A DNA stretch of 64,000 bases from Marchantia polymorpha subsp. ruderalis (lineage: Eukaryota > Streptophyta > Marchantiopsida > Marchantiales > Marchantiaceae). The translations under genes and the position numbers were made by a program. Position 1 is the first letter of the stretch. Each line of letters opens with the position of its first letter. The notes beneath the pieces are model-generated. The model saw only the letters and a program-made list of their open reading frames with translations, did no database searches and had not been told where the DNA came from. The stretch covers positions 5,334,501 through 5,398,500 of the forward strand of contig AP031353.1 of the NCBI GenBank assembly GCA_037833965.1. Reading direction: 5' to 3'. Positions 1-64,000 of this stretch are shown one piece after another.

Positions 1-294
1 GGCTGGAATCCGACGGACGCACGAATGATCTCATTCACTGTGTTTCTCTTTTAACCACGTGATTTCAAGGCGCCTTCTCGGCTGATCCGATCCAAATCAT
101 CCGATGCCGTATGCTCTGAAGTCCATGATTGTTGGTGGCCGAGGCCGGTCTCCTGTAGTTTCGTCGAGCGCCCCTTGCTTCCGAAGCTTGCATTCGGCCT
201 TGGGCCTCGGGGCGAATCTCCTCCCAGCAGCATCAGCAGCAGCAGAGCAGAAGAAGAAGCAGAAGCCGAAGCCGACCACCTTTCATGCATCCCC

Positions 295-351
295 GCTTGC
301 TTGCTTGCTTGCTTCCTTCCTTCCTGCCTGCCTGCCCCGCCTGCCTGCCTT
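295..351. repeat. Tetranucleotide microsatellite
   Basis: Successive blocks of CTTG, CTTC and CTGC tetramers drift into one another, which is the usual signature of slippage followed by point mutation. The tract generates artificial Leu/Cys/Ala-rich reading frames in all phases. Confidence 0.8.
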
Positions 352-800
352 CCACCTTTGCATGTCCAGGCGCAGGAGGATTGGTTAGGACATGCTGGTG
401 GCTCGGAGATGAGGGGCACCACAGCATCATCCCATCGCAGCGCATCGCTTTGCCTCGCCTTGCCTTGCCTTCTGTTGCTTTCATTCTTTTGGCCTCCATC
501 TGGTACTGCTGCGAGTCCACGCAAATGGCCACACTGTTGCATCATTTGGGGTCACTGTTGGCTCGAGAGGCGCTCGGTGACAAAACTATCATTTGGACAC
601 TCTTTTCAAACATGCAGGGGAATTACCATGTTCACCACCTTTCCGTGACTTGTCTATTCTATCACCGGAATTATGACTTTCGCTCTCGTTCCCTGTACCT
701 GCTTCGAGGAGAACGGTTTTGACCAGACCGACTGAGCCTGAGCCTGAGCCTGAGGTGGTGAGAGTGTCACGGCCATTCGGGTCAATTGTCTCCACGCCAC

Positions 801-824
801 GGCTGGCTGGCTGGCTGGCTGGCC
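801..824. repeat. GGCT tetranucleotide microsatellite
   Basis: About five consecutive GGCT units followed by a degenerate unit. A related hexamer run (TGAGCC) lies about 60 bp upstream. No coding interpretation. Confidence 0.8.
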
Positions 825-3800
825 TGGTATCTGCCAGCAGCAGCAGCGAGCCGTCATGGATGCCAAGGCTAATAATCATCTCTTCGCCAATCAATCATAA
901 TGGACCGCATCATGATTATCATCAGCTGATCATCTTGATTATAAAGTTTGTGTGTCTGCGCTAACGATGAGTTTACTCAAGAAGGTGCAGCTTATCTAGA
1001 GGTCGTTGCATGATGACGAACAATTAGTCAATTATGTGGAGTTCTTACGAATCAGGTCAACGTCAAGCTGCCATCGTCTGGAGAAGATGGTGGCCCGAGA
1101 GGGGAAACATATGTGCATGAGATCCAAACGAGATCACGCTTTTAGAGAATGATGATGTACAATGTGGTCGAGTAACCAACATCGTACTTCAAACTTTCCG
1201 CCTTTCATACTTAGCATGTGATGATTTCTGGCAATGAACCAGAAGTTTTAACACGAGGGAAAATCATACCGAAACGAGACACACTTTTGATTCGATCATA
1301 TGATTCATCCACTTTCGTCGAGTTCTCTCAGCTCCTCGAGCTTCTTTCGGCCAGGGTTCTCACATTTTTCAATTATCTCTTCCATGGTTGGCCTGAAACT
1401 AGAGCTTCGGTTCATGTTTTGATTTCGCAGCTAGTGAGCCTGACTCTAATCATAAGCGTGTGATGTTAGACGAAGGTTAATGTCGACTCGAAGCAAATTT
1501 CCTATGACGTCAGCGATATTTAATCAATCACAAACAGCACTTTGAGCTTACAATATTGACATGGAAATGGCGTTCTTCTCAGCGACAACAGGCATTGATG
1601 AAATGTATTCTGGATCCAACTCATTGGAAGAGTTTTGAATCTAGTTTAATCATTGCCTGGAGAACTTGGAATAAAATGTGGCCTAATGCATGACCGCAAT
1701 CACCACAATGCACACGCGTGTGAGGTGCTGTAACACTATATCGTGGTTCATCTCAAGGAAGATACATCGAGTCTTAAAGAATGCATTGTCTAAATACACT
1801 TTTCAGGGTCACCCCAGGAGGACAATGGTAACAAACCTTGAAAGATAAAAAGACTGAAAAAACAAGACATGCACAGTCCCAGAGAAGGTCGGTTCTTATT
1901 ATATGCAGATCGAGGGCACAGACGAAGAAGGATAAGATTGAAAAATGCGAAAGATGTACTAATCAGCTCTCATGTAATCATCATCAGACCTCAACCTCGT
2001 CCTCCAATTCGCAATGATGCATATTCTCGCACTGTGGACAAAATGATAAATTATGTGGAAGCGAGATGAGCGATAGCGTAGTTAGGGAATATAAGAAAAA
2101 GGTCATCGGTACTAATCCACCGTAACCACTCACCGAGGGTACATCAGATTTTCTCTGTCTCGGGAGCCAGAGCTGAGCTGAGCTGAGGGTCTCGCTCTCT
2201 ATGTGTGTCCGGAGAGGAGGTGAGGCTTTGTAGAGCTCCGTCCTGCTGGTGTCACTCAGTAATAAAGCGATTGATTCACTTTTCTCGAAGATAGTGCAAG
2301 TGTTCGGATATAAATGTTCGACGATAGTTAGGAATCAATATTTCCAACCAGGATGACCGAGACTTACATCATCATAATATTCTAAAACAGCCCTCTCTTT
2401 ATTTCTCTTATGTCACCACCCCCAGAAGCTGCTCATGCTGTTCTCTATTTGTAAGGAACTAGTGATCTGAAATATTCCTCCGCTTGACCAATGACAGGCG
2501 TTCCTAGCGCTCCAAACTCCACATCATTTTTCATTTATTTGTCCATCCTTAGTCGACAAGTCAAGTTATTAGAAGTGATGTTGAACAAGATTATTCTCCA
2601 AGTATCCAGTCCGTCTGAGTCCCGTCCAGTCCAGTCCAGTCCAAGCAGGCCAATGATGGACGTACCAGTAGTTGTCCCAAGAATCGAAGAATTATCGAAT
2701 TTTGTGTAGGGAAAGAGGGAGGGAACTCAGCCAAGGGTGTACAGATGACCTGAAATGCATCACTCCCTTGCACCCCACGTCCCAAGGCCTCTGCTAGAAT
2801 CTAGGGCTCATTACCTTAACCATTCCTGAACCTCGTAATTAACTAGCTAATCACTGTATATTATCATATAGTTTTTTCAGATACATAAATACTTGGCCTT
2901 GTGCCTTCTCAAATTCTGGCAGTGTGAAGTAAAGGACTGCCGGGATCTGAGTGTCATTTCAGATTATCCTAATATCGTCGGATCATATGTTCTGGATTTT
3001 AGGTGCTTCTTCTTCTGAATGTCACTTATCATGTGTTTTACTTATGTCATCCCCAGAGATCGGCTGTGATTCCATCGAGCTGTAACGCCTTAATAAATTG
3101 GAGAAATGAAACCTACTTTTGGAATTTTTGAATATTGAGCTCTTTATAGAACGCACTTGTGGAAATGGTTATTGATATCATAGCAGTAGTAGTGGCACGG
3201 TAACAGATTAAAGGAGGAGCCACTTTGAAATCCGGAGAAGTTTTTATTTTCTGAAGGTTCAAGTATATAACCTCGAAATGTGTTAGTAGGTGTATATATT
3301 TTACATAATCTGATTTGGCCAAGTTTTTATACATATATAGGTCAAACTAGCTTTTTTTTTCTTTTAACCACCAATACTTCGTCAATTCCTTCCTTCATCC
3401 AAGAAACAGGTCATTTTCCATTTTCGTTCAAATGTATAAATTCGAATCTTCGTGCGTGTTAAGAGACCTTTATTATCTCTGATTTCTTATGACTATCCGA
3501 AGTAAATAACTCGGCTTTTAACAGTATCATATTATCTTCGGTCGTGCATACGCTCAGCAGCCCTTCTTCTTATTAGCGGTGCGTTTTCTGGTTATTTATT
3601 TACCTGGCTGCGTCAGGTAGCCGACCTCAAAGACTGTCTTGTACCCAGAGCAAGCCACGACATCAAGCTCCTGCAGAGTTTCCATCAAACCCCTGAGCTT
3701 ACGTGTGTGATTTCATCTGGTCATGAATAAGTCGAATCTAAACACCACCATGATTGATGAAGTACAACACAATGAATTTCGATGACAGGCAGATTCTCAA

Positions 3801-5072
3801 GAAGCCGATCTTCAGGGTACAGCTCGTGAAGAACTTTTGATGCCTTGCAAGTCTGATGAGCTCGGAGAGAGAACAATTTCTGAAGGTAAAACAATGGAGA
3901 CAGGCGAAGTAGTGTGTTCCACGATCACGGTATATTTAGTCCTTGCTGTTCATTCAGATTTCGTTTGCTCCACTTCTTACACAGATTTCAAAACGCTGAA
4001 CAGGAATCTGTCTTCAATGGCTCATATACGGCCTGTCTCCATCTCTACTTCCTCATTAAACATATCTCGAAAGGTGACGTCGGATGAGACACGGCGTGAA
4101 GCTGATTAGTTCCCTCGATTCTTGTAAGTCAGATGATGAAAGTGTCCACTTCTGGAACTCGAACGACAATAGATTCATTTTTTCCTCTGTCTCCGAAATC
4201 TCAGTGACAAATTTTATCCAATTTTCTTACCCCAAGCCTTAATTACATCAGATTACTGGCGTCACCAATGAGTCATCGTGTTTTCTTCCAGTCTTTTGAG
4301 GTGAATCTTCGCAAAACCAGGCGCAACTTGTTTCAGCCCCTTCAGTTGTGGCGTTATGTGATTTCTAGAAATATAATTTATGCCATATTATAATATGTCG
4401 AGTTGTACCAAAATTAGTGTCGTCCTTGTTGCCAGACCTAGTAACTCTGCGACTGATAAAAGTCAAAATAAGTGCTGTACATAAAAGAGAAAGGACCGAA
4501 TACATCATGAGAGTGGACTACCTTTCATCATAATATTCCCTCTGGAAAAAAAACAACAACAACCAATAGTTTATGTTTTCTATGTCGAGGGACAATGTCA
4601 CATTATGATTGTCTCTAGTACGTCTTCCTTTTAAACTAACATATGAATATGTATTTAATATTGGTGGTATGAATGTTTTCTTGCTAGCGCAAGGATAGTG
4701 ATAAATAAATTCAACCTTTAAAGAAGAAAAAGGTTAAGTATGTCCTGTGCCTTGATTCGGGTGCCTAATTTAAGCTCTATATTAAAAAATATAATTCTAC
4801 ATATCACCGAGTAACATTCTAAGTGGACTGTCTATAAACTCCCATGATCTCTCTAATGTCTGCGTGCAATTGCGTTTCTTACCTCACCTTTCGAATCATT
4901 TGTCATCATGGACTATTTATTGTTTTTGAACTGGCTAAGATATACATATGTCCAGAGAGAGAGAGAGGATAAAAAAAATTGCTTGGCTTATAAGGGAAGG
5001 GAAAATGTAATTACCGTTGAAAAGGTACACCTCACTTTAATTTAATTCAATTCAATTCAATTTGATTATTGA

Positions 5073-5091
5073 CTCTCTCTCTCTCTCTCTC
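5073..5091. repeat. CT dinucleotide microsatellite
   Basis: About nine and a half uninterrupted CT units, directly preceded by AATTC pentamers at about 5043-5062. Confidence 0.85.
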
Positions 5092-5606
5092 AAAAGCTGA
5101 AAGGGAGAAAGTTGAGAGTCTATCGGAGTCCTCCGTGAAAAACGCTCAGAGACGTAGTCGAGAACGAGGAGAATGAGGACGCAAGAGATCAGAAAGCGAA
5201 AGATATCAGAAGCACTCATGCGCCTGAAATTAGCTTCGAATCGCAATCGAGCCAATGACATTCTTCGTAACTATAATGGCGAATTAATCGGAGCCGACTT
5301 AATTTTTGCCGCGACTACACGCCACGCCATTCCAGGCCACAGTCATTGCATTCAGATCCTCTCGTGAAAACTGGATCCTCTGCTTCGATGACCTGAACGA
5401 ACGAGCAAGCCTTTCTCGATCGGTCACTTTGTGCACAGTCGATCAGAGAGGGATGGCGGGGAGGGGAGGGGAGGTGGGGAGCTAGCTCTGTAGAACGATT
5501 GCGAGCTTCGCAGTGATCTGAGACTGGTTAGATTTGGCCATCTATTGACCAATTATTCTCTTGTTCGCGATCAGACTCGATCGATCGAACTGCGAACTGC
5601 ATGACG

Positions 5607-5639
5607 GAATGAATGAATGAATGAACGAACGAATGAATC
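5607..5639. repeat. GAAT/GAAC tetranucleotide microsatellite
   Basis: Eight tandem tetramers, mostly GAAT with two GAAC units, so the array has begun to diverge. Confidence 0.85.
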
Positions 5640-6496
5640 ATGCTTTCCGACGTCATCGATTGGACTGCGACTGGGACATGAATGGAAGCTGGCAGATGCG
5701 TCGCTCTTTTGGCGAGAGGAAACAGGAAAAGGGTACGCATCGAGCATTGAGAATGAAACCGAGCTCGCGAGAACCTGCAGCGCTTTCCAGTCCACACTCG
5801 AGTGAGAGAGAGAGAGAGAGAGTGCAGTGTATGAAGCAGAAAGTGAGATCCTCGGGAATCCCATGGGACGCACAGAAGCAACGGAACACGCGAAAGCGAA
5901 GACGACGACGACGACCTCGACATAAGCCCGGGCCAGGAAAGGGGAGGGGCAAGAAACAACAACAATGGCCACTGTTGACTCTCGCCTCTCGCGCTCTCTT
6001 ACGGGTCCTGGTTCCATGAGCAGCAGCAGCTGCAGGACAAGCAGTCCGTCATAATAAACGTCGCGCTTAATCGAGCTCAATCCGATTGACTTGACTCGAC
6101 TTGACTTCACTCGCCTCGCGCATGAGATTCCGTGTGTCTGAGCTAAACCCTCCTGAGCTCGGGCGCTTTGGACAAAGGCACATGTGTGTGAGGGAGGGGG
6201 AGGCCGAAGATTTTTTCGCAGCTCGCTCGGTGGCTCTAATCTGCCGATTAATTTACGCTTCGACAGGGATTGAGCACGTTTTAATCACTCGCAGAGTTTG
6301 TATTGATGATGGATGATGGGACGCACTGTGGGCCTGTGGGGCTGCAACTATTGCCGTCACATGTCGGACGAATCAGCTGCCCCGCAGGCGAACGTAAGTG
6401 GCGGGGTTGCGAGCACATTCAATGGCATGTCATGTCCTCCAGCCGAATCTCCAGTTTTCAATTCGGGCCTGCGAGCGGGAGCTCGACGGGAGGCAT

Positions 6497-6514
6497 GGGG
6501 GGGGGGGGGGGGGG
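6497..6514. repeat. G18 homopolymer
   Basis: Eighteen consecutive G residues on the plus strand. The complementary C18 would encode polyproline in one minus-strand frame, which inflates an apparent ORF there. Runs this long are prone to sequencing and slippage error, so the exact length is uncertain. Confidence 0.85.
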
Positions 6515-7220
6515 CATCCCCGTGATCCAGTAGTGCCACTGCTGCATGGCGCTTAGCTGAGCTGAGTTGCTGAGGGAGGGGAGGGAGATATAGAGAGAGG
6601 GCAGGGATGACGGAGCTTTGGAAACAGTGCTGCTGCTGCTGCTGCTGCTGGAGAGATGTCCGGAGAGACCCAATCATGGGAAAGCGCATCGTCGAGGGAG
6701 GGGAGGGGGGAGAATATGAAGATGCAAAATGCTCGAAGGCATGAATGAATGCGCCCGGACCCGGAAAAGCGTCGTCAACGAAAGTCGATTGAATGTCGAT
6801 GAGACGAAATCGGCGAGGCCATGCAAAAAGGGGGCCCCGGACCCCTCGCGGCCATTGGCCAAGGGGGCGCAAAACAACAAAGTCTACCGTTGATGTGTCG
6901 AGGGGCAGGCAGATCTTTTGGCCCTCGGCGCACAAACGGTTTGAATGCGTCCATGTGTTCTACGGCCGGACATGCTCCCTCCCCTTTCCACTGTGTCTGT
7001 GTGCGCGAGCCTCTGTCAGGACCTCGCAGCCGAACCAGCCCCCTCCCCCCATCCCTCCCTCCCTCTCTCCCTCCCTTCCTTCACTCGCTCGCTTATCACA
7101 TGGCAGTTTGTCTGCACATCCGATTGTCGTTCACTGGCCCTCCTCCTCCTCCTCCTCCTCCCCCCTCACTGAGCTTCCCTCCCCACGCTGGTCAATGCCC
7201 CCCCTCCTTCCCCCATCCCC

Positions 7221-7390
7221 TACCCCCTTTCCTCTTACCCCTTACCCCTTAGCCCTTAGCCCCGTTCCCCCTTCCCATTTACCCTTACCCCTTAGCCCTT
7301 AGCCCCGTTCCCCTTTCCCCTTCGCCATTTAGCCCTTAGCCCTTAGCCCCTAGCCCCGTTCCCTTCCCCATTTCCCCTTACCCCTTAGCA
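7221..7390. repeat. Degenerate CCCTTAC/CCCTTAG heptamer array with G-quadruplex potential
   Basis: The plus strand is built from imperfect CCCTTAC and CCCTTAG heptamers interspersed with CCCGTTC variants, giving a higher-order block that recurs about three times. The minus strand therefore carries many spaced GGGG tracts. It is not the plant telomere heptamer (CCCTAAA), since the A/T order differs. Slippage-driven minisatellite growth is the simplest explanation. Confidence 0.7.
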
Positions 7391-7661
7391 CTATGGACCG
7401 CCCATGGCAGCAGGCAGCCTCTGTGTGTCTCTGAGTGTCTGAGACCTCGCGGTGACGGGTATGGTGGAGGGGAGGAGTGCCGCTGCTCGGGCCTGACCGA
7501 GAGCCGACTTTCATTCAATCGCGTCGTCATCTTGAAGGGGGAGCAACTTTTGCTGGCTGGGTGGGAGGGGGGGATGGGGGATGGGGGAGCACATGGGCCT
7601 GTTGTCGTGCGGCTCCAATGGAAATTCGATCAACTGCTTTGGACGGTTGAAATCTTCAACA

Positions 7662-7685
7662 GGACGGGACGGGACGGGACGGGAG
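7662..7685. repeat. GGGAC pentanucleotide microsatellite
   Basis: Four to five tandem GGGAC units, ending in a GGGAG variant, inside the GC-rich region. Confidence 0.8.
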
Positions 7686-8600
7686 GGTGATGGGAGCTAG
7701 AGCAGCAGCTACATTCCAGGGTCGTGTTCGGGAGCGGAGAAGTCGGGACTAGCCCATACCTCCGCCACTGGGAAGACTTGAAGGCGCCAGAAAGAGGAGG
7801 AGGAGGAGGAGGGGCGGGGCTACTCCATTTCGACTCAGAAGCGTGATCGGCCGCGGGCTATTTGCGGACGGGCGTCGTATTGCTCGACGCGGGCGATGGC
7901 GTCAAAGTTGGTGATCCGAACACCTTTCGCCAATCGACCGGATCTGCGAGCGAGGGCGATCGCCTTTTCGCCTTTTCTCAAACGCGGCCGTCGATGAATG
8001 GATCGAGGGCGGGCGAAAGTGGACTTTGCTTCCCTCGCTCCCTCGCTCCCTCGCTCCGGCGCATTTCAAAAGGCAAAAGCGGGCCGAGTTTGTCATGTCC
8101 CATGTTGGCCCGGCCCCCCCTCCCCCTCCCTCCCCAACTTGGCGTGCTTTCTTCCTTTAAAGCCAAAGCTGCGCCCCGCCGGTTCACGAGCGCCATAGCC
8201 TCCTAGGATCTTGACCCGGGCAACGGGCAAAAGGCCATGGCTCTGTGTGCGCCTCTGCGCCTCGGACTTGTGTCGTAGTGTCTGTCGGCTTTTGAAATTC
8301 CTTGCAAATGGAATTTCAGAATGTTTTTCGGGAATTTTAGAGCGGTTGCCTGGAGTTCTGTTCTCGGCGCCCTTGAGCTTAGGGTCCGGCCGGATCCGCT
8401 CATGATTAAAGCTGCCATCTCACCTTCAACGAGTGAAGTGGACGACCCCACTCCACAACCTTTCCTGTGATTGTCTTTCGTGTCGTCTGCTTCCCGCCAC
8501 GCTCTCAGGTTCGGTCCATTTTCTTTGTCCCTTCCGTCGTACAAGCTTCTCGAGGTGAGGACTCAACTTCTTCGCCCAGATTGTGATGCCACAGGGTTTT

Positions 8601-11495
8601 AAACTATTGAAGCCATTGTGCAGCGTAACCCTCATACATCCCCTCAACGTGTTCGACAGATACCAGATTAGCATGTAAATTTTCTGTCGGCGCCGGATTC
8701 ACGAAGGTATATTTTTCCGGATGTATGTTTGGTGCGTGTGCCAGCTTTACGAATTTTTCGTCCGCGTATACACTTCGTTTCTACTGGCGACTCTGCACTG
8801 CTACATTAAGCGACAGTAAAAATGCACTCGTTTTTTCATTGCTGGCTCGCTGGAATCTTAAGACGTTGCAGCTTCACGAAACTTGAGCAGGGCAACACTT
8901 CACTTGTCTTGGAGTGACAAAAGCGACGTAAAAATGTGAGTCTGACGACTGACAGTGCGTGGCACAAGATTTCATTATGTTCGTCACACCCTTCTCAGTG
9001 CAACCAAGATCATTCGTTTTCTTCTCGCGTGACGGATCGATCATGATGCCACACCACGCACACAAAAAGACTCACAAACCCCAAGTACCAAAAACAAGTT
9101 TGGGCGACATGTTTTCTGATCAGAAACATTCATTTTGAACAAAAGACTGAACACAGTGGCTCTTACACGAGTCATTACTGCACCCCGATATTGAGAAATG
9201 TGCGTCCAAACAAACTGGTACATACACCAAAGACTTGAACTTGGTACTGTTTTGAGCGTAGCCAGGAAACTAGGGATAAGATGAGATCAGATGGCGCGCG
9301 AGGCCGTGAGACTGTTCTGTCAGCTTACGGTCCGACGAAGTGAAGCTGAAGACTGAACATCCTCACAATTGTGTCACGAGATCGAACGAAGCAGTTCAAA
9401 GAGAAACGTTGAGACAAACTTTCCCTGACAGCTACAAAGGAACCAACTCATACATGGCTTCTGATGATTTGATAAGGTTAAAGGAGTACACAGAACTTGG
9501 GAGTAACACATGGGAAAGAACGGTCAAAAACACCACTTCCAACTCCCGATTTTGTATACAAGAACGTGGAAGAAATAATGCAAAGATCAATACCAGAGAG
9601 AAACCGAGAAAGAAGAAACAGACAAGTTTGAGACAGGACGCATTTGTTAAACTTCTTGCTATTCGTGGAAACGATCTCGGTGATTCCTACACGTTTCACG
9701 GCAAGATTTTGTACATTGATCTATACACTAATTTCGCACGCCCCGAGAACCCTCGTTTGCTTTCACACGGTGTGGCCATGCAGCGGTCTCCATACAAATG
9801 GATCAACGCCTGGGCACACGTGAAACAATGATAGGAGCAAACCTTTGGATTCGATCATTACCTGGCGGAGAGGAGATATGCTGAGCATCGTAAATCTCGT
9901 AAACCTCAAAACCACCATGACGGCAAGTATTCCCAGAAACTGTGGTGGCTTTGCTATGGAGAACGTGAGGGAGAGGAGCTTAGATTTTACAGATATTATC
10001 AGTAATGATACAATCAGAGCATCAAAGGGAACCCTTCCGCATCAGGGTCTACGAAAATAGAATGAATTTCTCTTTCCTAGGAGCTTTGAAGAATCTATAT
10101 TGACACAGGTCCAGGTGTAGTGCTACAATACAGTTTTGGGCCTTTTGATTCTTTTCCCAAAATGAGCAATTGATGCCGATGGATGTGACCCCATTCTTAT
10201 GAAGGAGCTGAGGGAACTACCCTTTGACAGACACTTCTTCTGCCCGAGCCATAGCCATTGCTCTAACTGCTGCACATCACCCAGCCAAATGATTAGCACC
10301 CAATCGTATCAGCTATTGCCACGGCTTTCTTGGATACCAGCAAGCAAAATCTGAGAGTCACCACCCATCAGATGCACCATGTATGTGTTCATAGTTACCC
10401 TTAACAAGGAAAAAATACCCTAAAAAGCATGTATAGCAGGTGGTCAGCAACCAACATGTCGTGCCATCTCATGACTCTACTGGAGTTAACAGCCGCCAAA
10501 ATTAAACTGGAAGAACTCTTGAAAGAAATTAAACAGGAAGCAATATGTAATATCATGAAGGACAACAAGGTCCATAAATATATACCGTTATGTCCATTCA
10601 ACTTTCACTGCACTAAAGCTAACAAGAACCTAGCACCTCACACCCTCGCCACCACGTCGATTGATACGTATCCGTCTCACGACAAACAGATTTGCCCATG
10701 TGACTTGAAGATCACCAAGAAAGGGCATCAAACGTTATAAGTTGTAAGAACAAGTTCAAAATTTCAACAGTTTGACCGTCAACAGAACACAATCCAACTG
10801 GGTGAAAATGAACCATGTAAACCTTATAAAAAGGTGGACATGGGTTCCACCAATACCCGGCCTACGTTCTTGCATAAACAAGCCAGCAGTCCCGTAGATA
10901 GCAGAAAGTCAAGACAAACTAACTCTGCATAATGGAGGATATTTCATATCGCAACTAGTACCAGAAGAATCTCGTCCGTTATCATGACTCAGCAACCAAG
11001 AAATCCGGCGGACAGCCCAGGAAAACAAGCATTCAATTAGATCAGGACATACTTTAGGCCACTACATGTCATCTACAAGCTCGCTTACAACTATTCTGTT
11101 TTAACGAACTAACCGCCAGAGAAACGGCTCTCTGTAGGCGAATAATCCCAATTCTGGAGGTGGGAGCAGTAAAATGAAGGGTAAAAGTAACTTGTGATTT
11201 GTTGCGAAACAAGTCTCTCAACTGAATGAGCAACTACTGGAGAGCAGCATCCTGAAATATGTACAACTCATATTTCCAAGAATACAGACTGGATAAGACA
11301 TGAAAATATATACCTCACTTCCAATTAAGTGAAACACAAGAATTCTGCAATGCTTGCTCTGCAGATCAACGAGACTTATAACTTGCTGGCTGGTAAACTT
11401 CATGCACAAATTGAATCCCCTTTCCTTCCCATCTGTGTATTCCCTTCAACCCTTATTGACAGGGCTTACAGCCAACACCGATATACTAGAAATGA
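8601..11495. other. Region downstream of the TRB-like gene, mostly unassigned
   Basis: This lies 3' of the minus-strand TRB-like gene, so its right end probably includes that gene's 3' untranslated region. I see no exact AATAAA on the minus strand to fix the end. No protein family is recognisable. One plus-strand frame at 9454-9831 is listed separately. Confidence 0.4.
9454..9831 (+). CDS. Unassigned open reading frame, 125 codons, doubtful
   Basis: An ATG-initiated frame of 125 codons that I do not recognise. The frame stays open upstream of the ATG for at least 38 codons, so it could be an exon rather than a whole gene. Its product would be hydrophilic, with a basic cluster (REKPRKKKQ) near the middle and no signal peptide, membrane segment or repeat. 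It lies on the strand opposite the neighbouring TRB-like gene. With no family motif, chance openness is the more likely explanation. Confidence 0.15.
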   Translation: MASDDLIRLKEYTELGSNTWERTVKNTTSNSRFCIQERGRNNAKINTREKPRKKKQTSLRQDAFVKLLAIRGNDLGDSYTFHGKILYIDLYTNFARPENPRLLSHGVAMQRSPYKWINAWAHVKQ

Positions 11496-14400
11496 TCACC
11501 GAGTCGCACAACTGGCATACAAAGGACTGGTTAGACAACCAGACTTACACTTCTTGGGTGGTCTGATGGCTGCAGCTGCCGCTTCCGCTGCGGCTTCCGC
11601 TGCCTCTGCGTCAGCTTCTGCTTGTTCTGCTTCGCGAGCTGCTTGCTCTGCAGCTGCTGCAGCCGCCTCAGCCTCTGCAACCGCTTGAACTGCAGCACGT
11701 GCAGCTTCTTCCGCTGTTTTCATCTTCGTTCGAGCAAATTCGGCATCAACTATTTTTGGCTTCTTGATCCCAACTGCACCTCTCATGGTCTTTGCTGGAT
11801 CTCGAGGATACCGAGGAGTTCGTCGAGTTTCATCAGCAGCGGGAGGGGGAGGAGGTGGTGGAGGAGGAGGAGGAGGAGCACCTTCCGGTCTTCTTGGTCT
11901 AGTGTTCTTGACTGGCCTTCCATCTGATGGAGAGTCACTAACGTTGCCATTGCTGACTTTGTAATTTTGCTTCACCTGTTATCATATGCCAACAACAATC
12001 AACGGCTCGGAAAAAACATAAAGATCTCCTCGGATACAGGAAGACCATGAACCAAGGAATTCTACCATTATTTACTTGCAAACTACAGCCCAACTTACAG
12101 GAGAACAGCATTCGTAACGAGTGGATAATGCCTAAAACATTGCTCAACTGGATTCGTTACCAAATGTAGCCAGCTATGAAATGTCACATGCGTAAAGTAG
12201 GGTGGCCATCGTCTCTCCTAGATCATTCTAATGAAATTAGTTCTAAAAAGGTGTGACTATTTCACAGACCAACCAATCAAGCATAGAGCTATATGGGGCC
12301 ATGTGAGTCCCAAATGAGGGCCAACCTTTGTAAGCTTCCCCTGCATTGCTAATGCCTTCAATTTTGAAGTTAGTAGTCTTCGGAAGTTGGAAGGCACTGG
12401 ATGGCGTTCCTGCAAAACAGTCCCCCGGTCATAATGTAGACCATCTTTCTCTAAGTATACAGCTCTCTCACTCACTCCCCTATCCCTAGCCACTAACAAG
12501 TACACTAGAAATCAAACCACCTCTGACTCAAATGACTGACTAGCTGTCAAATTCATTTGGTATTAAGATTCTTCTGGATGATGAAGTACATGCAGTACAA
12601 CAACTTCAGATTTCATGAAACAGAATATACACAAATCGTATCACTCGTAAAGAATGTGCACATCGTATATCTTGGATTAAATTAGCGCGAACGGTACACC
12701 CGACCAGCTTCATACTCTACCTCAATATAGCTGGCAATTGAGGCATTGCTCGAACCATTGGGATCCTTCAATCCCAGCACAGCCTCCACAACTATATCAT
12801 CATATCTGCAAACACAGGTGTGTTAACATATACTGCCATATGTTACTACATGGTAGGTATGGTATATATATGTATATAGGTAGGTATGGTATATAATATA
12901 TATGAGACGTTACTACAGGTAGATATCAAGTGCATACAATGCGGCACATATACACGAGCTACCATGGGTAAAAAATTTCTTCCCACATCACGCAACGTCT
13001 TCCTATGAGTTGCTCAAATCGATGAAAATGCACGATAACAAAACAGAGTTACGAAAGCAAAGCAGTCCACTAACGTGGAAAACGTAGAAATATACACGAT
13101 CAGAAACACAAAGTATACTCGAACACTATTCTTGAAGAAATCCCCAAATGTCAGTCTCCCAGGTCCATCACAATCAGCTTGTCCCCAAAGTCTTCCGTCA
13201 TGTAGATTACCTTGGTCCAAGTGACTTTCGATCCGCTGTTTTGTGACCCGGCCCCGACATTGTGACAAGCAGAGGCTTGGAATCTGACACTCCATCTGGA
13301 GACACGGATTGCAAAGGGCTGACGGCAACAGCTTCCTCCATCAAAGTCACCAGACCTGACCCAGCTGTCAAGGCCAAGGACTTCCTTTCCCTTGTGGACC
13401 CCAGGCCATTGGCACTTACACTCATATTTCGCCATTTGTCCTGCAAACATCCAAACCACACAGCAGGTTCGCGTGAGATGACACGAGGAACTCTTAGAGG
13501 TCAGAAATCAAAAGTTTCTACCCTAGAATCTCCGATTTCCAAAAACGTCAATGGACAGCTACGAGTCGTTGTTGCTTTCTGTTAGTCTTATATTCAGGTT
13601 GCAAGCAATAAACCGTAGTGCTTCGCACGCGAGAACAGAAGAACAGATCACGGGTAAACCCCAAAATGAATGATCATACTTGCTGATGCTGTCAGAGCGT
13701 TTTTTCTAACAGTTATTGACAGTTATGACAGATTCTGTGACGGTTTTCAGACAGAAGTCCCGGTTAAGGAGACAGTTTTTCGGAAATTTAGTTTCCTTGT
13801 TTGGACTCAAGTTTGTGTCAGTGAACTAGTGACAGAAAGTAAACTACTAGTCTGAAAGTGAAAGGTTTGAAAGTTTTTGACGTTCGGGTGGAATTCGAGG
13901 CAAGGTTAAGAGAAAATTGAAAGTTTTTTTAAGCTTTGACCGTAAAAGCCAACCTAAAAGTTTTCCATGAGACAAATTCTACTTTCAATTCGTATCAGAT
14001 TGGGAAAGACATCAACGGCGGCATGACATGAAAAAAGTGCCCCAAACGAGGCTACAACAGACTGAGCAGACCACCAGTGCAGGATGCATCGAGAGGTGCA
14101 ATCCGAGGCGCAATATCCATCACCCTCCAGTGACAAAATTCCACGGGGTCATCAAAGAGTACCCCACCTACGAATCTTTACCACGTAGTCGAGCGAGGTA
14201 AAAGTACAGTGTTCATAAACAGGATGCACACTGCACTGCTACCTAGCATAGCTGCTAACCAGGGCCAAGCCAAAGCTCTGGAAGTTCAAGCCTAGTACTG
14301 CAGCGCGCATTGTGAGCCCCTCGTGCAATTAAGGAATAACTAGGAGGATCGTCGAATTCATCTGTGTAAAAAAACTAGGGCACGTGTGCTAAATATGCAT

Positions 14401-15363
14401 CGTTGCTTCAAATTTTAATTCAGAAGCCAACAATTATACATCCTTGCGCACGAGGATCAGTAACCTTCGGCCTCGCCGATCATTTACATCGACCTAAAGA
14501 GCAACGATACGTTACAAATGTTACTTCCCCTAACCTCATATAGAAAAGTTCGCTTCAGGATTGCTCTAGCACAAGCTAGATCACCGTGAATTCTTCATCC
14601 CCACTACCTCCAATTTAAATTTGATGATGATCACAAGTAAGCAATTAGGGTACACGGGTGCAACCTTGCCACGCATCTTCGGTTACCCGTGCACTAAATA
14701 GCCGGTCAGGAGATTAGAAAGAACTTGAGAGACACTCTCGACTCGGTAACTGAATCCATAGGCACAGGGACGCCAGGGAGGCCTTTAAGATATAACCAGC
14801 TGTTCCCGTAAGAACCCATCCGGTCAAGGTCACAAAACTCAATACAAAGAAGATCTGGAAGGTCTCCGATTCATACTAAACATGAGGATAACAGACGTGG
14901 GGATACAGAAGCAAGGAGGCACTGAACACGTTATACATGATGCACGTTGAGGCTCTGTAAGCGTGAGAGCGAACATCGTCATGCAAGAGGGAAAGAGTCG
15001 TGGAAAAAATAAACTCAGTAAAGCAAGAAACGCGCAGTGACATATGCTCGACCCCTGTGCACGAAAAGAGTCAGGTCTCTGTCCAAAATGCCGCCCTCGA
15101 GACTCCTACGAATTACAGCACTGTTTCACAATCGCTCGCATTCTAGGCCGCAGTGTGAAGTCAAATCATGTAACAAAAGATATGTTTCAACGCAGGAGTG
15201 AATAATCATGTACCTTTAGGTCTACGTTTGATCGAGATGTTAGGCAAGGCCCAAATTTTGAATCCTTCTGAATCGCTCTCCATTTTCCAGGTCCGTACTT
15301 CTCAACTCCGGCCCGGAGGGCAGCCTCCTCTTCGGCCGTCCACTTTTGCTTGGGAGCACCCAT
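11496..15363 (-). CDS. Telomere repeat-binding factor, single-Myb/linker-histone (TRB/SMH) family
   Basis: Five coding exons join in frame: 15214-15363, 13211-13440, 12721-12805, 12326-12409 and 11496-11975, all with GT/AG introns. The unspliced 3' end gives about 342 residues; Arabidopsis TRB proteins have about 300. Residues 5-58 form a Myb-like domain with tryptophans at 8, 28 and 53 and the telobox-type motif LKDKWRN, interrupted by intron 1 after Lys50. Residues 127-187 match a linker-histone H1/H5 globular domain (YDDIVVEAV, then [19 protein letters not shown]). A polyproline run (217-228) and an Ala/Glu-rich coiled coil (about 272-320) follow, which is the family order. TRB proteins bind AAACCCTAA-type telobox DNA at telomeres and promoters and recruit Polycomb or demethylase complexes. 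The start ATG has a good context (GCAATGGG). A strong internal donor at 11548 may shorten the C-terminus (see findings). Confidence 0.93.
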
Positions 15364-16950
15364 TGCCTTGAATACACCCTTCCTCTTTCGATTTAGAGCT
15401 AGCTTCGTAAGATCCCAATCACGTGTTCAGTCTGAACTCTTTTCATGTCACCAAGATACACATGGAACTCCCCCCGAAAAAATCCACAGCGTCTACATTA
15501 ACACTGTACTAAGGCTTGAGCGTCTCCATTGCTGTCCTTCGTGAAGCATCCGAAACTCTACCGCTCGATATTACTTCGACTGAGTCATCATGTTGTGTAC
15601 ATACTTCGTGGTGCAAAAGAAACCCCCTGCAGACGTGAGACATTAACTGGCGAGGAAGGGTCGAAACCCCGAAGCACAAAGCTGAATTGGGTAGGTTTCG
15701 CTGACGCAAATTCGATGATGAGGACGTTCTAAAAGAAGGAATACGGACAGAGAGAGGAAGGAAAGAAAGTCAATTTGAATCTCCCCGCAACAAACTCAGA
15801 GTGATTAGGTCACAAAAGTAAAAGCAATGAATTAGGGTTAGGGCTACGAGGTATTAAAACTAGCGAGATGGCAGCAATTCGTGAAAGCATCGAGGAGAAG
15901 AGAAGGTCGTTGGACAAGAATGGACAGTAGGAAAAACTGGGCCAGAAAGTACAGTCACGAGAGAAGGAATGGGAAGGAAACTCGGAGAACCAAAAAGACG
16001 CTAGATGATAGTTTCACCAACAAAGGGTTGCGAGTCGCCAGGACGGGAAACAACGCCAGCCCGAAGGTCCCCGGCTGAAGGACCTCAACCCCTCCCCTAC
16101 TCCAATATCGCCACCAATGCAACCGAAAAATTGAACTCCAACCGTAGCAAAACAAGAAAACCCTCAACCAAATTCTCACCGGCTGAAGACGGAACCAGAC
16201 CAACACCTGGGACACCGCCACCTGCTCCTTCTCCTCTTCTTCTCCCCTCTTCAGTTCTCGCTTCTTTCCGATTCCAATCTACTTCTCCGCGTGATCCTAT
16301 ACCCTAACCGCAAACTTCAAACCCACTTCCAGCAATTCCTTCCGTTTCGTCGCCCAACCACCAGACCCTGCTCCTCAAGGCGGAAGAAAAACACCAGCAC
16401 ATCCAAGATCATTCCTCGCTTCCATCTATGGCCTTCCTACCCCACCATCCATCCACGCGCAATCCTCGGCAGGAGACTTCCCGTCCCTGTCCGAAACAAA
16501 CAAATCCCTCACACCATCTCGCCTCGCCTCGCCACGCCAAAGCCTAAACCCGCCCGACCGGCCGCCCGCAACGAGGCCCCAGACCACCACCTCTCCAATT
16601 CTTCGTCCCCGCAGCAACTCTTCCTCCTCCTCCTCCACACGCTGAAAGCAAACCTCGACAGCTCGTCGAGAACGAGCCTAGGGAGCAATCACCAGCAGAG
16701 TCTGTCCGGTCGAGGAGCGAGCGCGAGCAGCAGATTAGGTTAGGGCAGGTACAATTCGAGCCAGGCCCCAGCAAAGCGAACCCACGAACGCGCGAGCAGC
16801 AGGAAAGCTTACCCAGCACTATGCGCCTTTTTTTAAACTTTCCGGTTTTCCCCTCCACGAAAGAAGCGCTCCAGCTTCGATCTTTACTGACTGCTCCAAA
16901 TCTTTCCCCGATGTGACCTGACCCGACCTGACTCCTCGGCCCCGGACCTC
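15364..16950 (-). promoter_or_regulatory. Upstream or leader region of the TRB-like gene
   Basis: Directly 5' of the TRB-like start codon. It contains pyrimidine-rich stretches and short GC-rich frames on both strands with no family resemblance, as expected of a promoter plus an untranslated first exon. An A-rich TATA-like tract (TTTAAAAAAAGG on the minus strand, about 16827-16838) is followed closely by GGGTAAGC, a plausible leader donor. The transcription start is not fixed by what I can see. Confidence 0.35.
15831..15846. promoter_or_regulatory. Telomere-like TTAGGGTTAGGG motif upstream of the TRB-like gene
   Basis: Two tandem TTAGGG units lie about 470 bp upstream of the TRB start codon. 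On the gene's strand this reads CCCTAACCCTAA. The octamer CCCTAACC recurs at 16302-16309 and 16738-16745 (opposite orientation). The spacer is TTAGGG rather than the plant telomere TTTAGGG, but the core ACCCTAA is shared with teloboxes. The role is inferred only. Confidence 0.4.
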
Positions 16951-17399
16951 AGTGACCTGCTGACCTGGCCTGACAGCCCGTCCGTATTAATTTTGGGGTC
17001 CTGGCACGAAGAGGAGCGGCCGGAAGGAGACAACCAACAGCATGACGAGGAGGAGGAAGACCGGCCCGGACCGGACCTGTCTGTGCCATAGAGGAACTAC
17101 GTCTACGGTACCGGGACTCCCCGTAGCCTTTTGGAAAGAGGTCGAATTCGGCAGAGGCTATTGTTGGCCAGTCGCTGGCAACTGATGAGAGTTGACAGTT
17201 GACGGCTGGGTGACGGTTTGACACCCTGAACCGACGTCTGGTCTACCTCGCTGGCTGGACTCCATACTTGGTCGTGGTCGTGGGCGTTTTTTTAGCAGTT
17301 CTCTCCTGGTCGTGGTGACCGTGCTACTCTGGCCGTTCCTTTGGCCATGTACCACCGCAGCTGGGAAAACCTATTTTCGGTCTTACCTGGTTTCTACGG

Positions 17400-20300
17400 T
17401 GTACTGTTCTACGCACATTTTTAATTCTGAAATTCAAACACCCGATTTCAATATTCTCAATTTGTGCAAGGCATTGTATTTATTTTTTTATTCTAAATAG
17501 TTTTGTAGCGGGAACCGTGGTTCCCCGTACACCGTGCGGTTTCGAGCGGTTTCACATGCGGTTTCGAAACGATGTCGATGAGTATAAAAAAAGCAACTCT
17601 GATATAGTCGGAATCCTGTCATTTTCTCCACGTTTTGCGGCCCCATCAATCATTTATGATTGTTTAGATCATCGTACCATATACAATTATAATTGGAACT
17701 GCTAGTTATTACTCACTTAGTGTTAATTAGCACTCACTATACTGTATGCAGTTATATGATTGACCCATGAAAGGTTACAGGTTCGTAGATGAATAACACT
17801 TACTTCCAAAATAGGGTGTTCGAGACTAGCGTAAGGTGCTAGCCCTAAATGAGTAATAACTAACACTTCACTTATAGATTTATCTTGTCTAATACAATAA
17901 TAAGACAATAAATCGTCACTTATGTACAGAAATTGATTGAATCAGTCATATGAATTTCATGTTATACAAGAATATTCAATTTTCCTTAAGAGTAAGATTT
18001 GTAATTCTTTATTTCGTAAATTGATAATTATTCATGATTATTTACCAACTAAACATGTATTTGAGAATAGAAGTGTAATATTTTTTAAGATTCATATATT
18101 TTATTGGTTAATTTATTGTCCCAAAAAAAAATTTACTTCCTAAATATAAAAGTTGATTCAGAAAGATGAACGAATATTCAAAAAAATTCAAGATAAATTA
18201 CTCAACTCGATCATTATCAAAGCATAATTTCTTACTTCAGAATTTATTTTAAACTTTGATATGAATAATTTTATATTTTTTTACTTTATTTCAAAATTAT
18301 CATTCTCAAAATAAATATTCATTTAAACCGTAATGATTAAAATTCAAAATCTATGTATCAATTGAGAAATAATTATTCATGACGAATTATCTTTATATCA
18401 TAACCTGGTATTTAATTACAATTTAATCTTAATTATAAAATAATCGAATACATTTTTCAATTCTCAAAAAAGCAAACACATTTTTAAAAATCTTTTAAAA
18501 TTTAAAATGCTTTCAAATTCTAAAATAAAATTTTAAATAATTTTGCAATCAAAATATGATATATCATAAACATATGAATTGATTTCATTGATTTATAAAT
18601 ATTTATAAATTATGATAAATATTATTTTCATTCAAGTGAAATTTTATTTTTTAAAAAAATTATAAAAAATTTTGCATATGTCTTAAAACACATTATCTTT
18701 ATCACTAACCTCTAACATCCTCGGTTTTTTATAAAAGTTGTGCATTTTATATTAAAATAAAATTTAAATGTTAAATTTTGATTAATTATTCACAGGATGT
18801 TGAATAGTACAAAAAACTTCTAAAGAAAAATAAATACCTTCATGCATTTTTTAATTAAATGATTTCACTTTTCATATTATTTTTTGATATTCATTTGTTA
18901 TATGTGCTATAATGAAATTGAATTTAAGTCAATAATACTTGTCATATTAATCATCATCTTAATCATTCATGAAATTTTTTCATTTTAAATAATAAAGTAT
19001 ATACAAAAAATAATTCTAGATTTTTTTGAAAAATTATCAAAAATTTTGAAACACAAGATTTAAATCACATTCGCAGATAATATGATCTATATTATTTTTA
19101 TCACATTGATAAATCATATTCAATATCTTTGTTTATAAAATTAGAACTATAAATTATATTAAAAAACTGATCCACATATTTTGTTATTATTTTGTTATTT
19201 TTTATATTTAATTCATGACATAAAATTCTTATTGCATCAAATGCTCCGATAAATTATTATTTTTATTTTGGGTTTTTATAAATTCATTGCATTATTATTA
19301 TTATTTTATCTTTGCTTTATTTGAACATTTCTGTTTTTTATGCCTATTTTTTACATAGACAATTTGATGTTATTCTTGAGTAAGAAATAAAATATTTATT
19401 ATATGTATGAATGATTTGACAGACGCATTTGCATAAACTGAAATCTATGATATTTATTAAAAAATTTATTTCATATAAATATGTGTTTATAAGTTTGAGC
19501 ACATTGATTTTCATGTTTGTTTAACTAAGATATTTTATTATAAAATTGAAATAAGGCTCTTTTTTTCATTGTTCAAATATTTTGCATTGATGTTGATTAA
19601 TTATAAGCATTTATTAATTTTATCTAATTTAATTTTAAATATGAATTTTTTTCCTGTATTTAATTATTATAATATCAATTAATCATGTAGAATTTTCCGA
19701 AAAAATCGAACTTAAGATTTCTTATATTATTCATAAGTCAAAGAGAAGATAGCAAAGATCGACTGCAAAGTCAAAGTTACATTTTTTTTTGAGTTAATAG
19801 TTGAGTTTGATACATTGTTTGTTTTTTATTTATAATCCTAAATTAATATATAAATTGAATATTTTAAGAATAAAATTATTTTGATCAAATATTATAAATC
19901 ATACAATAATTTTTTTTTATGAAATAGCATATGATATATTTTATACACAAGTATGTGATATTAGGTGTATAATTTGTGGATAACATATTTGATTAAATAA
20001 AATAAATAAAGGTTCCTAATTTATGTAGATTATCTTGAAATAAAAGCATAAAAACTCAAAATAAAAATCATGGCTGATTATAACCATATCGTTTGACTAG
20101 GGTTCATGCGTATCTTTATTTGGTTCGAAGTATCAAGTTACGGTTGCAGACATGCTGAATATCAATTAGGCAAGATATGAAAGACGAGGGGCTGAGTTAT
20201 AATTTTCTTGGTAGAAATATGAATGTGGCGACATCCATCCAAGGTCTTCAAGTCTTCGATATGCATTGACCAAATCCCTTGATTCATCAGCATTAGAGAT

Positions 20301-20420
20301 ATGGGAAGCTATAGATGCGGATTTTAACATGTTTGCGATGGAGATTGCGAGAGATTGAGTTACCAGGCGATAAGGTGTATTACAGTGTTTCCATCATATT
20401 ATATTAATATACTTCAAGTG
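17400..20420. other. AT-rich island without genes
   Basis: Composition changes abruptly to very high A+T, with runs of A, T and TATTA-like words and no coding frame beyond about 70 codons. The block begins just after the TRB upstream region and fades near 20.4 kb. Such islands in plants are commonly decayed transposons or matrix-attachment-type DNA. I see no intact element apart from the short inverted-repeat element near 17.7 kb. Confidence 0.55.
17703..17862. mobile_element. MITE-like element with 16-bp terminal inverted repeats and TA target duplication
   Basis: The left end GTTATTACTCACTTAG (17705-17720) and the right end (17845-17860) are inverted copies with one mismatch. Each is flanked by TA, giving a 156-bp element. 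A second inner inverted segment (TTAGCAC versus GTGCTAG) extends the fold. No coding capacity. Short size, terminal inverted repeats and a TA duplication fit a Tc1/mariner-type non-autonomous element, although the terminal sequence is not the classical Stowaway end. Confidence 0.6.
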
Positions 20421-22400
20421 ATGTGTTTTATTTACTCTACAAAGAGCATTGGTGGAGTCTATACAGCAGAAATAAATTCACAAGACTACAAATGCTCAAG
20501 TTGTTTGCATACCGTTTTATGTAGGTAGTTTGGATAGTGTGTGTGCTAGAGTACTTATTTCTCATCACAACACCATGGAGGCTTAGCCCATGATTACCAG
20601 TTCAGTTTTTTCTCGTTAAGGATTGATGATGAAATCATCCCTTGTTTTGGCTGTTCATTTGGATCACTTTCACTAACCATCTGTAACATAAGATGATTAA
20701 ATCGTTGGAATGATGACAAAAAAAATGAATGTGGAAAATGTGGAAACTCTTCTAAGACTGGCAAGACGTTTGTTTGGTGTGGTTAGAATGCATACACAGC
20801 ACCATAGTTAGTGTGCTTGCTCAGGGTCCCACACCGTCTCAAGCAGGGAGTATATCAATAGAGATATTGGAAAATAAAATTATATTGGAAAAAATCGATC
20901 ACACGAAACACAAATCAATCATAGAAGCAACCGAATCTCTCCCAGGGCTCGAGAGCGCAGGCAGGGGTGCTCTTATAGCCTCGGTTCTGCTGAGGCATGG
21001 GCCATTCGATCCTCGAGACCGTGCTGCGCGATCTGACGTGAGTCAGATGTGTCATAGATCTGAAGGGCACTACGATCCTTCGGATAAGTGTCGAGTGTCC
21101 GGTCCGGGAAGACCTTCATAATGAGGTCAATGATGCGCTAATTCGTTCGCTTATTTGGGGCCCGATTTAGCGTCGGAATATCTGACAGAGTGCCCGCGAT
21201 TCACGTAGACAGAACGTCGACGAGGTTGACGTTTCCGTGGAGTCAAAGGTGAAGTGTGACGTGCCGCGGTGTTGGAGTTGAAGGGGAAATGGAGTCAGTG
21301 AACCAGCCGTCTTCAACCGTTTGTGGTTGGCTATAGCCGGTCACTTATGCGACGTGCGGCTTGTGTTGTTCTGGGTGGGTGGATGGATGGATTGATGGAT
21401 GGATGAACATCTTCAGATCTGTAACCGAAAGGCCTTTCTGTGCTTCATGATGGACTGATACTATTCGCAGGACTAGGACGCCTGCTGTAGGATAAGTCGT
21501 AGAAGCTGAGAATCCTCTTTAATCATTGGACCCGGTCGTACACATCCTCGAGCTTTTCAGGCCTAGCAGGTCATCCTGAAAGAAACGGATGATCTTATGA
21601 CATCTTTTTCCAGGCTGCGTGGAAAAACTTCTGGAAATGAGGGTCATGACAAATATTTCGCCAACGCAAGTCCGACGGTCAATCTTTTTATTCCCTATCT
21701 CCATGAAACACAAGGGATGTGTTGATCCTCAATTGTGAAAACCCTAATAATAGTATCTACATGTACATATATTTGGTATCTTTCCTTTCAATTTTCCCTA
21801 TGATATTGTCCAGATCCATTGATAAATTTATCAATGAATCTGGACAATATATCCATTCAACAACGAAAACATGAAAATCATATATCAGAGTATTAAATCT
21901 TTGTAGAGCAATGAAGATTAATATTGCTTACTTTGAGAGATAATATAAAATAGAATAAAGTGAAAAGTATGTTCTCGTTAGTTTTTTGCAAAGTTTCTAA
22001 AACTTCGTACCACATGTCTAGCGCTAAAGGAACAAAAAGGTAAACTCTGTGGATAATATTACATCTGGACACTTAAGTTCATATTATCCCTCTCGTCAAA
22101 ACTTCTAAAGAGATATATAAGCACTATTTCTCAAAAGTGTTTTATATGCATCATCCATAATCATAACTTGTTACTCATGGATAAAATAATATAGAGTATG
22201 GAAATGGAAAAGAGAACATTTAAATTATCTATAATTCTGCAACAATAAAGTCCAACCTTATCTCGTAATTCGAGCAATCAAAATACACCTAATTTAAATT
22301 TCTAGATGTAATGAGTTGACGAGAAGATGAACGTCTGTAGACTCTCTCCGATCATTCATCGCAATCAGTGCACGCCAAATTAAAGAACATTAAGCTCGGA
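20421..22400. other. Intergenic DNA with foldback, no recognisable gene
   Basis: A moderately GC-rich patch (about 20940-21360) sits between AT-richer stretches. Its composition, and a TATA-like word in a GC context (CTCTTATAGCC), recall a long terminal repeat, but I could not find paired ends. GGAT/GGTG tetramers occur at about 21376-21406. A foldback at 21802-21853 is listed separately. Confidence 0.35.
21802..21853. repeat. Near-perfect loopless inverted repeat
   Basis: The left arm (21802-21826) and right arm (21827-21853) are inverted copies that differ by one substitution and a two-base insertion. They meet at the palindrome GATAAATTTATC with no spacer, so the strand could extrude as a cruciform or fold as a 25-bp hairpin. 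Confidence 0.8.
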
Positions 22401-24430
22401 ACGAATGCGCATAACGAGAGAAAAGACGAACAATATGAAAAATGGAGACGGTTGATAAACTCTCAATCGGGGGAGGAGTGACTAAATAACTCGAGATTCC
22501 GCGGCAGATGCGAAGCATATTCGCCATGCCGCGAAGAGATGGAGGCCGTCGAGAAAAGAACAAGAACGGTCCGGCGCCAAGCGACGCCGGCGACGCCAGC
22601 CAGGCGACGGACGGACGAACGAACGAACCAGGCCCTCCAAAAGAGGTGCAACTTGCACATCTTGCACAGTGCAAGGCTTCATCCGGCGATCGGACGAACG
22701 AGCCGATGACGAGAGAATGACACCTTCCACGCTTCGGGCGGACAGGGCTGGCAAGTTCATCCGTCGGGCAGGCGGGCGGGCAGAGGGTTGACTCTTCTGA
22801 CATATGGGTTCCCCTTGCGGGACAGCCCAGCCCAGCCCAGCCCAGCCCAGCCCCCCACTCAATCATATGAAGCCGCTCCCGAGACCGCGACGTTGGCACC
22901 GTCGGGCGCTGTTGCTCAGACCGGCAGGTGCGGTGCCAACCTAACCCGAGTCACCTCTACCCATCCCGAGAGTTCCCGAGGCCCCTCCCTACACCCTCTT
23001 GGGTACAAGGAAGTATTTCGCAGCTGAAAGCAAATCAGAACGAGGTGAGGTGCACGAGCTCGAGCTCGAATGATTGTGCTCGCAAGGAGGCAGAGCAAGG
23101 AGATGTCGTTAGGGTCGCAGGACGATCCAATGGAACTTTCACAGCAGACAGACTCCATGGCCAAAGCCACCAAAGCAAGCGCAAGGAATGCAACTAGAAG
23201 GACGGATGGAGGGATGGGCTGACGACTCCGGCGACTCACAGCTGCTATAATATAACCGCCCCACCAGCGCATCCATCCATCCGGTTCTGATATCTCAGAA
23301 ACAACAGATCGTGGGAGATGATGATGATCCTGATTAATCGTCACCAACGACCACCATCTCCTCCAGCTGAGGTCTTCTGGGCTAACCCAAAATACTTCTC
23401 GTGTGCTTGTGGGTGGGGCACTGCTGCACTGCTACACTGCTGCACTCGGACGTTCCGTAGAGGATGGATGCTCAGTTGGCATTATTCACAGGGTTTATGG
23501 TTTGCGGTTCCTTTTCTACGACCATCACCTCATATGCTGAAACATATCAGAAACATAATGTTCGTTCGATTCGATTCGGTTCGCACCAGCAACATCTGGA
23601 ATGAGGAGGCCTTAGATGTCGTCATGACCCCTCCTCGCTCATGTGTTGGTAATCGGGAAGATGAAGGCGATGAGCTCAAAAGACGTGCCTGACTTTCACC
23701 CTACGCCACCAGAAGCACGGAGCTGGGAAGATTGCGAGGCATTTGGTTCTTGTCAAGTGGACAGAACTGGACGAGGGCAGCCAGCATGGTGGAGTCGAGT
23801 GGAGTGTTGTGGGTGTAGCAAAGAGAAGCTTTTTAGAAAGATCCCCTCAACTGTAAAGCTACAAAATGGGCCGTTCTCGGACAGCAGAATCAGGATGCAT
23901 TCGGGCAAATGTAGCTCCACGCGTAGAGGAACGAACGAACATGGAAAGCATCTAATCATCCACCTCACACATCGCCACTCCGCCCTTGCTATCTATATCT
24001 TGCGCCGCTCCACTTTCCCTGCCCCTCGATGGATCTGATCTGTCTCTGATATTCACATCGATAACGACATGACATCCTTCTTTGTGGTGCCCAGAGACAA
24101 GACGAACAAGACTTTCGACCTTCTGAATGTGCAACACCCTGAACCATTATGCCTACACCCTCCACCACGTCCTCTGAAGACGTACGCAAGCAAGCCAGAT
24201 GCGAGTGACAGAGCTTGCACGCAGCTAGATGTTCACATAGCAGAGCAAGCCAAGCCAGGAGTTTTTTCCTTAACCCATCCCATCCCATCCCATCGCATCC
24301 CATGGCGGAGGAGCACTTTACGAGCTCATTGGGCAGCAGGAGGAGACGGGAATAGCGGAGAATTGGAGGCCAAGGAGAGCAGAGCAGTAGCAGGAGCAGG
24401 GCAGGGCAGGTGGAAGATATGATACTGAAA
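22401..24430. other. GC-rich intergenic region with simple repeats
   Basis: Similar in texture to the 5-8.6 kb block: GC-rich, with CAGCC pentamers (22823-22852), GAAC tetramers near 22616-22628 and CCCAT pentamers near 24276-24304. Overlapping frames on both strands up to about 170 codons are compositional and match no family I know. It may be promoter or noncoding-transcript DNA. Confidence 0.4.
22823..22852. repeat. CAGCC pentanucleotide microsatellite
   Basis: Six near-perfect tandem CAGCC units in the GC-rich region. Confidence 0.85.
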
Positions 24431-26529
24431 TCCGGGTCTCAAGACGCCATGTGATGTCTGCGAACATGTGAGGATTCCCGAGGCGGAAAAGCTGCTGATT
24501 TAATTATCAAGTGCTTTTTGAGAATGAGGCATAATGAGCTTCATTTGCGATTCGAAGAAAAATAGAACTTTGCTGCTGGCTGCATGCGTTCAGGATGTTT
24601 TTAAAGCATATTTCCATGTCACTCGCCCACCGAACTGACACCGGTTTTTAACCCTGGGCGTTGGAGTTCGAACAGGAATTATCTCAAATAGCTCAAGGGA
24701 TCCGATTTCTCGTCCGCCTACTGTTGATTCATGTGATCACATGCACCCTACACATCCATCCTGTGTACCCTCTCTGGTCTGCAGATTCGACTGGCTGTAC
24801 ATGAGCCTGCTCTCCTCAATGGTGGCTGGGAAACAAGTTGCTACAGAGGTCAGTCGTTCACTGCTTGCTGCCACTGAACATGAGCAGGAAACGAAACTGC
24901 AGCGAACAATCCTAAATTTCTTCCAAACACGACTTAGATAGTTGTGTTCTGATGGAAAGAGCAGTTTTGTTTGCTTGATGTGTGTCCGTGGTCTGCTAAA
25001 AGCCTTGTAAAGGACGTCTGTAATCGATCATCGTAATGGCGGTGATGCGCTCACTCTCTTTCTGAAAGCTCGCGCGTTGTGACTGTCAACATACAGCAGT
25101 CATGGATGCACTGCATTCCATTGTCTCTCGTCTTCGACTTGCTCTGCACTGGGATCTGTACAGCAGCGCTTGACGGACGATGATGGCGGTCGCCACTGTG
25201 AACCCTTTCAACCCCGAGCCACTCGAGGAGTCCTACGACGACATCGAGTATCATCCTCTGCTCAGAGTGAACAGAAAATTGCAAAAGAAAAAATGATATG
25301 TGTTTTGTAAGACGAGAGCCTGAAATATGCTCGAGGCAATAGCACGACGGAAGTTTCCAGTCTCCTTCACATTCTTCCAGGGATTCCATAGCGAGCGAGA
25401 TTTCTGAGTTGGTGATTTTTTCACTTCTTCCTCGTCTTCTTCGCAGAAAGGCGTGAGGGATGGCACATGTTGTTAGCACGCCCGGTTCCCAAGGAGGAGA
25501 ACAGTTCTGTCGATGCATGCCCTACCATTATCTCCTCCTCTCCTGCTCACCACTTGCCAGGCCCTCCCCGGCCCGGCCAGCTTGCTTTTGTACCAGCCCC
25601 AGAACCATAGACCGACTCATTGTTCTGCTTCCCCGTTTGCTCGCTTCATTGTCAGCGGATTTTGTATGGCACTATTTTAATTTCTCTTTATTCTTCTGGC
25701 ATATCTGGCAATGAAGAGGAATATGGCTCTTTTCGAGTCCTTTTGCCGAAAAGAAAAGCTCGAGAGCCCGGGTTCTAGGGCACAATGATATGAAAAAGTC
25801 GCATGATACAGCACGTTGTCATGGCATGGCTTTGCTTGGCTTGGGTGGTCCGCCTTCTCTCAGTCGAAGAGATGAAATAATATTCGGAGGAATCAGAGAA
25901 GCCGGTCTAGAACTCCTCAGCTCAGTAGCTATATCCTGGAAGGATTAGTCCACACAAATTCCGGTTTATGTCGTTGTCTTTTATGGACTTTTAAAAGGTG
26001 CAGATCTTCGTCTTTCAGGGTTAAATTTGTTGATTCCAAAAGGGGATGACTGCGTTCCCTTCCTTTCCCTTCGCTTCCCTTCTCGGAGCACATGAAGAGG
26101 AAGCTTTTGTTTACGTCTGGACTTTGTGAGCTGGTCGCCAGTTCCAAGCCAGGCACGAGTCGGCATTAAAGCGTGCGTTGAATATCTGTGCCCCCTCGTT
26201 GACGAGGATTTTGCTCGTACCATGCTGCTTGATGTTGCTCTTGATGGAAGAGGGGATTGGAGTTTTTCATTCGTGTGAGAGATGAAGGTTCTAAACCATT
26301 GCACGCGAGTCAAACACGGCGCTCGTTGCAACTTCCGGCCTCTTTAAAGGGTAGACTACCAACTCATATAATTGAATGTCCAACATGTGCTGCAGTCTAG
26401 AATTATTTAGATCCCAGTCCAAATGATAAAGTTACAATCCTACGGACTGCTGGTGCGAATTAAACTACAAATGATTCTCTCCAAGTACTGCTCGACCGAG
26501 GCTAACTCATTTGTTCCGTATCGACCAGA

Positions 26530-26740
26530 GCCCAACATTGGGTGCCCAATATGCACCCAATTGTGGGTTTGGGCTTGGGCACTGGCTATGCCCAAACCCA
26601 CCCATGCCCATGGGTTTTGGGTGATTTTATTTTTCCATGGGTGGGCACAAGTAATGCTAAGGAAGTGTTTGTCAAGATCCAACCAAGAATTGGCGTAATT
26701 TGAATAGCATGGGTGGGCACAGGTAATGCTATGGGTGTGC
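26530..26740. repeat. Compound inverted and direct repeat cluster
   Basis: A 12-bp inverted pair (GTGGGTTTGGGC at 26563-26574 and its complement at 26590-26601) sits beside a 9-bp pair built on ATTGGGTGC. A CATGGGTGGGCACA-GTAATGCTA segment occurs twice in direct orientation, about 26637-26660 and 26708-26731. The dense pattern suggests remnants of a foldback transposon. Confidence 0.6.
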
Positions 26741-26901
26741 TTAGGTCGCTGCTGATGGTTATGGTCTGGTCTGGGTGCAGATTTGAAGTAAAATGGTGGC
26801 CTCTGGTATCGACTCCCGGTACCCCATAATTTGGAATGGACTTCCATCCAGTTCTGTGGTAGACTTGAACCTGTGCGATCCATTGTCAACTCGTTTCCTT
26901 C

Positions 26902-26904
<3 letters not shown>

Positions 26905-26934
<30 letters not shown>
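26905..26934. repeat. CT dinucleotide microsatellite
   Basis: About fourteen CT units, with one interruption at the start. Confidence 0.85.
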
Positions 26935-26940
<6 letters not shown>

Positions 26941-27781
26941 GCAAATGTAATTTGTTTAAACAGGGACATCAATACACTTCTGCTCGACAATGTTGATTTC
27001 GATATGTTTTCGTTACATTTCACAAGTGCGCATAGGCCACCACGATGGCAGGTATTAACATCATTATTGTTGAGGCACAAATATCATTCTGTTTGGTTTT
27101 TCGTCTGGCACATATAACACAACATAACTTTATAAATATTGAGAGAAAATTCGTTGATGCAATCCATAATATATTATTCAGATGAGAAAAAATCACTCTT
27201 CATAAGTATCCGAAGAGTTTGAATTGATTAGTATGCATTAGGTGTAACAGTGCAAATGCTCCGTCGTGATGTGATGCTACTGGGAGTGAACCCATGTTAG
27301 CAATCCGGTTTCACAGTTGTACTATTGGACGGAGTCTTCTAATCTCGTTGTTTATGATTCTCGAGGAAGGAAGGAATGAGTGAATCATGGAGACCTTGAG
27401 ACTGACGGGATCGGATCGGGTCCACAACAGGCTTGTGATCATGAAACAGGGCGCTCAAGATATGTGTTCGCGATCGATGTGTTAGACAAAGCGTCAAAAG
27501 ATTTAAAGCGGTGGACTCGGGTAGGTAGCAGAGGTGGGGCCTCGAGCTTTTGAGATCTCTGTCTTCGGATAGACGAGCGTTTGAATATTTGGTCGCTTTA
27601 AGTCATCGTTGTGCGTCATGAGTAGCATCGGAGGCCATGCCATTTAATCCGATCCGAAGGAGGGGCGAGTTCCTCAGGCGACGGATCGCGAATAATCAGC
27701 TGCAGATGCGCGCCTTTTGCATGGCCACTCGGAAGATGGCGGGCAGCCTGATGCTATTGGATCCTCGATTCAGAACTCGCC

Positions 27782-28384
27782 ATGGTCATGTTCATGGTCG
27801 GTAGGCTTCTATCTCTCGACTCTGTGCTTCTAACTCTTTCGGTCAACGAGGCTCCCCGGAAGTTCTATCGCGAGCACGTCGGCACTTCTGAGGCATCCAG
27901 CTACGTCACAGCGATGCTCCCTCCCATCCATACCCAGGGCCAGCAGGCCCGGAAGGAGTGCAGATGCAGATGCAGCCGCACAACACCTGGCTCTCAATCT
28001 CCGAGCACATTCCCAGATGTTGGCTGCTCGAATATACCTGACGCATATGCTGCACTAGCTCTCAGAGCTGACGAGCACCAGCATATGCTTTGCGCTCTCT
28101 CGATCTCCTGCACTGGCGCAACCGACGGTCGTAGAAGAAACCGCACTAACAAATTTGAACTATCCTCTGTCAGCAGAAGCATCAGCAGCAGGCGACTGGC
28201 GCCGATGTCGTCTGAGGTTTTGAAGGCAGATAGATGCATCGATAGGCCAGACAATCAGAGGAATGACTTGGTCAGCTGCTTTGCGCAAGCACAAGCACAA
28301 GCACAAGCAAGCCTGATCTTTGTGTCGAGCTCTGCGACATGGCACTGGGCTCCGAGGGCACACTCGAATACTGTCGGGAATTGA
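27782..28384 (+). CDS. Unassigned 200-codon open reading frame
   Basis: An ATG-initiated frame of 200 codons that I do not recognise. It is Ser/Arg/Ala-rich, has a Cys/Arg patch (CRCRCSR) near residue 60, and ends after an (Ala-Gln)n stretch encoded by CAAGCA hexamers at about 28285-28310. The start of the product is moderately hydrophobic but not a clean signal peptide. It lies in a GC-rich patch, where chance open frames are common. It has no domain, and a competing minus-strand frame runs through the same DNA. I treat it as a possible orphan gene or a compositional artefact. Confidence 0.2.
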   Translation: MVMFMVGRLLSLDSVLLTLSVNEAPRKFYREHVGTSEASSYVTAMLPPIHTQGQQARKECRCRCSRTTPGSQSPSTFPDVGCSNIPDAYAALALRADEHQHMLCALSISCTGATDGRRRNRTNKFELSSVSRSISSRRLAPMSSEVLKADRCIDRPDNQRNDLVSCFAQAQAQAQASLIFVSSSATWHWAPRAHSNTVGN

Positions 28385-28399
28385 GTGTTCCATGAACGT

Positions 28400-29892
28400 C
28401 AAGATAAGCGGTGTTTGCGAGCGCTCTTCCGCTCGAGTGTGTGCTTCAGATCACGCCTGCGAGTGAGGGGAGAGGTGGTCTTGGCCCTTCCTTACTCATT
28501 GCGTGGATTGATGTGACTTTTTCTTTTCGGGTGACTGCTTTATGCTCTTTGCTCCTCTGGCTCCACTCGATGCCTCTTTTGTGTACAGTATGAACCTTGC
28601 GATGAGGATCCCACTGTCGTCGGAGAACATCGATCGATTGTCGGTATGTTGAAACAACCATCATCTTCCTTCACCACCCACATTGACACCGTATAGATTG
28701 GTGCGAACCGGGGTTGACGGAAGGACGGAAGCCTGCGAGCATATCAATGGTCGATATTCAAACTCGATAGAAGAAAATGCGCGAGGCGCACAAGTTCGAT
28801 GTGTGTGTGTGTTATCGTACAGTTTCCCTGAATCTTTACTTGCTCAGAAGAGCATAGGGAATATCCGTCGTTAGAGGCATACCACGGATGCATGAGAAGA
28901 TGCGCCTTTTATGTATCTGCCAATGCTCGTGATTCAGAAAATATATCTAAGCAAGAAGCATATTCTTCCGTGTCCACATCAAAATTCATCACTCGGGTTA
29001 ACCCATGAATCTTCAACGAGACAACCGCCACGAGACACTGAGCAGGCCAGAAAGTTCTGTAGACAATCAGCGAGCACGTGTGCAGATATTCCCGCTACAA
29101 GTACTGAAGTTGCAACAGAAAAAAAGTCAAAACATATCTTTCATGGAAGCTGTGCCTTCCAGAAGATCTCTATTTGACATGTTCAGTGGGCCATGTTGGA
29201 CAAGAGCTCGAAAATTCCAACAATTCTTACCGACGAACAACAGGCACTAAAGATTCTGATGGAGCAATTTTTTTCTCCTTATTCAAACATAAATGGTAAA
29301 ACCACCAATCACTTTACATATGGAAGATCGACAGACTTCTGACTTCACTCCCAAAACATCTCAGCGAAAGATGATAATCACCTCATATACAATGATATTT
29401 TTTGACTTGTTAGCCTCTAAGCTCAGCCTTAGCTACCGATGAACTACTGTGGGCTGAACACAAATTTTCCGGGACCGTGTTTCGAAGCCACAACCTGCAC
29501 CTACTGGATATATACAATGGCTCACTTCTAACAGTTTTTACTTACACTACGCAAGCAATTGCAATATCAGGCTATGTCTAGCTCCCCAATGTGGTCGGGG
29601 GGAGTTTTGTACAATAATAATTAAGTCACGGCCACATATCAACGGTGAATCAAGTGTAACCTCCGAACCTAATTCTACGTGCCACATCCATCTCTTCACT
29701 TGTGCCCAATCAATACAATATACACACTAGAGGGATCCTAAGATTCCAATGACACGGCAGAGGTCACCTACAGAATCACGTAAAGAATCTCGCAATCGTC
29801 TTTCAGCAGAATGCGCATACGTGAAAGAAAGTAAAAACGGCTTCACCGAAGGAGCTCCATCCCCGTCTGTGGTCATTTTGCTTCAGTGGCCT
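28400..29892. other. Intergenic DNA and 3' flank of ATG1
   Basis: No gene recognised. The right end is immediately downstream of the ATG1 stop codon and should contain its 3' untranslated region. I see no exact AATAAA on the minus strand here. Confidence 0.4.
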
Positions 29893-32800
29893 TCAAGGGG
29901 AAATGTGCATACTACAGTGATTTTGTCGAATTATGACAGAATCGGCATATCGTCGAAGTCTATACCTGTCGTTAGCGTTTAGCACTAACGGAGGATTGAG
30001 AGGCAAGTGGGGAGCTTCCACCAGAATGAAGTGAAACAATGCCGCAGCCTTCGAGTAGGCCACAGCCGCATTGCTTACATTGCCCATAAGCTCTTCTACC
30101 TGCATGGGCGAGAGAACATGTGTTGTCATAAACCGTAATTTGCTCCTTTCATGACCTGGATACTTGAAATAACTAGATACTTTTTGCTGCGATTAAAGTT
30201 GGCAATGAAATATAAGAAAAAATATCGCCTATTTCACGATTTCTTAGATGGAGAAGAGAGCAGCTAGAAGGTAAAAACTTACCGCGCCCGCCCTCCCCAC
30301 AGCCAGAGCCGCCTGGTAAATAAGCTCCATCGCGTCTTGCATTTCTGTGCAACCTGGTCACAACAAATTCCGTCAACACGATTAGGGTTATCAGCCTTAG
30401 AACAACAATCACAAACCAGCTCGCTTATGGCATCAACTTGATGCTAGGAGCCAAAATCCGTCTTCAGTGTAGCGATAATTGAGGAAAGCTACCGAGTATG
30501 AAACTACGGAGCCATCGTTAACTTCACAGAAATCCAGGTGCATTCCTCGCTCATATGAGAACACCCATTCAGTACGGAGGATGCACCAAAGTTCAACAAT
30601 TCATATTTTGTCGTCCAAAGGGGCTCAAAGGGGGCCATCCTCTAAAAGTGCACTTAAACTGAGAAAATTGTGACGTTACTTCCTACGTGATTGACTAAGA
30701 AAAAAGAGGCTGCCATATGTAGAAATTAAAGCTTAGAGAAGCTAACAATCTTAAAAAAAAGAAACAATTAATACCCTAACATTTAATTCCACTACCTAAC
30801 ATTTAATTCCACTATCTTACCATCTAGCACTCGAACATGCAAAGCCAGCTCTTCAGCCCGATCTACAGCAGCTGAAAATTCTCGCTCCATGGAAGAACAA
30901 GCAGTGGCAGCTGCTTTCTCCTGACCAGGCTCATATGCCCCGTCAGTGTAAATATTCCCATGATCGGCATAGGTTTGATTTCCTTCTTCGGCTTGCGCTG
31001 CCCATCGAATACAAACATGCAACGACTCCTTCCAGATGGCCAAACAAACCAACTGAACTGCAAATGACTCAAGTATCTGGCCTGCTTCCCGCTGCAAAAA
31101 TTTCACCGACGATGTCATTTGAGTCCTACAAAAGACCTTGGTTATCCTATCAGGTGGTCCACTTGAAGTGAAGTCCATCCTCAAAAATAGGCGAACAAGC
31201 GAATGACAAAGACACTTCGAGCGTAAGCCAGAGTAGTGGAGTGATGGCGGGATTCAAATCTGCACACATTCTCGTACCTTGTCGGTCGCAAGCTCAGTTA
31301 TTAACCGAGCACTTCGCTTAAGAGAGGCAAGTCTTTTCTGAGGATCAGGCGAGGGGCCTTCAGTTTCTTCCGGGGGTCCTTGAAATGTTTCGTGCCCAAG
31401 TGATCCGTGAGCCCATGCATAGTTCACCGAGGATTGTGGCCCTGGAGAAGCAGTAACTGACAATGGGGCACTTGAGACAGTATTTTTCTGCGGTGACCCT
31501 ACTCCTTTTACTACAACTGAGCCTTCCAGGTTAAAAGACTCTACAGACGGTATCAGGTTCCCCACTAGCACGTACTCACGCTCAATAAACTCCATTGAAT
31601 CCATCATAGCCCCTGTTTCATGCAAGCATGTTTGAGCAATGATCAGCTCCCTTTCTCAATACGAACAGCAAACCTCGAGTCCAAAGCAGAAGCAGTAAGG
31701 ATGAAACCGGAGAACCTCCACCTTCGCTAACACCTCTTTAGCTTCATTACTAGTCATACAATCAATGACGCAAGTCCACATACTCGAACAGTTAACACTC
31801 AGGATAACACCCAGCTAGGGAACGACAGAGAGTCCATCATACCAAGCTGGACGTTAAAAACATCAAGAAAACTTCGAGGTTATGGACGCTAATTACCTCC
31901 TTTAGAGGATCCAAAAGTAGCAGAGTTGTTGTATGGTTCCCTCTGCCTGTCTTCAGGCATTGCAAATCCAGGCATTTTGTTGCTCTGTGACCTCTGAAGC
32001 CTGCTTGTGGGGCTTGTTCCTAGTCCATTGGGGCTAGTTCCTAGTCCAATATTTGGCTTCGCTTTCTCCTCAAACCCAAAACCAGATCCCACTCCACGGT
32101 TCCTCGATCCGAATCCTCGGACGGCGGCAGGAGCAGTTCCCACGGAGAACTTGCCGGTCGTCCCGGCTTGAGTATGGAGCAGACTATTTGACGGTGATGC
32201 AGAGAACAACGGCGGTTTCGAATACGAGGCAGAATGTACCTCCACCGGGCCTTGATGTTCGTCATCGAGAGAAAACGGAAAGCAATCTTCTTGAGATGTA
32301 TCAGATGATTCCCCTAGGTTTTTCACAACTTGTTGAACGGGGCTCCTTTCTGCTACCTTAGGTCTGCACCATAACAATTCCCACAACTAGTCTCAATGAT
32401 GCTGAACTCGGTAAACACCTTCTGCAGCAACGCCGCACTCAAAAGCAGAGGAGAACGCTCCAACCCAGTCTTAAAGAATGGCACTTGGATATTTTATCAT
32501 ACTTGAGCAAAATGTCTTGATGAAAAACAAAGGTAAGTTTTGCAATTCTACACATGCAATGGTTAGATAATACCAACGACTCCATTTTGAGGTACGAGGA
32601 AGACCTCAACAAAACTATCGGGGTGTGCATTGCAATCCTTTTCTAAAGATCTAGGAGGTTTCATTCCAATAACAAGAGAAAAAAACGACTCATTATAGTG
32701 AAACATTCTACCAAACGAACAAGTCGTATAATTATAATTAACTTTAGCTTGAACGATCAATACTATCAAAAGCTTACTAAGATTCTCCCCCAGACTGGAG

Positions 32801-35800
32801 TACAGTCCAAACAAGATGCTTCAATGGCGACCAGTAAAGAGTCAGTTTGAGCAATACGTGGCATATTGAGCTAAGTTTGCGGATTTAGTCAGGTAGAGGT
32901 GAATTGAACAGGACCAGGTATTGACAACAGGAGAAGGATGCAACAAACTCATAAATATCAAATTCATTGGCATCTTCCGTTGTAGACCAGTTGGTTAGTA
33001 TACTCGGCTCTAACCCGAGCAACTCGGGTTCAAGTCCTGACAAAGTCAGCAGATTCTACACATTCCGTTGCTGGGAATAAAACCCGCCAACAGAATCTTC
33101 CGTTGTAGTCCAGTTGGTTAGGATACTCGGCTCTAACCCGAGCAACCCGGGTTCAAGTCCTGACAAAGTCAGCAGATTCTACACATTCCCTTGGCGGGAC
33201 TTAAACCCGCCAACAGAATCTGTAAAATTTGCTGACTTTGTCAACAGCTTCTACTTTTATGTATCAAGATCAAGTACACTGTGTGACCGTGGCTGAAAAT
33301 AAACGCCACACTCAAAAGCAGAGGAGAACGCTCGATCTTTTTGTCTCATACGACGACAAAAAGAAGAGCCTGCTTCACAACTCTATACAACGAATTCAAG
33401 GAATCTTACCTCGGTGCTTGCATAAAGTTGTGGTTAAAGAACTCTTCAAAGCTCAGTCTCTCAACTGCACAGAACCCCATAGTTGCGTTAATTCTATAAT
33501 TTGCACAAGAGTCGTAGTCAGCGCTTGTAATGAAACACATCTTTCAACAAACGAAGAAGGATCTTTGAGAACAAAAGATTGGAAGAAAGTCATGGTCTTT
33601 CTGTATGCTGGAGACGTACAATGTAGTGATTTTCCCCTCTTTCTTAAGCTCTTCTTTCAAAGGTTCCATTACCAGCTTGCTATCAATATAGAAGATTACC
33701 TGGGTTACGCTTAAGTAGTTTCCGTATCATATCAATACAATCTACGTGTAGCTCAGAAACAATGCCCTCTGGAAACTTGACCTCGTTCGTCCTTACGATG
33801 TTGAGCAGTAACTGATGTCCGAACCATGTACACAAAAACACACGGAAATATAACGTTAAGACATCATGCATCAGTTCCTGACAGCAAAGTATCAAATTAT
33901 ACCTTAAATAGGTCTAACCGACCAGAGAAGACAAAAAGTAGTTATTCAGGGTCACTTCAGCCCGAGAGAGAACCCATTAGAGCAGGTTGGTAACCAATTA
34001 TACAGGATTGTGGCACCATAGATTGCTACCGACAATATCTGCAATGAGGTGCTGCTACTGACCACACGACATATTTTACAAGTAGTAATAAGCTGAAAAT
34101 AAAATTTGACCCACGAATAGGGCAATCATACATAAAATGGAAATTGCAATTGCAGTTTGTTAATTATAATGATAACGTGAGAGTGCAGGTTTAAGTACAA
34201 ATCTCGAGAGTCACAAAGACTGAAAAGGTTGATAGGCATACATAATTTCGCCGGAATCAAATATCTTCAAGCTTGATGCAACTATCTCGTAAAGTCACCG
34301 TCCACTCCTAACGTGTTCTAGTTTGAGATAGAAATTGATAGGAGCTCACAAAATTGGTATCTAGTTGAATACCAATACCCTAGTCCCAACATTGATTCTA
34401 TTTGGCATGATAATGATGGAACACCGAGACATCTCACGAGGAAATGCTCGGCTCGCTGATTGCAAGCCCAGTTTTACTACTACTAGAAAAAACATGTCCG
34501 ACGAAAAAACAAGTGAACGAAAGAGATAGGAGCCCTTGCCTAAACTTGCAAAAGAACTCAGGCAACAGCTCTACTAAGAGCCTGAATAGGCCTACAATAG
34601 GCATCCTGCTGTAGATAATTCACACAATGGCCATGGACTACGACACAAACATGTATTTCTTCTCATGAAATAAGGTAAGGTATGTGATGTGCTCATCAAA
34701 TGAAGACATCATAGTATGAAAGAGGCGAAGTTTATGAGAAGGTTATGAACACCAAATGCTAAATATCTGAAGTCACATGACTCTCATAAGACAACAATCT
34801 CCGCACATGTGGCAAAACTTGGTGAAGAATCTTAATAGATATGTACCTGGACGTGACTGTTTCCGTGGAAAGGAGGGCGCCCAGTAACTAACTGGTAGAG
34901 GATTGCTCCTACGCTCCACAAATCTGCCTGCAAACACAAAGGTAGTAATAACATATAAAACTCGAAATCAGAGGGTCTGAGGTCAATCAAAAGTGATTGA
35001 TTAGCTTTCCAAAATATCACATTCCATATCAGATGTTTCTCATCTTTCTCCACTGCAATGAACGAACCAGACATAGTTCTCCTAGAAAATGAGAAGATAC
35101 GGCCACACAACAAATGTGAACCTTTGCATTGTACTTCTGCCTTTGTAGAATTTCCGGAGCCATGTAGAGGGGTGAACCGCATATGGTCTCAGCCATACCT
35201 TGAGGTTGCAAGGACCTAGCCATCAAACGGAGAGCATTCAATGGATATACTAAGAGGAAAAAAATCGAAGATCAAAATAACATGATAGTCTTCAGTGTCC
35301 ATCATGTGCTTCCTTTTGAATATTCCCCCTGCGTTCAAGTAGCATATAGAAACCTCCATCTACTATACATTCACAATGTAGAATTCTTCTTTGGCGCTTT
35401 CTAACGAAGCACTTCCCAAAGCGGATTGATACTTCCTAAACATACCATAATATAGGCATTTTTACCACGGTGTGATCAGTGGAAGCGTAAAATCTGAGCT
35501 AACTAAACTCATTAGCATTTGCCTCACAATCTAAAGACGGTATACCCAGCGCCCTGGTTGTGTGTGCTAGTGATAGAGTATGAAGAAGAATCGAGAATGA
35601 ATGAGGGAGTCGAACACTAGAAAACTATTGAGAGTGAAGAGGCACTCTCCATTGTGAATTTGTTCCGGCACAATTTTGGCCGCATCGCCTGGACGACGTT
35701 TTGTTCTACTATCGTTCTCAATCTGGTAAAGGAAATGGAAATTCTAAATTAAGGACAAATATTTCGTCCTCCAAATAAAGTGTGAGTGTTACAGATATGA

Positions 35801-37984
35801 TCCAAATCTTCCTCTCCGAGATCGAGAAGGATGAACCCAAAGAACCCCTGAGGCTTCTGGCTTCAGGTTTGAAGCCAGAAGGCTTCAGCTTCTGGCTTCC
35901 ACTCCACCCCCCACTTTTTATTATGGGTCCAAACCACAGGGATACTGGTGAGACCGCATATGGTGCATTTGCATTCCTCGTATTTGGCAGTATCTCCTCC
36001 TATGTCATGGGGAGCTACACCATATTTGACCTTTAAAAAAACATTCAATAAAGGGAGAGACCATGGTGTGAGAGGCTTTCGTCTATACGGCTGGGATCCT
36101 CGCACGTTGTATAATTTTAGCATTCTATGATCCGAATTCGTAGCTTATTGCGATTCGCGGAGCTTAGAGAACAACTGAACTGATAGCTTCAAAGATGATA
36201 ACCCAGCCATGGAGCAACTTCGTCATATCAACAACCTCTTTGTTTTTATCCCCAATACTTGCTGTATGCGAGATGTCACAAACGATATTATATAATTCGA
36301 TTACCGAGAACATATAAGAAGGTGCGCATGATGACACGCAATAAGAGCAAGAGATGAAGAAAGGTGTAGACTCTTATATACTTCTTGGTCTAATAATATT
36401 GTCGGATAAAAAGGTCAACAGTAAAGCTTTAGCATCTGCCTTGAAGGGCAAAGCTAGACCTGTCCAGTCAACGTTCAGAGACGCGAAGGATATAATGTAA
36501 GCTTGTGAACAACTACGTCATACAGGTGTAGAATATTTTGAATCTAAACAAGATAAAACAAAACCCTCAAATTCAGAAGAGCAGTGTGCACGATGAATGC
36601 ATAGGGGCCAGTGACCATTCCAAACATAGGAAAGATAAGCATCACTTACGCAGCCAGGAACAACTTCATCTGTGTGTAATTATTGAAGCATACCTTTAGG
36701 TTTAGATTTGTGTAACAAAATTACTCCGGTGTTAAAGAGCCGAGCAGAATGAGTGTACTTGTGTCATAATCACAGAATCAAAATACTTATATATTTCTGA
36801 TAACTAGCAAATTAGGATATTTCAGTTCCGTCCTCGTCTACAGCCACCAGAAACAAACAAAAGAAGAAAAAATAAAAAACAAGTTAAAGTACTGACCGTG
36901 CGAAACCAAAATCTGCAATCTTTAGAACTGCATTTTGATCATCGGTTGACAAGAGAAGATTCTGCAGAGGATGATGTGACAGCAGTCAGAAAAAGTACCG
37001 TGAAAAGAACATGCAAGGACACTTCCTAATCGGATTCTGATGTCTCTCGCAGCCAGAAGATTTTGTTTTTAAGGAAGGTTTAGTGTCAAACCTGGGGCTT
37101 CAAATCCCTATGAATCAGATTGCTGGCTCTCAAAACTTGCAGTCCAGCTCCTGTTTGGACAATAAACAGGAGGTTGTAAGTATACAGTAGAAGTGGTACA
37201 AATTTGAACCCTTGAATGCAATTAACTGGCTCCGCAATGCATTTAACTGGCTCGTTCAATATTAGATCATTTCAACGAAATGCTTACACCAAAGATAGAG
37301 GATCACAATTTGGATAAAGGTCTATTGTTTTGAGCGTTACACAATAGAATCCCAGTGAGCTCATAAACAAACACCAAAAGTTTAAAAAACAAGACGTGGA
37401 CGGGACGAACCCAATTGGCGCATAAAGTGACGAGCAACTGCTTCTGAAACTCTCCCATGGCGTTGAATGTAAGCATTAAGATCCCCACCGGTACAATACT
37501 CGAGCACAAGACTTATCTTTCCTGGTGTCTGAAAAATAAGCAATTCAAATTCCGTCGGCAAGCACCCCCATGAGAAAGACATCTCACCCAGCCGGGCACG
37601 TCAACATTGATACCCATCACCTGTGATAAAGAAAACAAAATCGAAAACAGAATTCTGTCCACAACGTCTCCTTACAAGCAAACCAGCACCGAGGAGGTGA
37701 AAAGAAACACTCACGATAACCATGTCAAGCAGTCGAATAATATTGGGGTGGTGAGTACACTTGAGAATATCAATCTCCGACAACAAACTCTCCTGGAGTT
37801 TAGGGTTAAGCTTGTCGGTAGCTATTTCCTTAATAGCGACCTCCTCCCCGGTCTCCATAGAGCGCGCTTTCCACACCACGGCGAACGAGCCCGATCCAAT
37901 TTGCTGCGTGACGATGTATTTGCCCACAATCCGCTCCGGATGCTGGTGCTCATGGTGTCCATGGTGCCCGGCGCGGTGAGCCAT
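29893..37984 (-). CDS. ATG1: Serine/threonine protein kinase ATG1 (autophagy initiation)
   Basis: Thirteen exons join in frame to about 731 residues: 37715-37984, 37411-37528, 37092-37150, 36897-36961, 35122-35215, 34847-34927, 33700-33811, 33410-33464, 31897-32363, 31278-31612, 30821-31091, 30283-30344 and 29893-30099. All borders are GT/AG and all phases agree. The N-terminal kinase domain has a glycine-rich loop (IGSGSFAVV, 29-37), Lys52 in VAIK, HRDLKPQN (143-150), DFG (166-168) and APE (190-192), so it should be active. A Ser-rich linker holds EREYVLV (Y454-V457), which fits the ATG8-interacting motif of Atg1/ULK kinases. The C-terminal region from about residue 553 matches the plant ATG1 MIT-like domain that binds ATG13. 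ATG1 with ATG13 starts autophagosome formation under nutrient stress. The start ATG lies in a strong context (AAGATGGC). The last exon end is the least certain part. Confidence 0.95.
30775..30814. repeat. 20-bp tandem duplication beside an ATG1 splice donor
   Basis: The words CTAACATTTAATTCCACTA occur twice head to tail, ending about six bases from the donor of ATG1 exon 11 (GT at 30819-30820). It lies in intron 11 and is probably a recent replication slip. Confidence 0.75.
32430..32461. repeat. Direct repeat within ATG1 intron 8 (left copy)
   Basis: A segment of about 31 bases containing CTCAAAAGCAGAGGAGAACG recurs at about 33302-33333 with one substitution. Both copies lie in intron 8 and bracket an 840-bp block that includes the tRNA-like tandem. 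Confidence 0.75.
32976..33098 (+). repeat. tRNA(Glu)-like repeat unit, copy 1
   Basis: Bases 32976-33047 resemble plant tRNA(Glu): the 5' acceptor TCCGTTG, a D-loop GTTGGTTA, an anticodon stem CTCGG/CCGAG and a T-loop TTCAAGT. The anticodon at 33010-33012 reads CTA instead of CTC. The 3' acceptor strand is degraded, since only about four of seven pairs form. The rest of the 123-bp unit contains a degraded hairpin. It lies antisense in ATG1 intron 8. I read it as a tRNA-derived pseudogene or SINE-like head. Confidence 0.75.
33099..33223 (+). repeat. tRNA(Glu)-like repeat unit, copy 2
   Basis: A second unit follows copy 1 directly. Its tRNA-like part is 33099-33170, with anticodon CTA at 33133-33135 and a better T-stem (CCGGG). 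It is followed by a perfect 8-bp hairpin, TTGGCGGG (33191-33198) with CCCGCCAA (33206-33213). Beyond the unit, GCTGACTTTGTC (33231-33242) is the inverted complement of the GACAAAGTCAGC in each unit. The internal A and B promoter boxes look largely intact, so RNA polymerase III transcription is possible but not shown. Confidence 0.75.
35852..35900. repeat. Hairpin and triplicated CTTCTGGCTTC motif in ATG1 intron 4
   Basis: CTTCTGGCTTC (35854-35864) is followed after six bases by its exact complement (35871-35881), and then by a third, direct copy ending near 35899. The 11-bp stem lies in the 1.7-kb intron 4. Confidence 0.7.
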
Positions 37985-38061
37985 CTTCAAAATCTTACAC
38001 CCGCACCGCCACGCTCCCTACGAAGAATGGCTCAGCCTGCGTCTCTGCTCTCTCCAACCAA

Positions 38062-38091
38062 CTACATTTGCACGGTAATCCAGGAGTTCAT
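38062..38091 (-). other. Upstream ORF 2 in the presumed ATG1 leader
   Basis: Nine codons plus stop (MNSWITVQM), beginning 107 bases upstream of the ATG1 start. Its ATG overlaps the stop codon of the preceding upstream ORF (ATGA). Whether the mature leader includes it depends on the transcription start and on leader splicing. Confidence 0.4.
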
Positions 38092-38153
38092 TCTCCTCGC
38101 CTCGACATCGACTCGGCACCCCTCGCGACAACCCTCCGCAAGAGTCCTCGCAT
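38088..38153 (-). other. Upstream ORF 1 in the presumed ATG1 leader
   Basis: Twenty-one codons plus stop, with an Arg-rich product starting MRGLLRRVV. It lies in the purine-rich sequence immediately 5' of ATG1. The stop TGA overlaps the start of the next upstream ORF. Such short frames can dampen translation of the main coding sequence. The effect here is inferred. Confidence 0.4.
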
Positions 38154-41100
38154 TTCAATTTCTGCTCCTCCTCCGCGTAATCCCTTGCTTCCTCCTTCCC
38201 CCGATCCCTGCTCGGTCTTTCCCTCCCTCGCTCTTGTCAAGCAACATTTACGATTTCGTGCTCCCTCTTCCTTCGTCTTTCGTGCTCTCCCTCTCGGTCG
38301 TCCTTACCGCAATTGTTTCCCCGACTCATTCACTTCTCCCTTTAGTGCTGCCCTGAGGTTTGCAGAGGATCGCATATTCCGCTATTCTTTGAGTTGGCTT
38401 CACACTATCTACGTACCTCTGTTCTGCTGTTCTGCTGTTCTGCGGGCGTATTGCCCTGGCCTCGCGCACCTAGACCTCGTTCCAATTTTAGCGCGATTCT
38501 GTTACTGTGGATCATCAGCACTCAGCACTCTGCACTCGGCTGTTGCTGCACAGCCTTCGGTGACGATTTGGATGTACTGTACCTCCAGCAGCAGCACCAC
38601 ACTCGGCCCGAGCCACCACAACACAGATCGTTAGACAAAGGTGCTGCACCCGGACACAGGGTCGGGGATGGTGCAGGCGGCCACAAGTGGCCCGAACAAC
38701 AATGTCTCACAGCATTTCATCTTCGGGTCGTCCGGGCTTGGACTTCCTCGAATACATGCCGTACCTTTTCAGTTGCACGGGGTCGCATTCTTTCCGGTCG
38801 CTGACGGCTCTGACACAGCCAAAGCCATATTTGTACGGCGCCCCTCGTTTCGCGAATGATATTTCTTTCGGTTCTTTCGGTTCGGTGTTAGCACACGGAC
38901 TCAGTCGAAGACATTTTCGTCTACACGCCTATTTCTTCCACCAGAAAATGTATTAAAATTTGGTAGTGCGATTGCGATTGGGATGGATGCTCCTCGCTCG
39001 TTGTCGGGCTCGAGGTTGATCGCAGAGTTTTTCGCGTCTCCAATTTCGTGGAGTGAGTGCCTTGACAACCTACCTTGACATCGTCTACACCGACCCCGGA
39101 CCTGGTGCTTTCTACGGAATTCGTATGCTACGAAGTCTTCGTTGTGTGTGTCTGTCGTCTGAGATTGTATGCTTGCAGGCAGGAAGTCCAATTTGTTAGC
39201 ACCTTGTGGGGAGTCATGTACTCGAATCCTGCCTGAGCTCTGACTGCCCCAAAATCATCATTTTCTCCTTGATGGTCTCCCTCTTATCCTATCAAATGAG
39301 CACATCCTGCTTCAACTGAACGGTGTTTATTTCTATGGTGCCTCTAATTCTTCCCTTCGTTTTACCTCAGCCTAGCTCAAGCAATTTGAGTGCATTTTTT
39401 CTGAAGTGACTCAACTTGCGTTCTCCAACCCCATCGAATTTATTCCGCGTGTCGTCTACAATGCAGTCATGTACCTAATTAGTGGTGGTGCAAAAGCATA
39501 CATATATACTTATCTTTGCAAATTGAAGATACACCCTTTTTAATCCGATATCTCAAAATTCCATTTTTTCAAATAAAAGTTCAAATTCAACTTATTAGTT
39601 ATGAAACCTTTGTTCGCCCAATAGTAACTGATTTTTCAGTTCACATAATGCGCATAATAGCTTTGTTGAAGTGATTATATTGATGATGACATAAAGTACT
39701 CTGTTTTCTACTCCTTCCTTTGTCTTGTGGGACAAAACAAAGCGCAAGCTATGGCAAAAGGCTAGAAGACCATGAAAATCCGGCTGTCGGATAATCATTT
39801 GATACAAGCTAACAGTTAGCTTGTATCTTGTAACAAGTTAGCTGCTAACTTGATTGATTGATTAGCTCTGCTTTCAGTAAGGAAAAAGTACTTCTTGGGC
39901 AATGGTACTTATGACGATTTTTTGAAAACCACATATCTCACACAATCTGTACATTTGAAGCATTCTCACAATAATATCGTCAAAACTACAGTGTATATGT
40001 AGTGTATCCCACTGAAACTGTTATTTAGATTGGTTAGTTTATAATTTTAATACTTGATTAACGTTCTTTTCACAAATTAACAATATTGAATTTTTAAAAT
40101 ATGCAACTTGCAGATGATTGCTGAATTTTCGAGTTATAATGAAAAATCGGGTTAAGTTTATAACTTTATATTCTGTAGAATTTAAATCAATGTCATTTTG
40201 ATTTGAAAATACCAAGTCAAAATCGCCTATTAGTGTATCGAAATCATTAATCTTCATACGATGATCACAAATGAAACAATCATTTAAATTCATTCAATAA
40301 ATACGTATGTCTAAACTCTCCTTCATCTGGACTTTTTTTTTATCAGATTTTATTTTCATACTTCATGAGAATATTAATAAATTTCACTCTATGTAAATAT
40401 AATTGGTACAAGCTAGCAAATTCACGCATGGTATGGAGTTTGAACAAAATGTTACACATTTGTCAAAATAGCTATAGCTACAATGCTAATGTAGTTACTG
40501 CAAATTGACTTGTTTTCTATATTTTAGAACAATTTTTTAATAAAGGATTTATATTCAAAATAAGAATCTTTCATAAATAAAGTCACAAGCTGAAATCCAT
40601 GAACTATGTATAAAATAATATCAATAATGATACGAAGATATGTAAGCTTACACATACAAAATTTTACAGAAATTTCAGTGTAATCTTGAACTAAAAATTT
40701 TAAAATAAAATAACTGAATAGAAATCCGATTATATAAAACTAAAACATATTAAGTATGATAAATTTGTTCATAAAATAAAATAAGTAATTCAATGTATGA
40801 AGACATTTTTGTAAGATTCAATCTAGTAATTGTTTTGTACATACAATTATTCAATTCATTTTCAAGAATATTTTATAGAACCAACTTCATCAATCAACTC
40901 ATGAGATCTTGAAATTTATTATTTTAAATGTGAAAACGTTTTGATGTATTTGAAATTTCAAATTCTATCATTTTTATTTGAAATTTTTTTCAATCACTAC
41001 AAGTGATATTGAATGCATTGTGTAAAGTCTGTTGTTTGTTGCTATAATCACTAAAACTCAAGAAACACAACGAGACACTCAATCCAATCCAACTTAAAAC

Positions 41101-41199
41101 CGAGACACTATGTAACGTGGTTCACTCTCAGGAGAAAACCTACATCCATTGGGAAAGTCACGAGTTTACTAAGAAAAAGTGTCTACTTAATACACAAAC

Positions 41200-41275
41200 G
41201 AGGGACCTCACAGCTATTATTAGTTAAGGCCTGAGGTTACTCAGGCGTTAACTAATAATAGCTATGAGGTCCCTC
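41200..41275. repeat. Strong foldback: 36-bp arms, 4-base loop
   Basis: Arms 41200-41235 and 41240-41275 are inverted complements with two mismatches, separated by GTTA. The hairpin is far longer than expected by chance in a window of this size. It could be a microRNA-like precursor, the centre of a foldback element, or inverted ends of a repeat. Confidence 0.9.
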
Positions 41276-42296
41276 CTTAATCGTAGTTATCCTCAACAGT
41301 TACTTCTTAAACCCATGGTTTGAACCTTGATAATAAAAGATAATGTAAAGCTTGTATGTTATCAAGAGTTTATAACATCCATTGTTGTTTATTGTGCTGC
41401 GCATATTTGAAAGATTGAATGAGTGTTTATGCTAAGATATAGTTGTATTTTTTTGGCGAACAAGAATCATAAAATGCTTATATACATGAATGATTTGATT
41501 TTAAAGATGGATATATAGATATATTAAATGTGATTGTCAATTTGAATTTTTTAAATTTCATCATAAGATGACAATAATTTTATTATTAGATAACTAAGTT
41601 TTTTTAGATATATTGAAAATTATTTGAAAAATTACATATAAAATATATTTTACTTTAATATTAAAAAATAATTAAATATTTAGAACTGATGCATATAATT
41701 TTCTAATCTACAAAAATGTCATCTAATTGTTCTTAGTAACCTTTCAAGAAGGATACATGAATTTAAGCCATTTTAAATAAATAAATACATTCATGGTTGT
41801 AGGTGCAAATATCATATTTCTTTCTTTCATACATTCTAAAAGCCGAATCATGTGTCATGCCGAATCATAGTGGGTATTGAATTGTCAGTGTCAAATCTAG
41901 AGCAGAGCCACATTTTGATGAAAGGTAGGGCATCATACTGAAGTTGCTATTCTAGTGTGCACTTCGGATCACTCGAAAATTGTTGTGGAGTTAAACACTA
42001 GCCTTTTAATGAAATGAGTAATATAATAATTCATAATTGCCCTTGCCCCAAGATCTTTCATTAAGAATGTGCCCACACACTCAACTGCGAAGAAACCCCA
42101 CCTTTGGAATACAACAAACATAACCCTACGAAAATCTGAACAAGTCTTTCCTTTTCGTTTCTTTCGGTACTCGTTCACTGGAGTAAAGGTTGCAACCTAT
42201 TGGGTAACTTTCCTCAGTGTGTGGAAACCTGATCTGAAATAGAAATAGCTTTGCGCGCACGACACTTCAGCGGTAACCTCTCTATTACTGAGTCAT

Positions 42297-42478
42297 GGGT
42301 AATTTATCAGTCTTAGAGAAAATATCTGCCCTTCAACTGGCGGCTACAATACAGCATAATCTTGTGAAGACATTTTTCTTCATCACACTGAGTCATAAGG
42401 GTCATAAGGGTGTGATGGCAAGGGTAATTGATCAGTCTTAGAAAGAAAATATCTGACCTTTAACTGGCGGCTACAATA
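42297..42478. repeat. Diverged tandem duplication, period about 125 bp
   Basis: Copy A (42297-42351) and copy B (42422-42478) share GGGTAATT-ATCAGTCTTAG and AACTGGCGGCTACAATA with a few substitutions and a two-base insertion. A TTTCTTCATCAC segment also recurs after each copy. Confidence 0.8.
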
Positions 42479-42560
42479 TATTTCTTCATCACGATACTGG
42501 AAGGCCCTCCTAGCACAATATATAAATAGGTTAATTTACTACAAAATACATAAAATTATT

Positions 42561-45500
42561 TGTAATATATTAGGTTAACATATAACATTTGGTTCCCGTT
42601 CGTTCTGTGGAGAGCTTCGTCTTCGTTTTATCCACTTGGCACCGTTCACTTTTGGAAGGAATCTCAGGAAGCGAACAGCGCACAAGCTGCTGCCGCGTGG
42701 CAGGCTCTCGGTCCATCCCTAGACCGTGGAGAGGGGCATTGTAGACTGACAGTAGGCAGTTACAATTCATGGTCACAACGTTGGAGGATCCGACCACACC
42801 ACAGCCACGGACTGCAGAATGACGTTGAGAGCGTCGTTGCATGCGTCACACTGCTCACCACAACATTCCACTGCTGTGACATTGCTGCCATCGTCACGAC
42901 ACCATTGCCCTAATCACAGCTAGCTCAGAAATTGCATTCTTTGATTGAGAAAATAGGAAACGTAAAATATATTCTACGTTGATCTAGAGCCAGCTCGAAC
43001 TGTATTGCTAATCGCTTAGAGTCAATTGTCCACTCATATCATCCGTTGTCCTTTTGTAGCAATTCTCTTGTTTCGTTTGACATTGTGCTGACACAAGATG
43101 GTCACTCCGATCAACCGCTTTCTCTGGGATTAGTGTTCAGCTCCAGAACTTAATATGTATTACTCAATCGTTTGTGCTGTGATTTGTCGCTGCATGTTGA
43201 TATAAATCTGACATTCCATGCCTGAATCACGGTTCTCGCTTCACTCGAGATCCTCTAAATTTGATCATGCTTTTATTGGCATGCACCAGCCTTATCGGGC
43301 TCTCGTCCCTTCAAAGTCAATTATCTCACAGACACTGCTCGCTCTCATGAGACGACCGAGATGGCTCCTTTGATCGATTCCATTCATGTGCAATTGCATC
43401 TGGAGGAGCGGCTGAGGGAGACCTAGAGCACGGTCCTGAAAACTGTGGAAACTGTACATCTCGCTTCCTCGAGGTGTCGAGAAGTTGCAGCTGTTGCTGG
43501 TTGAGCGAGTCCAGGCTTCGCGTGTTTCCGGGGAGGTGAGGAGTAGATCGGGAGCTTGAGCTGTCGGACAGATTTGCAAGGCAGCAGGGTAGCGTGTCTG
43601 GTCCGAGGTGCTTTCACACCAGCTGTGAGCATGTGAGATGTTCCAGAGGTGTTGGGGCAGCACCAGCAGCAGCTGCCTGCTGCTAGTCTTGATCATCGCG
43701 GCTGGCTCTGCCCGGGGTCACGGCACATACAGCTGAAAGCTCAAAGTCAACCATAGATGCGGGCACCAACAACGATATCCCAAACATGGTCACTGGACTT
43801 TCGAGCCCTATGGCAACAAGCGAATTGGTTCACCGAGGGGCGACCTTGTGCGCGACCTGAGAAAATAGGGCTGCCTTTTCCATAGCCCTATCTGAAGCCG
43901 GAACGTGAATGGGATGTCAGGCAGGGCGAAAATCATGCGTGCGAGGAGGTACGTTCTCCGATTTACCAACAATCAATTTAAGGCTGCCGGATCAGTTTTT
44001 GCAGATTCTAGAGACGAAGAAGTCGATTGAGCAGACGCCGCCAAAGAGCTGTTTGCAATGTCGTTCTATGTAATAAACATGCTGGAAACGATATAGGCTT
44101 CCACCTTCTCAGCCAGTTCTCCCCAGAGAAGAGTACCTGAGAAACATGATCGACGGATGTGTCCTCGATGACTGTCAGAACACTAGACAATGCCGGTGGG
44201 CGGAAGTTCACCTTGCGGACCTCTTGGATGTCTTCGTGGAAATTTGGTAATTGCTGGGGTGGAAAAGGAGAGTGTGACGAAGCTGTGGATGAAATGATTC
44301 GACGAAAGTGTTGAGCGCTGCTCTCAAGAAGCTGGTTCTGAATCGGCTGCCAAAGCAAGACCCATGAGACTATCGATACTACAGTAAATGACGGAGCACT
44401 TCAGAATATGGATTCACTCTGGAGTAACAAGCATGTGTGGATCGGGGTTGTACAATGCGGTCGGCCAGCCGACCTTGTAACGAATGTCTGACAATGGGAC
44501 CGATTCCATCCGACTGAGTGAGCACACCAGATTTCGGCCGAGAAATTCCGGGTCGCTGAACTGCATTTCGAGAACTGAAAGGTTCGATCGACCTGTAGGG
44601 GGAGACTGCTCTCCCCACTCTGTCAGAACAACAATCTGCTGTCCGTCATACGGTAATAACGCAGCAGAGAGAAACGCTGAACCGGGCTAGGTACATAGAA
44701 CGAGGGGTCCTCGGTTTGGCAATGCCCGGCGATCAGTCAGTGGCTGTAAGAGCGCAGGTCGAAATGGAGCCGCTATCGCCTCATGTAAATACGCTCTGGT
44801 GCAGCAGCTCTCGGACTCCCACACATTCTACGTCTACTGTCAAAACGTTTGATATATCTTCCGTTCGCTCGGTAGATCCTGAGTACGTACGTACTGGGAC
44901 ACTTGCCATTGACCTGCGAGTCGTGTCTCGTTTATTTTTTCCTACGGCCGCTCTGCATTGAGCTAGGTGCCATTCCGAGCTGCAGGTGCAGACAAGTGGT
45001 TTCAACAGTGACTAATCATATATTCGAGAAATTCATCCCTTCATCATGTATTTCAGGTGGTCGTCAAAGACTTCGATCGATTATGGACGAATGAATAACC
45101 AGATCTCGATGAGATCTCAACATCTGAAGGTTATAAAGAGCTCGTCTATCTGGAGAATACGTTGTGAAGTACAGTAACATCATCCAGATGCACGATGATG
45201 TAGATTCGTAAAGAGCTACTTCATCATCTCATACGCTGAAATCGTTGGAAAGGAATCTGAAGGTGCAATCTCCCTATAGTAGCCAGCAACAGCTCGGTCG
45301 GCCAGCACATGCGGAACCAAAGACGTTCTGCAAATCAGCCGACGGTTAAAACCTGAGGTTACTATATCGTAACCTGCAGAAGAGAATGACAGATGGGAAG
45401 TGAAGAGAATACGTGACTCGACGAGGGATTGAATGTCTACGCCATACGATTTTTGGTCTTCGAGCAGACATGACATCGACAGCTGGTATACTACGATGGT

Positions 45501-47090
45501 AAACAGAGAACGAATCCAAATATGAGAGTAGTTTCTTAGATCGTAAATTTTTATTCTCGCAGGATATCGAAGTTCATGTTTAATGCGCTGAGACTTATCC
45601 ATATGTGAGTGGGGTGTACGCATCTTCACGCCTTCTAGTGTTCAATAGCTAGAAGGCTGCGGGGTCAGGGCCTTTAGAGGCAATGCATGATTGACCGCAT
45701 CTTAAAGACATTGGCACGGTTGTTGCCTAGTGCCGCATTGTGTTTGGAAGCTTGGATTTAGATTTTATTTGGATATGGTCACTTCAATTCAACAGTACCA
45801 TAGATCGATCTCACTTACTTTGGGTACAACGGCGACCGGTGCTGTAAACTTTCTCTCCACTGCTCGACTTGTAAGTGGTCCGACAGCTCTGTTACGACTG
45901 GTTGAATCCGAGGTGAAACTCCGTTTGTTTCATTGTCAGGGGGCATGATGGACAAACACTGATCCTTACATTTGATGAAATCGATCTGACCTTTGAGCTC
46001 TCTGGTGCTGCGGGGTAAGGTTGTGCGGGGAGCATCTGGACACAATGAAAAACATTTTGAAAGTGCACATGAGTTTCTCAGTTGCCGGTGATTTGTGCAA
46101 GCTTCTTCAAGAGCCCACAGTGAACAGAGATACTCTCAATCGTTCAGACGATGAGCCCCCTCAAAAACTGTAACCGGATGAGCTATCCACTCTCGAACAT
46201 GCCGTGAGGCCTGACTTGCTCACTCGGCCACCGAGTTCGAACAAATAAATGTGGGGCTGCCACCGCTATGAAATAGCAGAATCTAGGGCGGCTATGACAA
46301 ATCCATCAGAGAAAAGAACAAGGAGCAATCGTCGCTGAATAAAAGAGGATCTACGCATGTGTTCTGTATGCACGAACTCGAGTGTCTTTTGTAGGTAGGA
46401 CCTTCACTTCTTTCGGCTCAATCGTTTCATGGCAGCCCGAATCTGCACTTCTAGATCCTCCTTTGGACCCTTCCTATCCTTGTCGGCACAGAATCTTAGT
46501 GAGATCAGTTTCCTCGTTGTATCTTCTGTCATGACGATACCTGGTCAGTTCCTGCTTTCCTCTAGTGGCATGTAATCGATCCGTCGTGTGACCCAGGCAG
46601 GCCCCAGTGCTCATCGAGGACATTAAAAACTTCATCCACTTACTCTTGCTCTCTGGGATTGGGATTGGATCCTCCTCAGGAGACTTGCCGCCGTCCACCC
46701 AGAAAGATGCACCATGTGATTCAGGGGCACCTAGACAGGCTTCCCCACAGCCTCATGACAACCGTGCCCACGCCCGAGACTGGGGATTACCACTTTTGGC
46801 AAGCTCAGTCCAAGCCGACAGTGGCCTTACGACCAGTTTGGGTCATTTCAGAATGAGGACTCACGGTCCCCTGGATCGGGCTCAAGCAGGACTGGCACAG
46901 ACAGCTCTCGATCTGGGGAGTGAGACGGTGGGCGGAGTCGATCGCAGGTTCAGACAAAGCTCGAATACAAGTCGAGTGTGAATGACGGGCACGGGCTGGA
47001 ATCTTTTTAGATATGGGGAGCAATTGTACAATTATATTCCCGCATGCCGGGAATTTGTTTCGACTAATGTAGCACCTAATGTGTAAACCT
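42561..47090. other. Unassigned region, possibly an unrecognised or decayed gene
   Basis: Several minus-strand frames (for example 44008-44358, 44379-44618, 45216-45629, 45815-46045 and 46474-46698) are longer than their neighbours, but none shows a family motif. A good donor (AAGA|GTAAGT) occurs near 46633-46642 after the peptide VDGGKSPEEDPIPIPESK. I could not link these frames into a consistent gene. They may be remnants of one or chance frames. Confidence 0.3.
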
Positions 47091-47096
47091 CCAAAT

Positions 47097-47276
47097 GTTA
47101 CGAGAACTGCACAGACTGGGCTGAGCTGGGCTGAGATGGGAGATCATCCGGTGCCATGAATGAACGCTAACACTAAGAATTGTTACGAGACCTGCACAGC
47201 ACGCGCTCGAAGATCGGGCAGGGCGGGGCAGGCCTGGGCTGGGAGATCATCCGGTGCCTTGAATGAACGCTAACAC
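47097..47276. repeat. Tandem duplication spanning the protease stop codon and 3' flank
   Basis: TGTTACGAGA-CTGCACAG occurs at 47097-47115 and 47181-47199. GGGAGATCATCCGGTGCC plus following bases occurs at 47138-47173 and 47241-47276. The second copy contains the last codons and stop of the aspartic protease, so a fragment of the gene end and 3' flank has been duplicated downstream. Confidence 0.85.
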
Positions 47277-48764
47277 GAGGAAATGTAAAAGAATGAAAGC
47301 AAGAGCAGGGAAGCTGCGGGACCGCGAACCCGATGACAGACTGCAGTCCTTCTTGGCGAAGCCGATGCGATTCTGCGCGCGGTCGTAGACGACGTGGAAA
47401 TTGCGCTGCTGGATGTTGCCGATGATGGTGAAGGCGCCGTCCTCGGAGGCCGGGGCCATGGCCAGGCACAGTAGGCGGTAGCCGCGGTCGGCCACGAGGA
47501 GGTAGGCGTTCTCGAAGGCGAGCTCGTACGCGACGCCCGTGAAATTGAAGACGATGCTGGGGCCGCGCAGGTCGGCCATGTACTCGCCGCGCACGTTCCA
47601 GCAGTAGTCCAGGCCCTCGAAGGGGCTCGGGTCCACGCGCGAGTAGTTCATGCGCTCCGTGACGGCGCGCACCAGGACCTGCAGCGCGCGCGGCTCCACG
47701 ATGGTGAGCGTCGTGCCGCTGTCGAGGAACACGCCGCCACGACTGCGGTTGATGGCGAACCAGTCGAGGTTGAGGGCGAGGGGCGCGCCGTCGACGGCGA
47801 TGCCCTCGAGCCCCACGTAGTAGAAGGTGGGGTTGTCGGGGTTGCTGATCAGCGGCGTGTACTGCAGTCCCGAGACGTTGAACGTGGCGGCCTCGGCCCC
47901 GAAGTACATGGTGCTGGACTGCGACCGCGCGCGGTCGGAGTCGACCAGGCAGTAGGAGAACACGTCGCCGTAGACGGCCCCGACCTGCGCTGGGAAGGAG
48001 ATGCCTCCCTGCGCCAGGCCCACGAGGCCGTCGCTGCCCTCGAAGAGCGAGGTCGGGCTGAAGCTGCGGCGCGAGCAGCCGAAGGCGAAGTCCGCGACGC
48101 GCGTCTCGTTGCCGTCGAGCGTCTGGAGCGTCAGCGTGTCGGTCACGAAGTCGCCGGTGGTGTTGGAGAAGTCGGCGTAGAAGTAGGAGTAGCGGCAGCC
48201 CACGCGGCGCAGGTCGTCGCTCGAGGTTGGGTTGCAGCTCGTGACCCACTCGTCGTTGTACTCGCGCCGGAAGGTCTGGCACTGCGTCGCGGTGCACGGC
48301 AGCGCCGAGTACGTCGAGGAGTTCTGCGGCAGGAAGGGCGAGTTCGCCTGCTCGAAGCAGGCCTGGCACGGCGCGCACTGCAGCCACGTCAGGTCGCTGC
48401 CCGTGTCGATCACGCCCACGAAGTGCTGCGCCGGCGTGCCCACCGCCAGGCTCATCACGTACTCGCCTGGCGCCGTGTCCACGCGCGCCCTCAGCTGTTG
48501 CGCCAGCGCGCGCCGGGCCGATGCGCCGCTCTGCCGCAGCTGCCCTCGCGCCCCCAGCTCCTCGGCCCGCAGCCTGCTCGACTTCGCATCGCGCTCCGCT
48601 CGCTGCCCGTGCGGCAGCTGCTGCGCCAGTCGAGATTCGTGGTCCCTGTGCACGAGCTCGGCCCTGATCCCTCTCGGCGTCGACGAGGCCAATGCGAATG
48701 CGCTCGGCGTCGACAGCAGCAGCAGCGCAACCGCCTGGAGGAGGAGCAGGCCCATGCCCACCAT
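47247..48764 (-). CDS. Secreted A1 (pepsin-like) aspartic protease, possibly GPI-anchored, intronless
   Basis: A single uninterrupted frame of 505 codons; the upstream frame is closed by a stop near 48864 with no earlier ATG. Residues 1-26 form a signal peptide (MVGMGLLLLQAVALLLLSTP) leading to a propeptide. The mature enzyme has the first catalytic motif DTGSDLTWLQC (Asp120), a Cys-rich plant insert (about 129-190), a flap-type YFYADFSNTTGDF segment and the second motif FLDSGTTLTIVEP (Asp348). This is the plant nucellin/CND41-like A1B layout. A Ser-rich stretch and a terminal hydrophobic segment (FPALAFILLHFLVLAFI) resemble a GPI-attachment signal. It would cleave peptides in the secretory pathway, cell wall or at the plasma membrane. 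The coding sequence is much richer in GC than its surroundings and has no intron, so retroposition or GC-biased conversion is possible. Confidence 0.94.
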   Translation of the reverse strand: MVGMGLLLLQAVALLLLSTPSAFALASSTPRGIRAELVHRDHESRLAQQLPHGQRAERDAKSSRLRAEELGARGQLRQSGASARRALAQQLRARVDTAPGEYVMSLAVGTPAQHFVGVIDTGSDLTWLQCAPCQACFEQANSPFLPQNSSTYSALPCTATQCQTFRREYNDEWVTSCNPTSSDDLRRVGCRYSYFYADFSNTTGDFVTDTLTLQTLDGNETRVADFAFGCSRRSFSPTSLFEGSDGLVGLAQGGISFPAQVGAVYGDVFSYCLVDSDRARSQSSTMYFGAEAATFNVSGLQYTPLISNPDNPTFYYVGLEGIAVDGAPLALNLDWFAINRSRGGVFLDSGTTLTIVEPRALQVLVRAVTERMNYSRVDPSPFEGLDYCWNVRGEYMADLRGPSIVFNFTGVAYELAFENAYLLVADRGYRLLCLAMAPASEDGAFTIIGNIQQRNFHVVYDRAQNRIGFAKKDCSLSSGSRSRSFPALAFILLHFLVLAFIQGTG

Positions 48765-49190
48765 GCCTTGCCGACCCCCGAGTCCACGCCCGACTCGCTG
48801 TCCGCGTCGAGAATCCAGCCTCCGCGAGCACCTGGCTACCACTACTCCACTGTCACTGTCTGTCTACTTCGCTACTCGGACCTGCGCCTGCACGAGCTCG
48901 ATCGCTCCACCGTCACCGGGCCCGACGACCCTCGGAGGGATCCGCACGCGCAAGATTTCCTAGCATCGAGTCATTTCCAGCTGAACGCCGTCGAGGCCGC
49001 CTCTGTGATTATCCGATTTGGGCAATGTCGAGCCTGGATCTGATCGGTCTCAATGAACGGGGGTTCTTTCTGTCACTGGAATTGTGCAGATGAGCCGCCC
49101 ACCTGCGAGTTGTTTATCCACGAGCTCTACGGGTGGAATGAATATCCGAAAAACTACTCTCGCTACGACATAGACAACTAGTGCTTGTAG

Positions 49191-49192
<2 letters not shown>

Positions 49193-49222
<30 letters not shown>
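49193..49222. repeat. GA dinucleotide microsatellite
   Basis: Fifteen uninterrupted GA units on the plus strand, followed by GGAGATC and another short GA run. It lies in the presumed protease promoter. Confidence 0.9.
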
Positions 49223-49226
<4 letters not shown>

Positions 49227-49858
49227 TCAGGGAAGAGAGAGAGAGAGAGCGAAGTCCAAGAGTTCAAATATTTTGGTCGGACGAGAAAACCAGCCGCCTG
49301 CTGCGAAATTGCATTATCAAGAGGTGGAGTCGTGACGAATCCAGGTACGAAAGAAGGACACGGACCCAACACCAGAAAGAAGAGGCTTCGTCAGGTCCAC
49401 CGAATGTGCTCAGCTCGAGAAGGACTGAATAAGTACAAGAAAGTGTACGAGACGTACAACCATCCCAACCGCTGGGGCCAAGGGGCCAGGGGCCAGGGTG
49501 CCATGGAATTTTGTCCCCGCTGGAAGGCGCAGAGTTTGGACTGCAACACGTGCAGCTGAGGTCAATAAAGTAATGGCAGTCTTGGCTGTTAATGGCCCGT
49601 CCGAATCTGGAAACAGGTAAGATCGACGCGGTTTTGGGGGAGCTCGGTTGTGGATGTCGGCCGGCCAAGTCCCCATTTAGACAGCACTCAAAGTTCTCGT
49701 GAGCCAATCCAACAGAGCTTCCTTGGCAGCCGCGGTCAACTTCCGGATCCTCAGCTTCCCTGTTCCACTATTTCCCCCTCCTTCCACTCCTTGCTTCGTA
49801 ATTAGGCGCTGGAACTCGGCTATGACTTCTCTGAACCTACACCGAGGCCCAACATGCA

Positions 49859-49885
49859 GGCGGGCGGGCGGGCGGGCAGGCAGGC
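49859..49885. repeat. GGGC/GGCA tetranucleotide microsatellite
   Basis: Four GGGC units pass into GGCA units, about 1.1 kb upstream of the protease gene. Confidence 0.8.
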
Positions 49886-52800
49886 ATCCAGGAAAGCATC
49901 GGAGATGCGATGATGTTGTTGTGGCCGGCCTCACAACAATCCGTACCTCTGTTTGTGTACCTCTCTGGCTAGCAAGGACGGCCTGATGCACGCCGTGATG
50001 ATGATGCTGGAGCTCAGATGCTTCGGCTGTCCAGCGATCAAAAGATGAAGTCCGGACCCGCGAGCTCGTGGGTCCAGACTCAGGCTGCGGCCACAGTCAA
50101 CACAAAAGAACGGAACCTGAATCTTTGCTGGACATGCATTGGTCTCGAGACTAGAACTTGCCTCTTTTCACTGCCTCGCCCGGGGAGTAGTTGAAATCTC
50201 CCTCCCTAGGCGTAGATCGATCGGTGTCTGTTGGCCTGATCTACTTACTGGGGGCGGGCGCTGGAGTCGGTCTGAGGTCGGTCGTTCGAGGGTGCGAAGT
50301 TGAGAGCCGCTGCTGATCGATGGGCAAACATTCCAGACGCACCTCCACCACTCCAGAGGCAGGGACGGCCCAAGGACAGCGACGTACCTCGAAGGTACTG
50401 TCTAGATCTGAAGGTGGAAGAATTGCAGGGAGCCATCAGAAGCCTTTCGCATCTCAACATCTCAACTTCCGGCGCAATCAATGTCTGCGTCACGGACACA
50501 GGCATCTCTGACAGCGCAACTAAGCGAAATTGGCCGAACCGGATGAGTTCTCGAGCAAGTGCCCGGTTCCAGAAAACCAAGGGACCAGAATGTGTTGTGT
50601 TCTTGTGATGTACGGGTTTATAATCTAATCTAATGAATTGGTTGTAATCGTCGTGGAATCATGTCTGACTTCTGGCGATTTTTAAAAGAGGGCAACTGAT
50701 GATTGGGTGCAGGGCCTGACAGGTCAGAAGGGCTGCCATGAAAACGAGAAAAATCTTCCTTCGCAAGCTGTTTCGAGTCCTGTCTCTTCGGTCTTGACGA
50801 GATGAGCTCTAGCAGCCCCAATTATTATGGCCTGGCCACGCAGTGTGCGTCAGCAGTAACTTCTGCAGATCTGAGCGACTGTCGTACGAGCTGCTCTTGC
50901 ACCGCAGCTCGAAGCTGAGCTTAGCTGCACGGCGTAGTGAGTCTAAGGCATCCCTCTGCTAAGGGATGCATGTGTTTCTGTACGGACGTGCTCTCTCGTA
51001 CGATAAGGAATGAATCTGTGTTCGGCTCTTGTTCCTGCCTTTCAACGATTTGAAGTATATTATTATTCTATCGATGAAAAGGCACCGGTCCCCATGCTAT
51101 TTGGATGCTTGACAGTATCCTGTGACCTTTTCTGCAGGCATGGAAATTTGTGGTTTTGGTGCTTTCAAATTCGATAACTGCATTCTAGGCAGCTATCGAT
51201 CTTGAAGGCATCAAGACCACAAATTTCTACTGTGTTTTATTGCTTATTGTACGGAGCGATGATAATTCAAACCACGAACATTATAGCCGGAAACGAACAC
51301 CGGGAGACGCATGGTACTGGACGCTTCGGGCTTTCAATCCTGGCGAGTCATTCATTACTCATGAATAAAAAACTGTTCATGTCTACGAGTAATGGAACCT
51401 CAGCCATGTTGAATTGCAAGAGTACATGCAATTCAATTTGAAGCACGACGGATTCTCTGCGATGTTGAACTGCTACTCACCTGTAGTTTCCTCTCCACGA
51501 GGTTTGACTTACGACGAACGTACGATGGAATACAGAGTACACGACATGAGTGAATGGTGCGCAGGAAGTTGTTGATAAGAATGAAGGCAACGAGGCATCG
51601 GGAGTAGTGAAAGCTCTGAAACTAGTTGCGGATCTGAAAATGCATGCAGTGCTTCAAACTGCGGTTCGGACATGGCAATCTCAACGTAACGCAGCGTGAA
51701 GCTGGAGGGTACATCAGATCAGAGGTGAGCAAACTGTGGCCTGCTCTTATGCCTCTAAAGTGGAAAATGCCGACTCGCTGTAAAGTCTTTCTCTGCTCTA
51801 ATCTAGTCTACTTAATCAGAAAGCGAACCTGGCACCTAAAGTTCTCTCGCGGATATGCCCGATGAGTATGTGGTATCTCAGGTGTTCCAAATCCCTCGGC
51901 AGAAGACGGGCTACAAGTCGCAAGTCCTTCTAGTCTAGGTTGGCGAGCAATCTCATAAATGCCATCAAATATGCCAAATACTTACAAACACCAGTCCTAT
52001 GAGCAATACTTTGGTCGTAAATCGGTTGACTTTTCTCTGTAAGATGGAACATTGGTGAATAGAATTTCGTCGATCTTTCAACATGCATAGACGAGAAACA
52101 TGTTGAAGAAAAACTTGTTGAAAACGTTGGGATCATTGAGACTGCTTCAGCCTTCGGACATGAGGGATCCCACCTTCGGGGGTCCCACCATTGGCGGGTA
52201 TCCAAATACTTACGTCTCCAAACTCTTTCTCGGGTAATAATTCCTGGAATCAGATTGTTCCCGCATCGTACCGCACTCGTCCCACCATTCGATCTGCAGG
52301 AGTCATTCATACGAGAAGTGACGGCCATCACTTTAAACTGGATCGACGTGGTGTTCATTACCTTCCGCTCTCCGATGCCTGTTCTTGCTTTTAGTGCTAG
52401 CAAATGCACGCTTTCGGTTAGAATTACTGTGTTGTTGTTTTATAACGAAAGAAAAGAAGGCCTGGAAACGAAGAAGTGACTCGAACATTCCACCGAAGTC
52501 TTGAATAAAGTGAAGTAGTATATTCTCAGATCAGCCTCTGTGGAAAATGTAGGCGAATATATGTCCATCGTAAGCAGCGGCAGTAGACTTTCTCATGCCG
52601 AGGCATATTTGAGCTACGTAATGATAAAGCTTGGCACGACAAAGGCCTGTAGGAAATAGCACACATGCAGGGTCGAACACAGTGACGATAAGGATCACTC
52701 TGCCAGTGCGAAGGTACGTCTCTTGGGCAGCGGTCAAACGCACGCACGCTCTCTCTGTCTCTCTCGCTCGCAAGGTGCAGCGAATACAAGTTCAGAGCAG

Positions 52801-54039
52801 ATGCCAGTATTGGGCGAAGTTTCTCAGATAAGCCTGAGATATTCAGATGAGCCCTTGAGTCGGGCGAATGGTGCGGTGCATTCTACACTCTCTGCGAATA
52901 ATTTGATCTCCTGTGGACCCTCCGGGACAGAACCAGAGGTCGTTATCGAAACATGCGCTGCTGTAAATATATCACGACTCTAGAACCGAGCGATTGTGCT
53001 CGCATTGAAAGCTCCATCGTACGAGATGCCAGACATTTCGCATGCACAGCTGATAGAGCTCGATATGGGCAAAAAAAGGTGGACACTCTCTCTCATCCTG
53101 ACCCTGAGCGTGTGATTTATGAAACTTGGATTTGCTCAATGCTTGGGCCGCCCTTCTACGAGCGATAGAACGATTCGTGTATCCGGATGAAACCGGCTAA
53201 ATTTCGTACTCAACTTTTCAATTGCAAGATCTCAATCAAGGGGTGCAGTTACACTGCACCTTTAACATCAGCTAAAGGTGGTTGTGGAGCGACATGGAAG
53301 CTATCGATATACATCCTGCCTGGTCTGAGGTTTTGGCGTGTTATACAATGAGCGAGTCGGAGCTTGTTTCCATGTGTTCCGTTGCCAAGCAGGGGCCCTC
53401 AGTCGACTACGACCAGCAAGGCCATTACAACAATATGAAACAGAACAGCCAGAAATCAAGTCCCGGGCTTTTTATTGCGTTGTTGACACAGACAGACAGT
53501 CCTAGGGGCTGCCACGATCGGCGTGGCGTGTACTACCGAAACTTTGAGAGAAAGGCTGAAAGGCTTGCAGAACTCTATTGTTACTCCATTGGCCAGCCAA
53601 AGGTTTATGAGTCGTATAAAGTTCGTGGTTTTATTGGCCTCCCAATTTAAATATCTACTTCCAGATTAACTTAGGTAGATTAGCTCTCAATACCGGAGAA
53701 ACTGTACACAGAAGCTTCATTCTGCTTCGAGAGCTTCGCTCTCTACATGAAGTCGCCCTCGAGCCCCCGATTGGCAGCGACGAAATTGGAATTAACGACG
53801 AGCGATGCAAAAGTGCGCTGGCCGCGAGAGAAGACGAAGCGGAGGAACTGGAATCACCCGAAGCAAGTAGGCTTTGGATTCACTCAGCGATTCTCTAAGT
53901 TTGGCCAACATTTATGATCATTGTCGGGTCTCGGGGACTTGAAGAGGATTGTAAAAGTCTGTTCGCAGCAGCATCTCAGCAGTCAGCTCGTACGGCTGAA
54001 ATTTGAGCGCAAACAAATCCATCCTATCGCCCAGCACAC

Positions 54040-54435
54040 ATGGAAACCTTAGTGGAAACGAGTACACTGAAAAATAAATTCTACATTTTGAGGCACGAAG
54101 GATCAGAAAGTCATCGAGAAAGATCTGATCCTTCAGAAATCTCGGCTTCTCACGACCATGAGAGTACCCAGCCGCCGCCTCAGCAAAGTTGCTGCTTTTT
54201 CATACCTGTGGGGCCATTCGCGGGCCATGCGGTGTTTCTCGGATACTATGGGCAAGTGCTACGGATATGCTCATCGCTACGATACACAAAAAGCTTGGAG
54301 GACTCTGGACTCGACAGTATCGGCAGGCGAGTGTTGCTGATCCGATTGCTTGTTCCAATGGGCCCACTGACGAGCAGCGTGATGAGTCTGTTGCAGGAGC
54401 ATGCGTACATCGTGGAAATAGATAAGGTCCCATGA
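54040..54435 (+). CDS. Unassigned 131-codon open reading frame, doubtful
   Basis: An ATG-initiated frame with no recognised family. Its early part overlaps an 11-bp inverted repeat (54097-54134), and competing frames of similar length exist on the other strand. The middle is mildly hydrophobic (CCFFIPVGPFAGHAVFLGYYG). It is most likely a chance frame in repeat-derived DNA. Confidence 0.1.
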   Translation: METLVETSTLKNKFYILRHEGSESHRERSDPSEISASHDHESTQPPPQQSCCFFIPVGPFAGHAVFLGYYGQVLRICSSLRYTKSLEDSGLDSIGRRVLLIRLLVPMGPLTSSVMSLLQEHAYIVEIDKVP

Positions 54436-57296
54436 CCTTCAAAAGGAGGGGCGCTGCTCTGTGTTTGCGTTGGCCTGCAAAGAACCACGATGTACCTCCC
54501 CAGAGGAAAGAGTTCGTTTTCATTCGCAAGATTCCGATCAGACAATGGACAGCAGTCGAATCCATCGCCAGACTCAGATCTAAGAAATGCTTGCAGGAGG
54601 GAGAACCCGGACAAATAATTGTGTGATGGCAGCATCAGGCTCCCAAAGACTGTGACTCCTGATCTCTGGACTCTACAGTGGCGATTGATGCTTAACCAAC
54701 GCGAGTGCTATACCTTGTGCGCTGATGTCCTCATCAGGCCTTGAGTGTCAGTGGAGCCATCGTTCACATGATGGTCACACTTCCACCTGTAGACACAATC
54801 CAGAGCCAAGATACGAATCTGACTCAGGTGTTCATCTTGATGTGGCGAGTAGCAGTGCATGTGGTAAGGGATCTACACTGGTACATGTGTTCAAACAGTA
54901 GTTGCAGAAAGATAGAGGCAGCAATCTCAAAACTCTTGACAAATATTCAGTACGAATTGTTCCTGCTAGAGGTGACGGATTGTACAAAATATACTTAAAC
55001 CGAATGTAGTACGTAGAATGTAGGAGGTATAAACTCCACCCATAAGCTATTCATGCTCGGCCTCGACAGCTTCAGCCTTTCGTGCAAGCAGGAAGGCTTC
55101 ATATCCAATCCATGGCAATCTTGACTTCTCACTTTGATTACTGGAATTGCATGCGTTATGACGGGGTGAGCTGCTCCAGAAAGCGTCAAAATGTCTACAT
55201 CTAGAGACAATGTTATGATTCAATAACACAGTTCGTTGTGTCTGACCACGTCTATATTACTAAGGATTCTGGAGAACCTCAGTTCCAGACGACATGGTCT
55301 ACAAGCAATGAGATTCTATAAATTTATTAGTATCAATGCAATACGCGCTGGTGTCACTTCTACGACCTGAGGTTTATTTACAGTTGATAACTGTCTTTTT
55401 TCATCGATCCCCCAGGTTGCAATATTGGTAAAGATGGCCCTTGACCATCTGAACGACGGGCGTAGAAACGTCAGATGCTCCAACCAATGTCCCGTTTCTC
55501 TTCTGCTTTTGTCCTCAAAAAAGAATGCAATCTTCAGGGCATGGATCAAACTATTTGATGCAAGATGTTACCTTCATGAGCAGGGCGATTGTTTCCCAGA
55601 GCTGGTGCCATAGTGATGTCTCTCTGCGTTTCAGTTCGGCTCCTTCTGCACATCTTCGTTTCGATTGCCTACAAAATAATACAGATCTGGAATGTCCTTT
55701 TAACAGAAACGCATTCAGGACATTAGATTCCAGAGTTTTAGCGCATGCACACGCTATGACGGTGACATGAACATTCCAACTCCATTGAAAAGGAAAGTTT
55801 TCACAAGGAAGCACTAGTTTTTTCTAAGTTTTCAAGTGTAGACTCAAGGTCAGAATACAACGATAGTTGACGTGGCTTTGTCGTCTGTTGTAAATATATT
55901 CAACAGCCATGTGCATCCAGAAAGATAGTTCTTAGTCAACTATAAACCATACACTATTATAAGATAATATTAAGATCTACAATATCCTGAATACAAGCTA
56001 AGTAGAGACGGATTTATAAGTGATATTGAAATCGGCATTGAAAGAGCCGGAGAAATGCTGAAGTGCAGGTTATTTTGAACGTTAAAGCATGATAGTCATT
56101 AATAAAGTAAGCTATGACAGAGATATTTGTGTGGTTTTCTTCTGCTGAAACGTTCAATATACTAATTTCTCCTTGCATGCCCTCTTGCATGGTTGGTGAA
56201 TCTTAGCACCCTGGAGAGAGTTGCTGGCTTCAAACTAATCTAGGTATTGACGGTAGCAACTGATTTCGGTTTGGAACTTGTACAAAGGCAAACACCTGTT
56301 GAGTTGTGAAAGAGCTTTTAGCTCTTATTATTATGATATCGACAAGGGAGAAGGACAATCGGAAGGGTTGGCCTAAGTTTCACGTACAGAGTTGATTCAA
56401 TGCCGCACCTTCTTGAAGACAGCTAGAAAGCTGAACCTGCTGTGTGCGTCTCAAGTTCGTTCTGGTAAGTGTTATGCCATTCTTAGCCTTACACTAAAAT
56501 ATACAGATATGTTAACTGTCTAACTTCAATTTTTGACCTTGATTGACAGCTGAGGTAGTATACTTGACAACTGAAGTTCATGCGGGAGATAAAGACACAA
56601 CATGTCAAACATTCGTAACCCGATGTGTTTGACATGTACCAAAAGTTTCGTCTAACCAATGAACGAGCATATCAGATGTCAAAGGGGTCATTTGATATCT
56701 GAGATGATCTTTCCACTGACGATCGATATCGATAGGGCCCTTCATGATTTATAAAGTTTCTGCATCTACGAGATGATTGTAACTGCGTCTGAAAGCGTGA
56801 TAGGCAGGATGTAGGAATTATGAAAAATCAGTACTAAGTCTTCCTGATAGTCTTGACAGAGCAAATCTCATCACAATCTATGACGTAACTTAGACCAGAT
56901 CTCAATTGTTGTTCTCCTTAACAGGAAAGCTAACATGATAAGTACAATCGAGTTGCCATTACTTACTCTACTGTAAATGAGCATCGAAAACCACGTCAAA
57001 CAGTAAAAAGGTCCTGACATTTTCTGCTTGCCTGCGAAAATCTCTGATTTTACCTCAGAGCGTAAGATACCAACAATGCGAAAGCGGATACAGTGTAGTG
57101 AGAAAATAACGACACTGGATTGGGTTAGTCGCGTTGCTTACAATTTCAGAAGGTGGTGACAAAAGTTACCGTATTGTTCCACAGATTTCAAAGGAGAGTT
57201 CCAATACTCTTGTCATTTAGACTTGAAGCACAGATTGATCGAAGTGGGCACTTAAAATGGACGTTGCTCTTGAAGGGTTGCTCTTGAAGGGTTCGA

Positions 57297-57366
57297 AGTA
57301 CAACATCCAGCCCACAAGAATCGAAGCTCCACTTCGATTCTTGTGTAATGGGCTGGATGTTGTACT
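57297..57366. repeat. Long hairpin with a 5-base bulge
   Basis: The left arm 57297-57326 pairs completely with the right arm 57332-57366, apart from a five-base insert (TTACA on the paired strand) in the right arm. The loop is five bases (CTCCA). About 30 base pairs form. Immediately upstream a 14-bp unit (TTGCTCTTGAAGGG) is tandemly duplicated. The geometry fits a young microRNA-like or foldback locus. Confidence 0.9.
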
Positions 57367-59089
57367 CTATGAACATCAGAAGCACATAAAAATAAAAGAA
57401 TTTATAGTGGACCATCGTGTACATGCAGCTGACTGAGGTTTTTTAGTGCTTTATTTTATTTCTTCTATTCAACCTACACATGGCTCGAGAGTTTATCCAA
57501 CATTTCCGTGCATACAGCAGCCCGTTGTGCTTTATTGCTCTCTAATGTTCAGAATGAGTCTATTACACTTTTTGTTCTCATTCTGTCAGCTGATATAATC
57601 TCCATCATAGGCAGCAACTTGATGGCTCTAAGGAAATACGAGTTGGTACCAGAAACTACAGCTGCCTGAAAGAGAAATCTTGTTCAGAATATGTTCCTGC
57701 TAAGTTGTCAGGAGTGAAAATCTCAAGCTGGAACTAATCCCAAAGCTGAACGTTGTAGAGAATAAATATCCTGGAACTAAAGAATTAAAAGACCATTGCA
57801 GTTGTAGTGGTCATCTAGTTTATCGTCAGAAGTCCTGTCTGTCTCACTATCTATCCCTACAATTATAAGCTATGGCTGTCTTTCAGAATAGCATCAAAGT
57901 CAGGCAGTCAGAAACATCCATATATACATATTCCGTTAGAGCCTCTGAGCCGATAATTCTTCAATGCCCGGTTCCTAGTTGAAACCCGTGACTACCTAAA
58001 ATGGTTACCTACAGGAGATGAAGGCTTCCAAAATAGCAACAGACGATCACAAGCAATCAGAAGATGCCAGTATAAAAGTCAACCAGTAAATAAGGGGGCT
58101 CCTGCACGGGCTTTGTACGATCAAACCATGATCCTTCAAGTTCTCTCCACAAAGTTTGAATCCAAGAAATACAGCACTATAATCTAGTACTCAGAAATTC
58201 AGGGTCAAATGTTTGACTACATATTAGTCATCACCACCATGAAAAGTTTTGGTTGCCTGTATCTACCCCGCATGAAATGAGTAATTAGCTCTCGGTGTCT
58301 GGTGAGAGGTGTCACGTTTGTAGAAATCCTGGGTTTCATCCATGAAAAGAAAGGAATGTAGAGATTCTTCCTGGGCTCCATAGCAACGACAAGCAAGAAC
58401 CTTATAAGCTTGACGATTCTCTTCGAAGTCACCGGATGAGTTCTTCTCACTGACTTCAGCGAGAATAGAACGAATGTGACGCGAAACACAATGTATCCTG
58501 CCATCAGCAGAATCAGTCTGAATGGAAAATCTCAGATCGAGGGGCATCAACTGAAGTCCAGTTTCAATATTTTGTTACATTCAAATGCCTGTTCTAGTGG
58601 AGGGGTGCGAACAATTCACGAACTTCCAGAACAGCTTTCAAAGTCTTTGATGTTGTTGCTTATATTACGCTTCGATAGAGACTAAAAACGGGGTAGAAAG
58701 CGGGTGCCCCTAGATCTACAATCAAACCTCGGCCCATCTTTGGCTGCTGTAGTCGGCCATGACTTACGAACTAACGATTCCTATGTTGGGCTCAGTGAGA
58801 TCTGTCGAGAAGATGGAAGCAACTTGACATGCAAGATCAAATAACCAGATGGAATTTGTACAAGGCTACAGAAAATGCGTATGCATTACCTCTTGATCGT
58901 TCTGCTTAGTGCGATCCCTGTTCTTTGCTTCTCCAAAGGATATGTCAAGCATGACAACGTGAAAACAGTCGAGTTTTAGGGAAGCTCAACCTGACTAGGT
59001 CGAGCAATATCCTCGTACAGACGAAAGTCTTCCGGAGCTCATGGAAACTCTTCACGGCTATGATCACCAATCAAAGAGGCGGGTGCACA

Positions 59090-59460
59090 GATTACGACGA
59101 TGTTTACAGCATCTCCTTCATTGATGATCAGAGCCAAGAAGGCATTTACACGTACAGGAGTGGATCTGATGATCTTGGTCTGTTTAGTGACAGCTATTGA
59201 TGATCAAATGTTTTTACACAACTTTCGAGACAAGGATCGTCTCATGACAAGCGTGTACTAAATTGTTCACTTCCAACGTAAGAAAGCGTCCTAGATTGAT
59301 CGGATGTCGAAGCTAATTTGCCCTCTACATCTCATCACGCTAGGGGTGGCTATTGGCAAACTTCACTCGTCTTCCGCATCTGCTACCTCTCGATGAAACG
59401 GGTTCGTCAGACTGGCTTCTAGAAAATGGGTCTACCACTGGATTTATAGTCTGCATGTAC
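59090..59460 (+). pseudogene. Possible Ty1/copia retrotransposon vestige
   Basis: Frame 59090-59158 gives DDVYSISFIDDQSQEGIYTY, which resembles the integrase core string around FxTFIDDxSRxxWVY. Frame 59401-59460 gives SDWLLENGSTTGFIVC, which resembles the copia RNase H string DSDWAG...RKSTTGFxF. The order on the plus strand is correct, but the reverse transcriptase between them is absent and the frames differ, so any element would be deeply decayed. The matches are short. Confidence 0.3.
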
Positions 59461-61018
59461 ACTCTGATTGGGCAACACAATCTCATCTACTGCACATATT
59501 TTACTACGCTGAGTCAGACAGGTGATTAAGGAGGCACCTCAGACCACCTCTTAATACTCCTACATCTTGAATGGCTACAGAATACTAAAAATTTGAATCT
59601 TAGTGGTTGAACTAGAAATTGTATAAAAGTCACCAAATAGTTCAAGCAGATGTGTGATGGTTTAAGAGAGAAAAGAAATTAGTTCTAGAGTTGGTTACAG
59701 AACAGCCCTCGTGTGGAGATTATGTTGTTCCAATTCTATGCAGTCAGAATCTGACAACTGGGGTGCAACAAGTTTAGAGAAGCTCGTGTCTACCGGCAGA
59801 TCGAAGGGTTAACTCACATGGAGCATTATAGGGTCGCACCAAACTTCGACTATGAAACCCTAGATTACACTTTAGACATCAAGTGGATCACGTACGATAT
59901 GAATGCTTCACAGACCAACGAACTGTTGATACGCAACTTTACACAACTCAAACTTCTAAACTGGCTAAGTCATGCTTGTCTTATCACTGCATATGTCTCC
60001 TGTCAGCCCGCGAGCCACTCAGCTCCACGTACCTGACGGGGGCGTCAGACACTTAGTGGCTACAGTGAAAAACTCGTAGAAATAATTCAACGCTTATATA
60101 GAACTATGGACTGTCCACTGCAGAATTGCGCATTAAAAAACACTTCCGTGTCGAACCACCTACAAATAAGTGCTTGTGTTCGCAGAGCATAGAATTGTGT
60201 GATTCCGCTCAGTGGTGCTTGGTTAATCTCTGTACAGGATGTCTTGACCATTTCGAATCCCCAAAAGCAAGGAAAAGTAAGGAGCAATCCCATCTTGTTT
60301 TTTCTGGCCTTTCGGAGATATTTACTGTCGAGTGGCTTGCATTCAGCGGACAGGGTTTGACCTTGGCCTAAAGAAGACTACATAACAATTGTGTACAGTA
60401 CAGACCATCTCCATCTCGCACTGCAGAATAATGTATCCATTCCGTGTTTACCTACATGTAATAGTTGTTGATTGCCGAGTGCAAGGTTTTGAATCCTTGT
60501 ATGCTTCGAGACCCTAGATCTGGACATTTCTCGACATCCCGCGTATAATATCTGGACCCTAACATCGTAAGTCTAAATCTGAATCGCATCCAGTCGCATG
60601 CTCTGACTAGGCATGAGGGTGTAGACTGTACATGTCAGAGATCCAGCAGCTGGAGCTGCAAGCTGGAACTTGGAGCTTCTTCCATCTGTTCAAGGAGGAG
60701 TAAACCGCATGTTGCAAGATCTGGTCTTCGGTTCACCGAGCTGTGTAATAGCTTGCCCGGTGGCAACGATGTGTGGAAGGGATTGTTTCGTCTGCAATTT
60801 TGCAGATCTTGAAGACTGCGAACCAGGCGAGTCAACACACCACATGCGCAGAATCTCCATAGAGAACAGGTTTTCTTAACTAATTGTGTGTGTGAGTGTT
60901 GTTGGGTCTTGCCTCTCCGCCCCATGTGTGCATTCTGTGCATTAACTGTTGATACAGACCATCTTTCCTCCATTATTTGCTCCCCGGGTACAACTCTCTA
61001 CAACTCTCTACTGCGCTT

Positions 61019-61080
61019 GGTAACTGATTGACTGGGCCCGTCAATCAGCTGCCGAGACCACGTCCAGTCACTCAGTTACC
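61019..61080. repeat. Inverted repeat with 17-bp arms
   Basis: GGTAACTGATTGACTGG (61019-61035) is complementary to 61064-61080 with a single mismatch, with a 28-base spacer. An alternative inner stem (GATTGAC with GTCAATC, around GGGCCC) overlaps the left arm. Pairing continues imperfectly outwards. Confidence 0.8.
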
Positions 61081-61545
61081 CAACGGAATTGTACCATTGC
61101 AGAATATTTTACAACATGCGATTGTTAAGACCACAAACTGCTACATGAGGTCTGGAGAATAAAATTTCCGTGCAGGAATATAAGTAGTTCAACATTCTGA
61201 TGATTGTGGATCATTTGATCAGCACATTCTTTGTTGGATGGTCATTCACTTTGCGTTTGATGCACGTGTTAAGATTCACTTTTTAAGTGTAGGAGTCTAC
61301 GTACATTATGAAGGATCTATATATATTCTTCTAGATCTAATTCTGCATTCCAGCTCCATCAATGTGTAGTAAAGTGATTGCCATCTGTTAAAATCGGATA
61401 CATCAAGGAGTGCAGATAAGGGCTTCAGATATGTGAGATCTGAACATATGACTGCAACTAGATGCACACTTCTCCACTCCCTGAACCGTTAGTACAGCTC
61501 TGTTAGGCAAGATAAAGAAGTTATTTATGGAGTCCCGGGTTCAGG

Positions 61546-61980
61546 CTAGGCGCCAGTATTTATTAAATAGCAATCCACACAGTCTTCAGAAACATCAAAG
61601 CTGCTCCGACGTCTGGCTGGTCTTAGTCTATATGCTTCCGCATAAAGACTTCCACAACTCAGAATTATCCAGAAGCCATTTTCATCATCCAATTGTCTGT
61701 TGATGCTGCAGTTCCACGTTGCGAAGCGGTCAATGCCACGGTAGCCGTCGAAGATTCCCAGCCATTCTAGATTCAAGCCTAGAGGATCGGTGTTAGTAAC
61801 CTTGATGCATAACGATGGAGTGATTTTTACAGTGTAACATAATTTTTGGGGATGTGGGATGAAGAAGAGTTTACACCATTGTAAACTCTGGTTGGAGTTG
61901 TCCATAGCACGCATCACTGACAGGCAGATTTGCCCTTGCTTTTTGTAGATCTTTTTCACTGTTGGCTGGCATATCCTCAT
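61546..61980 (-). CDS. Unassigned 144-codon open reading frame, faint PP2C-like string
   Basis: The longest ATG-initiated frame in the right-hand 14 kb. Residues 71-88 read LEWLGIFDGYRGIDRFAT, which resembles the PP2C phosphatase signature FxGVFDGHGG, but the second metal-site His/Gly pair is altered (DGYRG) and no other PP2C motif is present in the frame. The frame is also open upstream of the ATG. It may be an exon remnant or coincidence. Confidence 0.2.
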   Translation of the reverse strand: MRICQPTVKKIYKKQGQICLSVMRAMDNSNQSLQWCKLFFIPHPQKLCYTVKITPSLCIKVTNTDPLGLNLEWLGIFDGYRGIDRFATWNCSINRQLDDENGFWIILSCGSLYAEAYRLRPARRRSSFDVSEDCVDCYLINTGA

Positions 61981-64000
61981 GAGTACTGTTGGATGTAGAA
62001 ACTTTCTTCTCCTGCACGTACTGTGTATAAGTAGCTTGCTTACAGGCTGCTCCAACAATCGTTGTGCAGGCAAGGCAGGAATACAGGAAACACGCGCAGT
62101 TTCTGGATCAGTAGCTAGTTATGAAAGTCCGAGAGATTTGAGATAACATGAATACACGTGATTTTTCAAGGATCAGTGTGCGGAATCTAGCTGCTCGGGA
62201 GTTGGGAAAATCATGATTGTTTACTAAGTTCTAGATCTTAAGAATGTAGAGCCTACAATGCTCATGGAGGCTAGTTCGATGTTTGGCTTGCTTTCCTACT
62301 CTAGACTCTAGACTCCTTCTCTAAATTAGTCCTGGCTTGCGGGCATACCTTCTCAGCACTCCTGCTTATTTGGCCTTAAATGATACCTTGCGTTCTGAAG
62401 TAAGTGGGGAGGTGGCAGACCTTCTTAGGGTGCTCATTTCATATAGATCTTAGAACTCTGAACCCTCTGTCCTCTTCCATCACCAGCGTCCGGACTACGT
62501 TCACCTTCGGTAAAGGGCCACAAGTTTCTGCATCTTAGAACGAACATTGCGTGCTATTATCTCCTTAAAATCGATCAACGATCAAATATCTACAGTCCGC
62601 TCAGTATGTGGATGTAATTTTGAGAACCGGCTGATGCTGTGTTACGGAGATCACGTGTTCAGTGTTTATCTACCGACTCAAAGGAAGACAGAAAATTAGT
62701 TGAAATCATAGGAAGTCCTTTCTAACCTGACTCACCCACCGATCAGAGTTTTAAAACTCAATTCCAGCTCTGTCTTAACGTCGACCTCGTCTGGAACCAG
62801 ATTCAGCCATCAGGGTTTGGGTGGTTTGGGAATGATTAGTGAACGTCACGTACTTACAACATATGCAATGAAGCCAGGCTTCTATGCCTTGCCTTGATCG
62901 ACTGAGAGGATCGAGTTTCAAAGCCCAAGCACGGTGGTTGGTGTTCATACTAGGCTCACAGATCATGGACAGTTTGACACACCGCGTTGAGAACATTTCA
63001 TGGCAGAAGTCAAAATGATTCCGTCCACAATGCACGCCATGGAGGCACATCATGTTCTCCTCCTACCTTGGTTCAAAACGAGGCTCACAGTACATACATC
63101 AGCTCTCTTCTCCAGCCGCCCGCCACCATCTCTGTGAATCATCCAAGCTTGCGGACGATGTCGAGTGGATATTTGATCCATATAGCGAGGGAGGTATTAC
63201 TGCGGGCGATGACAGAAGCCAATTTGCGAAACACGATCATGCTTTTGTCAATGATACCTTGTTCCTCGTCCTTCTCATCGACAGTGACCCACCCACCAGC
63301 CAGCCAGTATGTAGATCAGCGTTTTTGGGCTAATAAAAAGTGGACCACTGTATGTCGAAGTCCGCCAGTAAATTCTTCCCGCAGATTGTCCGCCAAATGA
63401 AAAGGCTGGAGACTTTGGGTCAAACCCATCTGGCGAATACATCTTCCTGTTCTTCGAGTGTGTATGCACGATGCATCTTCGAAGGGGTGCCTACTCACCG
63501 TCAGCTGCACGTGACGACGTGGCCACGTTAGGAATTGTCCACCTTCGATGATGCCGTTGTGTTGTGTTGGTCTGACGGTCCTTCTTTCCTTTGGCGGCTG
63601 GGCACTTCAAGATCTGTGTCACATTATCTATTACGTACTGAATTGTACCACCCTGTTCCAAAAACTCAATCCTTCTCGTTAATCCAAGCAAAGCCATTCA
63701 ATGCAAATAGAACCCACTCCTTACAACCTATGCTTTTGTTACATAGAAGGTGTAGTAAGTTTAGATTTTTTCCAAGTACTATGATTGTTAATAAGTAATG
63801 ATGTCAGAGAATGTAATACTACGTATTTTCTTTCAGATCTACTTGAAAAAGAATTTTTTTATTGAGGAAGTATTGGTTACTTGTAATCAAATTATGATGT
63901 AATTGCTGGAAGATTTAAATTCAATACAGATCCGCTTTTATATGAAATTATGTTATTATTATATTTAAAAATTTGTTTGTATCAAGATATAATATTGATA

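What the first reader, a model, noticed from the sequence alone, without database searches (positions are those of the whole stretch)
32976..33242. Tandem tRNA(Glu)-like units with a CUA (amber-reading) anticodon inside ATG1 intron 8
Two adjacent 123-bp units each carry a tRNA(Glu)-like domain with an intact anticodon arm and recognisable A and B boxes, yet both read CTA where tRNA(Glu) has CTC. Copy 2 also has a perfect 8-bp hairpin after the tRNA-like part. Both units contain GACAAAGTCAGC, whose inverted complement follows at 33231-33242. The anticodon change is shared by both copies, so it predates the duplication or has been kept. The 3' acceptor strand is eroded, so a working suppressor tRNA is unlikely. 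A SINE-like family head, or a tRNA-like RNA with another role, is more plausible. The repeat is antisense to ATG1, so polymerase III transcription could collide with the gene.
Basis: partly seen in the sequence, partly recalled or inferred. Interest (0 to 1): 0.7.

Follow-up and report, generated by a model that had tools for sequence, protein, structure and literature searches.

The report
Decayed tRNA-Glu pair with copied-back hairpin
Two broken copies of a plant glutamate-tRNA gene sit inside an autophagy-gene intron; their stop-codon-reading anticodon looks like an accident of decay, and their 3' end was replaced by a back-to-front copy of neighbouring DNA that makes a long hairpin.

Summary
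Two 123-bp units (32972-33094, 33095-33217; 115 of 123 identical) each carry a tRNA-Glu-like domain with anticodon CTA, antisense in an ATG1 intron. The genome search found 24 loci that ARAGORN calls tRNA-Glu(CTC) (a lower bound), and only two other loci with the same tRNA-like part plus tail, on C7 and C3. Both read CGA, so the change at the third anticodon base predates all three loci.

The '8-bp hairpin' is the tip of a hairpin with 38-nt arms. It arose when the tRNA 3' part and its downstream flank were copied in reverse; an un-inverted relative (L030) shows the source, and the joints overlap by 4-5 nt. This fits a replication template switch, then tandem duplication. The arms co-vary (10 of 38 pairs changed on both sides) but without G-U excess (6 G-U, 8 A-C), so DNA-level arm-to-arm copying suffices.

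A suppressor tRNA is very unlikely (4 of 7 acceptor pairs). A SINE is unlikely: few copies, and homology begins 52 bp upstream of the tRNA start. A polymerase III tRNA-hairpin RNA is not excluded; no expression data were available.

The parts
32924..32975 (+). Upstream flank shared with a tRNA-Glu gene 0.7 Mb away on the same contig (L024, C4:6066626)
   Evidence: 85% identity to C4:6066582-6066634, E 1.4e-8; 84% over 120 bp with the tRNA part
32972..33094 (+). Copy 1: tRNA-Glu-like domain (anticodon CTA) plus inverted-copy tail
   Evidence: Rfam tRNA 27.6 bits
33095..33217 (+). Copy 2: tRNA-Glu-like domain (anticodon CTA), A and B boxes without mismatch, plus inverted-copy tail
33163..33210 (-). 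Reverse copy of tRNA T-arm/acceptor 3' strand plus about 22 nt of downstream flank (source order seen in L030)
   Evidence: L030 1548-1595 matches window 33210-33163 in reverse, 87.5% over 48 bp, E 5e-11
33206..33274 (+). Remaining tRNA 3' strand and original downstream flank, direct order
   Evidence: L030 1560-1628 matches directly, 85.5% over 69 bp
33161..33243 (+). Long hairpin, arms 33161-33198 and 33206-33243, loop 33199-33205 (inverted T-loop)
   Evidence: pair changes
33255..33258 (+). TTTT, the only T4 on the + strand between 32972 and 33275; possible polymerase III terminator
   Evidence: function inferred

Best explanation
A tRNA-Glu gene copy, duplicated with its flanks, that has decayed. 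Shown by comparison: the stretch from the T-arm to about 22 nt of downstream flank is present in reverse in place of the tRNA 3' acceptor strand, which makes a long hairpin. Inferred: this was one replication template switch, leaving and returning where the joints overlap by 4 and 5 nt, the return being guided by the self-complementary T-stem. The anticodon change CTC to CTA came before the copies on C4, C7 and C3 separated; C7 and C3 now read CGA. In the window a later 123-bp tandem duplication, with ATCT shared at the joint, made two units. The arms stay complementary while diverging, most likely because one arm serves as template for the other in repeated switches (inferred), not because an RNA is selected. 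If polymerase III still uses the intact boxes, the product would be a tRNA-like plus hairpin RNA of about 160-280 nt ending at 33255-33258 (untested).
For: L030 keeps the un-inverted order and maps to the window directly, in reverse and directly again, with overlaps 33163-33166 and 33206-33210 (letters). The inner hairpin of the tail occurs at exactly three places with up to 3 mismatches, none with the control pattern. The three tailed loci share two substitutions in the tRNA part, one of them in the anticodon. tRNA scores fall from 65.8-67.8 bits in intact genes to 40.0 and 27.6 here, and below the 29-bit cut-off in L002 and L023. L026, a related locus, carries a different inverted tRNA half, so such events recur. 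Pair changes come in adjacent runs (columns 17-20 and 11-13), with 6 G-U against 8 A-C mismatches over the seven group A hairpins counted. Passages of PMC8794818 describe template switching creating stems and giving multibase compensatory changes.
Against: Ten of 38 pairs changed on both sides is also what RNA selection would give, and only three sequences enter that count. Group B hairpins lean towards G-U (14 against 8; binomial p 0.29). A box, B box and T4 are intact in copy 2. L030 is a relative with a T-arm deletion of its own, not the ancestor. A several-step history instead of one switch is not excluded.
Confidence: 0.8

Rival explanations
1. A polymerase III tRNA-hairpin RNA with a function: the tRNA-like head is the promoter, the hairpin is cut into small RNAs (some antisense to the tRNA-Glu 3' end), and T4 ends the transcript.
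For: A and B boxes intact in copy 2 and a single T4 just after the hairpin. Arms co-vary between the three loci: 84.1% of cells paired against 36-41% when slid, 10 pairs changed on both sides against 3.8 in shuffles. Hairpins of score 10 or more follow 7 of 29 tRNA-Glu-like loci. A second group of nine tRNA-Glu-like loci carries a 75-nt hairpin.
Against: No G-U excess in group A. The boxes are damaged in sister L002 (two mismatches in each) and in the A box of L023. The inner 'minihelix' is explained by inverted copying. Loci of each group share descent, so there are few independent origins. No expression data.
Confidence: 0.1
2. A SINE-like retroposon family with a tRNA-Glu head.
For: Related copies lie on several contigs, and group B spans a shared stretch of about 350 bp between C6 and C7.
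Against: Homology begins 52 bp upstream of the tRNA start in group A and about 150 bp upstream in group B, which a transcript started in the tRNA would not carry. Only three loci have the tail. No A-rich tail or target duplication was seen by eye; no systematic test was made.
Confidence: 0.05
3. A working amber suppressor tRNA.
For: CTA in a well-formed anticodon arm in both copies; T-stem 4 or 5 of 5 pairs including one G-U.
Against: Only 4 of 7 acceptor pairs in either copy; Rfam aligns positions 5-66 of 71 only. Sister loci read CGA.
Confidence: 0.01

Closest known systems
Nuclear tRNA-Glu(CTC) genes of the same genome and their pseudogenes
   Same: 92-93% identity over about 72 nt for copy 2; intact A and B boxes
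   Different: 3' acceptor strand replaced, anticodon CTA, tandem duplicated, long hairpin tail
Template-switch hairpins in RNA genes (PMC8794818; search listing and passages seen)
   Same: New stem made from an inverted copy of adjacent sequence; inverted loop; runs of adjacent two-sided changes
   Different: Here the source is a decaying tRNA gene in a plant; no RNA function is shown
tRNA-miRNA-encoded RNAs (TMERs) of murine gammaherpesvirus 68 (only search listings seen; anatomy recalled)
   Same: tRNA-like head followed by a hairpin; possible polymerase III boxes and T-run
   Different: No evidence of transcription or processing here; hairpin explained by inverted copying; no common descent claimed
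tRNA-derived SINEs (recalled)
   Same: tRNA-like head with A and B boxes, related copies on several contigs
   Different: Upstream homology, few copies, no tail seen

Membership tests
Functional (suppressor) tRNA | Seven-pair acceptor stem | tested here: not met
   4 of 7 pairs in both copies
Functional (suppressor) tRNA | CUA anticodon in an intact arm | tested here: met
Functional (suppressor) tRNA | Mature, charged product | not testable with these tools
   no RNA data
tRNA-derived SINE | 5' end at the tRNA start | tested here: not met
   shared sequence from 52 bp upstream
tRNA-derived SINE | Dispersed multicopy body | tested here: not met
   tail at three loci only; the search scores best candidates only, so counts are lower bounds
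tRNA-derived SINE | Target duplications and 3' tail | tested here: inconclusive
   looked at by eye on flanks; none seen
Template-switch hairpin | One arm is an inverted copy of adjacent sequence, with the source order known from a relative | tested here: met
   L030 against window
Template-switch hairpin | Short homology at the switch points | tested here: met
   overlaps of 4 and 5 nt
Template-switch hairpin | Single event on a dated branch | not testable with these tools
   no related species of this plant in the held collections
TMER-like tRNA-hairpin RNA | tRNA-like promoter head, hairpin, T-run | tested here: met
   (sequence features only)
TMER-like tRNA-hairpin RNA | Transcribed and cut into small RNAs | not testable with these tools
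   no RNA data

The most novel reading that the evidence does not exclude
tRNA-Glu-headed hairpin loci (groups A and B, about 16 in all) are a plant class of polymerase III tRNA-hairpin RNAs, created by template switching, some of whose small RNAs would be antisense to the 3' end of tRNA-Glu itself (the C3 and C7 arms contain 24 nt that match the reverse of tRNA-Glu genes at 96-100%).
Probability: 0.07. Interest if true: 0.75.

Novelty: new member of a known kind. Interest (0 to 1): 0.33.

Why it matters
It shows how a CUA-anticodon 'tRNA' can appear by decay and mislead annotation. It is also a readable plant case in which an un-inverted relative, the inverted product and its diverging copies survive in one genome. 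Two-sided pair changes here look like RNA covariation but need no RNA function, a caution for structure-based gene finding. If the loci prove to be transcribed, they would show how new small-RNA precursors can start from tRNA genes.

Tried and rejected
Suppressor tRNA and SINE: set aside as above.

An abundant mobile family marked by the 3' motif ACTTTTATGTATCAAGATCGA: with up to 3 mismatches there are 14 sites, against 8 for the reversed control pattern; with at most 1 mismatch there are 3, all beside tRNA-Glu(-like) units. So it is shared flank, not an abundant repeat.

A known RNA family for the hairpin: only sub-threshold hits, let-7 on both strands (29.3 and 24.7 bits, cut-off 53.5), MIR821 (21.7, cut-off 249) and a group II intron model (17.4, cut-off 49), taken as chance.

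Phage and plasmid records: no match, as expected for a plant nuclear locus.

Hairpins as a general feature of tRNA 3' flanks: 0 of 57 other tRNA genes at score 9 or more, against 15 of 633 window tiles.

Rows left out of the mismatch count: L137, L026 and L027 were not counted, only the inner 27 pairs of L023 were, and only one hairpin of L010.

Paper searches: (tRNA, SINE, suppressor and Marchantia terms) listed nothing that by title or abstract start describes this; I read none of those papers, so this is not proof of absence. The species (perhaps the liverwort Marchantia, from recalled chromosome number and genome size) was not tested.

Full report
Check of the observation. The sequence holds two units of 123 bp, 32972-33094 and 33095-33217, identical at 115 of 123 positions. 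ARAGORN reads both as tRNAs with anticodon CTA. Rfam gives copy 2 40.0 bits over model positions 5-66 and copy 1 27.6 bits, just under the cut-off of 29, against 65.8 and 67.8 for two intact tRNA-Glu genes of the same genome (L009, L010). Copy 2 has A and B boxes without mismatch, copy 1 one mismatch in A. The units lie between kinase matches and MIT_ATG1 matches of an ATG1 gene on the minus strand, so they are antisense to it; the intron number was not verified.

Relatives. A search of the window's own genome (241 Mb, nine contigs) with both units gives 37 matches, a lower bound. Of the 29 loci scanned from it (L002-L030), ARAGORN as tRNA-Glu(CTC) (counted by locus). Two other loci match tRNA part and tail: C7:8191884 (L002, 79%) and C3:5132476 (L023, 77%). 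A pattern for the tail's inner hairpin finds three places, one at each of these loci, with 0 (C3), 1 (C7) and 3 (window) mismatches, and none with the reversed control pattern. Further tRNA-Glu loci are related through their flanks: L024 shares 52 bp upstream; L030, L010 and L026 share the 3' motif TTTTATGTATCAAGATCGA or a near form. L002 and L023 are themselves longer duplicates, 597 bp at 76%, and L030 and L026 match over 650 bp at 90%.

The anticodon. Against the intact genes, the three tailed loci share a T-to-C change in the D-arm region and the C-to-A change at the third anticodon base; C7 and C3 also changed the middle base, giving CGA (my reading of the alignments). So CTA is a step in the drift of a pseudogene lineage, older than the tandem duplication, and not preserved in the sisters. 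In group B, L134 also shows CTA in a badly decayed copy, by my reading; ARAGORN calls no tRNA there.

What the tail is. L030 is a tRNA-Glu copy with a 5-nt T-arm deletion and ordinary order: tRNA 3' end, flank, local hairpin, end motif. In the pairwise comparison (window coordinate = index + 31475) this stretch maps onto the window three ways: the tRNA part directly, ending at 33166; 48 bp in reverse at 33163-33210 (87.5%, E 5e-11); and 69 bp directly at 33206-33274 (85.5%). The overlaps, 33163-33166 and 33206-33210, are 4 and 5 nt (letters). The inner part of the hairpin therefore resembles an acceptor/T-arm minihelix read backwards, with the T-loop inverted. The simplest history is one template switch out to the flank, reverse copying to the T-stem, and return through the self-complementary T-stem (inferred). 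The related locus L026 carries another inverted tRNA half with other end points (L030 1532-1589 in reverse, 85.7%), so such events happened more than once in this group. The tandem duplication has ATCT shared at its joint.

Are the arms held together? On the alignment of the three tailed loci, 84.1% of cells pair, against 36-41% when partners are slid and 76.0% in shuffles; 10 of 38 pairs changed on both sides, against 3.8 in shuffles. The changes come partly in adjacent runs (columns 17-20, 11-13). Mismatches in seven group A hairpins are 6 G-U, 8 A-C and 15 others, binomial p 0.79: no sign of wobble tolerance in the transcript. Eight group B hairpins (of nine loci) give 14 G-U, 8 A-C and 25 others, p 0.29, a lean towards G-U that is not significant and rests on shared descent. 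Arm-to-arm copying in replication explains group A without RNA selection; passages of PMC8794818 propose that mechanism for RNA stems, while its authors call its role in maintaining short stems less clear. I hold this as the better reading, not as proven.

Wider setting. Hairpins of score 10 or more follow 7 of 29 tRNA-Glu-like loci (8 of 29 at 9 or more). At 9 or more they follow 0 of 57 other tRNA genes, and occur in 15 of 633 window tiles. In a further 15 tRNA-Glu-like loci, 2 reach 9. A second group (B: L119, L122, L133-L139) has nine loci with tRNA-Glu-like sequence and a hairpin of about 75 nt; of 20 predicted pairs 4 changed on both sides in some member. Homology in group B extends about 150 bp upstream of the tRNA start. 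Loci of each group share descent, so this is few independent origins. The window has three other hairpins of similar strength (scores 30, 21 and 19 against 23 here), so hairpins are not rare in this genome.

Verdict. A decayed, tandemly duplicated tRNA-Glu copy whose 3' end was rewritten by reverse copying. Shown: anatomy, relatives, shared anticodon change, inverted copy, co-varying arms. Inferred: a single template switch, arm-to-arm correction, lack of function. Not tested: transcription, processing, effect on ATG1.

Noticed in passing
L119, L122, L133, L134, L135, L136, L137, L138, L139 (contigs C5, C6, C7, C8): Second group of tRNA-Glu-like loci with a hairpin of about 75 nt (AAGCATTG...CAATGCTT), two pairs of them clustered (C8:23212929 and 23213632; C6:16381608 and 16387095), partly pre-miRNA-like.
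   Followed up: partly
L120, L121, L123, L125, L127, L129, L131, L132: tRNA-Glu(TTC) genes followed within about 1-15 nt by a tRNA-Phe(GAA) gene: a repeated gene pair in 8 of the 15 loci fetched.
   Followed up: no
41200-41275: Strong hairpin with 36-nt arms in the window, nearly perfect; one partial match elsewhere (C6:14761790, 38 bp, 92%).
   Followed up: partly
51143-51227 and 21803-21850: Further strong hairpins in the window (39-nt and 22-nt arms).
   Followed up: no
L026 (C2:18924451, minus): tRNA-Glu copy interrupted in the T-loop by a perfect-looking hairpin and followed by an inverted tRNA half: a complex, probably serial inverted rearrangement.
   Followed up: partly
7206-7389: CCTTACC/CCCTTA-type tandem repeat array, units of 7, 36 and 43 bp.
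   Followed up: no
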